DNA of 45,817 bases from Candidatus Altimarinota bacterium. Lineage in GTDB: Bacteria; Patescibacteriota; Gracilibacteria; JANQMV01. Both the position numbers and the translations under genes were made by a program. Location: NCBI GenBank assembly GCA_028279865.1, contig JANQMV010000011.1:1-45817 (forward strand), given 5' to 3'. This document shows, one piece after another, positions 1 to 45,817 of the stretch (position 1 is its first letter; every line of letters starts with the position of its first letter). Under the pieces are notes generated by a model, which saw nothing but the letters and a program-made list of their open reading frames with translations, had not been told where the DNA came from and ran no database searches.

Positions 1-3
1 TTA

Positions 4-34
4 GCACTGTTTCAAAAAATGTGTCTGTCATTTG
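4..34 (+). repeat. Left terminal inverted repeat of the IS
   Basis: Begins GCACTGTTTCAAAAAATG and ends at TCATTTG. The reverse complement of 981-1011 is identical except for one T/G difference at the ninth base. Confidence 0.9.
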
Positions 35-76
35 TGATTAAGGTTATTGTGTAGGCAATAACTAACCAATCTAAAG

Positions 77-987
77 ATGTCGAAGCAAAAATGTCCAAAC
101 TGTTTGAGTAAAAAAGTAAAAAAAATGGAGGCAGAAGAAGAAGGTGTAATGCTTGTGGCAAAAGTTGGAGTTTGGCAAAAAATATAACAAAGAAACTACG
201 AAAAAGTGCTGAACAGTGGATTTTGGATAGAAGTACATTGAGAAGAATTGAAGAGCGAACAGATGTGAGTTTTTCAAGTAAATGGAGACAGGTACAGAAG
301 TATGCTGATTTGATATGCAGTCCTTTGGAAAGAGATTTTAGTAAAGCAAGTAAAGTTCTTTTACTAGATGCCACTTTTACGAAAATCAAAGGTAGAGATG
401 TAACAATTCATATTGCTTATGATACAGGAATAGGAGTAGTTGATTACTGGATAGATGAAACTGAGAATAAAACAGCTTACAATTATATTTTAAGGCGATT
501 GGAAGAGAAGGGATATGTTCCAATTTGCGTTGTAAGTGACCGTCATTGGAGCTTGCTTCCAAAAACGAAAGAAAGGAACCTTCCTCATCAGTATTGTTTA
601 TTTCATTTATTGCAAGAACTTAGAATAAAACTCACGAGGAGTAATACAGCTAAACCACAGGGTAAAAATGCCGTATTGTATTCAAGAATTAAGTGGATTA
701 TAAAAACAAAAGATATAAATAAACTTCCGGAAAAAATTAATTTTTTTAGGAATAAAACATTGCCTGTATTTCAGAACAAACAAAGTATTTTGAAGTGGTT
801 TTGGGAAATATTGCCTCATGCAGTTTTGCACCTTTCTTACAAAGAAAATGTAGCTAATACAACTGGTTTACTTGAAAACTTGAACGGTCAAATCAAACAA
901 AGAATTAAAACGTTTAGAGGTGTAAAATCAGAGAATTCATTGTATAAACTACTGAAAATACTCTTTTATTTTAGAAAATACAAATGA
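77..987 (+). CDS. IS1249-like transposase, made by -1 frameshift or broken by one base
   Basis: DDE-type transposase that would cut and join the ends of its IS. The ATG at 77 opens a frame starting MSKQKCPNC that ends at TAA 185-187. The rest lies in the -1 frame: slipping back one base in the eight-A run (118-125) joins CPNC to a downstream CNACGKSW, completing a CxxC...CxxC zinc finger, and then runs open to 987. The core shows candidate acidic residues in LLLDATF, VVSDRHW and TTGLLENLNG, plus QYCLFHLLQEL, which matches the QxCLFH segment of IS1249-type MULE transposases. The -1 frame has a TAA at 109-111, so it cannot start upstream by itself. Either programmed frameshifting, as in IS1 and IS3 elements, or a homopolymer indel explains the break. 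A TTG start at 172 would give a 271-residue protein lacking the finger. Confidence 0.75.
118..125 (+). promoter_or_regulatory. Candidate -1 ribosomal slippage site (A8 run)
   Basis: Eight consecutive A bases in GT-A8-TGG. A slip of one base backward here fuses the two halves of the transposase zinc finger. A AAA AAN heptamers are the usual slip sites of IS1 and IS3 elements. No downstream pseudoknot was worked out. Confidence 0.5.
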
Positions 988-1011
988 CAGACACATTTTT
1001 TGCAACAGTGC
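981..1011 (-). repeat. Right terminal inverted repeat of the IS
   Basis: Read on the minus strand it begins GCACTGTTGCAAAAAATG. It overlaps the TGA stop (985-987) of the transposase. Confidence 0.9.
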
Positions 1012-1117
1012 CTGTATCTATTTTTTGATTATTTTTGTCATGAATGATAAAATTGTTTCATTTGTTCCAGTTTAAAAGTTAAGGCAAATGAGAAAATAAT
1101 TAAAAAAATCAAAAGAA

Positions 1118-1213
1118 ATGAATATTCTTCTCGAAGATGCAACTGTAAATGATTTAAATAATAAAATTAGGCTTCAAATATGGAACCTTAAACCTCATCT
1201 ACCTCCTTGTTAA
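1118..1213 (+). CDS. Small ORF or gene remnant between IS and terminator
   Basis: An ATG-started 31-codon frame beginning MNILLEDATVND and ending HLPPC, closed by TAA. It lies 106 bp after the IS and 25 bp before a strong hairpin terminator. The frame is closed upstream by TAA at 1097-1099. I do not recognise the peptide. Its position suggests the 3' remnant of a gene broken by the IS insertion, or a short expressed peptide. No Shine-Dalgarno is seen. Confidence 0.3.
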   Translation: MNILLEDATVNDLNNKIRLQIWNLKPHLPPC

Positions 1214-1238
1214 ATAATTTCTACTAAATTTAATTATT

Positions 1239-1267
1239 GAGCAACCCAAAATGGTTGCTCTTTTTTT
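1239..1267 (+). terminator. Rho-independent terminator
   Basis: Perfect 8-bp stem GAGCAACC/GGTTGCTC (1239-1246 with 1253-1260), a 6-nt loop and a run of seven T. It ends whatever is transcribed from upstream on the plus strand, and it rules out the ATG at 1251 as a natural start for the next gene because that ATG sits in the hairpin. Confidence 0.9.
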
Positions 1268-1289
1268 GTTTAGAATTAAAATCATTTTT

Positions 1290-2147
1290 ATGAAATTAAA
1301 CTTAAAATATTGGAGCTTATTATATTCACTGCTGTTTCTTTTTGTTTTTTTCTTTTTTGCTGAATATAAAAAAGTTTATTCTCAATTTTTAGAAATTCAT
1401 TATTTAGATGTTGGACAAGGTGATGCAAGCTTAATCATAACTCCGGAGAATCAAAAAATCCTCATAGACACAGGACCTGTCGGAAATTTAAATCAAAAGT
1501 TTAAAAAATATCTTTCTTTTTTTGATAAAGAAATTGATCTTTTTATTTTAACTCATCCCGACTCTGACCACATCGGAGATGTTTTCAATCTTTTAAAGAG
1601 TTTTCAAATTAAAAAAATTGCTTTACCACAAAATTTTCAAAACAAAACTAATTTTAACCTTTTGTTAAAAGAAATTAATAGAAAAAATATCCCTGTTTTG
1701 TTTGTTAAACAAAACAATGATTTACAAATAGGTCAAAATACTTTTATAGATTTTATTTACCCTTTTTCAAATTCGTCAATACAAGAACAAAATGAATTTA
1801 AAAATTCTTCCCTCGTGTTTAAGATTCAATATGGTCATGTTTCATTTTTTTTCAGCGGAGATGCAGAGAAAAAACAAGAAAAATTAATCGTATTAAGCAA
1901 TTTTAATTTAAAGTCAAATGTTTATCAAGCTGGACATCATGGAAGCAAAAGTTCTTCAAATCAATTTTTTATCCAAAATATTCAACCGCAAAAGACTGTT
2001 ATCTCCTCTTCAAAAGATAACCCATTTGGTCATCCTCACGAAGAAATCATTTTACGCTTGAAAAAACTAAAAAGCGAAATTTATCAAACTTCAAAAGAAG
2101 GTGATTTAAGTTTTTATACAAACGGAAAAAATATCTGGAAAAAGTAA
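1290..2147 (+). CDS. Stand-alone ComEC-type metallo-beta-lactamase-fold hydrolase
   Basis: A 285-residue protein corresponding to the C-terminal hydrolase domain of ComEC/Rec2. It opens with a hydrophobic segment (about residues 8-23) that should anchor or export it, so the domain likely faces outside. Next comes HYLDVGQGDAS, the typical start of this domain, then the metal motif THPDSDHIGD (about 88-97), FSGDAE, and GHHGSKSS near residue 215. In competent bacteria this domain is thought to degrade the non-transported DNA strand. The only ComEC in this window (26170-27633) lacks this domain, so the two may work together. Start: the ATG at 1290 is chosen because an earlier ATG at 1251 lies inside the terminator hairpin. 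No Shine-Dalgarno is evident. The next gene follows after 81 bp on the same strand. Confidence 0.85.
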   Translation: MKLNLKYWSLLYSLLFLFVFFFFAEYKKVYSQFLEIHYLDVGQGDASLIITPENQKILIDTGPVGNLNQKFKKYLSFFDKEIDLFILTHPDSDHIGDVFNLLKSFQIKKIALPQNFQNKTNFNLLLKEINRKNIPVLFVKQNNDLQIGQNTFIDFIYPFSNSSIQEQNEFKNSSLVFKIQYGHVSFFFSGDAEKKQEKLIVLSNFNLKSNVYQAGHHGSKSSSNQFFIQNIQPQKTVISSSKDNPFGHPHEEIILRLKKLKSEIYQTSKEGDLSFYTNGKNIWKK

Positions 2148-2228
2148 AAAAACTCTTTTTAGACAATTCTAGACAATTGAACAGTGTTGGAATATGATTT
2201 GATCAACTTAATAATTTAATTTGAAAAA

Positions 2229-3545
2229 TTGAAAGTCATTCTTCTTGCCGCCGGACAGAGCACTCGTCTTAAACCAATTAACGACAAAGTTTTAATCCCT
2301 TTTTGTGGTAAAACGCTATTAGAACATCAAATAAATATTATTTCCAGTACCGGTTTGGATAATTTTATTGTTGTTGGAAATAAATATAATCTTTCTAAGA
2401 TTAAGGAAAAATGTCATAAGCTTTCCGGTAATTTTTACTTTGCCGAACAAAAAGATTTGAGTACCGGAATGTCCGGATGTATTTTGGCAGCAGAACCTTT
2501 TATTGAATCAAATGAAGATATTCTTGTTGTAAGTACAAATGATTTAGTAGAAGAAAATGCTTATAAATTGATATTAGAATCAATTCACCGTCGACCAAAA
2601 GCATCCTTACTTCTTGCAAAAAAAATAAATAAATATTTCCCCGGAGGGTATTTAAAGATTGATTCCAACAATCAAATCAATTCAATAATAGAAAAACCAA
2701 AAGAAGGTCAAGAACCAAGTAACTTAATTAATCTTGTTGTTCACTATCATTACAACGCTCAACTCTTTTTAAAGGAATTAAAAAGGACAAAAAGTGTAAA
2801 AGATGATTTATATGAAGTAGCTATTGATTCACAAATCAAAAAGGGAGTCGAATATTTTGCTGTTCCATATAATGGTTTTTGGCAAGCAGTTAAATACCCT
2901 TGGCATATTTTAGAATTACAAAAATACTTTCTGGAAAATATTCACTCGCACATTGATTCTAGTGTTTTCTTAGCAAAAAATGTTACAATTCACGGTCATG
3001 TATATTTAGGTAAAAATGTTAAAATTTATGAAAATAGTATAATTAACGGACCTGTTTATTTAGGAGATAATACTGTTATTGCTAATAATTCATTAATTCG
3101 TGATTCCATTATAGGAGAAAATTCTGTAATTGGTTTTAATACGGAAATTGCGCGCAGTTATTTAAATCAAAATATTTGGACACATAAAAACTATATTGGT
3201 GATAGTGTGATTGATAAAAATGTATCTTTTGGAGCAGGTTGTGTTACAGGGAACTTACGTTTTGATGAAAAAAACATAAAAGTGAAAATTAAAAAGCAAA
3301 AAATAAATTGTGGAAAAAATAAAATAGGTGCATTTATTGGTGAAAATGTACGCCTAGGTATTAATACAAGCTTAATGCCCGGTATTAAAATAGGTAAAAA
3401 CTCTTTAATTGGAGCAGGTTTACTAATTGACCAAGACATTCCGGAGAAGTCTTTCGTAAAGCAAAAAATTCAAAATATCGAAGTAATAAAAAACATTGCT
3501 CAAAACAGTTTACCGGATAGGGAAAATTTTAAACAAAAAATTTAA
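2229..3545 (+). CDS. Sugar-1-phosphate nucleotidyltransferase with left-handed beta-helix domain (GlmU-like)
   Basis: A 438-residue two-domain protein starting at TTG. The N-terminal part (about 1-235) has LLAAGQSTRLKP, the nucleotide-binding signature of NTP-transferases, and STNDLV in the expected metal-binding position. The C-terminal part (about 250-420) is a run of hexapeptide repeats (I-x-E/G-N types) that folds into a left-handed beta-helix, as in GlmU and the archaeal Sulfolobus ST0452-type bifunctional enzymes. It probably makes a nucleotide-activated sugar such as UDP-GlcNAc or dTDP-glucose in the cytoplasm; the exact sugar cannot be read from the sequence. It lies directly upstream of the AT-rich candidate origin. 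One DnaA-box-like site (3309-3317) lies inside its coding region. Confidence 0.75.
   Translation: MKVILLAAGQSTRLKPINDKVLIPFCGKTLLEHQINIISSTGLDNFIVVGNKYNLSKIKEKCHKLSGNFYFAEQKDLSTGMSGCILAAEPFIESNEDILVVSTNDLVEENAYKLILESIHRRPKASLLLAKKINKYFPGGYLKIDSNNQINSIIEKPKEGQEPSNLINLVVHYHYNAQLFLKELKRTKSVKDDLYEVAIDSQIKKGVEYFAVPYNGFWQAVKYPWHILELQKYFLENIHSHIDSSVFLAKNVTIHGHVYLGKNVKIYENSIINGPVYLGDNTVIANNSLIRDSIIGENSVIGFNTEIARSYLNQNIWTHKNYIGDSVIDKNVSFGAGCVTGNLRFDEKNIKVKIKKQKINCGKNKIGAFIGENVRLGINTSLMPGIKIGKNSLIGAGLLIDQDIPEKSFVKQKIQNIEVIKNIAQNSLPDRENFKQKI
3309..3317 (-). promoter_or_regulatory. DnaA-box-like 9-mer
   Basis: TGTGGAAAA on the plus strand, i.e. TTTTCCACA on the minus strand, inside the upstream nucleotidyltransferase gene. 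It may belong to the origin cluster or be chance. Confidence 0.3.
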
Positions 3546-3568
3546 AAGAAATTCTCAAATTTTTAATT

Positions 3569-3577
3569 TTTTCCACA
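3569..3577 (+). promoter_or_regulatory. DnaA-box-like 9-mer
   Basis: TTTTCCACA, one mismatch to the consensus TTATCCACA, at the left edge of the AT-rich region. Confidence 0.45.
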
Positions 3578-3683
3578 ATCAAAAACTTAAAAAATTGTTA
3601 TAATATTATAAATATAAACAAATAAATTTTGTTTAATTTTATTTAAAGGTTTTATAAATAATTTAAAAAAAGTTTTACAAAAG

Positions 3684-3692
3684 TTTTCCACA
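3684..3692 (+). promoter_or_regulatory. DnaA-box-like 9-mer
   Basis: A second identical TTTTCCACA, 115 bp after the first and on the same strand. Confidence 0.45.
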
Positions 3693-3969
3693 TGTTTTTC
3701 AATTCAGTTTTTTATACATGTTCAATTTTTTTGTACTCTTAGACGATACCGACAATTAAAGAAAAAATGATTTTTTTACCTATTTATAAAAATTTAAATA
3801 AATAATTCATTTTTTTATTTCAAAATATTAAAAAATAAGAGTTTTTATTATTTAATCAAAAAAAACTTAAACTATAATTATAACATAAAAAATAAAATTA
3901 AAAAACAACACTCTATATACTACTTTTTTATTTTTTATAAATAATTTAAAACAACCAATAAAGAAAATG

Positions 3970-3978
3970 TGTGGAAAA
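3970..3978 (-). promoter_or_regulatory. DnaA-box-like 9-mer
   Basis: TGTGGAAAA, the same 9-mer in reverse orientation, 73 bp before the dnaN start. Confidence 0.45.
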
Positions 3979-4051
3979 GAAAAATACAAATAATTAGGTT
4001 GATTTTTTGTTTAAAAATAAATATATTCTTTTTAGTTAAGACAAAATCAAT

Positions 4052-5158
4052 ATGAGATTAGTTTGTGAACAAAAAGAGCTTTTAAAAGGCTTGGTAATTG
4101 CAAGTAAAGCTATTAGTTCAAACAACACATTACCAATTTTAAACAATATTTTAATTAAAGCAGAAGGACAAAAGCTTTATTTTTCAGCTACAAACTTGGA
4201 AATAGCTGTAGAATATTACATTAATGCAGAAATTAAAAATGAAGGAGTAATCACTATTCCTTCAAAGATTATCACAAATTACATCAATTTTTTAAAAGAC
4301 GAAAAAATTGAATTAAACTCCAAAGAAAGTAATTTATTAATTAAATCAAGTAACTCTAGCACAGAAATTAATGGACTTCCGGCAAGTGATTATCCTTCAA
4401 TTCCAAAAACCGAATTAACTTCACAATTTAAAATTAATAGTAAAAAATTAAAAGAAGCTATTAAAAAAGTAGTTTTTGCAGCCTCAGTTTCAAGTACAAG
4501 ACCTGTTTTATCTGGAGTTTATCTAAATATTGTAGATGATAAGCTCAAACTTGTTTCAACAGATAGCTATCGCTTATCAGAACAAAAAATAACTTTAGAA
4601 AATAAAACCGAAGAGGAAATAAAAAGTATAATTCCTGCGAAAACTATTCATGAATTATTACGTTTAATTGAATTAGAAGAAGCTATTGAAGAAATCGAAA
4701 TTATCAATTCACCAAATCAAATTCTATTTAAGATTGGAAATATCTTACTAACTTCTCGTTTAATTGAAGGTGTTTATCCTGATTATGAACAAATTATTCC
4801 CAAAGAAACAAAAACAACAATTGAATTAAATGCTGAAGAATTCATCTTAACTCTAAAAAGAATAAACCTTTTTGCAAAAGAAAATAATAATAACATTACA
4901 CTTGAAATTAATAAAAAAGGTGAATTAAAAACCAGTACTTCAGTAACACAAATAGGTAAAGAAGAGTCAGTTATGCAAAGTAAAATTAAAGGTGAAGAAA
5001 ATAAAATTGCATTAAATTCACAATACCTTTTAGATATATTAAACAATTTAAATGAAGAAAATATAGTTTTACAAATTAATGAAAAAATAAACCCTATTAT
5101 TGTTAAAACAAAAGAAGAAGAAGATTTTTTGCATATTATTATGCCTCTAAAAATATAA
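4052..5158 (+). CDS. dnaN: DNA polymerase III beta subunit (sliding clamp)
   Basis: A 368-residue protein, the normal size for the bacterial clamp, which encircles DNA as a dimer and tethers the replicative polymerase. The N-terminus (MRLVCEQKELLKGL, then NTLPILNNILI) and the central VSSTRPVLSGVYL and STDSYRL segments are diagnostic; the C-terminus ends in IIMPLKI, close to the usual MPMRL. Three clamp domains of about 120 residues fit the length. The ATG has no Shine-Dalgarno. It leads a tight + strand set with mfd (12-bp gap) and femX (4-bp gap). The upstream AT-rich region with DnaA-box-like sites suggests replication-linked location and possibly DnaA-responsive transcription. Confidence 0.95.
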   Translation: MRLVCEQKELLKGLVIASKAISSNNTLPILNNILIKAEGQKLYFSATNLEIAVEYYINAEIKNEGVITIPSKIITNYINFLKDEKIELNSKESNLLIKSSNSSTEINGLPASDYPSIPKTELTSQFKINSKKLKEAIKKVVFAASVSSTRPVLSGVYLNIVDDKLKLVSTDSYRLSEQKITLENKTEEEIKSIIPAKTIHELLRLIELEEAIEEIEIINSPNQILFKIGNILLTSRLIEGVYPDYEQIIPKETKTTIELNAEEFILTLKRINLFAKENNNNITLEINKKGELKTSTSVTQIGKEESVMQSKIKGEENKIALNSQYLLDILNNLNEENIVLQINEKINPIIVKTKEEEDFLHIIMPLKI

Positions 5159-5170
5159 TTAATTTAAAAG

Positions 5171-8100
5171 TTGGATTTTAAAAATTTTTTTCCTCAAGAT
5201 TTACACAAAAATCTTGTGGATGATTTTCAGAAGTTGAAAAAAAATATAATTTCAGGTGTTGGTAATAATACTTCTAAAGTATTTTTTTTAAGTAAGATAT
5301 TAACTTTATTTCAAGAAAGTAAAAATATTCTTTGGATTGTTCAAAATGAAGAACAAGCAATTGAAATCAATAAAATACTTCATAATTTTACACAGATAAA
5401 AACACACCTTTTTATTCCTGATAAAACAGAAAATAAAATAAAAAAAAGAAATCTGGAAATTCAAACAATTATAAATTTAAATAACCTTAAAACTGATAAG
5501 CTTAATATTACAATCACAACACTGGAAGAAGCTAATTTAAAAGGAATAAAATATTCTCAAATTCAAAATGAAGCTTTACAAATCAATAAAAAAGAAAAAT
5601 TTAATTCAGTAGATTTATTTAATAAAATTATTGAACTGGGTTACAAACATTCTCAAGAAAAACACCTCAAAAAAGGTGAATATTATAAAACAGGAGATGT
5701 TTTAAGTATTTTTCCTCTTAATTCAGAATATCCGGTCAAAATTGAAATTGATTTTGAAGAAATAGTAAATATTTGGACATATAATTCTGAGAAAAATAAC
5801 GAAATTTTAGAACATTTTAACAATTTAGCTATCTTTCCTATTGAACTTAAAAAGCAAAAAAAAATAGAATTAATTAAAAATTTAACTGAAAATAACTTTT
5901 TAATTTTAGACGAAATAGATGAAATAGATGATAAATTTGAAAAAAAACTGGAAGATTTAGAGTTAAGTCAATTAATTTTTACATCTTTTCCTCGTGATGT
6001 TGAAAATTATACACATCTTCGCTATCTTTCCGTTTTAAAATTTTATAATTTATTAGACTTTTTAAATGATTTAAAAGACAAGCTTGAAAGAGGCTGGGAA
6101 GTAAATATTTTAGTCAAAAAAATTACAGAATTAGAAAATATCCTTAAGGCAGAAAATATTAGCTTTACTGATAAATTAAAAAGCAAAAAACAATTAAAAC
6201 TTACTAAATTACCGGAAAATAAATTTATTCCGTCCTCTTTTCAAAATCCTGATAAAAAAATTGCCTTAATTACCGACAAAGAGCTTTATAATTTAAAGAA
6301 AAAAAGTAAAAACAAAAATTTTGACACCCTGCAAATGGAGATACTAACTTCATTGCGTGAGGGAGATTTTGTTGTTCATTTTGATCATGGTATAGGTAAA
6401 TTTATTGGAATAAGACAAATTGAAATTGAAAAAAACACAAGAGAATATTTGGAAATTCATTATTTGGAAGGAGATAAACTCTTTGTTCCCATTGACCAAG
6501 CAGACAAGGTTTCTCGTTTTATTGGAGGAGAAGATAATGTTAAAGAGCCTCGTTTAAGCCGCTTAGGAGGAACTGACTGGAAAAATGTTACACGTAAAAT
6601 TAAAAAAGAGACTCAAAAAATAGCCAAGGAACTCCTTAAACTTTACGCAAAAAGAGCTCAAGCAAAAGGAACGGCTTTTCTGAAAGATAACAAAAATCAG
6701 AATAAATTTGAGGAAACTTTTCCATATGAAGAAACACCTGGTCAAATTAAAGCCATTCAGGATACAAAAAAAGATATGGAAAAAAAATCTCCAATGGATA
6801 GATTGGTTTGTGGAGATGTTGGGTTTGGTAAAACAGAGGTTGCGCTCAGGGCAGCTTTTAAAGCAACTCAAAGCAATAAGCAAGTTGCTTTAATTTCACC
6901 AATTACAATTTTAACCGATCAGCATTACAAAACTTTTAAGAAAAGAATGAAAGATTTTGATATAAAAATTGAAATGCTTTCACGTTTCCGAACACCGGCA
7001 GAACAAAAAAAAATCATTCAGGATTTAAAAAAAGGTAAAATTGACATTATCATTGGAACTCACAGACTTTTACAATCTGATATTGAATTTTTTGATCTTG
7101 GTTTGGTAATCATTGACGAAGAACAACGTTTTGGTGTGAAGCAAAAGGAGCGCTTAAAATCTTTTAGAGCATCAGTCGACGTTCTAACTCTAACAGCTAC
7201 ACCAATTCCCCGAACTTTAAATATGAGTCTTCATAAACTAAGAGATATTACAACAATTACAACACCTCCTCCGGGGCGTCTACCTATTATCACAGAGGTG
7301 CGTAAATACAGTGATCGATTAATTAAAGAAGCAATCGAAAGAGAAATAGATCGCAATGGGCAAGTTTATTTTTTACATAATAGAGTGGAAACAATTGAAG
7401 CAATTGCTCACAAACTTGGTCAACTAATCCCCAAAGCAAAAATTGTTGTAGCACATGGACAGCTCGGTCCAAATGAACTTGAAAAAAGAATTTTAAAGTT
7501 TAAAGAAAAAGAATGTAATGTGCTTGTTTCTTCAACAATTATTGAAAACGGTATTGATTTGCCAAATGCAAATACATTAATTGTTAATAACACGGAACTA
7601 TTTGGCTTAAGCCAACTTTACCAACTAAGAGGAAGAATTGGTCGAGGAAAAAAACAAGCTTATGCTTATTTTTTATATCATACCCAAAAACTCAAAACAG
7701 ATGCACGCAAAAGATTAAAAGCTATTGTAGAAGCTTCGGAACTTGGTAGCGGTTTTCAAATAGCAATGAAAGATCTTGAAATTAGGGGCGCCGGAGATGT
7801 TTTAGGTGCGAATCAACATGGCTCAATAAATATTGTAGGTGTTAATCATTTTATTAGATTATTAAACCAAACAATTAGCGAAATGAAGGCAGGAAATGAA
7901 GACGATGAAACGAAAGCCAAAGAAGATGTTCAAATTGAAATCCCTATAGACGCCTATATTCCCAATAATTATATAAGTGATGCAAAAGAAAAGATTTTAA
8001 CTTACCAAAGAATTGCCAGTATAAATGATTTCAAAAAACTAACAGAGCTTAAAACAGAAATTATAGAAGAGTTCGGCATTATGCCGGAGGAAACAAGCAA

Positions 8101-8371
8101 TTTATTTAAGGTTATTGATTTAAAATTGGCTGCTAAAAAAGCTAATGTTAAAAGTATTAAAACCATCTCCCAAGGCAATCAAACTAAAGATGTAATCTTA
8201 AAAATTACAGACAAAATCACAGCGGAACATATTATCAATCTTTTACAGCACAATCCGAAATGGCAAATCAGCGAAAGTAATTTAAAAATAGATTTGAAGG
8301 AGCTTGGCTTTAATTGGATTGAGGGACTTAAAAAGAGTCTTGAAAAATTAAGTCAGAAAATAAAAAAATAG
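5171..8371 (+). CDS. mfd: Transcription-repair coupling factor
   Basis: A 1066-residue cytoplasmic translocase that pushes stalled RNA polymerase off DNA and recruits UvrA for excision repair. Order seen: a divergent UvrB-like N-terminal part (about 1-380), the RNA-polymerase-binding CarD-like domain (about 392-460; [14 protein letters not shown], then [18 protein letters not shown]), helicase lobe 1 with Walker [12 protein letters not shown] (about 545-555) and Walker [13 protein letters not shown] (about 649), helicase lobe 2 with [15 protein letters not shown] and QLRGRIGRG, and a C-terminal regulatory domain. Length is slightly under the E. coli protein (1148). It starts at TTG, 12 bp after dnaN, and is followed 4 bp later by femX, so the three are probably cotranscribed. 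Confidence 0.95.
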
Positions 8372-8375
8372 CTTT

Positions 8376-9293
8376 GTGAGTAAAATGGAAAGAAATCTGT
8401 GGCAAACTTTTCTTTGGGGAAAATTCCAAAAACAAATTGGAAGAAAAACATGGTTTTTAAAAAACACTGAATCCCAGTTATTGGCCATTAAACATCCATT
8501 AATTTTTGGTTATAGTTGGATTGATATTCCCAGAGGACCCTTAGGAGAGGGGATTAAATGTCAAAAACTAATTAAAGAACTAATTCAAAACACACACAAT
8601 GATGATGTTGTTTTTATTCGCTGTATGCCCAAAAAAAACTGCAAAAAAATGAAACAAAAATTCAAAATGTATCCGGCTCATGCCAATCATCATCCGGAAA
8701 CAACATTAAAAATTAATTTAACAAAATCTGAAGAACAAATATTAAAACAAATGAAACCAAAGGGACGTTATAATATTCGTTTGGCAGAAAAAAAGGGGGT
8801 AACGGTAAAAAACTCCAGAGATGTTAATAAATTTTTTAAATTAATTCAGGAAACAACAGAAAGAAATCAATTTTGGGGACATTCTCAAGAATATTATAGA
8901 ACAATGCTGGAAGTTTTCGGTCAAAAATCGCAATTATTACTGGCAAAGTATCAAGGAGAAATAATCGCAGGCGGGATTTTTATTTATCAGGAGAAAGAAG
9001 GCATTTATTACTACGGAGCTTCAAGCAACAAATATCGCAACGTAATGGCCCCGTATTTAATTCAGTGGAAAGCAATAAAGGAAGCAAAAAAAAGAGGTTG
9101 TGAGCAATATGATTTTTTAGGAATTTCTCCGGCAAAATCGAAGAAAAATCATCCCTGGAAAGGGGTAACAAATTTTAAAAAAAAATTCGGCGGATTTATA
9201 GAAAACTATGAACCTGCACAAGAAATTGTTTTAAAACCTCTACAATATAAAGCTCTTGTCACAATGAAAAAGCTTAAGAAGTTGATAAAATAA
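8376..9293 (+). CDS. FemAB-family peptidoglycan bridge aminoacyltransferase
   Basis: A 305-residue GNAT-fold protein of the Fem family, which adds amino acids from aminoacyl-tRNA to the lipid-linked peptidoglycan precursor at the inner face of the membrane. Supporting segments are WQTFLWGKFQKQIG at the N-terminus, the well conserved MKPKGRYNIRLAEKKGV in the middle, IAGGIFIYQ and YYGASSNKYRNVMAPY, and KFGGFIENY near the end. The start is GTG at 8376, 4 bp after mfd; an ATG at 8385 is equally possible. Which amino acid is added cannot be told from sequence. Confidence 0.8.
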   Translation: MSKMERNLWQTFLWGKFQKQIGRKTWFLKNTESQLLAIKHPLIFGYSWIDIPRGPLGEGIKCQKLIKELIQNTHNDDVVFIRCMPKKNCKKMKQKFKMYPAHANHHPETTLKINLTKSEEQILKQMKPKGRYNIRLAEKKGVTVKNSRDVNKFFKLIQETTERNQFWGHSQEYYRTMLEVFGQKSQLLLAKYQGEIIAGGIFIYQEKEGIYYYGASSNKYRNVMAPYLIQWKAIKEAKKRGCEQYDFLGISPAKSKKNHPWKGVTNFKKKFGGFIENYEPAQEIVLKPLQYKALVTMKKLKKLIK

Positions 9294-9301
9294 AAAACGG
9301 T

Positions 9302-9329
9302 TTGTTTGATTTTAAATTATCTATATAAT
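9302..9329 (+). promoter_or_regulatory. Candidate sigma-70 promoter of carA
   Basis: TTGTTT (9302-9307), a 16-bp spacer and a perfect TATAAT (9324-9329), 20 bp before the carA ATG. The implied 5' leader is only about 14 nt and has no Shine-Dalgarno. Confidence 0.6.
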
Positions 9330-9349
9330 AACTCCGATTAAGACTTAAT

Positions 9350-10432
9350 ATGCAATCACAAAAACTATATCTCATCCTTGAGGATGGAAACATTTTTCCT
9401 GGAGAAAGTTTTGGACACCATGCTGAAACTGACGGAGAAGTGGTTTTTAATACAGGTATGACAGGTTACGAAAATACCCTAACAGACCCCTCTTACCGTG
9501 GACAAATCCTAACAATGACCTATCCTTTAATTGGTAACTATGGAATTCCCTCTCAAGAAAAAGATGAATTCAATCTACCTAAATTTTTTGAAAGTGAAAA
9601 AATTCAAGTTAAAGGTTTGGTTGTAGCAAATTATTCTCCAAATTCGCATCATTGGAAGAAATCCCAAACACTGTCAGAATGGTTAAAAGAGAATAAAATA
9701 CCGGCAATTACGGGAATAGATACCAGGAGGTTGACGCAAGTTTTAAGAGAAAAAGGAACAATGTTAGGTAGAATTTCTGTTAATGCAGAAGTAAATAGTT
9801 CTGAAAAAATACAAGATCCTAATTTAGAAAACCTTGTTGCAGAAGTCAGTTGTCAGAAAAAACAAGAATTTATTTTGTCTGATGCAAATAAAACCATTGC
9901 TTTAATTGACTGTGGAGTAAAAGTAAATACTTTACGTCATTTTAGATCCAGAAAAATTAATGTAATTAGAGTGCCTTGGGACTATAATCTGAGCGATTTA
10001 AAGATTGACGGATTAATGATTTCAAATGGTCCGGGAGATCCTAAGCTTGTTGATAAAACACTGGTTAATATCAACTATGTTTTAAATAAAAATATTCCTA
10101 CTTTTGGCATTTGTATGGGTAATCAATTATTAAGTTTAGCTGTCGGTGCAGATACATATAAATTAAAGTATGGACATAGAGGAGTAAACCAGCCTTGTAT
10201 AAATTTAGAAACAGGCAAATGTTATATTACTAGTCAAAATCATGGATTTGCTGTTAACGCAGAAACTTTGCCTCAAGATTGGAAAGTTTCTTGGGTAAAT
10301 GCTAACGACCAAACAGTTGAAGGGGTCAAACATGCTTCTAAGCCATTTTCTTCGGTACAATTTCATCCAGAAGCTTGTCCCGGACCGGAAGATACTGAAT
10401 TTTTATTTGATGAATTTGTAGAAAAACTATAA
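9350..10432 (+). CDS. carA: Carbamoyl-phosphate synthase small (glutaminase) subunit
   Basis: A 360-residue subunit that hydrolyses glutamine and passes ammonia to CarB to make carbamoyl phosphate for pyrimidines and arginine. The N-terminal domain shows VVFNTGMTGYENTLTDPSY and GIDTRRLTQVLREKGTM. The C-terminal class I glutamine amidotransferase has the nucleophile in GICMGNQLLSLA (Cys about 255) and the His/Glu pair in QFHPEACPGPEDT (about 338). It has its own promoter and stands alone: its partner carB lies 3.8 kb away on the opposite strand. Full length with ATG start. Confidence 0.95.
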   Translation: MQSQKLYLILEDGNIFPGESFGHHAETDGEVVFNTGMTGYENTLTDPSYRGQILTMTYPLIGNYGIPSQEKDEFNLPKFFESEKIQVKGLVVANYSPNSHHWKKSQTLSEWLKENKIPAITGIDTRRLTQVLREKGTMLGRISVNAEVNSSEKIQDPNLENLVAEVSCQKKQEFILSDANKTIALIDCGVKVNTLRHFRSRKINVIRVPWDYNLSDLKIDGLMISNGPGDPKLVDKTLVNINYVLNKNIPTFGICMGNQLLSLAVGADTYKLKYGHRGVNQPCINLETGKCYITSQNHGFAVNAETLPQDWKVSWVNANDQTVEGVKHASKPFSSVQFHPEACPGPEDTEFLFDEFVEKL

Positions 10433-10515
10433 TTCTACTTAAATAAAATTAGCCCAAAACAGAAGGCACAAAAACTCTTTAACCTTTTGATCCACAAAAG
10501 TTCATTTATAATATT

Positions 10516-10782
10516 TTATTTTTGCCAGCGTTCTAATTTTGGAATGCCTCTTGTGAAAATCCAAGCGATAATGCCGTTCATACCATCTTCTTTCATTTTT
10601 TGAATACAAAAAACCTGCATTTTTTTTGCGGTATCAATTTCTGGATTTAAAAATTTACCCTTTTCATAACAAAAAGAGCAATATTTGTTACTTTTTGTTC
10701 CATCTTTTTGGGAACCACCTTGTTCAGGATCATACTTAAAAGGCATTCCACAACTTTGGCAGTTTTTATATTTATTTTGCAT
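10516..10782 (-). CDS. Small zinc-ribbon protein (putative zinc-ribbon PF12674 type)
   Basis: An 88-residue protein with an N-terminal CQSCGMPF and a downstream YCSFCYEKGKF, the two CxxC halves of a zinc ribbon found in small bacterial proteins that report free-standing or as extensions. The rest (TAKKMQVFCIQKMKEDG and a C-terminal IPKLERW) matches the usual tail of this family. Its function is unknown. It begins with ATG just downstream of the tRNA-Ser gene on the same strand and lies convergent with carA. Confidence 0.75.
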   Translation of the reverse strand: MQNKYKNCQSCGMPFKYDPEQGGSQKDGTKSNKYCSFCYEKGKFLNPEIDTAKKMQVFCIQKMKEDGMNGIIAWIFTRGIPKLERWQK

Positions 10783-10824
10783 AGATCTATTATTAATTTA
10801 TATAAACATTCTTTTTAATTTTTT

Positions 10825-10916
10825 TGGCGGAGAGAGGGGGATTCGAACCCCCGGTCCCGATTTATCGGGACACACGCTTTCCAAGCGTGCTCCTTCAGCC
10901 ACTCGGACATCTCTCC
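10825..10916 (-). tRNA. tRNA-Ser (anticodon GGA)
   Basis: On the minus strand the 92-nt gene begins GGAGAGATGTCCGAGTGG and ends TCTCTCCGCCA. The acceptor stem GGAGAGA pairs with TCTCTCC, the T arm contains GGTTCGAATCC, and CCA is encoded. The anticodon loop CTTGGAAA gives GGA, reading UCC/UCU. A long variable arm (GTCCCGATAAATCGGGAC) confirms a class II serine tRNA. Confidence 0.95.
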
Positions 10917-11011
10917 TTTTTAGTCTAAATAATTGCAGAATACAAGATACAATTTATATATGAAAATTAGCAAGACAAAACACAATATTGCCTTATTATT
11001 GGAGATTTATT

Positions 11012-11926
11012 CTATTGAACAAACTCCACTTCTCTCTCTAATTTAACCTGAAATTTCTCTTCTACCAAATGGGCTAACCTCTCACTTAATTTCATCAAAT
11101 CCGTAAAAGTTCCTTTACCCGTATTTAGCAAAAAGTTAGCATGCTTGTCCGAAACCATAATTCCGCCTTCCTGCATTCCTTTTGCTCCGACTTGATCGAG
11201 TAAATATCCTGCCGACATGTTCAGCGAAGGGTTTTTGAAAAAACTACCGGCTGACTTTCCAACAGGCTGTTTTTCCCTACGCCAAAACGCTATATCTTCC
11301 CTCACTTTTTTAATTTCTTCACCCGAACGCTCTTTTAATTTTAATGTTGTAGAAAGAACAATCGCTCGATTGCTATGCAAAAGACTATTGCGATAACCAA
11401 ATTTAAAATAACCTGGATCAACAATTTTAGGCTTAGGTATAGTTAAATTACTTGGATCAAGTAAGCGCATCGTATCTAACTCAACCTCTCGAGGTACCTC
11501 AAAAACTAAAGCAGACTCAACAAATTTACTAATTTCCGTACCGTGTGCTCCGGCATTATTATAAATCGCACCACCAACACTCCCCGGAATTCCAAACAGT
11601 CTCTCCATACCTCCTAAATTAATTTTCTCTGCTTCCAAAATCAATGCGCTCAAAGATAAAGCTGTTTCAACCACAGCGATGTTTTGCTGAAAAGTAAAAC
11701 GCTTGGCAGTATAGCGGATGACCAAACCGTCATATCCTTCATCCGGAAAAACCACATTGCTTCCCATGCCAAGTACAAAAATCTTTTGCCTATTTGTAAT
11801 GCCCCAGCTATAAAGTTCCAAAAAGTGTTCAATACTATTAGCCTCTGCAAAATAACGCGCCACTCCGCCTATACCGAAGGTGGTATAGAGTTTTAAGGGA
11901 ATGTGTTCTTGAATTAGCGGATGCAA
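11012..11926 (-). CDS. murB: UDP-N-acetylenolpyruvoylglucosamine reductase
   Basis: A 304-residue flavoprotein that reduces UDP-GlcNAc-enolpyruvate with NADPH to UDP-MurNAc, the second committed step of peptidoglycan synthesis. TTFGIGGVARYF near the N-terminus, VLGMGSNVVF, and GMERLFGIPGSVGGAIYNNA (about 105-125) form the FAD-binding part. The C-terminal domain has the catalytic serine in KSAGSFFKNP (about 228) and a glutamate in LEREVEFV at the end. The start is TTG. It lies alone on the minus strand, upstream of tRNA-Ser and 290 bp after gltX. Confidence 0.95.
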   Translation of the reverse strand: MHPLIQEHIPLKLYTTFGIGGVARYFAEANSIEHFLELYSWGITNRQKIFVLGMGSNVVFPDEGYDGLVIRYTAKRFTFQQNIAVVETALSLSALILEAEKINLGGMERLFGIPGSVGGAIYNNAGAHGTEISKFVESALVFEVPREVELDTMRLLDPSNLTIPKPKIVDPGYFKFGYRNSLLHSNRAIVLSTTLKLKERSGEEIKKVREDIAFWRREKQPVGKSAGSFFKNPSLNMSAGYLLDQVGAKGMQEGGIMVSDKHANFLLNTGKGTFTDLMKLSERLAHLVEEKFQVKLEREVEFVQ

Positions 11927-11972
11927 GGGAAGTTGAAAGTTAAAAGTACAAGGTAGAAAAGAAGAGAATCTT

Positions 11973-12198
11973 CCTTGAGGGAGACACAGAGGGTGTAGCT
12001 TGTTAGTTTTAGAATCTAACCATATGCTTACTTTTGTAAACTTTTTATTTTGTTTTTGCTAAAAAACAGATAAGCTTTCTTTACAATTGGCGCTTGCGCT
12101 CCCCGTTTCTTTCTTGAAGTGGGGTTATTATGGTAAATTAAAAGAAAGCAAGAAGTCTAATGAAGAATAAGCACGCCTACACCCCCCTGCCCTCAAGG
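11973..12198. repeat. Non-coding element with inverted ends (MITE-like), intergenic
   Basis: Within the 290-bp gap between gltX and murB. The left end reads CCTTGAGGG then GGGTGTAG (11973-11998); the right end carries the same words on the other strand (12177-12198, CTACACCC then CCCTCAAGG). Inside, GCTTTCTTT at 12074-12082 and AAAGAAAGC at 12141-12149 form a second inverted pair. No coding frame is seen. It resembles a small non-autonomous mobile element, but no transposase is linked to it here. Confidence 0.4.
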
Positions 12199-12216
12199 GG
12201 GGTTTTCAATTATCAT

Positions 12217-13674
12217 TTATAATTTCTCCAATCCCTTTTTAATTCTCTCCAAGCTCGTCTCTTTACCCAAAACTTCCGCAACTTCAAACACTCCCGGAGA
12301 AAATTGCTCACCGGTTAAAGCAACACGTAATGGCCAAAGCACATGTCCGTTTTTAACCTCAATTTTTTTTACCAATGCGATTAAAACCTCTTCCAGATTC
12401 GCCTGATTCCATTCTGAATGATCAATTGCTTCCAACTCAGGTAAACTGTTTTCAATTGCCATTTTTGCAACTTCCAAATCTACTTTCATTTTTTTGTGCA
12501 AAAATAATTCTGCTTGGTAATCAAGCTCATCAACCAGCATAAAACGTAATAAATCCGGTGCCTCAGAAAGGAGCTTAATTCTCTCATGAACTAAAGGAAC
12601 ATATTTTCTCAACTCTGCTTTGTCTGCTTTCAAACCTACTTTTTCCAAATAAGGCGTAATTTTTTCAATTAATTCATCCACCTCCAAATTACGCAAATAG
12701 TAACCATTGAGCCAATTGAGTTTTTCTAAATCAAACACGGCTCCACCTTTATGCACACGTTCCAATGAAAAGGCTTCAACCAATTCTTCCAAAGAAAAAA
12801 TTTCTTTTTCATCCGAAGTATTCCATCCCAGTAATGCCAAGAAATTAATCAAAGCTTCCGGTAAATAACCTTCGTCTAAATAATCATCAACCGAAACTTT
12901 ATTTTTACGCTTACTTAACTTACTTTTGTCTTGATTGAGAATCAGTGGTAAATGTGCAAATTTGGGAAGATCCCAGCCAAAGGCTTCGTAAACCAAGATT
13001 TGCTTTGGTGTGTTGGGAATATGATCTTCTCCGCGAATCACGTGTGTGATTTCCATCAAATGATCATCTACGGCAACAGTGAAATTATAAAGTGACTGAT
13101 TCAGGTTTTTGGCAATGACAAAATCTGCTAATTCTTTGGTATTGGTTTTATTTTCTCCACGGACCAAATCATTAAAAATAATTTCTCTATTTTCCGGAAC
13201 TTTGAGACGAATCACTGCTTTTTCTCCATTTGCAACTCGCTGCTTGGCTTCCTCTGCATCAAGATTTCGACATTTTCCTGAATAACGTGGTGGTAATTTT
13301 TGTTTTTGTTGTTCTTCACGTTCTTGATCAAGTTCTTCCTTCGTACAAAAACAATAATATGCATCTCCTGATTCCAAAAGTTTTTCCAGTTGTTCACGAT
13401 AAATTTCAGCTCTTTCTGATTGTCTATACGGCGTAAATTCACCCCCCGCATGTACTCCTTCGGTTCCCAAAATTCCTAATTTAGTTAAACCGGAAATAAT
13501 ATTTTCTTCATATTCTTTTTTACTTCTTTCTCTGTCGGTGTCTTCACTACGATAAATCAAAGTACCTCCGTTTTTCTGTGCAAAAAGGTAATTGTAAAGT
13601 GCCGTCCGCACTGTGCCGATGTGAAGTAAGCCTGTTGGAGAAGGGACATTACGAACGCGAATGTTTTTAGACAT
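12217..13674 (-). CDS. gltX: Glutamyl-tRNA synthetase
   Basis: A 485-residue class I aminoacyl-tRNA synthetase that charges glutamate onto tRNA-Glu. The Rossmann fold opens with RNVPSPTGLLHIGT, where HIGT (18-21) is the HIGH signature, then YRSEDTDRERS and VIRGEDHIPNTPKQ. The KMSKS-like loop is SKLSKRKNK (about 254). Length is typical. ATG start with no clear Shine-Dalgarno. Gln/Asn amidotransferase genes are not in the window, so whether it is discriminating cannot be judged. Confidence 0.95.
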   Translation of the reverse strand: MSKNIRVRNVPSPTGLLHIGTVRTALYNYLFAQKNGGTLIYRSEDTDRERSKKEYEENIISGLTKLGILGTEGVHAGGEFTPYRQSERAEIYREQLEKLLESGDAYYCFCTKEELDQEREEQQKQKLPPRYSGKCRNLDAEEAKQRVANGEKAVIRLKVPENREIIFNDLVRGENKTNTKELADFVIAKNLNQSLYNFTVAVDDHLMEITHVIRGEDHIPNTPKQILVYEAFGWDLPKFAHLPLILNQDKSKLSKRKNKVSVDDYLDEGYLPEALINFLALLGWNTSDEKEIFSLEELVEAFSLERVHKGGAVFDLEKLNWLNGYYLRNLEVDELIEKITPYLEKVGLKADKAELRKYVPLVHERIKLLSEAPDLLRFMLVDELDYQAELFLHKKMKVDLEVAKMAIENSLPELEAIDHSEWNQANLEEVLIALVKKIEVKNGHVLWPLRVALTGEQFSPGVFEVAEVLGKETSLERIKKGLEKL

Positions 13675-13704
13675 TGTTGAATTTTATTAGATTATATTGA
13701 AAAT

Positions 13705-13798
13705 TGTCATCTCGACCGAAGTGATTTTATGCTTTTAATACACAAAGAACAACCCTACTTCTTTTTAGCCACAAACCGTAACGTAGTGGAGAGATCTC
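13705..13798 (+). repeat. Dispersed repeat, copy at the 3' side of the GIY-YIG gene
   Basis: Outer TGTCATCTCGACCGAAG and inner GTAGTGGAGAGATCTC, separated by about 60 bp. The inner end lies 1 bp before the stop codon of the nuclease gene. Confidence 0.65.
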
Positions 13799-13799
13799 T

Positions 13800-14096
13800 T
13801 TAAGTAAGTATTTTCTTTGATAAATCATCCCAAGCCGGATTCGTCATTTTAATTAAATCTTCTTTCTTTTTCCTATTCCATTTTTTTAGCTGTTTTTCTC
13901 TTTCAATGGCAGCATTAACATCATTCGTTTCTTCATAATAAACTAACCTGTTGCAACCATATTTTTTCGAAAAGCCTTTATAGAAACCTTGTTTATGTTG
14001 TTGGATTCTTTTGATCAAATCACTTGTGAACCCAATATACAAAGTGCCTGAAGTGCTGGCTACTATGTAAACGTAATAATTGTGAAGTTTTTGCAT
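13800..14096 (-). CDS. GIY-YIG domain nuclease (YhbQ/UPF0213-like)
   Basis: A 98-residue single-domain protein. It contains YYVYIVAS and LYIGFTSDL, the GIY-YIG pair (here VYI and YIG), RIQQHKQG with the conserved arginine and histidine, and YYEETNDVNAAIEREKQLKKW with the conserved glutamate. Relatives are small GIY-YIG proteins of unclear cellular role; UvrC and some homing endonucleases share this catalytic fold. ATG start at 14096. The gene is tightly boxed by inverted repeats on both sides, which suggests that gene and repeats move or are maintained together. Confidence 0.85.
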   Translation of the reverse strand: MQKLHNYYVYIVASTSGTLYIGFTSDLIKRIQQHKQGFYKGFSKKYGCNRLVYYEETNDVNAAIEREKQLKKWNRKKKEDLIKMTNPAWDDLSKKILT

Positions 14097-14109
14097 AATT
14101 TGGCTTAAA

Positions 14110-14175
14110 GGGATTTCTCCACTCTGCCCCGTACAAATTAATTTAAAAGGAAGCGAGGCTCCGGTCGAAATGACA
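14110..14175 (-). repeat. Dispersed repeat, copy at the 5' side of the GIY-YIG gene
   Basis: Minus-strand copy with outer TGTCATTTCGACCGGAG and inner AGTGGAGAAATCCC, inverted relative to the copy at 13705-13798. Its inner end lies 13 bp before the nuclease start. Confidence 0.65.
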
Positions 14176-14237
14176 AAAATACTACGGATACAAAAATCAA
14201 CAAATCCTTAAATTGTTTCATGCAATAAAAATAAAAA

Positions 14238-14269
14238 GCTAAAGGCTAACAGCTAACAGCTAGAGGCTT
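14238..14269. repeat. Short tandem repeat (GCTAACA units)
   Basis: AGCTAAAG followed by two exact GCTAACA units and GCTAGAGGCT, directly after the carB stop codon. Confidence 0.5.
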
Positions 14270-17200
14270 CTATTTAACATAATCCTTCCACGGTTTAATC
14301 TTTAAATCATCCTCACCATATAATTCTAGCGAACGTGCTAACACATCAGCGATTTGAATATTTGTAATCAATGGAATGTTGTAATCAATGGTATAACGAC
14401 GGATTTTGTAACCATCTGTAATTTCGTCATGCGAGCTGTTACGTGGAACATTGATTACTAAATCAATTTTATTTGTTGTTAAATATTCTTCAATATTCGG
14501 TGCTTGCTTATCTGAAATTTTATGTAACTTTTCACACTCTACCCCTTCTTGTTTCAAGAAATCACAAGTTCCCGGAGTAGCAAAAAGATTGAAGCCAAGT
14601 TGTCTAAATTTCTTCGCAGCTTTCACCGCCTTCGCTTTTTCTGTCGTACGCCCCACTGAAAGTAAGATGTTTTTTTCCGGAATACGGAAACCAACTGAAA
14701 TCATTGATTTCAAGAAAGCCTCTTCCATCGTTTCACCAAAACACGCTACTTCTCCTGTTGAAGCCATTTCTACCCCCAGTGTCGGGTCAGCTCCCTTAAG
14801 TCTCGAGAATGAAAATTGTGGAGCTTTGAGTCCAACATAATCAAGATCAAGCGTATTGTAATTTGCTTTTCTGTATTCAAGTGGCTTCACTCTATCAAGC
14901 ATCGCGTCTGTCGCGATTTCAATAAAATTATGTCCCGTTACTTTGGAGACAAATGGGAAACTACGACTCGCACGTAAATTAAGCTCGATTACTTTAATGT
15001 AATTATCTTTCGCCAAAAATTGAATATTAAATGGTCCGGTAATTTTCAATGCTCTAGCAAGCTTTTTCGTAATTATGCGAATTTTTCTAATTGTTTCCAG
15101 GTAAGTTTTTTGCGGAGGAAGTACAATTGTTGCGTCTCCTGAGTGCACTCCGGCATTTTCGATATGTTCTGAAATTGCCCAGATTAGTCTATTACCATCA
15201 TGTGCTACCGCATCCATTTCAATTTCCCTTGCCCCCACTTCAAATTTAGAAACAACTACCGGCGCATCCGAAGAAATATTCGCTGCTTTAAGTAGGTAAG
15301 TTTCTAATTCTTTCTGATTATGCGCTACACTCATCGCTGCTCCGGAAAGTACGTATGAAGGACGGATTAGTACCGGATATCCTACTTTATTCGCAAAATC
15401 TTCAGCTTCTTGCATCGTGGCAAAAGCTTTCCATTCCGGTTGATCAATACCAAGTTCATCCAGTAAGGCACTAAATCTATCTCTGCTTTCCGCATTATCA
15501 ATGCTGTCAGTTGAAGTACCCATCACATTCACACCATTTGCATCCAAGCGTGTCGCCAGGTTATTTGGAATTTGTCCCCCCATCGAAAGTACAAGTCCTC
15601 CGGGATTTTCCAAATCATGTACATCTAAAACTCTTTCAAGCGAAAGTTCGTCGAAATAAAGTTTATCGCACTCGTCATAATCCGTAGAAACTGTTTCTGG
15701 GTTATAGTTAATCATGACTGTCTCGTGTCCATCCTTTGCTAGTGTTTTCACTGTATTTACACAACACCAGTCAAACTCAACCGAACTACCGATACAGTAT
15801 GTTCCCGAACCAAGCACAATTGTTTTTGGTTTGCCGTCTGTTGAACCAAATTCTACGTCATGTTCATCTCCATGATAAGTGAGATAAAGGTAGTTAGTTT
15901 GGGCAGGGAATTCCGCTGCCAAAGTATCAATTTGTTTTACAAAAGGCGTAATCCCTAATTCTTTTCTCAAGGTTCTCACTTCAATTTCTTTCATCTCAGA
16001 TTTTTTCAAATAGTTTGAGATCTGAGAATCGGAAAATCCAAGTTTTTTCGCTTCTGCAAAAATGCCTCTTACGTATTCTTTGTCTTCCAGCTTAGCCGGT
16101 TCGCGCAGCGTTTTAATTTCTTCTTTATAATCTACAATGTTTTTTAATTTTCCTAGGAACCAAGGATCAATGCCGGTAATTTTATGAATTTGTTCAATGG
16201 TGTAGCCTTCGCCCAAAGCACGCGCCACGGCAAAAATTCTTTTTGGAGAGGGGTTTGCCATTTCATGCTCAAGATCTTCAAAAGTGAAGCTACGTGTCGA
16301 CAGACCTGATGCACCGATTTGAAGCATCCGCAGTCCTTTTTGAATCACTTCTTCAAAGCTGCGTCCGATTCCCATAATTTCTCCGACCGATTTCATTTCC
16401 GAACTAATTTCATGGCTTACTTTACGAAACTTATCCAAGTCCCAACGAGGAATTTTTACAACCAGATAATCCAGTGCCGGTTCGAAGTCGGCTGTGGTGA
16501 TTTGGGTTACACTGTTTTTGAGGTCAGGTAGGAAGTGCCCTAGGGCTAGTTTGGCTGCGACGTAAGCTAGTGGGTATCCGGTTGCTTTGGATGCTAGGGC
16601 TGATGAGCGGGAAAGACGCGCATTTACTTCGATGACGCGGTAATCTTCGCTGTTTGGATCAAGGGCATATTGGATATTACATTCTCCGACGATGCCGAGA
16701 TGTTGAATTGTTTTTCTGGCGAGAGAGCGAAGTAATTGGTATTCGCTGTCGTTGAGAGTTTGGCTGGGTGCGACTACGATTGATTCTCCGGTATGGATTC
16801 CAAGCGGATCGAAGTTTTCCATGTTACACACGGTAATCACGTTTCCGTTGGCGTCCCTAACCACTTCGTATTCCAGCTCTTTCCAGCCTTTGAGGCTTTC
16901 TTCTACGAGAATTTGATCTGAATTTGCAAAGGCTTTTTTGGCTAAATCTTCGAGCTCTTCCTTGTTGTCGGCAAAGCCTGATCCTTTTCCTCCGAGGGCG
17001 AAGGCAGCGCGGATAATCAGCGGAAATCCGATTTTTTCTCCTGCCTCCATGGCTTCTTCAAAGCTTTCACAAGCGAAGCTTTTTGGGTATTTTACGTTGA
17101 TTTCGTCGAGTGCTGCGTTGAATTTTTGGCGATCTTCGGTCATTTGGATTACTTCGACCGGTGTTCCGAGTACTCGGATGTTATATTTGTCTAGGATTCC

Positions 17201-17515
17201 CCTTTCTTTGAGCTGTGTTCCTGTGTTGAGTGCGGTTTGTCCTCCCCAGGCGAGCATGATGCTGTCGGGTTTTTCTTTTTGGATGACTTTTTCGACAAAT
17301 TCGCAGGTTACGGGTAAAAAATAAACTTCGTCAGCGAGGCTTTCAGAAGTTTGATTGGTTGCGATGTTTGGATTGATCAGAACAGTTTTGATCCCCTCTT
17401 CTTTGAGGGCTTTGATTGCTTGGCTTCCGGAGTAGTCAAATTCTCCGGCTTCTCCAATTTTAAGTGCTCCTGATCCGAGGATTAGCACTTTTTGCGGCTT
17501 TTGAGAGGAGGTCAT
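14270..17515 (-). CDS. carB: Carbamoyl-phosphate synthase large subunit
   Basis: A 1081-residue protein with two homologous ATP-grasp halves that phosphorylate bicarbonate and carbamate, using ammonia from CarA. The N-terminus has VLILGSGALKIGEAGEFDYS; the second half restarts with TIVLGSGTYCIGSSVEFDWC. Both halves carry the expected ATP-grasp motifs (ALGGKGSGFA; NARLSRSSALASKATGYP; LNLRASRSFPFVSKVTG). The C-terminal methylglyoxal-synthase-like domain, the allosteric site in known enzymes, is present (LFATPGTCDFL, LVINVPRNS, RRYTIDYNIPLITN). Full length, ATG start. Unusually it is not in an operon with carA. Confidence 0.97.
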   Translation of the reverse strand: MTSSQKPQKVLILGSGALKIGEAGEFDYSGSQAIKALKEEGIKTVLINPNIATNQTSESLADEVYFLPVTCEFVEKVIQKEKPDSIMLAWGGQTALNTGTQLKERGILDKYNIRVLGTPVEVIQMTEDRQKFNAALDEINVKYPKSFACESFEEAMEAGEKIGFPLIIRAAFALGGKGSGFADNKEELEDLAKKAFANSDQILVEESLKGWKELEYEVVRDANGNVITVCNMENFDPLGIHTGESIVVAPSQTLNDSEYQLLRSLARKTIQHLGIVGECNIQYALDPNSEDYRVIEVNARLSRSSALASKATGYPLAYVAAKLALGHFLPDLKNSVTQITTADFEPALDYLVVKIPRWDLDKFRKVSHEISSEMKSVGEIMGIGRSFEEVIQKGLRMLQIGASGLSTRSFTFEDLEHEMANPSPKRIFAVARALGEGYTIEQIHKITGIDPWFLGKLKNIVDYKEEIKTLREPAKLEDKEYVRGIFAEAKKLGFSDSQISNYLKKSEMKEIEVRTLRKELGITPFVKQIDTLAAEFPAQTNYLYLTYHGDEHDVEFGSTDGKPKTIVLGSGTYCIGSSVEFDWCCVNTVKTLAKDGHETVMINYNPETVSTDYDECDKLYFDELSLERVLDVHDLENPGGLVLSMGGQIPNNLATRLDANGVNVMGTSTDSIDNAESRDRFSALLDELGIDQPEWKAFATMQEAEDFANKVGYPVLIRPSYVLSGAAMSVAHNQKELETYLLKAANISSDAPVVVSKFEVGAREIEMDAVAHDGNRLIWAISEHIENAGVHSGDATIVLPPQKTYLETIRKIRIITKKLARALKITGPFNIQFLAKDNYIKVIELNLRASRSFPFVSKVTGHNFIEIATDAMLDRVKPLEYRKANYNTLDLDYVGLKAPQFSFSRLKGADPTLGVEMASTGEVACFGETMEEAFLKSMISVGFRIPEKNILLSVGRTTEKAKAVKAAKKFRQLGFNLFATPGTCDFLKQEGVECEKLHKISDKQAPNIEEYLTTNKIDLVINVPRNSSHDEITDGYKIRRYTIDYNIPLITNIQIADVLARSLELYGEDDLKIKPWKDYVK

Positions 17516-17617
17516 TTAGATTAGGTTAAATCTTATTCCGCTGTATTGTAGTAAATTTTGTGTATTTGGGGAAGGAGATTTTTTTGGAGTGGGGTTGGTG
17601 GTTTTGTGGTTATGTTT

Positions 17618-19909
17618 TTATCCCTCAGAATATAAATTAGATAGATTGTTAATGTGTTCAGGTAATGCCATTTCTAGCAAAGAAATTAAATCTTCTGCAA
17701 TATTTCTAAAAGCCTCCATGTCAAAAGGATCTGTGTGAGATTCTAGAGTTAAATGACTATTGTGATTTACGAACATCGTCAAATTTTCTCCAATATCATA
17801 TCCATTAAATATACTTTTAAGGCTAGGAAAGTCAAGTTTGTAGCCATAAAAGTTACATATTGTCTCTAATATCTTTCTTAAGTCGTTACCAATATTAAAT
17901 TCATCTACTTCATTATCATGAAACCTTTTGACACGATATAATGCGGTTTGAAATTCAGACATTCTGACCTCCCGTCTTATTTTTTTCATCCTATCATTAA
18001 ATAATTGGAAATATTCTGCAGAGTGTTTGAATACATTCTGGGAAAGCATATTGAAAAACTGCAAATTATGGGTCAACAAAATAATTTGAGGATTCGGAAC
18101 ATCGCTTGTTTGCTTAAAAACTTCTTTTTGGATTATTTTAGCAAAGTTTTTTAGTAAATCTGAAATACCATAAAAATATGCGTAACCTAAACTACAAATG
18201 GGATCATCAATAATAAAAATACTATCTGAAAATCTTGAACTTGAATTTCTTTCGTCAATAGAACTTGCAAGAAAAAAACAAAGACTTATTGCATTTTTTT
18301 CTCCCTCACTAATCCTTTCTGTGTTTTTAGATATATTATACTCTCTTAATTTTAGAACAATTAAACTTCCTTTAGATTCAGCTTTATATTTCTTGATTCC
18401 TATAATTTCGCTTAGAAAAAGATTAAACAATCTAACGATATTTTCTGCACTCTTTATTTTTGGTAGTTTTAATTTTTCCTTCTCAATATTTTCTTCAATG
18501 TTTTTAATCTCTAGATGCCTTGTTTTTTTATCTTGCATAAGATCCATATTCGATTCATACATTTCAACAAGGTATTTTTTACCTATCAACCTACGTAAAT
18601 CACTTTGCCTTTTTTCAACAGACATGAGTTTCTTATTAATTAAGTTGCACAGTCTTTGGTTATTTAAAATATCTTGATTAATTTTAAGTAAAAGTTTTTT
18701 TAATAAAGATAACCTATCTGTTTTCTCAACTTCAGTTTCTGTGTTTTTTTCATACATTAAAAAGGATTCTTTTGGTTCTTGACTCTTTTTAATGAGATCT
18801 TCTTTTATCTTGTTTATGCACTTAAGGATTTTTGAAGCATCCAATTCACAATAAGTATCGTCACTTAACCCTAAACTTTTACATCTTTGATTTATTTCAA
18901 ATTCCAATTCATTGTTTAAATTATTAAGATGTGCTTCCATTAAGTTAAGTTTTTCTATTTCATCATTAATTTTTTTCTCAAAAATAGCCTTTTTTGATTG
19001 AACATGCTCCCTATAGGTATCTAAAACCTGCCTTGATGCCTGATTAATTTCCGACCTACAAAAAGGACAATGTCTATTCTTAGAATCATCAAAATATTGT
19101 AAACCTGACTCTATCCAATCATTTGCTAAACGTGCTATGTGATTTTTTAACTCGCCTTCTGAAATACTTATAAACGATACTTTTGATGGCATTATATTTT
19201 GCAACCAATCATCATCTAACAGATTTTGTATTTCAATATATTTATGAATAATTCTATCTTTTTTGGGATCTAAAGAAGATATTTCATCGAAGAATCTTTT
19301 CGCACTTTTGTAGCTTGATTCTTCTTTCTTGTATTCCTGGTATAAGGTTTCATTAAGGTTCTCCATTTTTAGTTCTTTTGTATGTAATAGCCCTTTTGAG
19401 TCCCATTCTTTTATTTCCTCTATTTTGACATCCAATTTTTGTTTTAGTTTTTTATTAATTTTTTCAATTTCATTTGTTGCGAATTGCAACTGGTGCTTTA
19501 AACCAACAAGGTTATTTTGAGTTTCTCCAAGTTCGATTTCTAGCTCCCCTTCAAAACCTTGTTCCGCAAAATCCCTAGAACAAACTGTTTTGTTTACATA
19601 ATCTGTATTAAAGACAAGAAGATTATTGCAAAAACTTTGTTCTGAAAATTGCTGATCCTCAAAATCAGAAAAAGAAAAATAAGGATTGATATTATCCTCA
19701 TCTCCTTTTTCAAGAGACTTAAGGTTTAATAAATATTTATTTTTATGCTCATCCTTAAGAGATAAAGAATAAAGCATTCGAGATAAATTAGTTTTACCTG
19801 TTCCATTTTGGGCATAAATAACGTTTTGCTTTGAACTAAAAGAAAAAGCGTTATTCCATTGTATAAAACTTCTTATATTAGAAATATCACTTATTGTTTT
19901 TATTTTCAT
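17618..19909 (-). CDS. RloC/PrrC-like zinc-hook ATPase, candidate anticodon nuclease
   Basis: An AAA_13-type ABC ATPase of 763 residues, probably a phage-defence effector. Numbering from ATG 19909: Walker A AQNGTGKT (33-40); a long coiled coil interrupted by CPFC (about 280) that looks like a zinc hook; ABC signature ISEGEKNA (about 531); Walker B IFIIDDPICSLG; H-loop LLTHNLQFF. The C-terminal part has LRKILETIC (Arg and Glu four apart) and FVNHNSH about 38 residues later, matching the Arg-Glu-His triad layout of PrrC and RloC anticodon nucleases. The R-x3-E and N-x-x-H words also occur in other AAA_13 proteins, so the nuclease activity is inference. A GTG at 19948 would add 13 residues, but it lies upstream of the candidate -10. 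No restriction-modification genes are nearby. Confidence 0.75.
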   Translation of the reverse strand: MKIKTISDISNIRSFIQWNNAFSFSSKQNVIYAQNGTGKTNLSRMLYSLSLKDEHKNKYLLNLKSLEKGDEDNINPYFSFSDFEDQQFSEQSFCNNLLVFNTDYVNKTVCSRDFAEQGFEGELEIELGETQNNLVGLKHQLQFATNEIEKINKKLKQKLDVKIEEIKEWDSKGLLHTKELKMENLNETLYQEYKKEESSYKSAKRFFDEISSLDPKKDRIIHKYIEIQNLLDDDWLQNIMPSKVSFISISEGELKNHIARLANDWIESGLQYFDDSKNRHCPFCRSEINQASRQVLDTYREHVQSKKAIFEKKINDEIEKLNLMEAHLNNLNNELEFEINQRCKSLGLSDDTYCELDASKILKCINKIKEDLIKKSQEPKESFLMYEKNTETEVEKTDRLSLLKKLLLKINQDILNNQRLCNLINKKLMSVEKRQSDLRRLIGKKYLVEMYESNMDLMQDKKTRHLEIKNIEENIEKEKLKLPKIKSAENIVRLFNLFLSEIIGIKKYKAESKGSLIVLKLREYNISKNTERISEGEKNAISLCFFLASSIDERNSSSRFSDSIFIIDDPICSLGYAYFYGISDLLKNFAKIIQKEVFKQTSDVPNPQIILLTHNLQFFNMLSQNVFKHSAEYFQLFNDRMKKIRREVRMSEFQTALYRVKRFHDNEVDEFNIGNDLRKILETICNFYGYKLDFPSLKSIFNGYDIGENLTMFVNHNSHLTLESHTDPFDMEAFRNIAEDLISLLEMALPEHINNLSNLYSEG

Positions 19910-19930
19910 ATAATTATTATTAACACCAAA

Positions 19931-19959
19931 ACCTAACTCCTCCCCCACAAAAAAGTCAA
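19931..19959 (-). promoter_or_regulatory. Candidate promoter of the RloC-like gene
   Basis: On the minus strand TTGACT (19959-19954), a 17-bp spacer and a weak TTAGGT (19936-19931). Transcription from here would begin near 19924, giving a short leader to the ATG at 19909. Confidence 0.35.
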
Positions 19960-20088
19960 CCCTTATAAATTTGCGGAAAAATTAAATCTCCACCCCCATC
20001 ACACCACATTTCTCCAAAGAGAAAGCGGAGAAAAAATTTAAAAAAATATTAAAACACCACCTTAATATTTTTTTATACACAATCAAAA

Positions 20089-20220
20089 ATGATTCCCATT
20101 CAATTTTATCAATTTGGAAAACCAGAAGTGATTAAACCGGAAAATTTAGGCACCCTAGAAAAACAAACTGCTGAACTTGAGTTCTTTTTTACTCACCAAG
20201 ACGATCTCGCAGCTTTTTAG
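20089..20220 (+). CDS. Small unknown ORF or gene fragment
   Basis: A 43-codon frame beginning MIPIQFYQFGKPEVIKPENL and ending HQDDLAAF, stopped by TAG two bases before the convergent RhuM gene ends. Acidic, no transmembrane segment. It lies between the two accessory genes and runs opposite to them. I do not recognise it. It could be a small gene or the 5' end of a gene truncated when the RhuM gene arrived. No Shine-Dalgarno. Confidence 0.3.
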   Translation: MIPIQFYQFGKPEVIKPENLGTLEKQTAELEFFFTHQDDLAAF

Positions 20221-20222
20221 TT

Positions 20223-21242
20223 TTAGGATTTTTTAAGAACCTTCTTAGTCATCCGATCAAAATCCGACACCAAACCTCGCTCCTGAATCGGCTTAAATTT
20301 CTCATACTCAACCGCAGCCTTCCCCTCCGCCTGCTTATGAGAAACCTCCCCCTTACCATCCAAAACCCGATATTCATTAAACTCCAAAAATTTCCCCACA
20401 CTCTCCGCCAAATCCTCCATTTTCAAAGTCACCCTATTTTCCACAATCCTCTCCAAATAATCAAAATAACCCGAAACCAAGCGCTCCAGCTTCTGAATTT
20501 CAGCTTTTTCCAAATAGTTTTTAGCAACAACAACATCAGACTTCACAATCCTGCCAGCTGGAGATTTTTTCCAAGTCTTCAGCCCCATATTTGGCTTACT
20601 CGCATCAGCAGAATGAAAAATCTTTTCCGCAGCAGTATTACCAGTAATGGCATAATGAAATTTATTTTGTACCATCGCATAAAAACTCCTGGTAACATCT
20701 GATTTAGGATTATAATCAATACTACATTCCGCAAAAATATCCGTAATTTGCTGATAAATTCTACGTTCACTCGCACGAATTGCACGAATACGTTCCAATA
20801 ATTCCTTAAAATAATCCTTACCAAAATGATGCCCGTTTTTTAAACGTTCATCATCAAGCACAAACCCCTTAATCACAAAATTTCTCAAAGTTTGCGTCGC
20901 CCAAATCCGAAACTGCGTCGCCTGATGGGAATTTACCCTATAACCAACTGCAATAATCGCATCCAAATTATAATATTCAATTTCACGCACAACCTCTCTT
21001 TGACCTTCTTTCTGAACTGTTCGAATTTTTCGAATAGTTGAATCTTCACTTAATTCCTTACTTTTATAAATTTCTTTCAAATGATAGTTAATGGTATTGG
21101 TTTCTACCCCAAAAAGTTTCGCCATTTTCTTTTGCGAAAGCCAAAGTGTTTCATCCTGAAAAAACACATCAATTTTTACTTCACCATCCGACGTAGTATA
21201 AAAAAGAATTTCGGATTCCTGAGGAACTAAATCATTGATCAT
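20223..21242 (-). CDS. RhuM-family protein
   Basis: A 339-residue protein of the virulence RhuM family (PF13310). Diagnostic segments: FFQDETLWLSQKKMAKLFGV followed by a helix-turn-helix-like stretch ending INYHLKEIYKSKEL, REIEYYNLDAIIAVGYRVNS, ATQFRIWATQTLRNFVIKGF, and the C-terminal MVQNKFHYAITGNTAAE. The biochemical role is not established; members lie in pathogenicity and defence-type islands and contain a phage-antirepressor-like N-terminus, so DNA binding is likely. ATG 21242 is preferred; a GTG at 21260 would add six residues. It shares an accessory island with the RloC-like gene. Confidence 0.8.
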   Translation of the reverse strand: MINDLVPQESEILFYTTSDGEVKIDVFFQDETLWLSQKKMAKLFGVETNTINYHLKEIYKSKELSEDSTIRKIRTVQKEGQREVVREIEYYNLDAIIAVGYRVNSHQATQFRIWATQTLRNFVIKGFVLDDERLKNGHHFGKDYFKELLERIRAIRASERRIYQQITDIFAECSIDYNPKSDVTRSFYAMVQNKFHYAITGNTAAEKIFHSADASKPNMGLKTWKKSPAGRIVKSDVVVAKNYLEKAEIQKLERLVSGYFDYLERIVENRVTLKMEDLAESVGKFLEFNEYRVLDGKGEVSHKQAEGKAAVEYEKFKPIQERGLVSDFDRMTKKVLKKS

Positions 21243-21355
21243 AATTACTTTTTTAAACACAAAACAAACTAACCTGTCCCAAGGTATAAAGTCAACTATT
21301 CTTTATTAAATAGGCTTTTACAAAAAATTAATTTTTTGTCGTAAGTGTAAAAACT

Positions 21356-22399
21356 CTAAAACGGATTAATCGACTCAAAATCATAATCCGCCTGCGCCAT
21401 CATCTCTACCAAATTTTCAAAAGAAACATCCAACTTCCAATCAAGCTGCTTCTTCGCCTTCGCCGGATCCCCCAACAGAAGATCAACCTCCGCCGGACGA
21501 AAATACTTCTCATCAATCTCCACAATCGTCTTCCCTGTATTTTTATCAATAAACTTCTCCTCCGCACCTTTTTTACCATTCGACTCCAAATCAAAACCTA
21601 ACGCTGCACCACTCTTCAACAAAAATTCACGCACCGAATGCGTCTCCCCTGTCGCAATAACATAATCATCCGGCTGATCTTGTTGCATCATCAACCACAT
21701 CGCCTTCACATAATCCCCCGCAAAACCCCAGTCACGCTTCGCATCCACATTTCCCAAATACAACTTCTCGTCTTTCTCTAATTTAATCCTTGCCAATCCA
21801 CGTGTAATCTTTCGCGTCACAAAAGTCTCTCCACGACGTGGCGACTCATGATTAAATAAAATTCCATTACAGCCGAAAATATCATAACTCTCCCGATAGT
21901 TCACCGTAATCCAATAACCATACACCTTCGCACACGCATACGGACTACGAGGATAAAAAGGAGTTGTTTCAGACTGAGGTGTTTCGACAACTTTGCCATA
22001 CATTTCACTTGAGCAAGCCTGATAAAATTTCGTCCTCAAATTCAAATCACGAATCGCATCCAAAATTCTTAAAGTCCCCGTCGCTACAACATCAGTCGTA
22101 TATTCCGGAACCTCAAAACTCACCGCCACATGACTCTGCGCACCGAGATTATAAATTTCATCCGGATTAATTTTCTGAAGCAAATGACGTACCGAAGAAG
22201 CATCCGCTAAATCCCCGTAATGCAAAAAAATCTTTGCATCCTTACTATGCGGATCTTTATAAATATGATCAATTCTCGAAGTATTAAAAGTACTCGCACG
22301 ACGAATCAAGCCATGCACTTCATAACCTTTTTCCAACAAAAGTTCAGCAAGATATGAACCATCCTGACCTGTAATCCCAGTAATTAACGCTTTTTTCAT
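21356..22399 (-). CDS. gmd: GDP-mannose 4,6-dehydratase
   Basis: A 347-residue short-chain dehydrogenase that converts GDP-mannose to GDP-4-keto-6-deoxymannose, precursor of GDP-fucose, rhamnose or perosamine for surface glycans. NADP binding is in [14 protein letters not shown], followed by the characteristic [15 protein letters not shown]. The catalytic tyrosine and lysine are in YACAK (about 153-157), with the Ser/Thr of CSSEMYG before it. [13 protein letters not shown] and [16 protein letters not shown] are also typical. ATG start, full length. The next enzyme of a GDP-sugar route is not in the window. Confidence 0.95.
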
Positions 22400-22435
22400 T
22401 CCTATTGGTAATTTATAATTTTAAACTTATAATTT

Positions 22436-24973
22436 CTAATTCTGCTCCTCCTCATCCGTAATCTCCATAAATGCAATTCCTTTTCCTTTATTATAAACAT
22501 GCACATACATCTTCATATCGCCATTCATATTGTTAACCCATTCCACAAAGCGGTTTGCCTTCTGGTGTAAGCTTCCGTTTGGATCTTTTTCAATCGTGGC
22601 AGTATTTAAATCCAAAATGAAATATTTAAATCCCGCTTCTTTTAATTTGCGTAAGGTAACCAAATCGTTATTACCAAAAAAATCATCCACACACTTAAAT
22701 TTATCTAACTGAGCGTCTGAAAAAAGACGATGATTGTTGTCCGGAATAAAGTAAGCAATAAATGTACCAATCCGGTAAACTGGTGATATTTCTTGTGTTT
22801 GGGCTTCTTTACAGTTCATTGTTTTTTCATTCCACGTTCCTCCTGTCACAATACAAGCAATTTGTCGATAACTTGGTACGATAATATCTACTGTTTGTAA
22901 GCCACTTTGTATGCCATAGGCATATTTGATTGTAGCAATATTACCAAATTTCGTACCACGCAAGGCAATCACAGACAAAACAGACAGAATAACCAAACCT
23001 CCTGTGGTTATTTTGATGAAAGTTGTTTGGTTTTCATAAAAAAAGTATGCAGTCAGAGCTAAAATGAGGATAAAGCCGAAAATTCCGTACCAAATTACAC
23101 CATTTCCAACCAACAGCCAGATTAACCAAGACGTTCCTCCCATCACAATAAGGGCTTGCCAAATCTTTTGTTTTTCTTTTTCATAATCTTTTTTGCGCAA
23201 AAAGAAAAGAATTAAGCCGAGAGGGGCAAAGCTTAGAAACAAAAAGCTTAGATCAAGATAAAAACCACGTACTGTTGTATTCATTGTGACTTTCCAGGGC
23301 AAACTTAAATAACGCATTACTCCTTCGTCATAACCTAGATAACGATCCAGCTCTTCGATACGAGCCGTCCCTTTGCATTCTCCTAGATCTACTCCCATCG
23401 CTTTCAAATCAAGTTTGGGTTTTTTCGCATCATAGCCATTTAAGATTGTTGAAATTGAAAGAGTATAATTATGTTCGTGAATATTTTTGAGCATCCAGGG
23501 AGTAAAAGCAGCTCCTGTAGAAAGAGCGAAAGTGAAAAAGCAAACAAGCACTTTGGTAAAAATCTTTTTTCGTTTATTTGCAAAAAAGAAAAGGGTACAA
23601 GCTAACAAGATAATTCCGGCAAAAGCAATTAGAATAATTTCGTCCGGCAATGCTATGGTAACCTGTAATGCTCTGGCAAGATGTAGGGGAATCCAGGTTA
23701 AGAGAAACATACCTAGAGCACCTTTGAGTCCCCACAATTTGTAAAAGAGACCGACTAAAAGACCAAAAATTAATAAAATTGCCGTTGGTTTGATTCCAAA
23801 AGCAATTCCGGCAAAAATACCTGAAAGTATTAACCATTTTTTCTGCTTAGATTCTTGTGATGTAAACCACATGAAAAAGCTGTAAACACTAATAATCATA
23901 AAAAAGAAAAGCATCATGTCTGTTTTCATGTCAGCATAAGATTGATGCATTGTCATGGGAATGATATAGATCAAAGAGGCAACCATTAACCCGTATTTTG
24001 CTTTAAAAAACCTTCGCATCAGTACAACTAAAGCAAAGAGCATTAAAATTCCTCCCCAGAAAGAAACAAACATACCGTTCATTGAAGCCAAGTATTCATT
24101 TGTAAAAAAAACAAAAGGCAAGCTTGCGATCAAAAAATAATTATTTGGCGCACCTGCGAGCAGGCTTTGTGTACCCGCCACTTGTTTTGGATAATTCAGA
24201 TAAACACCCATATCATCCCACCCAATTGGCATCGGGCGGATAAGATCAATCGTGTTGATGACCAAAACAAAACTCAAGGTAATTAAAAAGAAAATTTCGA
24301 ATGAAAAATAACGAGCCTCAAAAGTAAATTTTTCCAGAAAAAATCTTTTTAGAAAGAAAATAATTTCTTTATAAATCAGCAAGGAAGCAAGAGCAAGTAC
24401 AAGAATGACATTAGTTGCAGTAATTTGTTTGAACAAACCTAAACAAAAAACAATCACCATAATGACACCTAATCCTATTCCGATTGAGAGCATGCTTTCT
24501 CCTAGTTTATTTTCCTCTTTTATTTTGAATTTAAAAAAAGAAAGTATTTTTTTACCAAAAGCAAAACTATAAAGTGTAAATGTAAATAGGGTTAAGTAGA
24601 CTGTTGCAAGTTTGGAAATTATACTTAAATTTGCGGTGATGAAACTTGCTTCTTTGAAGGGGGGTTCTTTGAGAAACCAAAAGCCTGCAAAAAAAAGCAA
24701 AAAAGCCGTGAAAGCAAGCAGTACTTTAAATGGTGTCAGGTTTTTAAAACTGACTTTTTCCTTATCATTATAAGAATGATAAAGCACCCAGCCAACATAG
24801 CCAATCGCAACAATTGCTAAAAATTGAAAAATAGATTGTGTTTTGGAAAAAGCAGAGGCTAATCCTGTTGTTCCAAAATATTCAGGGTGATGTGGATTAA
24901 AATATTTGTAAGTTACAAAAAGCATCCACGCAATTGCGAATACCTGTAAAATAGGATTGAGTGTTTTTTTCAT
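22436..24973 (-). CDS. Multi-pass membrane glycosyltransferase-like protein (GT-C type)
   Basis: An 845-residue integral membrane protein with roughly a dozen or more hydrophobic segments and a soluble C-terminal part of about 150-200 residues. After the first block of helices there is PMPIGWDDMGVYLNYPK, an acidic pair in a first large outer loop as in GT-C lipid-linked sugar transferases (ArnT/PMT type), followed by NYFLIASLPFVFF and a QSYADMKTDMML segment. It probably moves a sugar from a polyprenyl carrier outside the membrane, but no family beyond GT-C is recognised and donor and acceptor are unknown. It lies 36 bp upstream of gmd on the same strand, consistent with surface-glycan work. 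Confidence 0.6.
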   Translation of the reverse strand: MKKTLNPILQVFAIAWMLFVTYKYFNPHHPEYFGTTGLASAFSKTQSIFQFLAIVAIGYVGWVLYHSYNDKEKVSFKNLTPFKVLLAFTAFLLFFAGFWFLKEPPFKEASFITANLSIISKLATVYLTLFTFTLYSFAFGKKILSFFKFKIKEENKLGESMLSIGIGLGVIMVIVFCLGLFKQITATNVILVLALASLLIYKEIIFFLKRFFLEKFTFEARYFSFEIFFLITLSFVLVINTIDLIRPMPIGWDDMGVYLNYPKQVAGTQSLLAGAPNNYFLIASLPFVFFTNEYLASMNGMFVSFWGGILMLFALVVLMRRFFKAKYGLMVASLIYIIPMTMHQSYADMKTDMMLFFFMIISVYSFFMWFTSQESKQKKWLILSGIFAGIAFGIKPTAILLIFGLLVGLFYKLWGLKGALGMFLLTWIPLHLARALQVTIALPDEIILIAFAGIILLACTLFFFANKRKKIFTKVLVCFFTFALSTGAAFTPWMLKNIHEHNYTLSISTILNGYDAKKPKLDLKAMGVDLGECKGTARIEELDRYLGYDEGVMRYLSLPWKVTMNTTVRGFYLDLSFLFLSFAPLGLILFFLRKKDYEKEKQKIWQALIVMGGTSWLIWLLVGNGVIWYGIFGFILILALTAYFFYENQTTFIKITTGGLVILSVLSVIALRGTKFGNIATIKYAYGIQSGLQTVDIIVPSYRQIACIVTGGTWNEKTMNCKEAQTQEISPVYRIGTFIAYFIPDNNHRLFSDAQLDKFKCVDDFFGNNDLVTLRKLKEAGFKYFILDLNTATIEKDPNGSLHQKANRFVEWVNNMNGDMKMYVHVYNKGKGIAFMEITDEEEQN

Positions 24974-25213
24974 ATTTTTGTTTTAAAAGACTAAAAACAT
25001 CTTAACCAGTTAACTTTTTAAATTCAAGACAATTGGGTAAACTGGAAACGTTACAAAACAGACAGTTATGACAACAATTGTTACCTGATTGTTTTGGAGC
25101 TTCATCATTTTTCTATTTTAGCCGTTTTTTCGATTTATCCGGAATCTTTAACACTGAATTCTGCCTTTATTTTCAGCAAAAATATTGATTACTTTCTTTA
25201 ACTTAATCTTGAG

Positions 25214-26029
25214 ATGCAAACGATCAATCTTCCCTTTCTAAAAAAAGAGCTGCGCAAGCTAGGCTTAAGTGCTAAAAAAGCCTTTGGGCAGAATTTTCTC
25301 GTTAACCAAAATATGCTGCAAAATATTTGTGAAGCTGCTGCAATATCTTCTAATGAAACGATTATCGAAATTGGTCCCGGCCCCGGAGGCTTAACACAAT
25401 ATTTAGTTAAACAAGCACAAAGATTAATCACCATCGAGCTTGACCCTGATATGATTGCTTTATTGCAAAATAATTTGGGCAAGATTGATAACTTGGAAGT
25501 TATAAACATCAATGCCCTTGAATATATTCCTAAAGATGAAAATTATAAAATTGTTGCCAATATTCCTTATCACATTACCTCTCCGTTACTCAGGCATTAC
25601 CTTCTTGAAGTAGACAAAAAACCCTCACAGGTTGTTTTGATGATTCAAGATGAAGTTGCCAGAAAAATTACTGACCCGAAAAATAATTCAGTCCTATCTT
25701 TACAAGTGAAAGTTTTTGGAAAACCTGAATATTTGTTTAAAGTTCCTAAAGAAGATTTTTACCCTGCACCAAAAATTGATTCTGCTGTAATTTCGATTAA
25801 GGCTTTTGAAAAACCTCTGGTTGCAAAAGACAAATTAGAAATATTTTTTAAAACCGTAAAAATAGGTTTCAGTCAAAAACGCAAAAAATTAATGAATTCT
25901 TTTTTAGCCAATGGTCGTTTTGACAAAACAGAGTTAGAAAATATTTTCCAAAAAGCCGGAATTGATTCCAATCGTCGTCCGCAGACTTTGTCAATTGAAG
26001 AATGGAAGAATTTGGCGACATTTTTTTAA
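25214..26029 (+). CDS. rsmA: 16S rRNA (adenine1518-N6/adenine1519-N6)-dimethyltransferase
   Basis: A 271-residue SAM-dependent methyltransferase (KsgA) that dimethylates two adjacent adenines near the 3' end of 16S rRNA during 30S maturation. KKAFGQNFLVNQNML opens the protein; motif I is IIEIGPGPGGLTQYL (about 53), motif II ITIELDPDMI, and the catalytic motif IV is ANIPYHITSPLL (about 114). YPAPKIDSAVI and GFSQKRKKLMNSF in the C-terminal domain are also typical. ATG start, no Shine-Dalgarno. Divergent from the GT-C gene across 240 bp, and followed by a terminator. Confidence 0.95.
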   Translation: MQTINLPFLKKELRKLGLSAKKAFGQNFLVNQNMLQNICEAAAISSNETIIEIGPGPGGLTQYLVKQAQRLITIELDPDMIALLQNNLGKIDNLEVININALEYIPKDENYKIVANIPYHITSPLLRHYLLEVDKKPSQVVLMIQDEVARKITDPKNNSVLSLQVKVFGKPEYLFKVPKEDFYPAPKIDSAVISIKAFEKPLVAKDKLEIFFKTVKIGFSQKRKKLMNSFLANGRFDKTELENIFQKAGIDSNRRPQTLSIEEWKNLATFF

Positions 26030-26074
26030 TTTTCTCTCAACACCTTTTTCTGTCATTACATGTTATGATGCATT

Positions 26075-26108
26075 GAGTTTAATCTACCAGATTAGGCTCT
26101 TTTATTTT
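26075..26108 (+). terminator. Rho-independent terminator of rsmA
   Basis: An 11-bp stem GAGTTTAATCT/AGATTAGGCTC (two G-U pairs), a 3-nt loop, and the T-rich tail TTTTATTTTG. Confidence 0.75.
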
Positions 26109-26133
26109 GTCTTTCTGGACAAGTCAGAAAGAC
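26109..26133 (+). other. Perfect hairpin in the comEC leader
   Basis: GTCTTTCTG (26109-26117) and CAGAAAGAC (26125-26133) form a perfect 9-bp stem with a 7-nt loop. It starts right where the rsmA terminator tail ends, 37 bp before the comEC ATG, and is not followed by T. It may be a leader structure or protein-binding palindrome. Confidence 0.4.
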
Positions 26134-26169
26134 GGTCAAGGAATATCTGATAATTATCAAAAAATAAAT

Positions 26170-27633
26170 ATGCCCTCAATTTATCTAAAAGTCGCCCTAA
26201 TTAGCTTCATCATTGGAATTGGAATTTTGCCTCTCTTGTCGCCCCTTTCAGCAAATTTGGTTGTTATTTTTTTAATTCTAACCTCCATTTTAATTTTCTT
26301 TTTGCGTAAGCAAAAAGTTTTAAAACTAGTCTTTATCGCTCTTTTTTTCATACTAATTAGCAGCTTACGCATACAATTGAATCAACACACTGCCACGACA
26401 CAAACGATTGATTTTTACAATGACACAAAAAAGAAGATTACTTTCATCGGCTACATTTGTGAAGAGCCGGATTTAAGAATTGATAAAGGAAAATATACAA
26501 TTTGTGCACAAAAAATTATTTTTAAAAACAGTATTCAAAAAACTCAGGGAAAAGTTTTGATAAGTCTGAAGCGTTATCCTGCTTATCAATATGGAGACAA
26601 GCTTAAGCTGGTAGGAAGTTTAAAAACACCAGTAGAATTTGAAGATTTTAGCTATCGCAATTATTTATCACGCTATCAAATCTTTAGCGTAATGTATACT
26701 CCGCAAATTCAGATTTTGGAGAAGAATACGGGCAATTTGTTCTATGCAAAAATTTTTGCTTGGAAAAAAAAGTTAGAAGACAAAATTAGCCAAATCTTTA
26801 CCGATCCAAGCAGTAGTTTTTTGGCGGGACTTTTGATTGGTTCTAGAAGAGGTATTCCTGAAAACATTATGGAAGCGTTTAATATAACCGGCTTAACGCA
26901 TATTATTGCAATTTCCGGTTATAACATTACGATTATCATTGTTTTTATTATGGGGATGCTGAGTTTTTTGCCACGTAAAATAAGTTTTTATATGGCACTT
27001 GTTGGTATTGTGATTTTTACAATTTTTGTTGGTGCTTCAGCGGCAGTTGTGCGTGCGGCAATTATGGGTATATTGGGCTTAATTGCTTTGCAAAAAGGCA
27101 GACAAACAGATGTGACTCTTTCTATTTTAATTACAGCAACGTTGATGATTGCTTATAATCCAAAGATACTTTGGTATGATGTTGGTTTTCAGTTATCTTT
27201 TTTGGCAGTTTTGGGATTGGTTTATATTGCACCTTTTTTTGAAAAATGGTTTGAAAAAATTCCGCAAACACTTGGTTTGCGAGAGGCGTTAATGATGACC
27301 TTGGCAGCGCAAGTTACGGCTGTTCCGATTATTTTATTAAACTTTGAGAGACTCTCTTTGATTGCTCCGCTTGCCAATATTCTTGTTGCTCCTTTTATTC
27401 CACTGGCGATGTTGTTTGGTTTTATTGCTGTTTTGATCAGTTTTCTTAGTCTTAATTTAAGCCTTTTCTTTGGTTTTTTTGCTTATATTTTTTTGGAAAT
27501 AATTTTAATCGTAGCGAAATTCTTAGCCAAGGTACCTTGGGCTTCGGTAGAGGTCGAAAATATTAGTGTTTTTATTGTCGTATTTTACTATTTGCTTTTA
27601 ACATTTTTTGTTTATAAGAAAACAAAAAAATAA
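26170..27633 (+). CDS. comEC: ComEC/Rec2 DNA-uptake channel without the hydrolase domain
   Basis: A 487-residue membrane protein that would form the inner-membrane channel for single-stranded DNA uptake. It has the N-terminal helices, the DUF4131/OB-fold region (about 30-190; FIGYICEEPDLR, YGDKLKLVGSL, FSYRNYLSRYQI), and the Competence domain (about 210-480) with SFLAGLLIGSRRGIP, ITGLTHIIAISGYNITII and LWYDVGFQLSFLAVLGLVY. It then stops after one last helix at FFVYKKTKK; full ComEC proteins continue with a metallo-beta-lactamase domain that is absent here but encoded separately at 1290-2147. ATG 26170 is preferred over a TTG at 26107 that lies in the terminator tail. Confidence 0.9.
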   Translation: MPSIYLKVALISFIIGIGILPLLSPLSANLVVIFLILTSILIFFLRKQKVLKLVFIALFFILISSLRIQLNQHTATTQTIDFYNDTKKKITFIGYICEEPDLRIDKGKYTICAQKIIFKNSIQKTQGKVLISLKRYPAYQYGDKLKLVGSLKTPVEFEDFSYRNYLSRYQIFSVMYTPQIQILEKNTGNLFYAKIFAWKKKLEDKISQIFTDPSSSFLAGLLIGSRRGIPENIMEAFNITGLTHIIAISGYNITIIIVFIMGMLSFLPRKISFYMALVGIVIFTIFVGASAAVVRAAIMGILGLIALQKGRQTDVTLSILITATLMIAYNPKILWYDVGFQLSFLAVLGLVYIAPFFEKWFEKIPQTLGLREALMMTLAAQVTAVPIILLNFERLSLIAPLANILVAPFIPLAMLFGFIAVLISFLSLNLSLFFGFFAYIFLEIILIVAKFLAKVPWASVEVENISVFIVVFYYLLLTFFVYKKTKK

Positions 27634-27700
27634 TAAAGATTATTTTAAATTTTTACTTTATCTATTTACAAGTAAACAAAATTAGTATAGGGTCGCGTTC

Positions 27701-27752
27701 CTCTTGAACTTCACTGCGTTTGTGCATAGTGCAGAAAGCGCATGATCAAGAG
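27701..27752 (+). ncRNA. Candidate structured RNA or leader upstream of small membrane protein
   Basis: CTCTTGA (27701-27707) pairs with TCAAGAG (27746-27752). Inside, GCGTTT pairs with AAAGCGC (one bulge) and TGCA with TGCA, giving a long imperfect hairpin. This stretch is more G/C-rich than its surroundings and lies about 50 bp before the next gene. No T run follows, so it is not a simple terminator. No known RNA family is recognised. Confidence 0.35.
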
Positions 27753-27765
27753 ATGTAACTTAAAA

Positions 27766-27775
27766 ATTAAGTCAC
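27766..27775 (+). repeat. Inverted repeat flanking the small membrane gene, left
   Basis: ATTAAGTCAC, exactly inverted at 28040-28049. Confidence 0.4.
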
Positions 27776-27806
27776 GGACAAAAAAGAATAAAGATGAGGA
27801 ATTAGC

Positions 27807-28034
27807 ATGAAGGAAAAAAAAGAATATAAAAACGACTGGAGCTTTGTTCCAATAATAATAATTCCAATAGCAGTTATTCTGCTATTCTGTTTTTTTGGAG
27901 AAAAGATAGTTATAACTATTTTTCCTCTTGTAATTATAGTTTTTTGGTTTTTTTGCTATAAAGCGGACGGATTCCGTCACTTAGAGAGCATAAAGCATCA
28001 GGCAAGACAGTCTCAAGATGCTGAAATAGGCTAA
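27807..28034 (+). CDS. Small two-helix membrane protein
   Basis: A 75-residue protein with a charged start (MKEKKEYKNDW), two hydrophobic segments (about 13-31 and 33-50) separated by GEK, and a polar tail rich in Q, H and charged residues. Not recognised. Unlike most genes here it has a plausible Shine-Dalgarno (GATGAGG) eight bases before the ATG. It is preceded by a hairpin-forming stretch, flanked by a 10-bp inverted repeat (27766-27775 and 28040-28049), and followed by a long terminator-like hairpin. Function unknown. Confidence 0.6.
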   Translation: MKEKKEYKNDWSFVPIIIIPIAVILLFCFFGEKIVITIFPLVIIVFWFFCYKADGFRHLESIKHQARQSQDAEIG

Positions 28035-28039
28035 CTTCT

Positions 28040-28049
28040 GTGACTTAAT
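28040..28049 (-). repeat. Inverted repeat flanking the small membrane gene, right
   Basis: GTGACTTAAT, reverse complement of 27766-27775, six bases after the stop codon. Confidence 0.4.
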
Positions 28050-28054
28050 GTCGC

Positions 28055-28089
28055 AAGCCCTATTATAAACATAATTTATAATAGGGCTT
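28055..28089. terminator. Terminator-like hairpin between convergent genes
   Basis: Perfect 13-bp stem AAGCCCTATTATA/TATAATAGGGCTT with a 9-nt loop, placed between the convergent small membrane gene and O-antigen ligase gene. The following T tract is imperfect, so it may act on both strands or only as an end-protecting hairpin. Confidence 0.6.
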
Positions 28090-28093
28090 AAAC

Positions 28094-29455
28094 TTATTTA
28101 TTTTTCTGTAAAAAAGCACCTGCTAATCCCCAAAAGATCAAAGCAGTGGCGCTATCTTCCCAAGAGTGCAGGAAAAAGGATGCAACCATAATTCCCACCA
28201 AACTTAAAAGCAGAGCAAGAGCATAAAAATCTTCAGTTTTATACTTTTGATAAAGCGTTTTTAAGGCAACAACAAGAATAGTAAGATAAATTAAAATACC
28301 CAAAATTCCTAATTCAAGAGAGACTTGTAAGTACCAACTTTCCGGCACAAAACCGAGATAATTTTCTGCAAAATGATTAGAAGCAGGTCCTGCATTTCCA
28401 AGCCCCAAACCTAGAGGATTTTCTAGGGAAAATTTAATTCCATCAGCCATTCTTTCTGAATGACCTTGGGTAGAAGATGGTCTAAAAACAACCTCATGGA
28501 AATAATCCGGCGCAATAAAAATTAAAGCAAAAAGCGTCAGTAAGCCTGACAAAAATAATCCTGCCAAACTATACCAAAGAATTTTTTTATTTTTCACTAA
28601 AAGAATTATCGCAACTAAAAACATTGCAGAGAAGCCAAGCCAAGCAGCTCGGGAATAGCTAAAAACTAGAATTAAAAATCCACAGAAAAATAAGCTTAAC
28701 ATCTGAAAAGGCTTGTGATCCTTTTTGCTTGCAACGTTTAACAAGTTTTTAACTTTTAAAACAATTCTTTTGAATAAACTATTTTTCTTTGTTTTGAAAA
28801 AACCTTGCAATGCAAGCATTGACAACAAAGGTAAAATTACCAATAAATAACTGCCAAGCTGATTGGGACCGGAAAGAAAAGATTGCACACGACAAGTCTC
28901 TGTTCCGCTGATTTTTTGACAATAAGCCAGTGGCTTGTTTGGAGAAAAATGGCTATGTTCCGGAGAGTAGCCAAAATTTGCTAAAAAGTTTTCAGGCAAA
29001 ACAAATTTTTGCAATAAACCAAAAAGAATCACAATACCCGCACATCCAACTATAATTTTTACCAAGACTTCTAATTGCGCTTTTGAAAAAGAAAATTGTC
29101 GAATAATCAAATATAAAATTAAAAATTCAAAATCATACTTTGCACCAAAAATCGAAACCTTCAAATCTTGTGTGATAAAAATTGCGGAAAAAAAGCCGAG
29201 TAGTAAATAAGCTAAAACAAAATAATCCAATTTTATAAAACTCAATTTTCGCCTCTTGACTAGTAACTTCCAAACTAAAAATAATCCCAACAACACAATG
29301 ACAACTTCTTTCCACATGCGTAGAAAAAGCGGAGCAGATGTTGCTGTGTCAAAAAATAGTGCATTCAAAAAAGTAACCAGAAATGCATGAAAAGGAATTA
29401 AGGCTAGAAGAGCAGCCAAAAGATAGAAAGGAATTTTGCCAGTGTAATTTTTCAT
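28094..29455 (-). CDS. O-antigen ligase/polymerase-like membrane protein (Wzy_C)
   Basis: A 453-residue membrane protein with about ten hydrophobic segments, a large outer loop around residues 165-205, and the Wzy_C core SYSRAAWLGFSAMFLV followed by HSERMADGIKFSLENPLGLG, with FVPESWYLQVSLELGILG after it. Such proteins polymerise or transfer lipid-linked glycan chains at the outer face of the membrane. Ligase and polymerase cannot be told apart by sequence alone. In an organism without an LPS outer membrane it would act on surface polysaccharide or glycoprotein glycans. ATG start; convergent with the small membrane gene. A RAYT element follows upstream of it. Confidence 0.8.
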   Translation of the reverse strand: MKNYTGKIPFYLLAALLALIPFHAFLVTFLNALFFDTATSAPLFLRMWKEVVIVLLGLFLVWKLLVKRRKLSFIKLDYFVLAYLLLGFFSAIFITQDLKVSIFGAKYDFEFLILYLIIRQFSFSKAQLEVLVKIIVGCAGIVILFGLLQKFVLPENFLANFGYSPEHSHFSPNKPLAYCQKISGTETCRVQSFLSGPNQLGSYLLVILPLLSMLALQGFFKTKKNSLFKRIVLKVKNLLNVASKKDHKPFQMLSLFFCGFLILVFSYSRAAWLGFSAMFLVAIILLVKNKKILWYSLAGLFLSGLLTLFALIFIAPDYFHEVVFRPSSTQGHSERMADGIKFSLENPLGLGLGNAGPASNHFAENYLGFVPESWYLQVSLELGILGILIYLTILVVALKTLYQKYKTEDFYALALLLSLVGIMVASFFLHSWEDSATALIFWGLAGAFLQKNK

Positions 29456-29471
29456 TTTTTAAAAGTAAAAA

Positions 29472-29498
29472 AGCTGGTTCAACCTTGTAGGTTGAACC
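29472..29498 (+). repeat. REP palindrome, left
   Basis: AGCT followed by the hairpin GGTTCAACCT-TGT-AGGTTGAACC, 8 bp from the transposase stop codon. Confidence 0.85.
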
Positions 29499-29506
29499 TA
29501 AAATAT

Positions 29507-30007
29507 TTAACCCAACCTCAAGATTTCGATTTTAGTAGGCACTTTACTCGAAGAGGACCACATCCAGTCTTCAGGTTCGTGGACATAAAGTTTCTTTACA
29601 GGATTAAAGTGAATATATTCTATTTTTTGTTGTAAAAACTTTTCACTATTAATCAGCTTGGGGAAATTATTTTCTTCCCAAAATTGATATTTACCATCTT
29701 TTTCAAAAAGTTTGAGTAAATTAGGTTCATTTTCCAAAATACTTTGCTTAAATTTTTTAGATAAAAAAGTTTTCATGCTACCAATTACATTCGCTAAATC
29801 AGGAGCACTGGTAATAAAATGAAGGTGGTTTAGCATAAAAACAAATGCATAAACTTTTAAGCCTTTTTCCTTTTGGCAATAAACAAAAGAGTCTTCTAAA
29901 AGTTGAAATCTTTGATAACGATCGAAAAGATAATACCAGTTTTTAACGGTAAAAGTTATAAAATGTACTTGATCTTTCAATGCTTTTTGGATACGAACTG
30001 AGGGCAT
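29507..30007 (-). CDS. REP-associated tyrosine transposase (RAYT, Y1 family)
   Basis: A 166-residue single-strand-specific HUH transposase. HFITFTVKN opens the fold, the metal-binding HUH pair is in LNHLHFI (about residues 60-66), and the nucleophile is the tyrosine of IEYIHFNPVKK (about 130). GSMKTFLSKKFKQ and the C-terminal DWMWSSSSKV also match the family. Such proteins bind and cleave REP hairpins; the host may use them to move or spread REPs. ATG start at 30007. The gene is flanked by exact inverted palindromes, and no other REP copy of this sequence was seen in the window. Confidence 0.9.
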   Translation of the reverse strand: MPSVRIQKALKDQVHFITFTVKNWYYLFDRYQRFQLLEDSFVYCQKEKGLKVYAFVFMLNHLHFITSAPDLANVIGSMKTFLSKKFKQSILENEPNLLKLFEKDGKYQFWEENNFPKLINSEKFLQQKIEYIHFNPVKKLYVHEPEDWMWSSSSKVPTKIEILRLG

Positions 30008-30082
30008 TTGTAGAAGTTACATTTGGGTTTATTTTAGGTTGATTACAACTGTTTGTAAACTTGTGGTTGGGATAAACAAAAT

Positions 30083-30109
30083 GGTTCAACCTACAAGGTT
30101 GAACCAGCT
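30083..30109 (-). repeat. REP palindrome, right
   Basis: Exact reverse complement of 29472-29498, 75 bp upstream of the transposase start. Confidence 0.85.
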
Positions 30110-30121
30110 ACATATGACACT

Positions 30122-31513
30122 CTAAACTTCCTCTTTCGTCAAAAACATAAAATAAAGTCCAAAATAAACCACAGATCCCACACATAATTTAATAATTAAA
30201 TCCATCTGATTCACAGATAAAATAGCCAAAAACATTGCCAAACTAATCAGCAAGACTTTGCCTCCATAACGCACGGATGGGTAAAATTTTTGATGACGCA
30301 AAAAGAAAAGATAAATTAAAATACAAATTAATAGCTCAGAAAGCAAAGTTGTAAAAGCGGCACCCTGAGCTCCATAATTTTTGATTGCATATAAATTGGC
30401 GATAATATTAAATCCCGCACAAAAAGCATAAATCCAAAGAGCTTTTTTTTGTAAATCAAGTACTGTCATCGCGTTGTGCATCAAATGATTGATAAATAAA
30501 AAGAGTGTTGCCAAAAATAAAACTTGCAAAATCGGAACTGCTGCAATAAAAGCTTCACCATTAACAAGTAAAATTAAATCTTCTGAAAACAGTGTCCCTG
30601 CAAACAATAAGGGAATACCAAAAAATAGCACACCATTGAAGGCAGTTTGCAGATGTTTTTTAAAACGTATTTTATGTAATAAATTTTTGGTAAAAATAGG
30701 AACAAATAAGCCAATAAACAGCACCATAAATTGAAAAAATGTTTCCAGAATTTTATAAGAAACATGATATAGACCAACCTCTTCCATAGGTTTCATCCAG
30801 GAGAGCATCAAGGCATCAATATTGAAATAAACCAAAATTAAAAAATTGGAGAGTGCGACAGGCCAAGCATACTTCAAAAGTTTGCGCCAAATGTTCCAGT
30901 CAAATTTTAAGGCAATTTGGTAGTATTTATTTGAAAAATAGAGTGTCAACACAAAGCTTAAAAAAGTTCCCGCTACAATTGCCCAAAGCAAAGTCAGCAA
31001 ACTCGCCTTTTGCAGAACTAAATAAATTGAGATTACAAGCGTGGCTAGTTTAGAGCAAACATCCGCGAAGCTACTTTTTTGTGTCACAAGATGTTTTTGA
31101 AAAACACCATTAAAAATCTGCGTAAGTAAAATGAATAAAAATGCTAAAGAGGTAATGAAAAATCCCTGTTTAACCTCTAGAGAATAAGGCAGAAAGTAGC
31201 TTAAAATTAAACTAAACCCTAAAATCATTACCGCTGTAACCAAGCGTAAAGTGAACGCATTCGCTAAGATCTTTGCCTTACTGGTAAGCCCCATTTTTGA
31301 AATTTCTCTGGTTGTAATTACATTAAGTCCCAGATCCGCAATAATTCCAAAAAAGCCTAAATAGCGTAAAATCGTTCCATATTCGCCCATTCCTTTGATC
31401 CCCAGATAGCGTGACAAAATACTAAGCGTAATTAGAGCTAAAACAATATTTAACCCTTTGCCAGCAAACTGATAAAGGGTATTTAAGGTTAATTGTTTGT
31501 ATAGTCTTTTCAT
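30122..31513 (-). CDS. Polysaccharide flippase (Wzx/MATE-type)
   Basis: A 463-residue membrane protein with about 12-14 hydrophobic segments of the polysaccharide-transporter (MOP) superfamily. LYQFAGKGLNIVLALITLSILSR opens the first helix pair, then YLGIKGMGEYGTILRYLGFFGI and DLGLNVITTREISK, all typical of Wzx-type flippases. It should turn lipid-linked oligosaccharide from the inner to the outer leaflet for the ligase/polymerase gene beside it. ATG start. The substrate cannot be deduced. A dispersed repeat doublet follows upstream of it. Confidence 0.85.
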   Translation of the reverse strand: MKRLYKQLTLNTLYQFAGKGLNIVLALITLSILSRYLGIKGMGEYGTILRYLGFFGIIADLGLNVITTREISKMGLTSKAKILANAFTLRLVTAVMILGFSLILSYFLPYSLEVKQGFFITSLAFLFILLTQIFNGVFQKHLVTQKSSFADVCSKLATLVISIYLVLQKASLLTLLWAIVAGTFLSFVLTLYFSNKYYQIALKFDWNIWRKLLKYAWPVALSNFLILVYFNIDALMLSWMKPMEEVGLYHVSYKILETFFQFMVLFIGLFVPIFTKNLLHKIRFKKHLQTAFNGVLFFGIPLLFAGTLFSEDLILLVNGEAFIAAVPILQVLFLATLFLFINHLMHNAMTVLDLQKKALWIYAFCAGFNIIANLYAIKNYGAQGAAFTTLLSELLICILIYLFFLRHQKFYPSVRYGGKVLLISLAMFLAILSVNQMDLIIKLCVGSVVYFGLYFMFLTKEEV

Positions 31514-31527
31514 ATAAATTTTGTTTC

Positions 31528-31643
31528 TGTCATTCTGAACGAATCCCGTTTGCGGTAGTAGTGAAAGATCTGCCCAGCAATTCCAAGAAATTCTTCGTCA
31601 TTCACTTTTATGTTTTTAAAAAGGAGAATTCCTCAAAATGACA
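31528..31643. repeat. Dispersed inverted doublet (TGTCA-ended), no gene
   Basis: TGTCATTCTGAACGA at 31528 on the plus strand and TGTCATTTTGAGGAATTC at 31643 on the minus strand, with AGTGAAAGATCTGC inside. Architecture equals the GIY-YIG boxing repeats but without a gene. Confidence 0.55.
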
Positions 31644-31683
31644 ATAATTTCTTAACTTGAAGTCCATGATTTATAGCGTAAAT

Positions 31684-32730
31684 TTACGCAAACTGTCTCA
31701 AAAATCTTAAATCATTTTCAAAGAAAAGACGCAAATCATCAATTTTATATTTAATCATAATCTGTCTTTCAAGTCCGAAACCAAAAGCAAATCCATTATA
31801 TTCTTCCGGATCAATGCCAACATTTTTCAAAACATTCGGATGCACCATTCCCGCTCCTCCAATTTCCAGCCAACCTGTTCTCTTGCACACTCTACAATTT
31901 TTTCCATCAGGCATTTCTCCGCTGCCACCACAATTAACACAAGAACAATCAACTTCAATACTTGGCTCTGTAAAAGGGAAGTAGCTTAAGCGAAAACGTA
32001 AGTTTAGATCCGGAGCAATCAGTTGCCTTAAAGCTTCGAGTAAAACTGCTTTCAAATTAGCCAAAGAAGTATCACGATCAATCATTAAGCCTTCGTATTG
32101 ATGAAACATTGGTGAATGTGTTGCGTCAGAATCCTTACGGTATGTTTTGCCGGGCGCAATAATTCGAATTGGCGGTTTACTGTTTTCCATATAACGAATT
32201 TGCACATCAGAAGTTTGCGTTCTAAGTACTATTTTTTCCATATCCTTTACCCAAAAAGTATCCTGCATATCACGAGCTGGATGATCAGGTGGAATATTTA
32301 GTGCTGTAAAATTATGCCAATCATCTTCAATTTCTGGTCCATCTGCAAATGTAAATCCCATTTTGCCAAAAACATCTTCTACCTCGTCAATAAATCTAGA
32401 GATAGGATGACGAGAACCTTCCTCTGGTTTTATGCCGGGAAAGGTTATATCTAGCCACTCTTCTTCTGCAATGTTAGAAAATTTTTCTGCCTCAAAAACC
32501 TGTCTTTGTAATTCAAACTTATTTTTTAATTCAACTTTGATTTCATTTGCAAATTTGCCTACTTCCTTCTTTTCTTCAACGCTTAAAGCAGACAGGCTAC
32601 GTAGAATTTTCGTTAACTCACCTTTTCTACCTAGAATAGTTGTTTCCAGGTCACTTAAGACTTTTTCGTTCTTGGCAACCGAAATACTTTTAAGAGTTGT
32701 CTCTAATAAAGACTGTAATTTTTGTTTCAT
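31684..32730 (-). CDS. pheS: Phenylalanyl-tRNA synthetase alpha subunit
   Basis: A 348-residue class II synthetase subunit; with PheT it attaches phenylalanine to tRNA-Phe. The N-terminal coiled coil is followed by the class II motifs: motif 1 ISRFIDEVEDVFGKMGF, motif 2 RIIAPGKTYRKDSDATHSP then MFHQYEGL, and motif 3 FAFGFGLERQIMI. Between TEPSIEVDC and GAGMVHPNVL lies a cysteine cluster (CSC, VNCGGSG, CRVCKRTGW) that looks like a small zinc-binding loop, also known in some other PheS. ATG 32730 is preferred because it gives the usual short N-terminal arm; an ATG at 32778 would add 16 residues. pheT is not in the window. Confidence 0.93.
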   Translation of the reverse strand: MKQKLQSLLETTLKSISVAKNEKVLSDLETTILGRKGELTKILRSLSALSVEEKKEVGKFANEIKVELKNKFELQRQVFEAEKFSNIAEEEWLDITFPGIKPEEGSRHPISRFIDEVEDVFGKMGFTFADGPEIEDDWHNFTALNIPPDHPARDMQDTFWVKDMEKIVLRTQTSDVQIRYMENSKPPIRIIAPGKTYRKDSDATHSPMFHQYEGLMIDRDTSLANLKAVLLEALRQLIAPDLNLRFRLSYFPFTEPSIEVDCSCVNCGGSGEMPDGKNCRVCKRTGWLEIGGAGMVHPNVLKNVGIDPEEYNGFAFGFGLERQIMIKYKIDDLRLFFENDLRFLRQFA

Positions 32731-32812
32731 TGTTAATAAGTTGTTAATTAATGCAATTTTTTCTATTCTTGTTTCCAATCTCTTCTCCCGCTCCTTGAAA
32801 ACTAATTTGTTT

Positions 32813-32902
32813 GTGAGGAGTGAAAAATCTCCGGATGTCAGTTACGGAGCTCTCTACCTATCGACAGACAGTTTTCGTCGTTGCACACTTCTCAAGATGA
32901 GA
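32813..32902. repeat. Degenerate dispersed repeat upstream of pheS
   Basis: GGAGTGAAAAATCTCCGGATGTCA and, on the other side, CACTTCTCAAGATGAGA resemble the inner and outer words of the TGTCA doublets, but are diverged. Confidence 0.35.
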
Positions 32903-32911
32903 AAGCAAGAT

Positions 32912-33214
32912 TTATATAAAATCTTTAAAAGCAAAGTTAAGATAAATCAAGATAATAAAGGTAAAAACTGCAATAAAAATTAAAACAGAATCAACCATAT
33001 CAGACTTAACGTCATCTTTCAGGGAAATCCTTAAGCTGGAAAGACCATAAAGCAGTGCAGCCAAAGCAAAAGGTAGGTCAATGCTTTTTAGTATAATCAA
33101 GGCTAAATCACTGTGTAGATTATTGTGTATGAAAAAAGCCAACCCAAAAAGAGTAAAACCAAAAACATAGAAAAAGATACTTGAAACAAATTGTATGTTT
33201 TTTAGTTTTTCCAT
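32912..33214 (-). CDS. Small three-helix membrane protein, unknown
   Basis: A 100-residue protein from ATG 33214 (MEKLKNIQFV) with three hydrophobic segments (about 11-32, 42-62, 77-97) and short charged loops (RISLKDDVKSD). Not recognised. It lies between the nucleotidyltransferase and pheS on the same strand. A TTG at 33223 would add three residues. Confidence 0.6.
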   Translation of the reverse strand: MEKLKNIQFVSSIFFYVFGFTLFGLAFFIHNNLHSDLALIILKSIDLPFALAALLYGLSSLRISLKDDVKSDMVDSVLIFIAVFTFIILIYLNFAFKDFI

Positions 33215-33273
33215 AAAATTCAAAGATTGAAAACCAAGGGCAATTTACCTTGTTTTACGATATTTGTAAAACG

Positions 33274-34227
33274 CTAGTTTATAATTTTACTATTTGCACG
33301 AATCATTTTTTGGGTTAAGTCAATGTTGTAAAGTTCGCTGTTTTGATCAATTACGCTCTCCCGAATTACGCAATCTTGAATTTTACTGTTGGCAAGTACA
33401 ATCGTATTTTTTAAAAAGCTATTTAAAATTTGTACATTTTCGCCTAAATAAACCGCTCCTTCCAACTTTGAATCTGCATCGATCTGAACGCTTTTTGTCT
33501 TGATTTTTTGATTTTTTTGCAAAGTTTGATGTGCATCAATATAAGCAGAAAAACTACCAATGTCGTACCAACCTTGGTCGAAAGAAAAACAGTCTATGGT
33601 TTGCTTTTTTTGATTCAAAAAGTATTCAAAAATTCCCCCTAAGTCATCATTTTTTTCTTTTGCATAAAAAATAATATCATTCAAATTTTTTTGTGGAAAA
33701 ATGTATAGTCCTGTGCTGACTAAGCTTGAATTTGGCTCTAAGGGTTTTTCTTCAAAAGATTCAACACGATTTTGATGATTTAAATTCACTACCCCAAACT
33801 TACGTGCCGCTTTTTTTGATTTTATATCAAAAACGGCGATTAAGGGATTATTATCAAATGTTTTGAGAAAATCTTCAAAATTAAAGTCAAAGTAATTGTC
33901 TCCCGCAATTAAAACTAAATCATCCTGGAGTTTTTTTTCTTGAATGAAAAGGGCTGTTGCTCCTAGGGCTCCTTTTTTGACATCATCATTTTCCGAGTCT
34001 TCGATGAAAATGTCTATTTCACGATCTGTAAAATTCTCTCTCCATTTTTCAAAATCAGTTTTAAAAATCTGGTTTGTTGAAATCGCAATTTTAGTTTTTT
34101 GGGGAATTCTTTCAACAATATGAGAAATTAAAGGCTTGCCGTTTAAAAGCAAAAGAGGCTTGGCTCTTTTTTCGGTGAGTGGCCACAATCTTGTAGCAAA
34201 ACCTCCGGCGAGAATTAAAACTTGCAT
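33274..34227 (-). CDS. Sugar-1-phosphate nucleotidyltransferase
   Basis: A 317-residue NTP-transferase. LILAGGFATRLWPLTEKRAKPL is the G-x-G-T/A-x-R-L nucleotide-binding and lysine signature, LIAGDNYFD the metal site, and VESFEEKPLEPNSS and STGLYIFPQ the sugar-binding segments. The last roughly 80 residues carry hexapeptide-type repeats (SKLEGAVYLGENV, NSFLKNTIVLANSK). It probably makes dTDP-glucose, GDP-mannose or a similar activated sugar in the cytoplasm; the base cannot be decided. GDP-mannose would feed gmd. ATG start, with a dispersed repeat doublet 23 bp upstream. Confidence 0.75.
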   Translation of the reverse strand: MQVLILAGGFATRLWPLTEKRAKPLLLLNGKPLISHIVERIPQKTKIAISTNQIFKTDFEKWRENFTDREIDIFIEDSENDDVKKGALGATALFIQEKKLQDDLVLIAGDNYFDFNFEDFLKTFDNNPLIAVFDIKSKKAARKFGVVNLNHQNRVESFEEKPLEPNSSLVSTGLYIFPQKNLNDIIFYAKEKNDDLGGIFEYFLNQKKQTIDCFSFDQGWYDIGSFSAYIDAHQTLQKNQKIKTKSVQIDADSKLEGAVYLGENVQILNSFLKNTIVLANSKIQDCVIRESVIDQNSELYNIDLTQKMIRANSKIIN

Positions 34228-34249
34228 GTTTGTTAAATTTTAGAAAGTG

Positions 34250-34342
34250 TGTCACATTGAGCTTGTCGAAATGAGACACATCCATATTTGCAACTAAATC
34301 TCTGCGTCTATACTTCGTCTCGCAAGCGGGATCAGCATGACA
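34250..34342. repeat. Dispersed inverted doublet (TGTCA-ended), no gene
   Basis: TGTCACATTGAGCTTGTCG at 34250 on the plus strand and TGTCATGCTGATCCCGC at 34342 on the minus strand. Read on the minus strand, 34271-34250 matches 19 of 22 bases of the copy inside tsaB (37918-37939). It lies 39 bp beyond the stop of the truncated sugar transferase. Confidence 0.6.
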
Positions 34343-34381
34343 CATTCGAAGCATCATCAAAAATATTACATCGAAATTAGA

Positions 34382-35155
34382 CTATTTCACCCTCAAAATG
34401 GGGTATTCATCATTTAAACTTACTGATTCAAGTTGTTGATGATAAGCTCCCAAAATTGAGGGAGCAAGAATATATTTTAGATTATTTTTTTGAGCAAAAT
34501 TTAAAATATTCATAACTTGCTCTAAGTTGTCTACTTGAATAATTTGTTCGATTTTTTCTTCTTCAATCACAACTTCTAATTTATTGAGCTTTCCTTTTAC
34601 CGGTATCCCTTCAATTTCTTTGAGCGAAGATCCATACCCATCGAGAATTGCAACAATATAATTTCTTGATTTGTTTTTTTGCAAAAATTTAATCAATTTT
34701 TGTGCTTCCCGATTGCTGCCGATTAGCAAAGTTCGCACAACGCCACCATACCCTTTTGCATATAAAGAGCGCATTATTTTATCAAACAGAATATGTCCGA
34801 CATATACAAATAAAAGACTAAAAACTGCAATATAAGCCAACATTAACCTTGAGAAAATTGATTGATAAAAGAAGTAAAATAAAAGTGCAAACAGAGCTGT
34901 TTGTAAAATTGAAGAAAAGCCCGTACGTAAAAAATGATGCCAAGATAAAACCTTTTGATCTTCTTTGTAAGTTTTAATTAAAAAAGCAAAAATCAAGGTT
35001 AAAAAGCTCGCAGCAAACGCAGCTGGTAAAAATTTTTGAAAGGGAAAATCTGTTGAAAAAATAAATCCGACGCGAACAAAATAAGCTGCACAAAAAGAGG
35101 CTAAAATAAGTAAAAAATCCAATCCAATTTGAATAATTTTAAAAATTTGACGCAT
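34382..35155 (-). CDS. Truncated polyprenyl-phosphate sugar transferase (N-terminal part only)
   Basis: A 257-residue protein matching the N-terminal half of WbaP/WcaJ-type sugar-phosphate transferases: four hydrophobic segments (about 10-125), then a CoA_binding_3-type Rossmann domain with RTLLIGSNREAQKLIKFL, IPVKGKLNKLEVVIEEE and a stop after NDEYPILRVK. Complete enzymes continue here with the catalytic bacterial sugar transferase domain; it is absent and no trace is found downstream before the next gene. It is therefore probably non-catalytic, a regulatory fragment, or the remnant of a deletion. A TGTCA repeat doublet starts just past the end. ATG start, 10 bp from ribBA. Confidence 0.75.
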   Translation of the reverse strand: MRQIFKIIQIGLDFLLILASFCAAYFVRVGFIFSTDFPFQKFLPAAFAASFLTLIFAFLIKTYKEDQKVLSWHHFLRTGFSSILQTALFALLFYFFYQSIFSRLMLAYIAVFSLLFVYVGHILFDKIMRSLYAKGYGGVVRTLLIGSNREAQKLIKFLQKNKSRNYIVAILDGYGSSLKEIEGIPVKGKLNKLEVVIEEEKIEQIIQVDNLEQVMNILNFAQKNNLKYILAPSILGAYHQQLESVSLNDEYPILRVK

Positions 35156-35164
35156 AGTTGAAAG

Positions 35165-36361
35165 CTAATCTTTAAGTAAGTGTCCCATTTTTTCTTTCTT
35201 TGTTTTGAGATATTTTTTACTAACATTGTTTTCCTGGATTTCAACAGGAACACGTTCTGTAATTTCAAGTCCATAACCTTCTACTCCTACTAATTTTTGC
35301 GGATTATTAGTTAGCAAACGCATTTTACTTACTCCTAAATCTACCAAAATCTGTGCCCCTATTCCGTACTCTCGTAAATCAGCGGGAAAACCTAGTTTTT
35401 CATTTGCTGTTACAGTATCGTAGCCTTTATCTTGAAGGGCATAGGCTTTGATTTTATTGGTTAAACCAATTCCACGACCTTCTTGGCGCATGTATAGAAT
35501 GATACCATTTTCTTCGGCGATTTTTTCCATCGCTAATTCCAGCTGTTCTCCGCAGTCACATCGCATGGAATGAAATAAATCGCCGGTCATACATTCAGAA
35601 TGAACTCGAACCAAAGTTTCTTCGCTTGGCTTAATTTCTCCGTGAACGAGAGCCAAGTGTTCTTTTTTTTCAATTGCATCTGTGTACACATACAGATCAA
35701 ATTCACCAAAACGAGTAGGTAGTTTTGCTTTGGCAACCTGCTTGATTAATTTTTCTCTTTGTCTGCGATAAGCGACTAAGTCTTCAATTGTAATAATTTT
35801 TAGTTTGTGTTCTTTGGCAAATTTTAACAGATCGGGGACACGCGCCATTTCTCCATTATCTTTAATAATTTCACAAATCACCGCAGCTCCTTTAAATCCG
35901 GCAATTTTAGATAAATCAACGGAAGCTTCCGTATGACCACACCTCACTAAAACTCCACCTTTTTTTGCACGTAAAGGAAAAACATGCCCCGGACGCATAA
36001 AGTCTCCAGGACGACTTTTTTCATCTAAAATCTGTCTGATTGTTTCATAACGATCTTGGGGAGAAACCCCTGTATCAACATTTTTGTAAGCATCCACGGA
36101 AACGGCAAAATTACAAGCATCCGGATCTGCTCCTGCTACCATTGGGTGAAAATTAAGTCTTTCTGAAATAGCGTTTTCCACAGGAGTGCAGACAATGCCA
36201 CGCGCATTTTTTACCATAAAATTAATAATGTCCGGTGTAACTTTCTCAGCTGCACACATGATGTCTCCCTCATTTTCACGATCCTCATCATCCACAATGA
36301 CGACCATTTCTCCATTCTTTATTGCTTCAATTCCGTCTTCAATAGTATTAAATTTTGTCAT
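35165..36361 (-). CDS. ribBA: Bifunctional DHBP synthase / GTP cyclohydrolase II
   Basis: A 398-residue fusion that supplies both precursors of riboflavin. The N-terminal half (about 1-200) makes 3,4-dihydroxy-2-butanone 4-phosphate: [42 protein letters not shown]. The C-terminal half (about 205-398) opens [23 protein letters not shown] with the three zinc cysteines, [18 protein letters not shown], and [14 protein letters not shown] start. No FMN riboswitch is visible in the 117-bp divergent gap to the aminotransferase gene. Other rib genes are not in the window. Confidence 0.97.
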
Positions 36362-36478
36362 ATTACAAGCTTAAAATGCACCAGACAGCTTAAGCAAAAA
36401 GTTTGTATTAAGCAAGGCATGATTTCATTTCTCAGATAAAAGAATTTTGTTATGATTACAATGAGTTAAAAAAGAAAA

Positions 36479-37303
36479 ATGACTGTCTTTCTGAATGGAA
36501 AATTTGTTGATGCAAATGATGCCAAAATCTCGGTTTTCGATCATGGTTTTTTGTATGGAGACGGTTGCTTTGAAACCCTGAGAACTTACCGGGGAAAACT
36601 TTTTCGCCCAAAGGAGCATTTAGAAAGACTCTTAAATTCAGCAACTGGATTAAAAATTGATATTCCTTGGAAAATAACTGAATTAGAGCAATGGATGAAT
36701 GATGCTGTTCAAAAAAATAATTTTAGTGAATCACGATTACGTATCACCATCACACGCGGAAATAATAGCTATAATTTCATAGGAGCAAAAACACCCACAC
36801 TATTAATTGTTGTTACGGAATTAACGCCCCACCCTCAGGAGATTTATACAAAAGGAGCAAAAGTGGAAATTGTAGAAGCAGAAAGATTGTTGCCGCAAAT
36901 TAAAAGCCATAATTTACTGGCTAGCACCTTAGGACAGCAACGTAAGGCTGAAAAAGGATTTTATGAAAGCCTTTTAATTAATCGAGATGGATATGTTGCT
37001 GAAGGAAGTATTACAAATTTTTTCATTGTTAAGGACAAGAAAATTCTAACTGCTCCCGAAACTTTGGTTTTGTCAGGCATTACACGTGAGTTAGTTATGG
37101 AATTAGCTGAAAAATTAGGAGTTAATCTGGAAGAAAAAGCCTTTGCTTTGCAAGAAGCTTTAGCAGCAGATGAAGCTTTCTTAAGCGGAACAACTCTTGA
37201 GATCTGTCCGGTTACACAAATTCAAGAGAGACAAATTGGAGACGGCAAGGTCGGTGCAATCACTCAAAAATTAATGCAAAACTTTTATCAATATATTCAA
37301 TAA
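36479..37303 (+). CDS. Class IV (branched-chain/ADC lyase-type) aminotransferase
   Basis: A 274-residue PLP enzyme. SVFDHGFLYGDGCFETLRTYRG is the usual N-terminal block; RLRITITRGNNSY follows; the PLP lysine is in KSHNLLASTLGQ (about residue 142), and VAEGSITNFFIV and SGITRELVMELAE complete the site. The family includes IlvE, D-amino-acid transaminase and PabC (aminodeoxychorismate lyase), and this length fits all three. No neighbouring gene decides between them. Divergent from ribBA over 117 bp; the MGMT-like gene follows after 5 bp, so these are cotranscribed. Confidence 0.75.
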   Translation: MTVFLNGKFVDANDAKISVFDHGFLYGDGCFETLRTYRGKLFRPKEHLERLLNSATGLKIDIPWKITELEQWMNDAVQKNNFSESRLRITITRGNNSYNFIGAKTPTLLIVVTELTPHPQEIYTKGAKVEIVEAERLLPQIKSHNLLASTLGQQRKAEKGFYESLLINRDGYVAEGSITNFFIVKDKKILTAPETLVLSGITRELVMELAEKLGVNLEEKAFALQEALAADEAFLSGTTLEICPVTQIQERQIGDGKVGAITQKLMQNFYQYIQ

Positions 37304-37308
37304 ACATT

Positions 37309-37614
37309 ATGACTGATTTAGAAGTTAAAGTTGTCAAAAAACTAGCTGAAATTCCAAAAGGGAAAGTAGCTACTTATAAAAGCATGGCCAATGCTTGTGG
37401 CATTCGAAATGGCGCACGCTTCATCGGAAATGTCATGGCAAAAAATCCTTGGCCGAAAAAGTATCCATGTTATAAAGTTGTAAAAACCGATGGAGAAATT
37501 GGTCCATATTCTGCGGGCGAAGGTACAAAAACCAAGATTGAGTTGCTCAGAAAAGATGGTATTGAAGTTAAAAATGGCAAAATTGAAAATTTAGAGAAAT
37601 ATTTAGCTTTTTAG
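37309..37614 (+). CDS. MGMT-like DNA alkyltransferase domain protein
   Basis: A 101-residue protein equal to the C-terminal DNA-binding domain of O6-alkylguanine-DNA alkyltransferase. KGKVATYKSMANACGIRNGARFIGNVMAKNP carries the helix-turn-helix, and YPCYKVVKTDGEIG takes the place of the usual PCHRVV box. The alkyl-acceptor cysteine is kept, unlike in alkyltransferase-like (Atl) proteins that have tryptophan, but the partner histidine is tyrosine. It could repair alkylated guanine or only flag it for excision repair. ATG start; 5 bp after the aminotransferase and 3 bp before tsaB. Confidence 0.8.
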   Translation: MTDLEVKVVKKLAEIPKGKVATYKSMANACGIRNGARFIGNVMAKNPWPKKYPCYKVVKTDGEIGPYSAGEGTKTKIELLRKDGIEVKNGKIENLEKYLAF

Positions 37615-37617
37615 AAC

Positions 37618-38250
37618 TTGCTTACACTTTGTATAAACACATCAGGACACACAAACACTTTAGCTATTGTTAAAGACAGTGAACTAATTGCCGAAGAAAT
37701 TTGGCAATCAGAAAGAAACGAAACCGAAACAATTTTGCCAAAGCTCGAAAAGCTTCTTAGGGAAGCTGAATTAAAAATTGAGCAGATTGAAACAATAAAT
37801 ATCATTCAAGGAATTGGTGGTTTTACCAGTTTGCGAGTAGGTATCAGTATTGCCAACACCATTGCATATGATTTAAATATTCCAATTTATGCAACGAGTG
37901 TTTTTGAGTTGTGGACACTTCGACAAGCTCAGTGCGACATTCCAAGTGCAATCTTAATCGACGCTGGTCGACAAGAATGTTTTTATTTCAATACAGATAA
38001 TGATGACTTTTATAAGCCAAAAATCATCTCTAATTCAGAACTTCCCAAACTTAAGGAAAACCATTGGATTGGTGAAATTAACGAAAAACAAAAAACTTTG
38101 TTACCAAAAAAAATCCAAGAAGCTAGTAATTTGCAAAGGCCAGGAGAAGCTTTCGCTAAAATTGATTTAAGTTCGAAAAAACAGCACCAAATTTTAGAAC
38201 CTTGGTATGGTCGAGAACCAAATATTTCTAAGCCTAAGAAGAAATTTTAA
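37618..38250 (+). CDS. tsaB: tRNA threonylcarbamoyladenosine synthesis protein TsaB
   Basis: A 210-residue ASKHA-fold protein that partners with TsaD and TsaE to make t6A at position 37 of ANN-decoding tRNAs. TTG start; LTLCINTSGHTNTLAIV opens the fold, ETIILPKLEKLL-like helix follows (here TETILPKLEKLL), and IQGIGGFTSLRVGISIANTI is the signature segment. About residues 100-108 (TLRQAQCDI) come from an in-frame copy of the dispersed repeat, inserted between TSVFEL and PSAILIDAGRQECFYF. The rest of the protein is continuous. tsaD and tsaE are not in the window. Confidence 0.85.
   Translation: MLTLCINTSGHTNTLAIVKDSELIAEEIWQSERNETETILPKLEKLLREAELKIEQIETINIIQGIGGFTSLRVGISIANTIAYDLNIPIYATSVFELWTLRQAQCDIPSAILIDAGRQECFYFNTDNDDFYKPKIISNSELPKLKENHWIGEINEKQKTLLPKKIQEASNLQRPGEAFAKIDLSSKKQHQILEPWYGREPNISKPKKKF
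37918..37939 (+). repeat. Dispersed-repeat copy inside tsaB
   Basis: CTTCGACAAGCTCAGTGCG followed by ACA, 22 bp, reading TLRQAQCD in frame. It matches 19 of 22 bases of minus-strand 34271-34250 in the intergenic doublet. Confidence 0.7.
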
Positions 38251-38257
38251 TTTTGTT

Positions 38258-38698
38258 ATGGAAATCTCTATTGCATATGCAACATTGGCAGATATTGAAT
38301 TCCTAAAGAAAAATGATTCTCATATCAATAAGCAGCAATTAAAAAAGAAAATTCTAGAGAAAGAAGTTATTATTGCTCAAGTCAGTGGTGTGTCTGTGGG
38401 TTGGCTTCGTTTTGGTTTTCTTTGGGATATAATTCCTTTTATGAATATGCTCAGAATTTTAACAAAATATCAAAGAAAAGGAATTGGTAGTAAAATGGTA
38501 GAATTTTGGGAGCAAGAAATGCGTAAAAAGAAATATACCGAAATTATGACATCTTCCCAAGAAGATGAAGAAGGACAATTCTTTTACAAAGAACTAGGAT
38601 ACCATGAATCTGGCAAACTATATGAGGTTAACGAAAATGGAGTAGCGGAGATTTTTTTCATTAAGAAGCTTAATGTAAAAAACAACGACTACCAGTAA
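38258..38698 (+). CDS. GNAT-family N-acetyltransferase
   Basis: A 146-residue protein with the GNAT core: YATLADIEFLKKN start, LRILTKYQRKGIGSKMVEFW with the acetyl-CoA loop QRKGIG, and EGQFFYKELGYHESGKLYEV as the last core strands. Substrate unknown; by position after tsaB it could be a RimI-like protein acetyltransferase, but it does not show the usual RimI C-terminus. ATG 38258, eight bases after tsaB, is preferred over an in-frame upstream ATG inside tsaB. Its 3' end overlaps that of purH by 29 bp. Confidence 0.75.
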   Translation: MEISIAYATLADIEFLKKNDSHINKQQLKKKILEKEVIIAQVSGVSVGWLRFGFLWDIIPFMNMLRILTKYQRKGIGSKMVEFWEQEMRKKKYTEIMTSSQEDEEGQFFYKELGYHESGKLYEVNENGVAEIFFIKKLNVKNNDYQ

Positions 38699-40187
38699 AC
38701 ACCATTGCTATACCTAGCTCATCAGCTTTAGCAATTACATCTTCATCATTAATTGAACCTCCCGGCTGAATAATTGCTTTAATTCCTCCTGCATGCGCAG
38801 CTTCAATGCTATCCGGAAAAGGGAAAAAGGCATCACTGGCCATCACTGAATTTTTTGCTTTTTCACCTGCTTTTTTTAACGCAATTTCTGTTGAATCAAC
38901 GCGCGACATTTGACCAGCACCAACTCCAATTGTCATTTCATTATCCGCTAAAACAATCGCATTGGATTTTACGTGCTTCACTACCTTCCAAGCAAAAAGC
39001 ATGGTATCGATTTCTGCATCTGTCGGCTTAACCTTTGTAACAACTTTCAAGTCATTTTTTGTAATATCTTTTAAATCTGCATCTTGCACAAGCATTCCTC
39101 CGGTTATTTTTTTCATTGCCTTAAGTTGTGGGTCTTGTTTAAAGTCACCTGTTTCTAAAATCCGTAAATTTGGTTTTTCTTCAAATACTTTTAGAGCTTC
39201 TTCTGAAAAAATTGGAGCAATTACAATTTCATAAAACCTTTCCACTACTTTTTCAGCAAACTCTTTTGAACATTCTCCGTTAATCGCAATAATACCTCCG
39301 AAGGCAGAAGTTGGATCAGCAGAGAGTGCTTTTTCATAAGCTTCTTCGAAAGTATTTGCTGATGCTGTTCCACAAGGATTAGCGTGTTTGATGATCGTTA
39401 CACTTGGTTTTTCAAACTCTTTAATTAATTCAAGTGCTCCGTCTGCATCAAAAATATTATTAAAGCTTAATTCTTTTCCTTGGATTTGTTTTGCATTAGC
39501 AATGCTTGTATAAGGATAATTATTTTCTTGGAAGAAGTTTGCTTCTTGGTGAGGATTTTCTCCGTAACGTAATTTTTGTTTTTTTGTATAATTTAAACTT
39601 AAAAAATTCGGATTTAAATATCCTGCAATTGCAGCATCATATGTAGCAGTACGAGCAAAAACTTTTTTACCTAAATATTCGCGTGTTTCTAGCTGAGTAT
39701 TTCCACTTTCTTCAATTTCTATAACAACTTTTTCATAATCTGCAGGGTCTGTGATTACTGTGACAAATTTATAATTTTTTGCCGCACTGCGTAACATACT
39801 CGGTCCTCCAATATCAATATTCTCAATCGCTTCTTCCAAGGTCACACCTTCCTTTTGAATTGTTACCTCAAACGGATAAAGATTAACCACCACAAGGTCA
39901 ATCATTTCAATTACATTCTTTTTTGCTGCTTCCATATGATCGGCATTATCACGCAAAGCAAGCAAACCTCCGTGAATTTTGGGATGCAAAGTTTTAACTC
40001 TGCCATCCATCATTTCAGGAAAATTCGTATATTCAGAAACGTCTTTGACCTTAATTCCATTTTCTCTGAGTAACCTCGCCGTTCCTCCTGTGGATAAAAT
40101 TTCTACTCCATTCCTAGATAATCTTTGTGAAAAATCAATAATCCCTGTTTTGTCCGAAACAGAAATTAGTGCTCTTTTAATCTGCAT
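38670..40187 (-). CDS. purH: Bifunctional AICAR transformylase / IMP cyclohydrolase
   Basis: A 505-residue enzyme for the last two steps to IMP. The N-terminal IMP cyclohydrolase (methylglyoxal-synthase-like) shows ALISVSDKTGI, ILSTGGTARLLRENGI and MMDGRVKTLHPKIHGGLL. The AICAR transformylase domain shows LRYGENPHQEANF, IIKHANPCGTASA (about 263-275), AFGGIIAINGECS, KSNAIVLA and GAGQMSRVDS, ending FTGSRCFLH. Full length, ATG start. It runs convergent to the GNAT gene and overlaps its last 29 bp. Confidence 0.97.
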   Translation of the reverse strand: MQIKRALISVSDKTGIIDFSQRLSRNGVEILSTGGTARLLRENGIKVKDVSEYTNFPEMMDGRVKTLHPKIHGGLLALRDNADHMEAAKKNVIEMIDLVVVNLYPFEVTIQKEGVTLEEAIENIDIGGPSMLRSAAKNYKFVTVITDPADYEKVVIEIEESGNTQLETREYLGKKVFARTATYDAAIAGYLNPNFLSLNYTKKQKLRYGENPHQEANFFQENNYPYTSIANAKQIQGKELSFNNIFDADGALELIKEFEKPSVTIIKHANPCGTASANTFEEAYEKALSADPTSAFGGIIAINGECSKEFAEKVVERFYEIVIAPIFSEEALKVFEEKPNLRILETGDFKQDPQLKAMKKITGGMLVQDADLKDITKNDLKVVTKVKPTDAEIDTMLFAWKVVKHVKSNAIVLADNEMTIGVGAGQMSRVDSTEIALKKAGEKAKNSVMASDAFFPFPDSIEAAHAGGIKAIIQPGGSINDEDVIAKADELGIAMVFTGSRCFLH

Positions 40188-40299
40188 AAAAATAATTTTT
40201 TTAAATTATAAATTGGAATTAGATGAATCTATTCTAGTCTGTTTTTTGCTTTTGACAACAAGAACTTTTTTCCGTTTTTAAAGTTATAATATTGCTTTT

Positions 40300-41655
40300 T
40301 TAGGCAATTTTTTTTGTAGAACGATTAAGATTGCCTGACATCATTAGCGCTATAGACATTTGGGAAGTGTAGGCTAATGCCAAGCGTGTTGGAAAATCTT
40401 TGAGTTTTTGACTATCTGAGAAAAATACAATAAAAATTCCGATAACTTCACTGTTAATCACAACAGGAATTGCAAGCATCGCTTGGTAACCTTTGGTTGA
40501 TGCTTTTGTTTTGTCGAATAAATTGCTCATCTCAAAAAATTTGAGAGGTTGACGTTTTTTTATGAGCTCTTTTACTAATTTCATTCTTTTTGTCAATTTT
40601 ACATCGAACCAAAAATCAAAATCAACTGAGGCGTATTTAATGTTTAAATTTTGATCATTTTTATCTAATACAAAAAGTAATGCTTCATTTGCCTGCATAA
40701 AAGTTTTAATCGACTCAATAATATAATGCAGTTTATTTTCCCAACTTAAATTAGAAGAAAAAGTTGTGTTAATTTCAGTTAAAGCAGCTACTTGAGCATT
40801 TATCTTACCTAACGCCAAATATGAATCATGCAGGTTTTGGTACATTTTTTCCAATTTTTCTTTTTCCTTTACTACTTTTTGTGCCAAAATTTCTCGAGGA
40901 GTAATGTCTCGGAGGACTCCTTCCCGACGAACCAGTTTTCCGTTCTTAAAAATTGAGCGATTACTGAGCAAACAATAACGTATGTCGCCTGTTTTGGTTA
41001 AAATCCTGATTTTTAAATCTCGAATAGGTCTGTTGTTATTGGCTGTTACTTTTTCTAAGGCTTGGGTAAGTTGCTTACGATCATTTTTATGCACTACTTC
41101 CAAGCTTTTTTTGCCAATTAATTCCTTTTCTGTGTATCCGAAAACTTCTTCAGCATTTTTGACTTTAACAATTCGCTGATGTGCGTCAACTTCATAGATT
41201 GCATCTGCAAAAAGATTAATTAACTCCTTGTGTTTTTTTTCCGAATCGAGAATGTTTTGTGAACGAGATTCAAGATTTTTTTGATTTAGCCTGAACTGCT
41301 TAAGAATTTCATTTAAAACATTGCTTAATCTACCAACTTCGTCCTTTGATTTAAAATTTATTTTTTTTGTAAATGGTTTGTCTTTAAGTTGCTTGATGAT
41401 TTTTTCTAAAATTCTCAGCGGTTTTGTAATGTAAATCGCAATAAAAAACGACAACAATAAGGTTACAATAACTTCATGATAAAGAGTGTGATGATTATTG
41501 AGAATATGCTCTCTTGCATAGGAAAAAAAAGATTCTGTTTTTGCAAGATCACTATAAAAAAAATAGTTTATTAAGAGATGAACCAGAAGGGGCAATAAGC
41601 CGACCAGTACAAACAAAAAGAATAATTTCGCCCTAGTTGTTCTCCAAAAATTCAC
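40300..41655 (-). CDS. Membrane HAMP-PAS-GAF sensor without an output domain
   Basis: A 451-residue protein from GTG. Order: first transmembrane helix (about 10-30), a short outer loop, second helix (about 57-76), HAMP-like linker (about 78-130; ITKPLRILEKIIKQL), a PAS domain (about 150-260; EKKHKELINLFADAIYEVD, VFGYTEKELIGKKSLEVV), a coiled linker, and a GAF domain (about 295-435; ALLFVLDKND and KGYQAMLAIPVVINSEVIGIFIVF). No histidine kinase, GGDEF, EAL or methyl-accepting domain follows. The protein therefore needs a partner. The adjacent STAS protein is a possible partner. Confidence 0.75.
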   Translation of the reverse strand: MNFWRTTRAKLFFLFVLVGLLPLLVHLLINYFFYSDLAKTESFFSYAREHILNNHHTLYHEVIVTLLLSFFIAIYITKPLRILEKIIKQLKDKPFTKKINFKSKDEVGRLSNVLNEILKQFRLNQKNLESRSQNILDSEKKHKELINLFADAIYEVDAHQRIVKVKNAEEVFGYTEKELIGKKSLEVVHKNDRKQLTQALEKVTANNNRPIRDLKIRILTKTGDIRYCLLSNRSIFKNGKLVRREGVLRDITPREILAQKVVKEKEKLEKMYQNLHDSYLALGKINAQVAALTEINTTFSSNLSWENKLHYIIESIKTFMQANEALLFVLDKNDQNLNIKYASVDFDFWFDVKLTKRMKLVKELIKKRQPLKFFEMSNLFDKTKASTKGYQAMLAIPVVINSEVIGIFIVFFSDSQKLKDFPTRLALAYTSQMSIALMMSGNLNRSTKKIA

Positions 41656-41709
41656 AAATCACAAAGTTTAGGCTATAATTTTATTCTCCTAGAGGTTAAT
41701 TAATACCAT

Positions 41710-43089
41710 GTGACAAAAAACTTGTCAAACCAGGCTCTTTCTTTTGATTTGGATGTTTTATTCAAAAAATATCCACAAATTGACAGAAATTTGCTTAGCG
41801 AAGCCTTTGATTTATGTAAAAACAAAGAAAGGGCACTTTTTATGCTGAGGCGCATTGTTAATTTTCGACTAAGCACAAAAAGTATTTTAGCTGCGATTCT
41901 TTTTGATGTTAATCCTGTGAAAATAAGGCAAATTTTTGGAGTCGAAGTTTTAGATTTAGTGACGAGAAACAAAGCATTTATTAATTTTTATATTCCTGGC
42001 AATGTAAAAAATGACCTTGAAGCAAAAGTGGTAAAAATGCTGATTATTTATGCTAAAGATCTTCGTGTCATATTTTTGGCAATAATATCTTTTATTTACC
42101 TTTTACGTTTTGAAAAAAACTATTTCTCTAAAAAAGAGGTCGCAAACATTCTACGCTTTATACCTCTTTTATGCTCTCGACTAAACTTATGGGAATTAAA
42201 AATTGAAATAGAAGACCTTTGTTTGGCGATATTATTTCCTGATCAATATCAAAAGATTCAAATTAAGTTAGAAAAGCTTAAAAAAGAAAGAAAGGTTTAC
42301 ATGAACTACTGTATTGAAATTTTAAAAAATGAGTTTGAAAAACTGGGAATAAAAATTAAGGTTTCAGGGAGAATAAAACACATTTACAGTATTTATAAAA
42401 AAATTGAAATAAAAAGAATAAAATTTGAAAAAATCTATGATTTAATTGCATTGCGCATAATTGTCAACGATATTACTGAATGTTATCTAGCTTTAAGTGT
42501 TGTACATAGTTTGTGGAAACCGCATTTTGAAAAAATAAAGGACTACATTGCTGTTCCAAAACCGAATAATTATCAAAGCCTACATACCACAGTCAGAGGA
42601 CCGGAAAATCATTATGTTGAGATTCAAATTCGTACTCAAAAAATGGACTATGAAGCAACTTATGGAATTGCGGCACACTGGGATTATGCCCAAAACAAAC
42701 GCTCTAAGATAAAAGCAGAAAAAGAAGCCCTGTGGAGCAAAATTTTTTTAGACAGACAGCGCAAGAAGGGGAAGATCAAATTTGAAGATTTACAATTAAT
42801 TTTTGATCAGAAGAACCTATTCGTTTTTACTCAAAAAGGTGATGTTGTATGTTTACCAAAAAATGCAAGCATAATTGATTTGGCTTTTGCGCTAAATCAA
42901 AAATCTGCATTCAACCTAAAAACGTGTGAAATAAATAATCACTCTAAATCACTATTGTCTAAATTAAGCAATGGAGACTTTGTCAATTTACATTATGCAA
43001 AAAAGCACACAATCAAAAAAACATGGTTGAATTGTGTCGTAACAAATAAAGCAAAAAGAAAAATTTCACAATATTTTTTGAAACAATAA
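41710..43089 (+). CDS. RelA/SpoT homologue with degenerate hydrolase site
   Basis: A 459-residue (p)ppGpp synthetase-type protein. The N-terminal part aligns with the HD hydrolase fold but has lost it: AAILFDV at 61-67 has Phe-Asp where hydrolases have HDVVED, and DLRVIFLAI replaces the usual LADRLHNM. The synthetase is intact: GRIKHIYSIYKKI, YDLIALRIIV, KDYIAVPKPNNYQSLHTTV, VEIQIRT and AAHWDY (about 220-340). A TGS domain follows (LFVFTQKGDVVCLPKNASI, about 365-430) and the protein ends without an ACT domain. Start GTG at 41710, overlapping an ATG-TGA stop. Predicted to make, not degrade, the alarmone; function by homology only. Confidence 0.85.
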   Translation: MTKNLSNQALSFDLDVLFKKYPQIDRNLLSEAFDLCKNKERALFMLRRIVNFRLSTKSILAAILFDVNPVKIRQIFGVEVLDLVTRNKAFINFYIPGNVKNDLEAKVVKMLIIYAKDLRVIFLAIISFIYLLRFEKNYFSKKEVANILRFIPLLCSRLNLWELKIEIEDLCLAILFPDQYQKIQIKLEKLKKERKVYMNYCIEILKNEFEKLGIKIKVSGRIKHIYSIYKKIEIKRIKFEKIYDLIALRIIVNDITECYLALSVVHSLWKPHFEKIKDYIAVPKPNNYQSLHTTVRGPENHYVEIQIRTQKMDYEATYGIAAHWDYAQNKRSKIKAEKEALWSKIFLDRQRKKGKIKFEDLQLIFDQKNLFVFTQKGDVVCLPKNASIIDLAFALNQKSAFNLKTCEINNHSKSLLSKLSNGDFVNLHYAKKHTIKKTWLNCVVTNKAKRKISQYFLKQ

Positions 43090-43092
43090 TTG

Positions 43093-43446
43093 CTATTTTT
43101 TTGAATCTCTTAAAGCCTCTTCAGTGCTTTCAAAAATTTTTAAGACACTTGTCATGCCTAAAACATTTAATGTGTCATAAACTTGTGACTGCGGTTTGAC
43201 CAAAACAATATTTCCTTCTTTTTTATGTAAAAAATTATACCAATGTGCAATAAAACCAATTGCATAGCTGTTCAGATAATCTAATTCCTGAAAATCAAAC
43301 ACTACAAGTGTTTTTGGTGGAAAATTATTTATCTTTTGTTCTAAATCTAAAATAGCATCTTGTCCGCTTGCATCCAAGACTCCTGTAAATTTTACATATC
43401 TTGCTCCGGCTTCCAAAGATTTTTCTTCGATTACAAGGTTACTCAT
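43093..43446 (-). CDS. STAS-domain protein (anti-sigma factor antagonist-like)
   Basis: A 117-residue single STAS domain. VKFTGVLDASGQDAI, TLVVFDFQELDYLNSYAIGF and LVKPQSQVYDTLNVLGMTSVL match the fold. The serine after ELDYLN sits where SpoIIAA-type proteins are phosphorylated, with Tyr after it instead of Ser/Gly. Such proteins release an anti-sigma factor when dephosphorylated. No cognate kinase or sigma factor is in the window. ATG start; convergent with the RSH gene (3-bp gap) and 74 bp downstream of tRNA-Leu. Confidence 0.8.
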   Translation of the reverse strand: MSNLVIEEKSLEAGARYVKFTGVLDASGQDAILDLEQKINNFPPKTLVVFDFQELDYLNSYAIGFIAHWYNFLHKKEGNIVLVKPQSQVYDTLNVLGMTSVLKIFESTEEALRDSKK

Positions 43447-43520
43447 TTTGCTGGTTTTAAATAGTAAAATAGAAACTAATTAATTAGCAGAACAGAATTA
43501 ACCTCTTCTTAAGAGAAGAT

Positions 43521-43603
43521 TGGTGCCGAGGAGAGGACTCGAACCTCCACGCGCGAGCACATGGTTCTAAGCCATGCGTGTCTACCAATTCCACCACCTC
43601 GGC
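43521..43603 (-). tRNA. tRNA-Leu (anticodon UAG)
   Basis: The 83-nt gene reads GCCGAGGTGGTGGAATTGG at its 5' end and CCTCGGCACCA at its 3' end, with encoded CCA. The anticodon loop CTTAGAA lies between CATGG and CCATG, giving TAG (reads CUA/CUG family). The variable arm GTGCTCGCGCG and T arm GGTTCGAGTCC are present; the length fits a class II leucine tRNA. Confidence 0.95.
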
Positions 43604-43854
43604 ATTCATTTCCAAGTTTCATGGTATCAGAAATCTTTGATTGATCAAGCGAAAACACTTTGATTGTTATTCCGATTCTTGAAGATTAAATTTAAAATTG
43701 TTCTTTAGTTTTATATGGTTTTTAATTCATAAATATGAGATGTTTTTGTTTCATAATGGATCTTAAAAAGATGAGAATTAACTTTCTTTTTTCTTCTCTT
43801 TAACTTATCTTTTCCTTGTTTAAAACTTGAAATTGCAAACCTAAAATTACTCTT

Positions 43855-44298
43855 GTGTTGATCGCAAAAAACAAAAAGGCGTACTTTGATTATGAAATCC
43901 TCAAAGATTTTGAAGCTGGTATTATGCTTAATGGCAGTGAAATTAAATCTATTCGTGCAAAAAACGTAAACTTAAAAGGAAGTTATATCACAGAAAAGGG
44001 AAATGAAATCTGGGCAAAGGATCTGCATATTTCTCCTTATAAATTTGCAAATGATGATAGTCTGGATCCATTACGCTCCCGCAAACTCCTTTTAAATAGA
44101 AAGGAGATTGATTATATTCTCGGACAGTTAAGCCACCCGGGCATTACGAGCATTCCTCTTGAGCTTCATTTAAATAAAAAAGGACTCGCTAAGTTAAAAA
44201 TTGGAGTTGTTCGCGGTAAGAAAAAATATGACAAGCGTGAATCAATTAAACGCAAGGATCAAAACCGTGAAATCGCCAGACGGATGAAACAATATTAA
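43855..44298 (+). CDS. smpB: SsrA-binding protein
   Basis: A 147-residue oligonucleotide-binding-fold protein that binds tmRNA and lets it enter stalled ribosomes for trans-translation. AKNKKAYFDYEILKDFEAGI, MLNGSEIKSIRAKNVNLKGSY and GKKKYDKRESIKRKDQNREI are the standard SmpB blocks, the last being the basic C-terminal tail that reaches into the decoding site. GTG start at 43855 with no Shine-Dalgarno. The tmRNA gene itself is not seen nearby. IspH follows after 8 bp. Confidence 0.95.
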   Translation: MLIAKNKKAYFDYEILKDFEAGIMLNGSEIKSIRAKNVNLKGSYITEKGNEIWAKDLHISPYKFANDDSLDPLRSRKLLLNRKEIDYILGQLSHPGITSIPLELHLNKKGLAKLKIGVVRGKKKYDKRESIKRKDQNREIARRMKQY

Positions 44299-44306
44299 AC
44301 CTTAAA

Positions 44307-45140
44307 ATGGAAGTCATTATTGCAGACAATCCGGCTTTTTGTTACGGAGTTGAAAGGGCCTACAATCTTGCAAAAGAACAAAGCGGTTCCCGTATTTTTA
44401 CTTGGGGTCCTTTAATTCACAATCCTCAAATTGTAGCTGAATTAACTGCTTTGGGGATTCAGAGGATTGATTCTTTAGAAGATCTTCATAATGGCGATAC
44501 TGTAATTATTCGTGCGCATGGTATTTCAGATAAAACAAAACAAAAATTAGAAAATAAAGAAATTACAGTCTTGGATGGCACTTGCCCTTTTGTCACAAAA
44601 GCACATCTCATTGCAGATAATTTTGTGAAACAAGGTTTGCACCTTGTGATTATCGGAGATAAAGAACATCCTGAAATAAGAGGTATTTATGAAGATTTTC
44701 CCGAGGCAATTGTAATCAAAAATCTGAATGATGTAGCAGCTCTCAATTTTGAACTTTCCAGTAAAAAGAATTTGGGAATAATTTGCCAAACAACGATAAA
44801 GGCAAGAGATGTTGAGCGAATTTTAGATCAAATAAAAACGAAAAATCCCAATATCACCTTTGAAAATACTATTTGCAATGCGACTCACGCCAAGCAAAGT
44901 GCGGCAGAGGATTTGGCTAAAAAGGTAGACTGTATGCTTATTATTGGTGGCAAGAATAGCAATAATACAAAAATGCTGCATGAAGTTTGCCAAAAACATT
45001 GCACCAGTTATTTAATTTCTGATATTGAGGAAATTAGATCAGGCTGGTTTGATTATTGTGAAAAGGTAGGGATAACCGGAGGCGCCAGTACTCCTCTGTG
45101 GCTTATTGAGAAGTTGAAAAACAGATTGATTGATTTATAA
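44307..45140 (+). CDS. ispH: 4-hydroxy-3-methylbut-2-enyl diphosphate reductase
   Basis: A 277-residue [4Fe-4S] enzyme (LytB) for the last step of the MEP isoprenoid pathway, giving IPP and DMAPP. The cluster cysteines are in NPAFCYGVERAY (Cys12), DGTCPFVTKAH (about 92) and NTICNATHAKQ (about 190). IIRAHGIS and GGASTPLW near the end are also typical. ATG start, eight bases after smpB, likely cotranscribed. Presence of this gene implies a MEP-type route. Confidence 0.96.
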   Translation: MEVIIADNPAFCYGVERAYNLAKEQSGSRIFTWGPLIHNPQIVAELTALGIQRIDSLEDLHNGDTVIIRAHGISDKTKQKLENKEITVLDGTCPFVTKAHLIADNFVKQGLHLVIIGDKEHPEIRGIYEDFPEAIVIKNLNDVAALNFELSSKKNLGIICQTTIKARDVERILDQIKTKNPNITFENTICNATHAKQSAAEDLAKKVDCMLIIGGKNSNNTKMLHEVCQKHCTSYLISDIEEIRSGWFDYCEKVGITGGASTPLWLIEKLKNRLIDL

Positions 45141-45160
45141 ATCTTTAGCTTCTGCCAGAG

Positions 45161-45607
45161 TTAAATTAATTTCAGCATAGCTAAAAAGTCTCTGTGTGTT
45201 TTTCCAAAATTTTCATCAGGTATTACTGTTACAATTTCTTTTAACTTTTCTCTAAGTACGCCAATCAAATAGCCAACGGACTCTGCTCCTTTTTGCCAAG
45301 ATTCTGTAGAAGAATATAAAATAAGGTCTCCTTCTTTTTTATATTTTAAGGATTCTCTTACTGCTGGATTCTTTGGCAAACCGATCAAAGCATCTGCTGA
45401 ATTTGAATCTGGTTGTACGTGTAAAGCTTGAGAGAATATTTGATCTTCTGCACATTTATGATCTTTGGGAAACTTATATTCAGATAGATTTTCTTGCATT
45501 AGCATTTTTGCTAAGAGAAAATCTTCTGCAATTACTTCCTGAATACTAACCAAGCCTTTTTTTAACTGTGCTTCAGCCAGCAAAGGAATTTTCATCTTAT
45601 CTTCCAT
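45161..45607 (-). CDS. Unrecognised acidic/soluble protein
   Basis: A 148-residue protein (from ATG, MEDKMKIPLLAEAQLKKGLV) with no transmembrane segment and no motif I recognise. It is fairly polar; EDFLLAKMLMQENLSEYKF and the end NFGKTHRDFLAMLKLI look helical. It lies alone on the minus strand, convergent to ispH. An in-frame ATG four codons later is also possible. The conserved-looking length and Lys/Glu composition support coding, but function is unknown. Confidence 0.5.
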   Translation of the reverse strand: MEDKMKIPLLAEAQLKKGLVSIQEVIAEDFLLAKMLMQENLSEYKFPKDHKCAEDQIFSQALHVQPDSNSADALIGLPKNPAVRESLKYKKEGDLILYSSTESWQKGAESVGYLIGVLREKLKEIVTVIPDENFGKTHRDFLAMLKLI

Positions 45608-45804
45608 AATAATTTACCTTAGGATATAAGCAGAAAGTTATTTTAAAAAACAAAATAAAAATTGTCAATTAATCCCTAGTTCGAGACTCTTTTATGCTAC
45701 TCCTCAAATAAAACTTAATTAACTAATTTTTTTAATTATTTTGCCATAGATTTTTAATTATCTTTTCTTTTTAGAGTGGGTAGTTTTATTTAGAATGAGG
45801 AAGT

Positions 45805-45817
45805 ATGTCAAAAGCCA
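45805..45817 (+). CDS. Start of a CDS cut by the window edge
   Basis: ATG TCA AAA GCC (MSKA) with a Shine-Dalgarno-like GAGGAAGT just before the ATG. The preceding 200 bp are AT-rich with no other start. Only four codons are visible, so this is a weak call. Confidence 0.35.

Follow-up and report, generated by a model that had tools for sequence, protein, structure and literature searches.

Where ComEC is made in one piece, its nuclease domain lies outside, and almost half of the sequenced ComEC proteins are without this domain, what becomes of the second strand in such organisms being described as an open question (passages of PMC8579336). The nuclease of ComEC is more active in vitro when it and the OB fold are parts of one chain, and a nuclease for the non-transforming strand may also come as a separate membrane-bound protein, EndA (both from passages of PMC12455585). 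For Helicobacter pylori, the relevant passages of PMC5031224 report that no further protein closely related to the hydrolase domain was found. The ComEC family occurs in 86% of CPR genomes, with a fusion to the metallo-β-lactamase (MBL) domain in only six, according to part of PMC6744442. In the survey of PMC6299819, as described in sections of that paper, domains were scored on the channel protein alone.

The DNA analyzed here, referred to as the window, is a 45,817-nt stretch from a genome of Candidatus Altimarinota bacterium (Patescibacteriota, class Gracilibacteria). The initial annotation had proposed that ComEC is split in it between two genes, and both open reading frames (ORFs) were found where it had placed them, 24.0 kb apart and both on the + strand (Table 1). 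Domain mapping by profile, proposed there as a check, placed the OB fold and the Competence domain on one ORF and the MBL hydrolase on the other. In the channel gene, the Competence domain (PF03772) scored 182 bits against a cut-off of 23 and DUF4131 scored 77.4 bits against a cut-off of 31.6, and the protein, which ends in a basic tail, matched positions 67 to 412 of ComEC_Rec2 at 81.5 bits. The hydrolase ORF is a Lactamase_B match that covers the last third of ComEC_Rec2 (profile positions 426 to 663, 146.5 bits). It consists of a short start, a single helix and then, without any intervening part, a ComEC-type metallo-hydrolase fold with an intact active site, much as its earlier description as a separate membrane-anchored hydrolase had it. 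Because the first ATG of this ORF, at 1251, falls within a terminator-like hairpin, we prefer the previously given start at 1290.

Just upstream of the hydrolase gene, at the contig edge, lies an insertion sequence (positions 1 to 1013) with inverted ends, within which a Mutator-family transposase is encoded at 172 to 987. The ORFs flanking the hydrolase match Transposase_mut and NTP_transferase/Hexapep (a sugar nucleotidyltransferase), and no DUF3006 neighbor was found among them. The gene immediately 5′ of the channel gene, in the same orientation, encodes a ribosomal RNA adenine dimethylase (25214 to 26029).

Table 1. Coordinates of the two ComEC-type genes and their features in the window
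Feature	Coordinates	Strand	Length or basis
Terminator-like hairpin with T tract, immediately 5′ of the hydrolase start	1239..1260	+	
ComEC-type metallo-hydrolase, membrane-anchored, proposed nuclease subunit	1290..2147	+	285 aa
N-terminal transmembrane helix of hydrolase, residues 5-26	1302..1367	+	Hydropathy
Metal-binding motif HPDSDH of hydrolase, residues 89-94	1554..1571	+	Alignments
Asp191 of hydrolase, within FSGDAE	1860..1862	+	D in 115/115 aligned hydrolases
HHGS motif of hydrolase, residues 216-219	1935..1946	+	Conservation among 115 hydrolases
ComEC channel subunit, OB fold + Competence domain, C-terminal YKKTKK	26170..27633	+	487 aa
DUF4131/OB-fold domain of channel, residues 25-182	26242..26715	+	Domain search
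Competence domain of channel, residues 221-484	26830..27621	+	Domain search

The channel aligns with residues 12 to 487 of the 801-aa solved ComEC 30bt, residues 18 to 280 of the hydrolase align with residues 520 to 789 of the same protein, and hydrolase residues 5 to 62 align weakly (10.9 bits) with residues 513 to 568 of PDB 9vc6. Judged by alignment, the two parts laid end to end tile one-piece ComEC with the domain order kept, and the cut would fall before the last helix of the one-piece protein, so that this helix goes with the hydrolase. In annotated ComEC/Rec2 proteins (746 to 881 aa) the hydrolase occupies the last third, and one Selenomonadales ORF (L062), examined as a control, matched both the channel and the hydrolase queries. 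The MBL domain of the window is not on the channel chain and sits on a separate ORF 24 kb away; neither part (146.5 and 81.5 bits) reaches the full-length TIGR00361 score of 190 bits.

Conservation was counted over 115 hydrolases, that is, 118 minus 3 of under 230 aa. H89, D93 and H94 are present in 114 of them, D191 in all 115, H216 in 113 and S219 in 107, and the position of D91 holds H or D in most. The window hydrolase has H89, D91, D93, H94, D191, H216 and S219, and it deviates at two near-invariant positions, with K171 in place of N and Q213 in place of K. A hydrolase that is aberrant, with nearly all ligand residues missing, is that of genome G088. The HPDSDH motif matches H598-x-D600-x-D602-H603 of M. 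glycerini ComEC, and, from the order of the motifs, Asp191 probably corresponds to metal ligand D700 of that protein. Passages of PMC12455585 report that the corresponding M. glycerini residues are required for nuclease activity, to which D600 contributes, and that the analogous Legionella residues are required for transformation. A hydrophobic leader segment was found in 114 of the 115 hydrolases; 86 of them have a higher net charge ahead of the leader than behind it and 16 a lower one, and the channel tail is net positive in 91 of 118 cases and negative in 12. These charges point to a cytoplasmic location of both new ends, which would place the hydrolase outside.

The genome from which the window comes (1.48 Mb, 95.8% complete) has a single Competence domain and a single close relative of the window hydrolase. 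A full-length ComEC elsewhere, which the initial annotation had named as the finding that would overturn the split, was not found in these 1.48 Mb. ComEC_Rec2 also had a third and weak match (C27; 21.5 bits, at profile positions 451 to 513, in a 642-aa frame), which appears to be a distant MBL protein. DprA is present, as are several type IV pilus (T4P) ATPases and a ComF relative that scores below its cut-off, and a transformation pathway is therefore plausible in this genome.

The same genome also showed unusual use of TGA. UGA is known to encode glycine in Gracilibacteria and Absconditabacteria, as set out in parts of PMC8080830 and PMC8629427. Within the window, 20 of the 23 long frames are without TGA and the other 3 have it only near an end, and none of the 25 ATG ORFs of at least 250 aa ends in TGA, compared with 3 of 55 in 20 other stretches. 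All seven T4P-ATPase matches contain in-frame TGA, one such codon occupying the place of the Walker A glycine in PilT, and further cases were seen in a cNMP-binding protein, a pseudouridine synthase and an epimerase. A tRNA(UCA) at L217:4485-4561 fits the glycine rule as given in part of PMC8629427, and a gene for release factor 2 is found on C59. The contigs of these observations in the window genome (G000) are C43 (L206, L232), C50 (L233), C59 (L236) and C40 (L231). UGA thus seems to be partly used as glycine; either the reassignment of this codon is at an intermediate stage or the binning is mixed.

A scan of genome contigs with the channel as query gave two distant loci. To see the two genes in relatives, we turned to an even sample of 145 genomes of the phylum. 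The channel was found in 136 and the hydrolase in 112 (53-row profile A1, E 1e-10), 4 of the 112 being weak, partial or decayed matches (G016, G082, G088, G121). The co-occurrence suggested earlier as a check held throughout this sample: all 112 hydrolase genomes have the channel, and profile A1 found no hydrolase in the 9 channel-less genomes (Fisher p 6e-7, kinship ignored). No hydrolase was detected in 24 of the 136 channel genomes. Outside the class of the window, 85 of 102 hydrolase genomes encode the hydrolase immediately 3′ of the channel, in the same orientation; adjacency is spread over 45 of 56 families, and in the other 11 the genes are never adjacent by the limit used. Loci with both genes were read at the sequence level in 97 of these 102 genomes; in the other five the genes are about 5 kb apart (G089) or on different contigs (G062, G099, G133, G153). 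A fused channel-hydrolase ORF was found in none of the 97 linked loci, and just 10 of the 97 pairs share a frame. The intergenic gap is −60 to +100 nt in 82 of the 97, and 67 of those 82 overlap, 13 of them by 4 nt, the exact overlap (not the adjacency) depending on the rule by which start codons were set. Such overlapping neighbors are the pattern that would be expected of translationally coupled subunits. The only reversed order among the 97 linked pairs, with the hydrolase upstream of the channel, was seen at L182 (G117).

Apparent fusions were also followed up. Seven of the 145 genomes passed the full-length cut-off (L063 to L066, G078, G111, G112), and in each case the sequence holds two ORFs. 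The candidate in G070 (L067), just under that cut-off, and that in G145, at first taken for one 1391-aa frame, likewise proved to be split.

Because it is seen across the phylum sample, the split is not peculiar to the window genome. Within a sample of 60 genomes of the window's class, the channel was found in 58, the channels of some members having many in-frame TGA codons. The hydrolase was found in 41 (G016 weakly), with the window hydrolase (P0001) as the single query at E 0.001, a search that could miss diverged hydrolases in the class. By TIGR00361 score, none of the 60 has a full-length ComEC. The two genes occur together in 40 genomes and are neighbors in none of them, as counted by eye comparison of match tables; 38 of the 40 have them on different contigs, and in the single-contig genome G045 they are about 975 kb apart. 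Separation of the two genes is a trait of the window's class, and the split itself extends across the phylum sample.

Relatives with the hydrolase and no channel had been put forward as a reason to abandon the two-gene proposal. The phylum sample contains none among its 112 hydrolase genomes, and in this respect the proposal stood; in the class sample no channel was detected in one of 41, G039 (130 contigs), which counts against it. Four congeners of G039 (G019, G029, G047, G055) carry both genes. In class families f7, f11 and f14, P0001 matched no sampled member (e.g., G006, G010, G013), and the channel is present in all sampled members except G021; one f7 genome, G038, has a weak ComEC_Rec2 match (21.7 bits, 298-aa frame). 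Since the hydrolase is undetected in 24 of 136 channel genomes of the phylum, and in the class the channel is found in 58 of 60 genomes and the hydrolase in 41, the channel can do without the hydrolase, which tells against a strict partnership.

We consider it most likely that channel and hydrolase make up a two-subunit ComEC in which the hydrolase serves as nuclease subunit. The two-subunit uptake machine put forward in the initial annotation finds support in the adjacency, gene order and co-occurrence seen in relatives, the window genes themselves being 24 kb apart. Besides the genomes in which only one of the genes was detected, several points weigh against it: the lack of neighboring pairs in the class, the two deviating residues of the window hydrolase, the profile scores of free-standing hydrolases, which exceed those of fused domains, and trees of the two proteins that agree in part only. 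In the arrangement that we infer, which extends to the topology, the formation of a complex, the nuclease activity and the choice of strand, the channel protein would supply the OB fold and the membrane channel, and the hydrolase would supply a metal-dependent nuclease, tethered to the external face of the membrane by its own helix, which would substitute for the last helix of one-piece ComEC. The OB fold would bind the double-stranded DNA as it arrives, the nuclease subunit would break down one strand, and the channel would let the other pass on to partners of the ComF and DprA type.

The hydrolase might instead be a surface-anchored nuclease of the same pathway that shortens or breaks down DNA outside the cell, be it for uptake or as food, and is not a subunit of the channel. 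The complete lack of neighboring pairs in the window's class and the persistence of the channel in 24 of 136 genomes without a detected hydrolase would fit such a role, and separate transformation nucleases are known, EndA of pneumococcus among them (passages of PMC12455585). We regard it as unlikely, because the domain is of the ComEC type, its helix is in line with the last ComEC helix, and 85 of 102 non-class relatives encode the hydrolase right after the channel, mostly overlapping it. An artefact, with a single gene divided by a frameshift, an assembly break or a mis-called stop, is barely conceivable: L063 to L067 do have both parts in one frame with at least one stop between them, but in the window 24 kb separate the two, none of the 97 loci is fused and only 10 of the 97 pairs are in the same frame.

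A further alternative is that the hydrolase belongs with free-standing ComEC-like proteins that are not known to be linked to DNA uptake, for example those whose genes adjoin DUF3006 on plasmids in Bacilli, Deinococcus and haloarchaea. Hydrolases of this sort are matched well by the patescibacterial profile, five of six free-standing examples adjoin or lie near DUF3006, and Haloferax and Methanosarcina controls match ComEC_Rec2 (E 0.001) and not the Competence domain. The window hydrolase, however, is flanked by a transposase and a sugar nucleotidyltransferase instead of DUF3006, its relatives are paired with the channel, and no hydrolase was detected in the nine channel-less phylum genomes, making this alternative highly improbable. 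The plasmid examples with DUF3006 beside or near the hydrolase come from Geobacillus, Exiguobacterium, Natrialba, Priestia and Deinococcus (L207, L208, L210, L211, L212); in Monoglobus (L216) no DUF3006 was found within the stretch examined. The hydrolase beside DUF3006 is possibly a separate two-gene system.

The split of ComEC is a real observation and not a chance one, and the two-gene form, which recurs across the phylum sample, is a variant of a known machine. Channel and hydrolase distances are correlated (r 0.65 over 111 pairs, after 7 of 118 pairs, including the aberrant one of G088 [p_L176], were dropped for length or decay), the best of 500 permutations reaching 0.18; common ancestry alone would give part of this correlation. 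The channel and hydrolase trees are not in full agreement: both place G002 and G044 outside the main class clade, but only the hydrolase tree does so for G015, G025 and G035, and only the channel tree puts three non-class rows inside it. In a larger, quick hydrolase tree of 126 domains and 11 outgroups (5 of them fused), from which 3 short hydrolases were excluded, the nearest rows to the window are class members, without a well-supported branch, and the deep forks are not settled. The profile built from the relatives scored free-standing Bacilli hydrolases at 268 to 290 bits and the hydrolase domains of fused ComEC at 140 to 213 bits. Either ComEC was split at the base of the phylum or close to it, or it was never fused there. 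A reconstruction given in part of PMC6299819 has a Competence-only ancestor, which fits the view that the two were never fused. Tentatively, and with more doubt than conviction, the two-gene ComEC could be an old arrangement that predates fusion, not a broken fusion, with the phylum keeping the nuclease as a detachable subunit; if so, the degradation of a strand could be gained, lost or regulated without any change in transport.

For the fate of the second strand in a large phylum, a nuclease subunit with a gene of its own, in many genomes the next one after the channel gene, is a concrete and testable candidate. A nuclease thought to be missing in this small-genome bacterium and in numerous relatives may simply be encoded elsewhere, and surveys that score the domains of the channel protein alone would miss it. 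A Saccharibacterium is transformable and requires comEC for this (part of PMC10633639), so that a natural two-piece ComEC would be usable for biochemistry and genetics. A limited literature search, without most subscription papers and without bioRxiv preprints, returned no report of a separate, coupled hydrolase gene, and there is some indication that such a gene is previously unreported.

Among the known systems, the ComEC-like hydrolases beside DUF3006 are also free-standing and of the ComEC type, but their neighbor is DUF3006 and not a channel. EndA of Streptococcus pneumoniae is likewise a separate nuclease, whereas here it is the ComEC-type domain itself that is separate. In the short ComEC proteins of H. 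pylori and of the CPR (fam000603), the channel likewise ends before the hydrolase; unlike in H. pylori, a separate gene here supplies the hydrolase. With one-piece ComEC/Rec2 (TIGR00361; 30bt, 9vc6), the window shares the OB fold, the Competence channel, the MBL nuclease and its ligand motif, but it distributes them over two polypeptides, with the OB fold and the nuclease on different chains.
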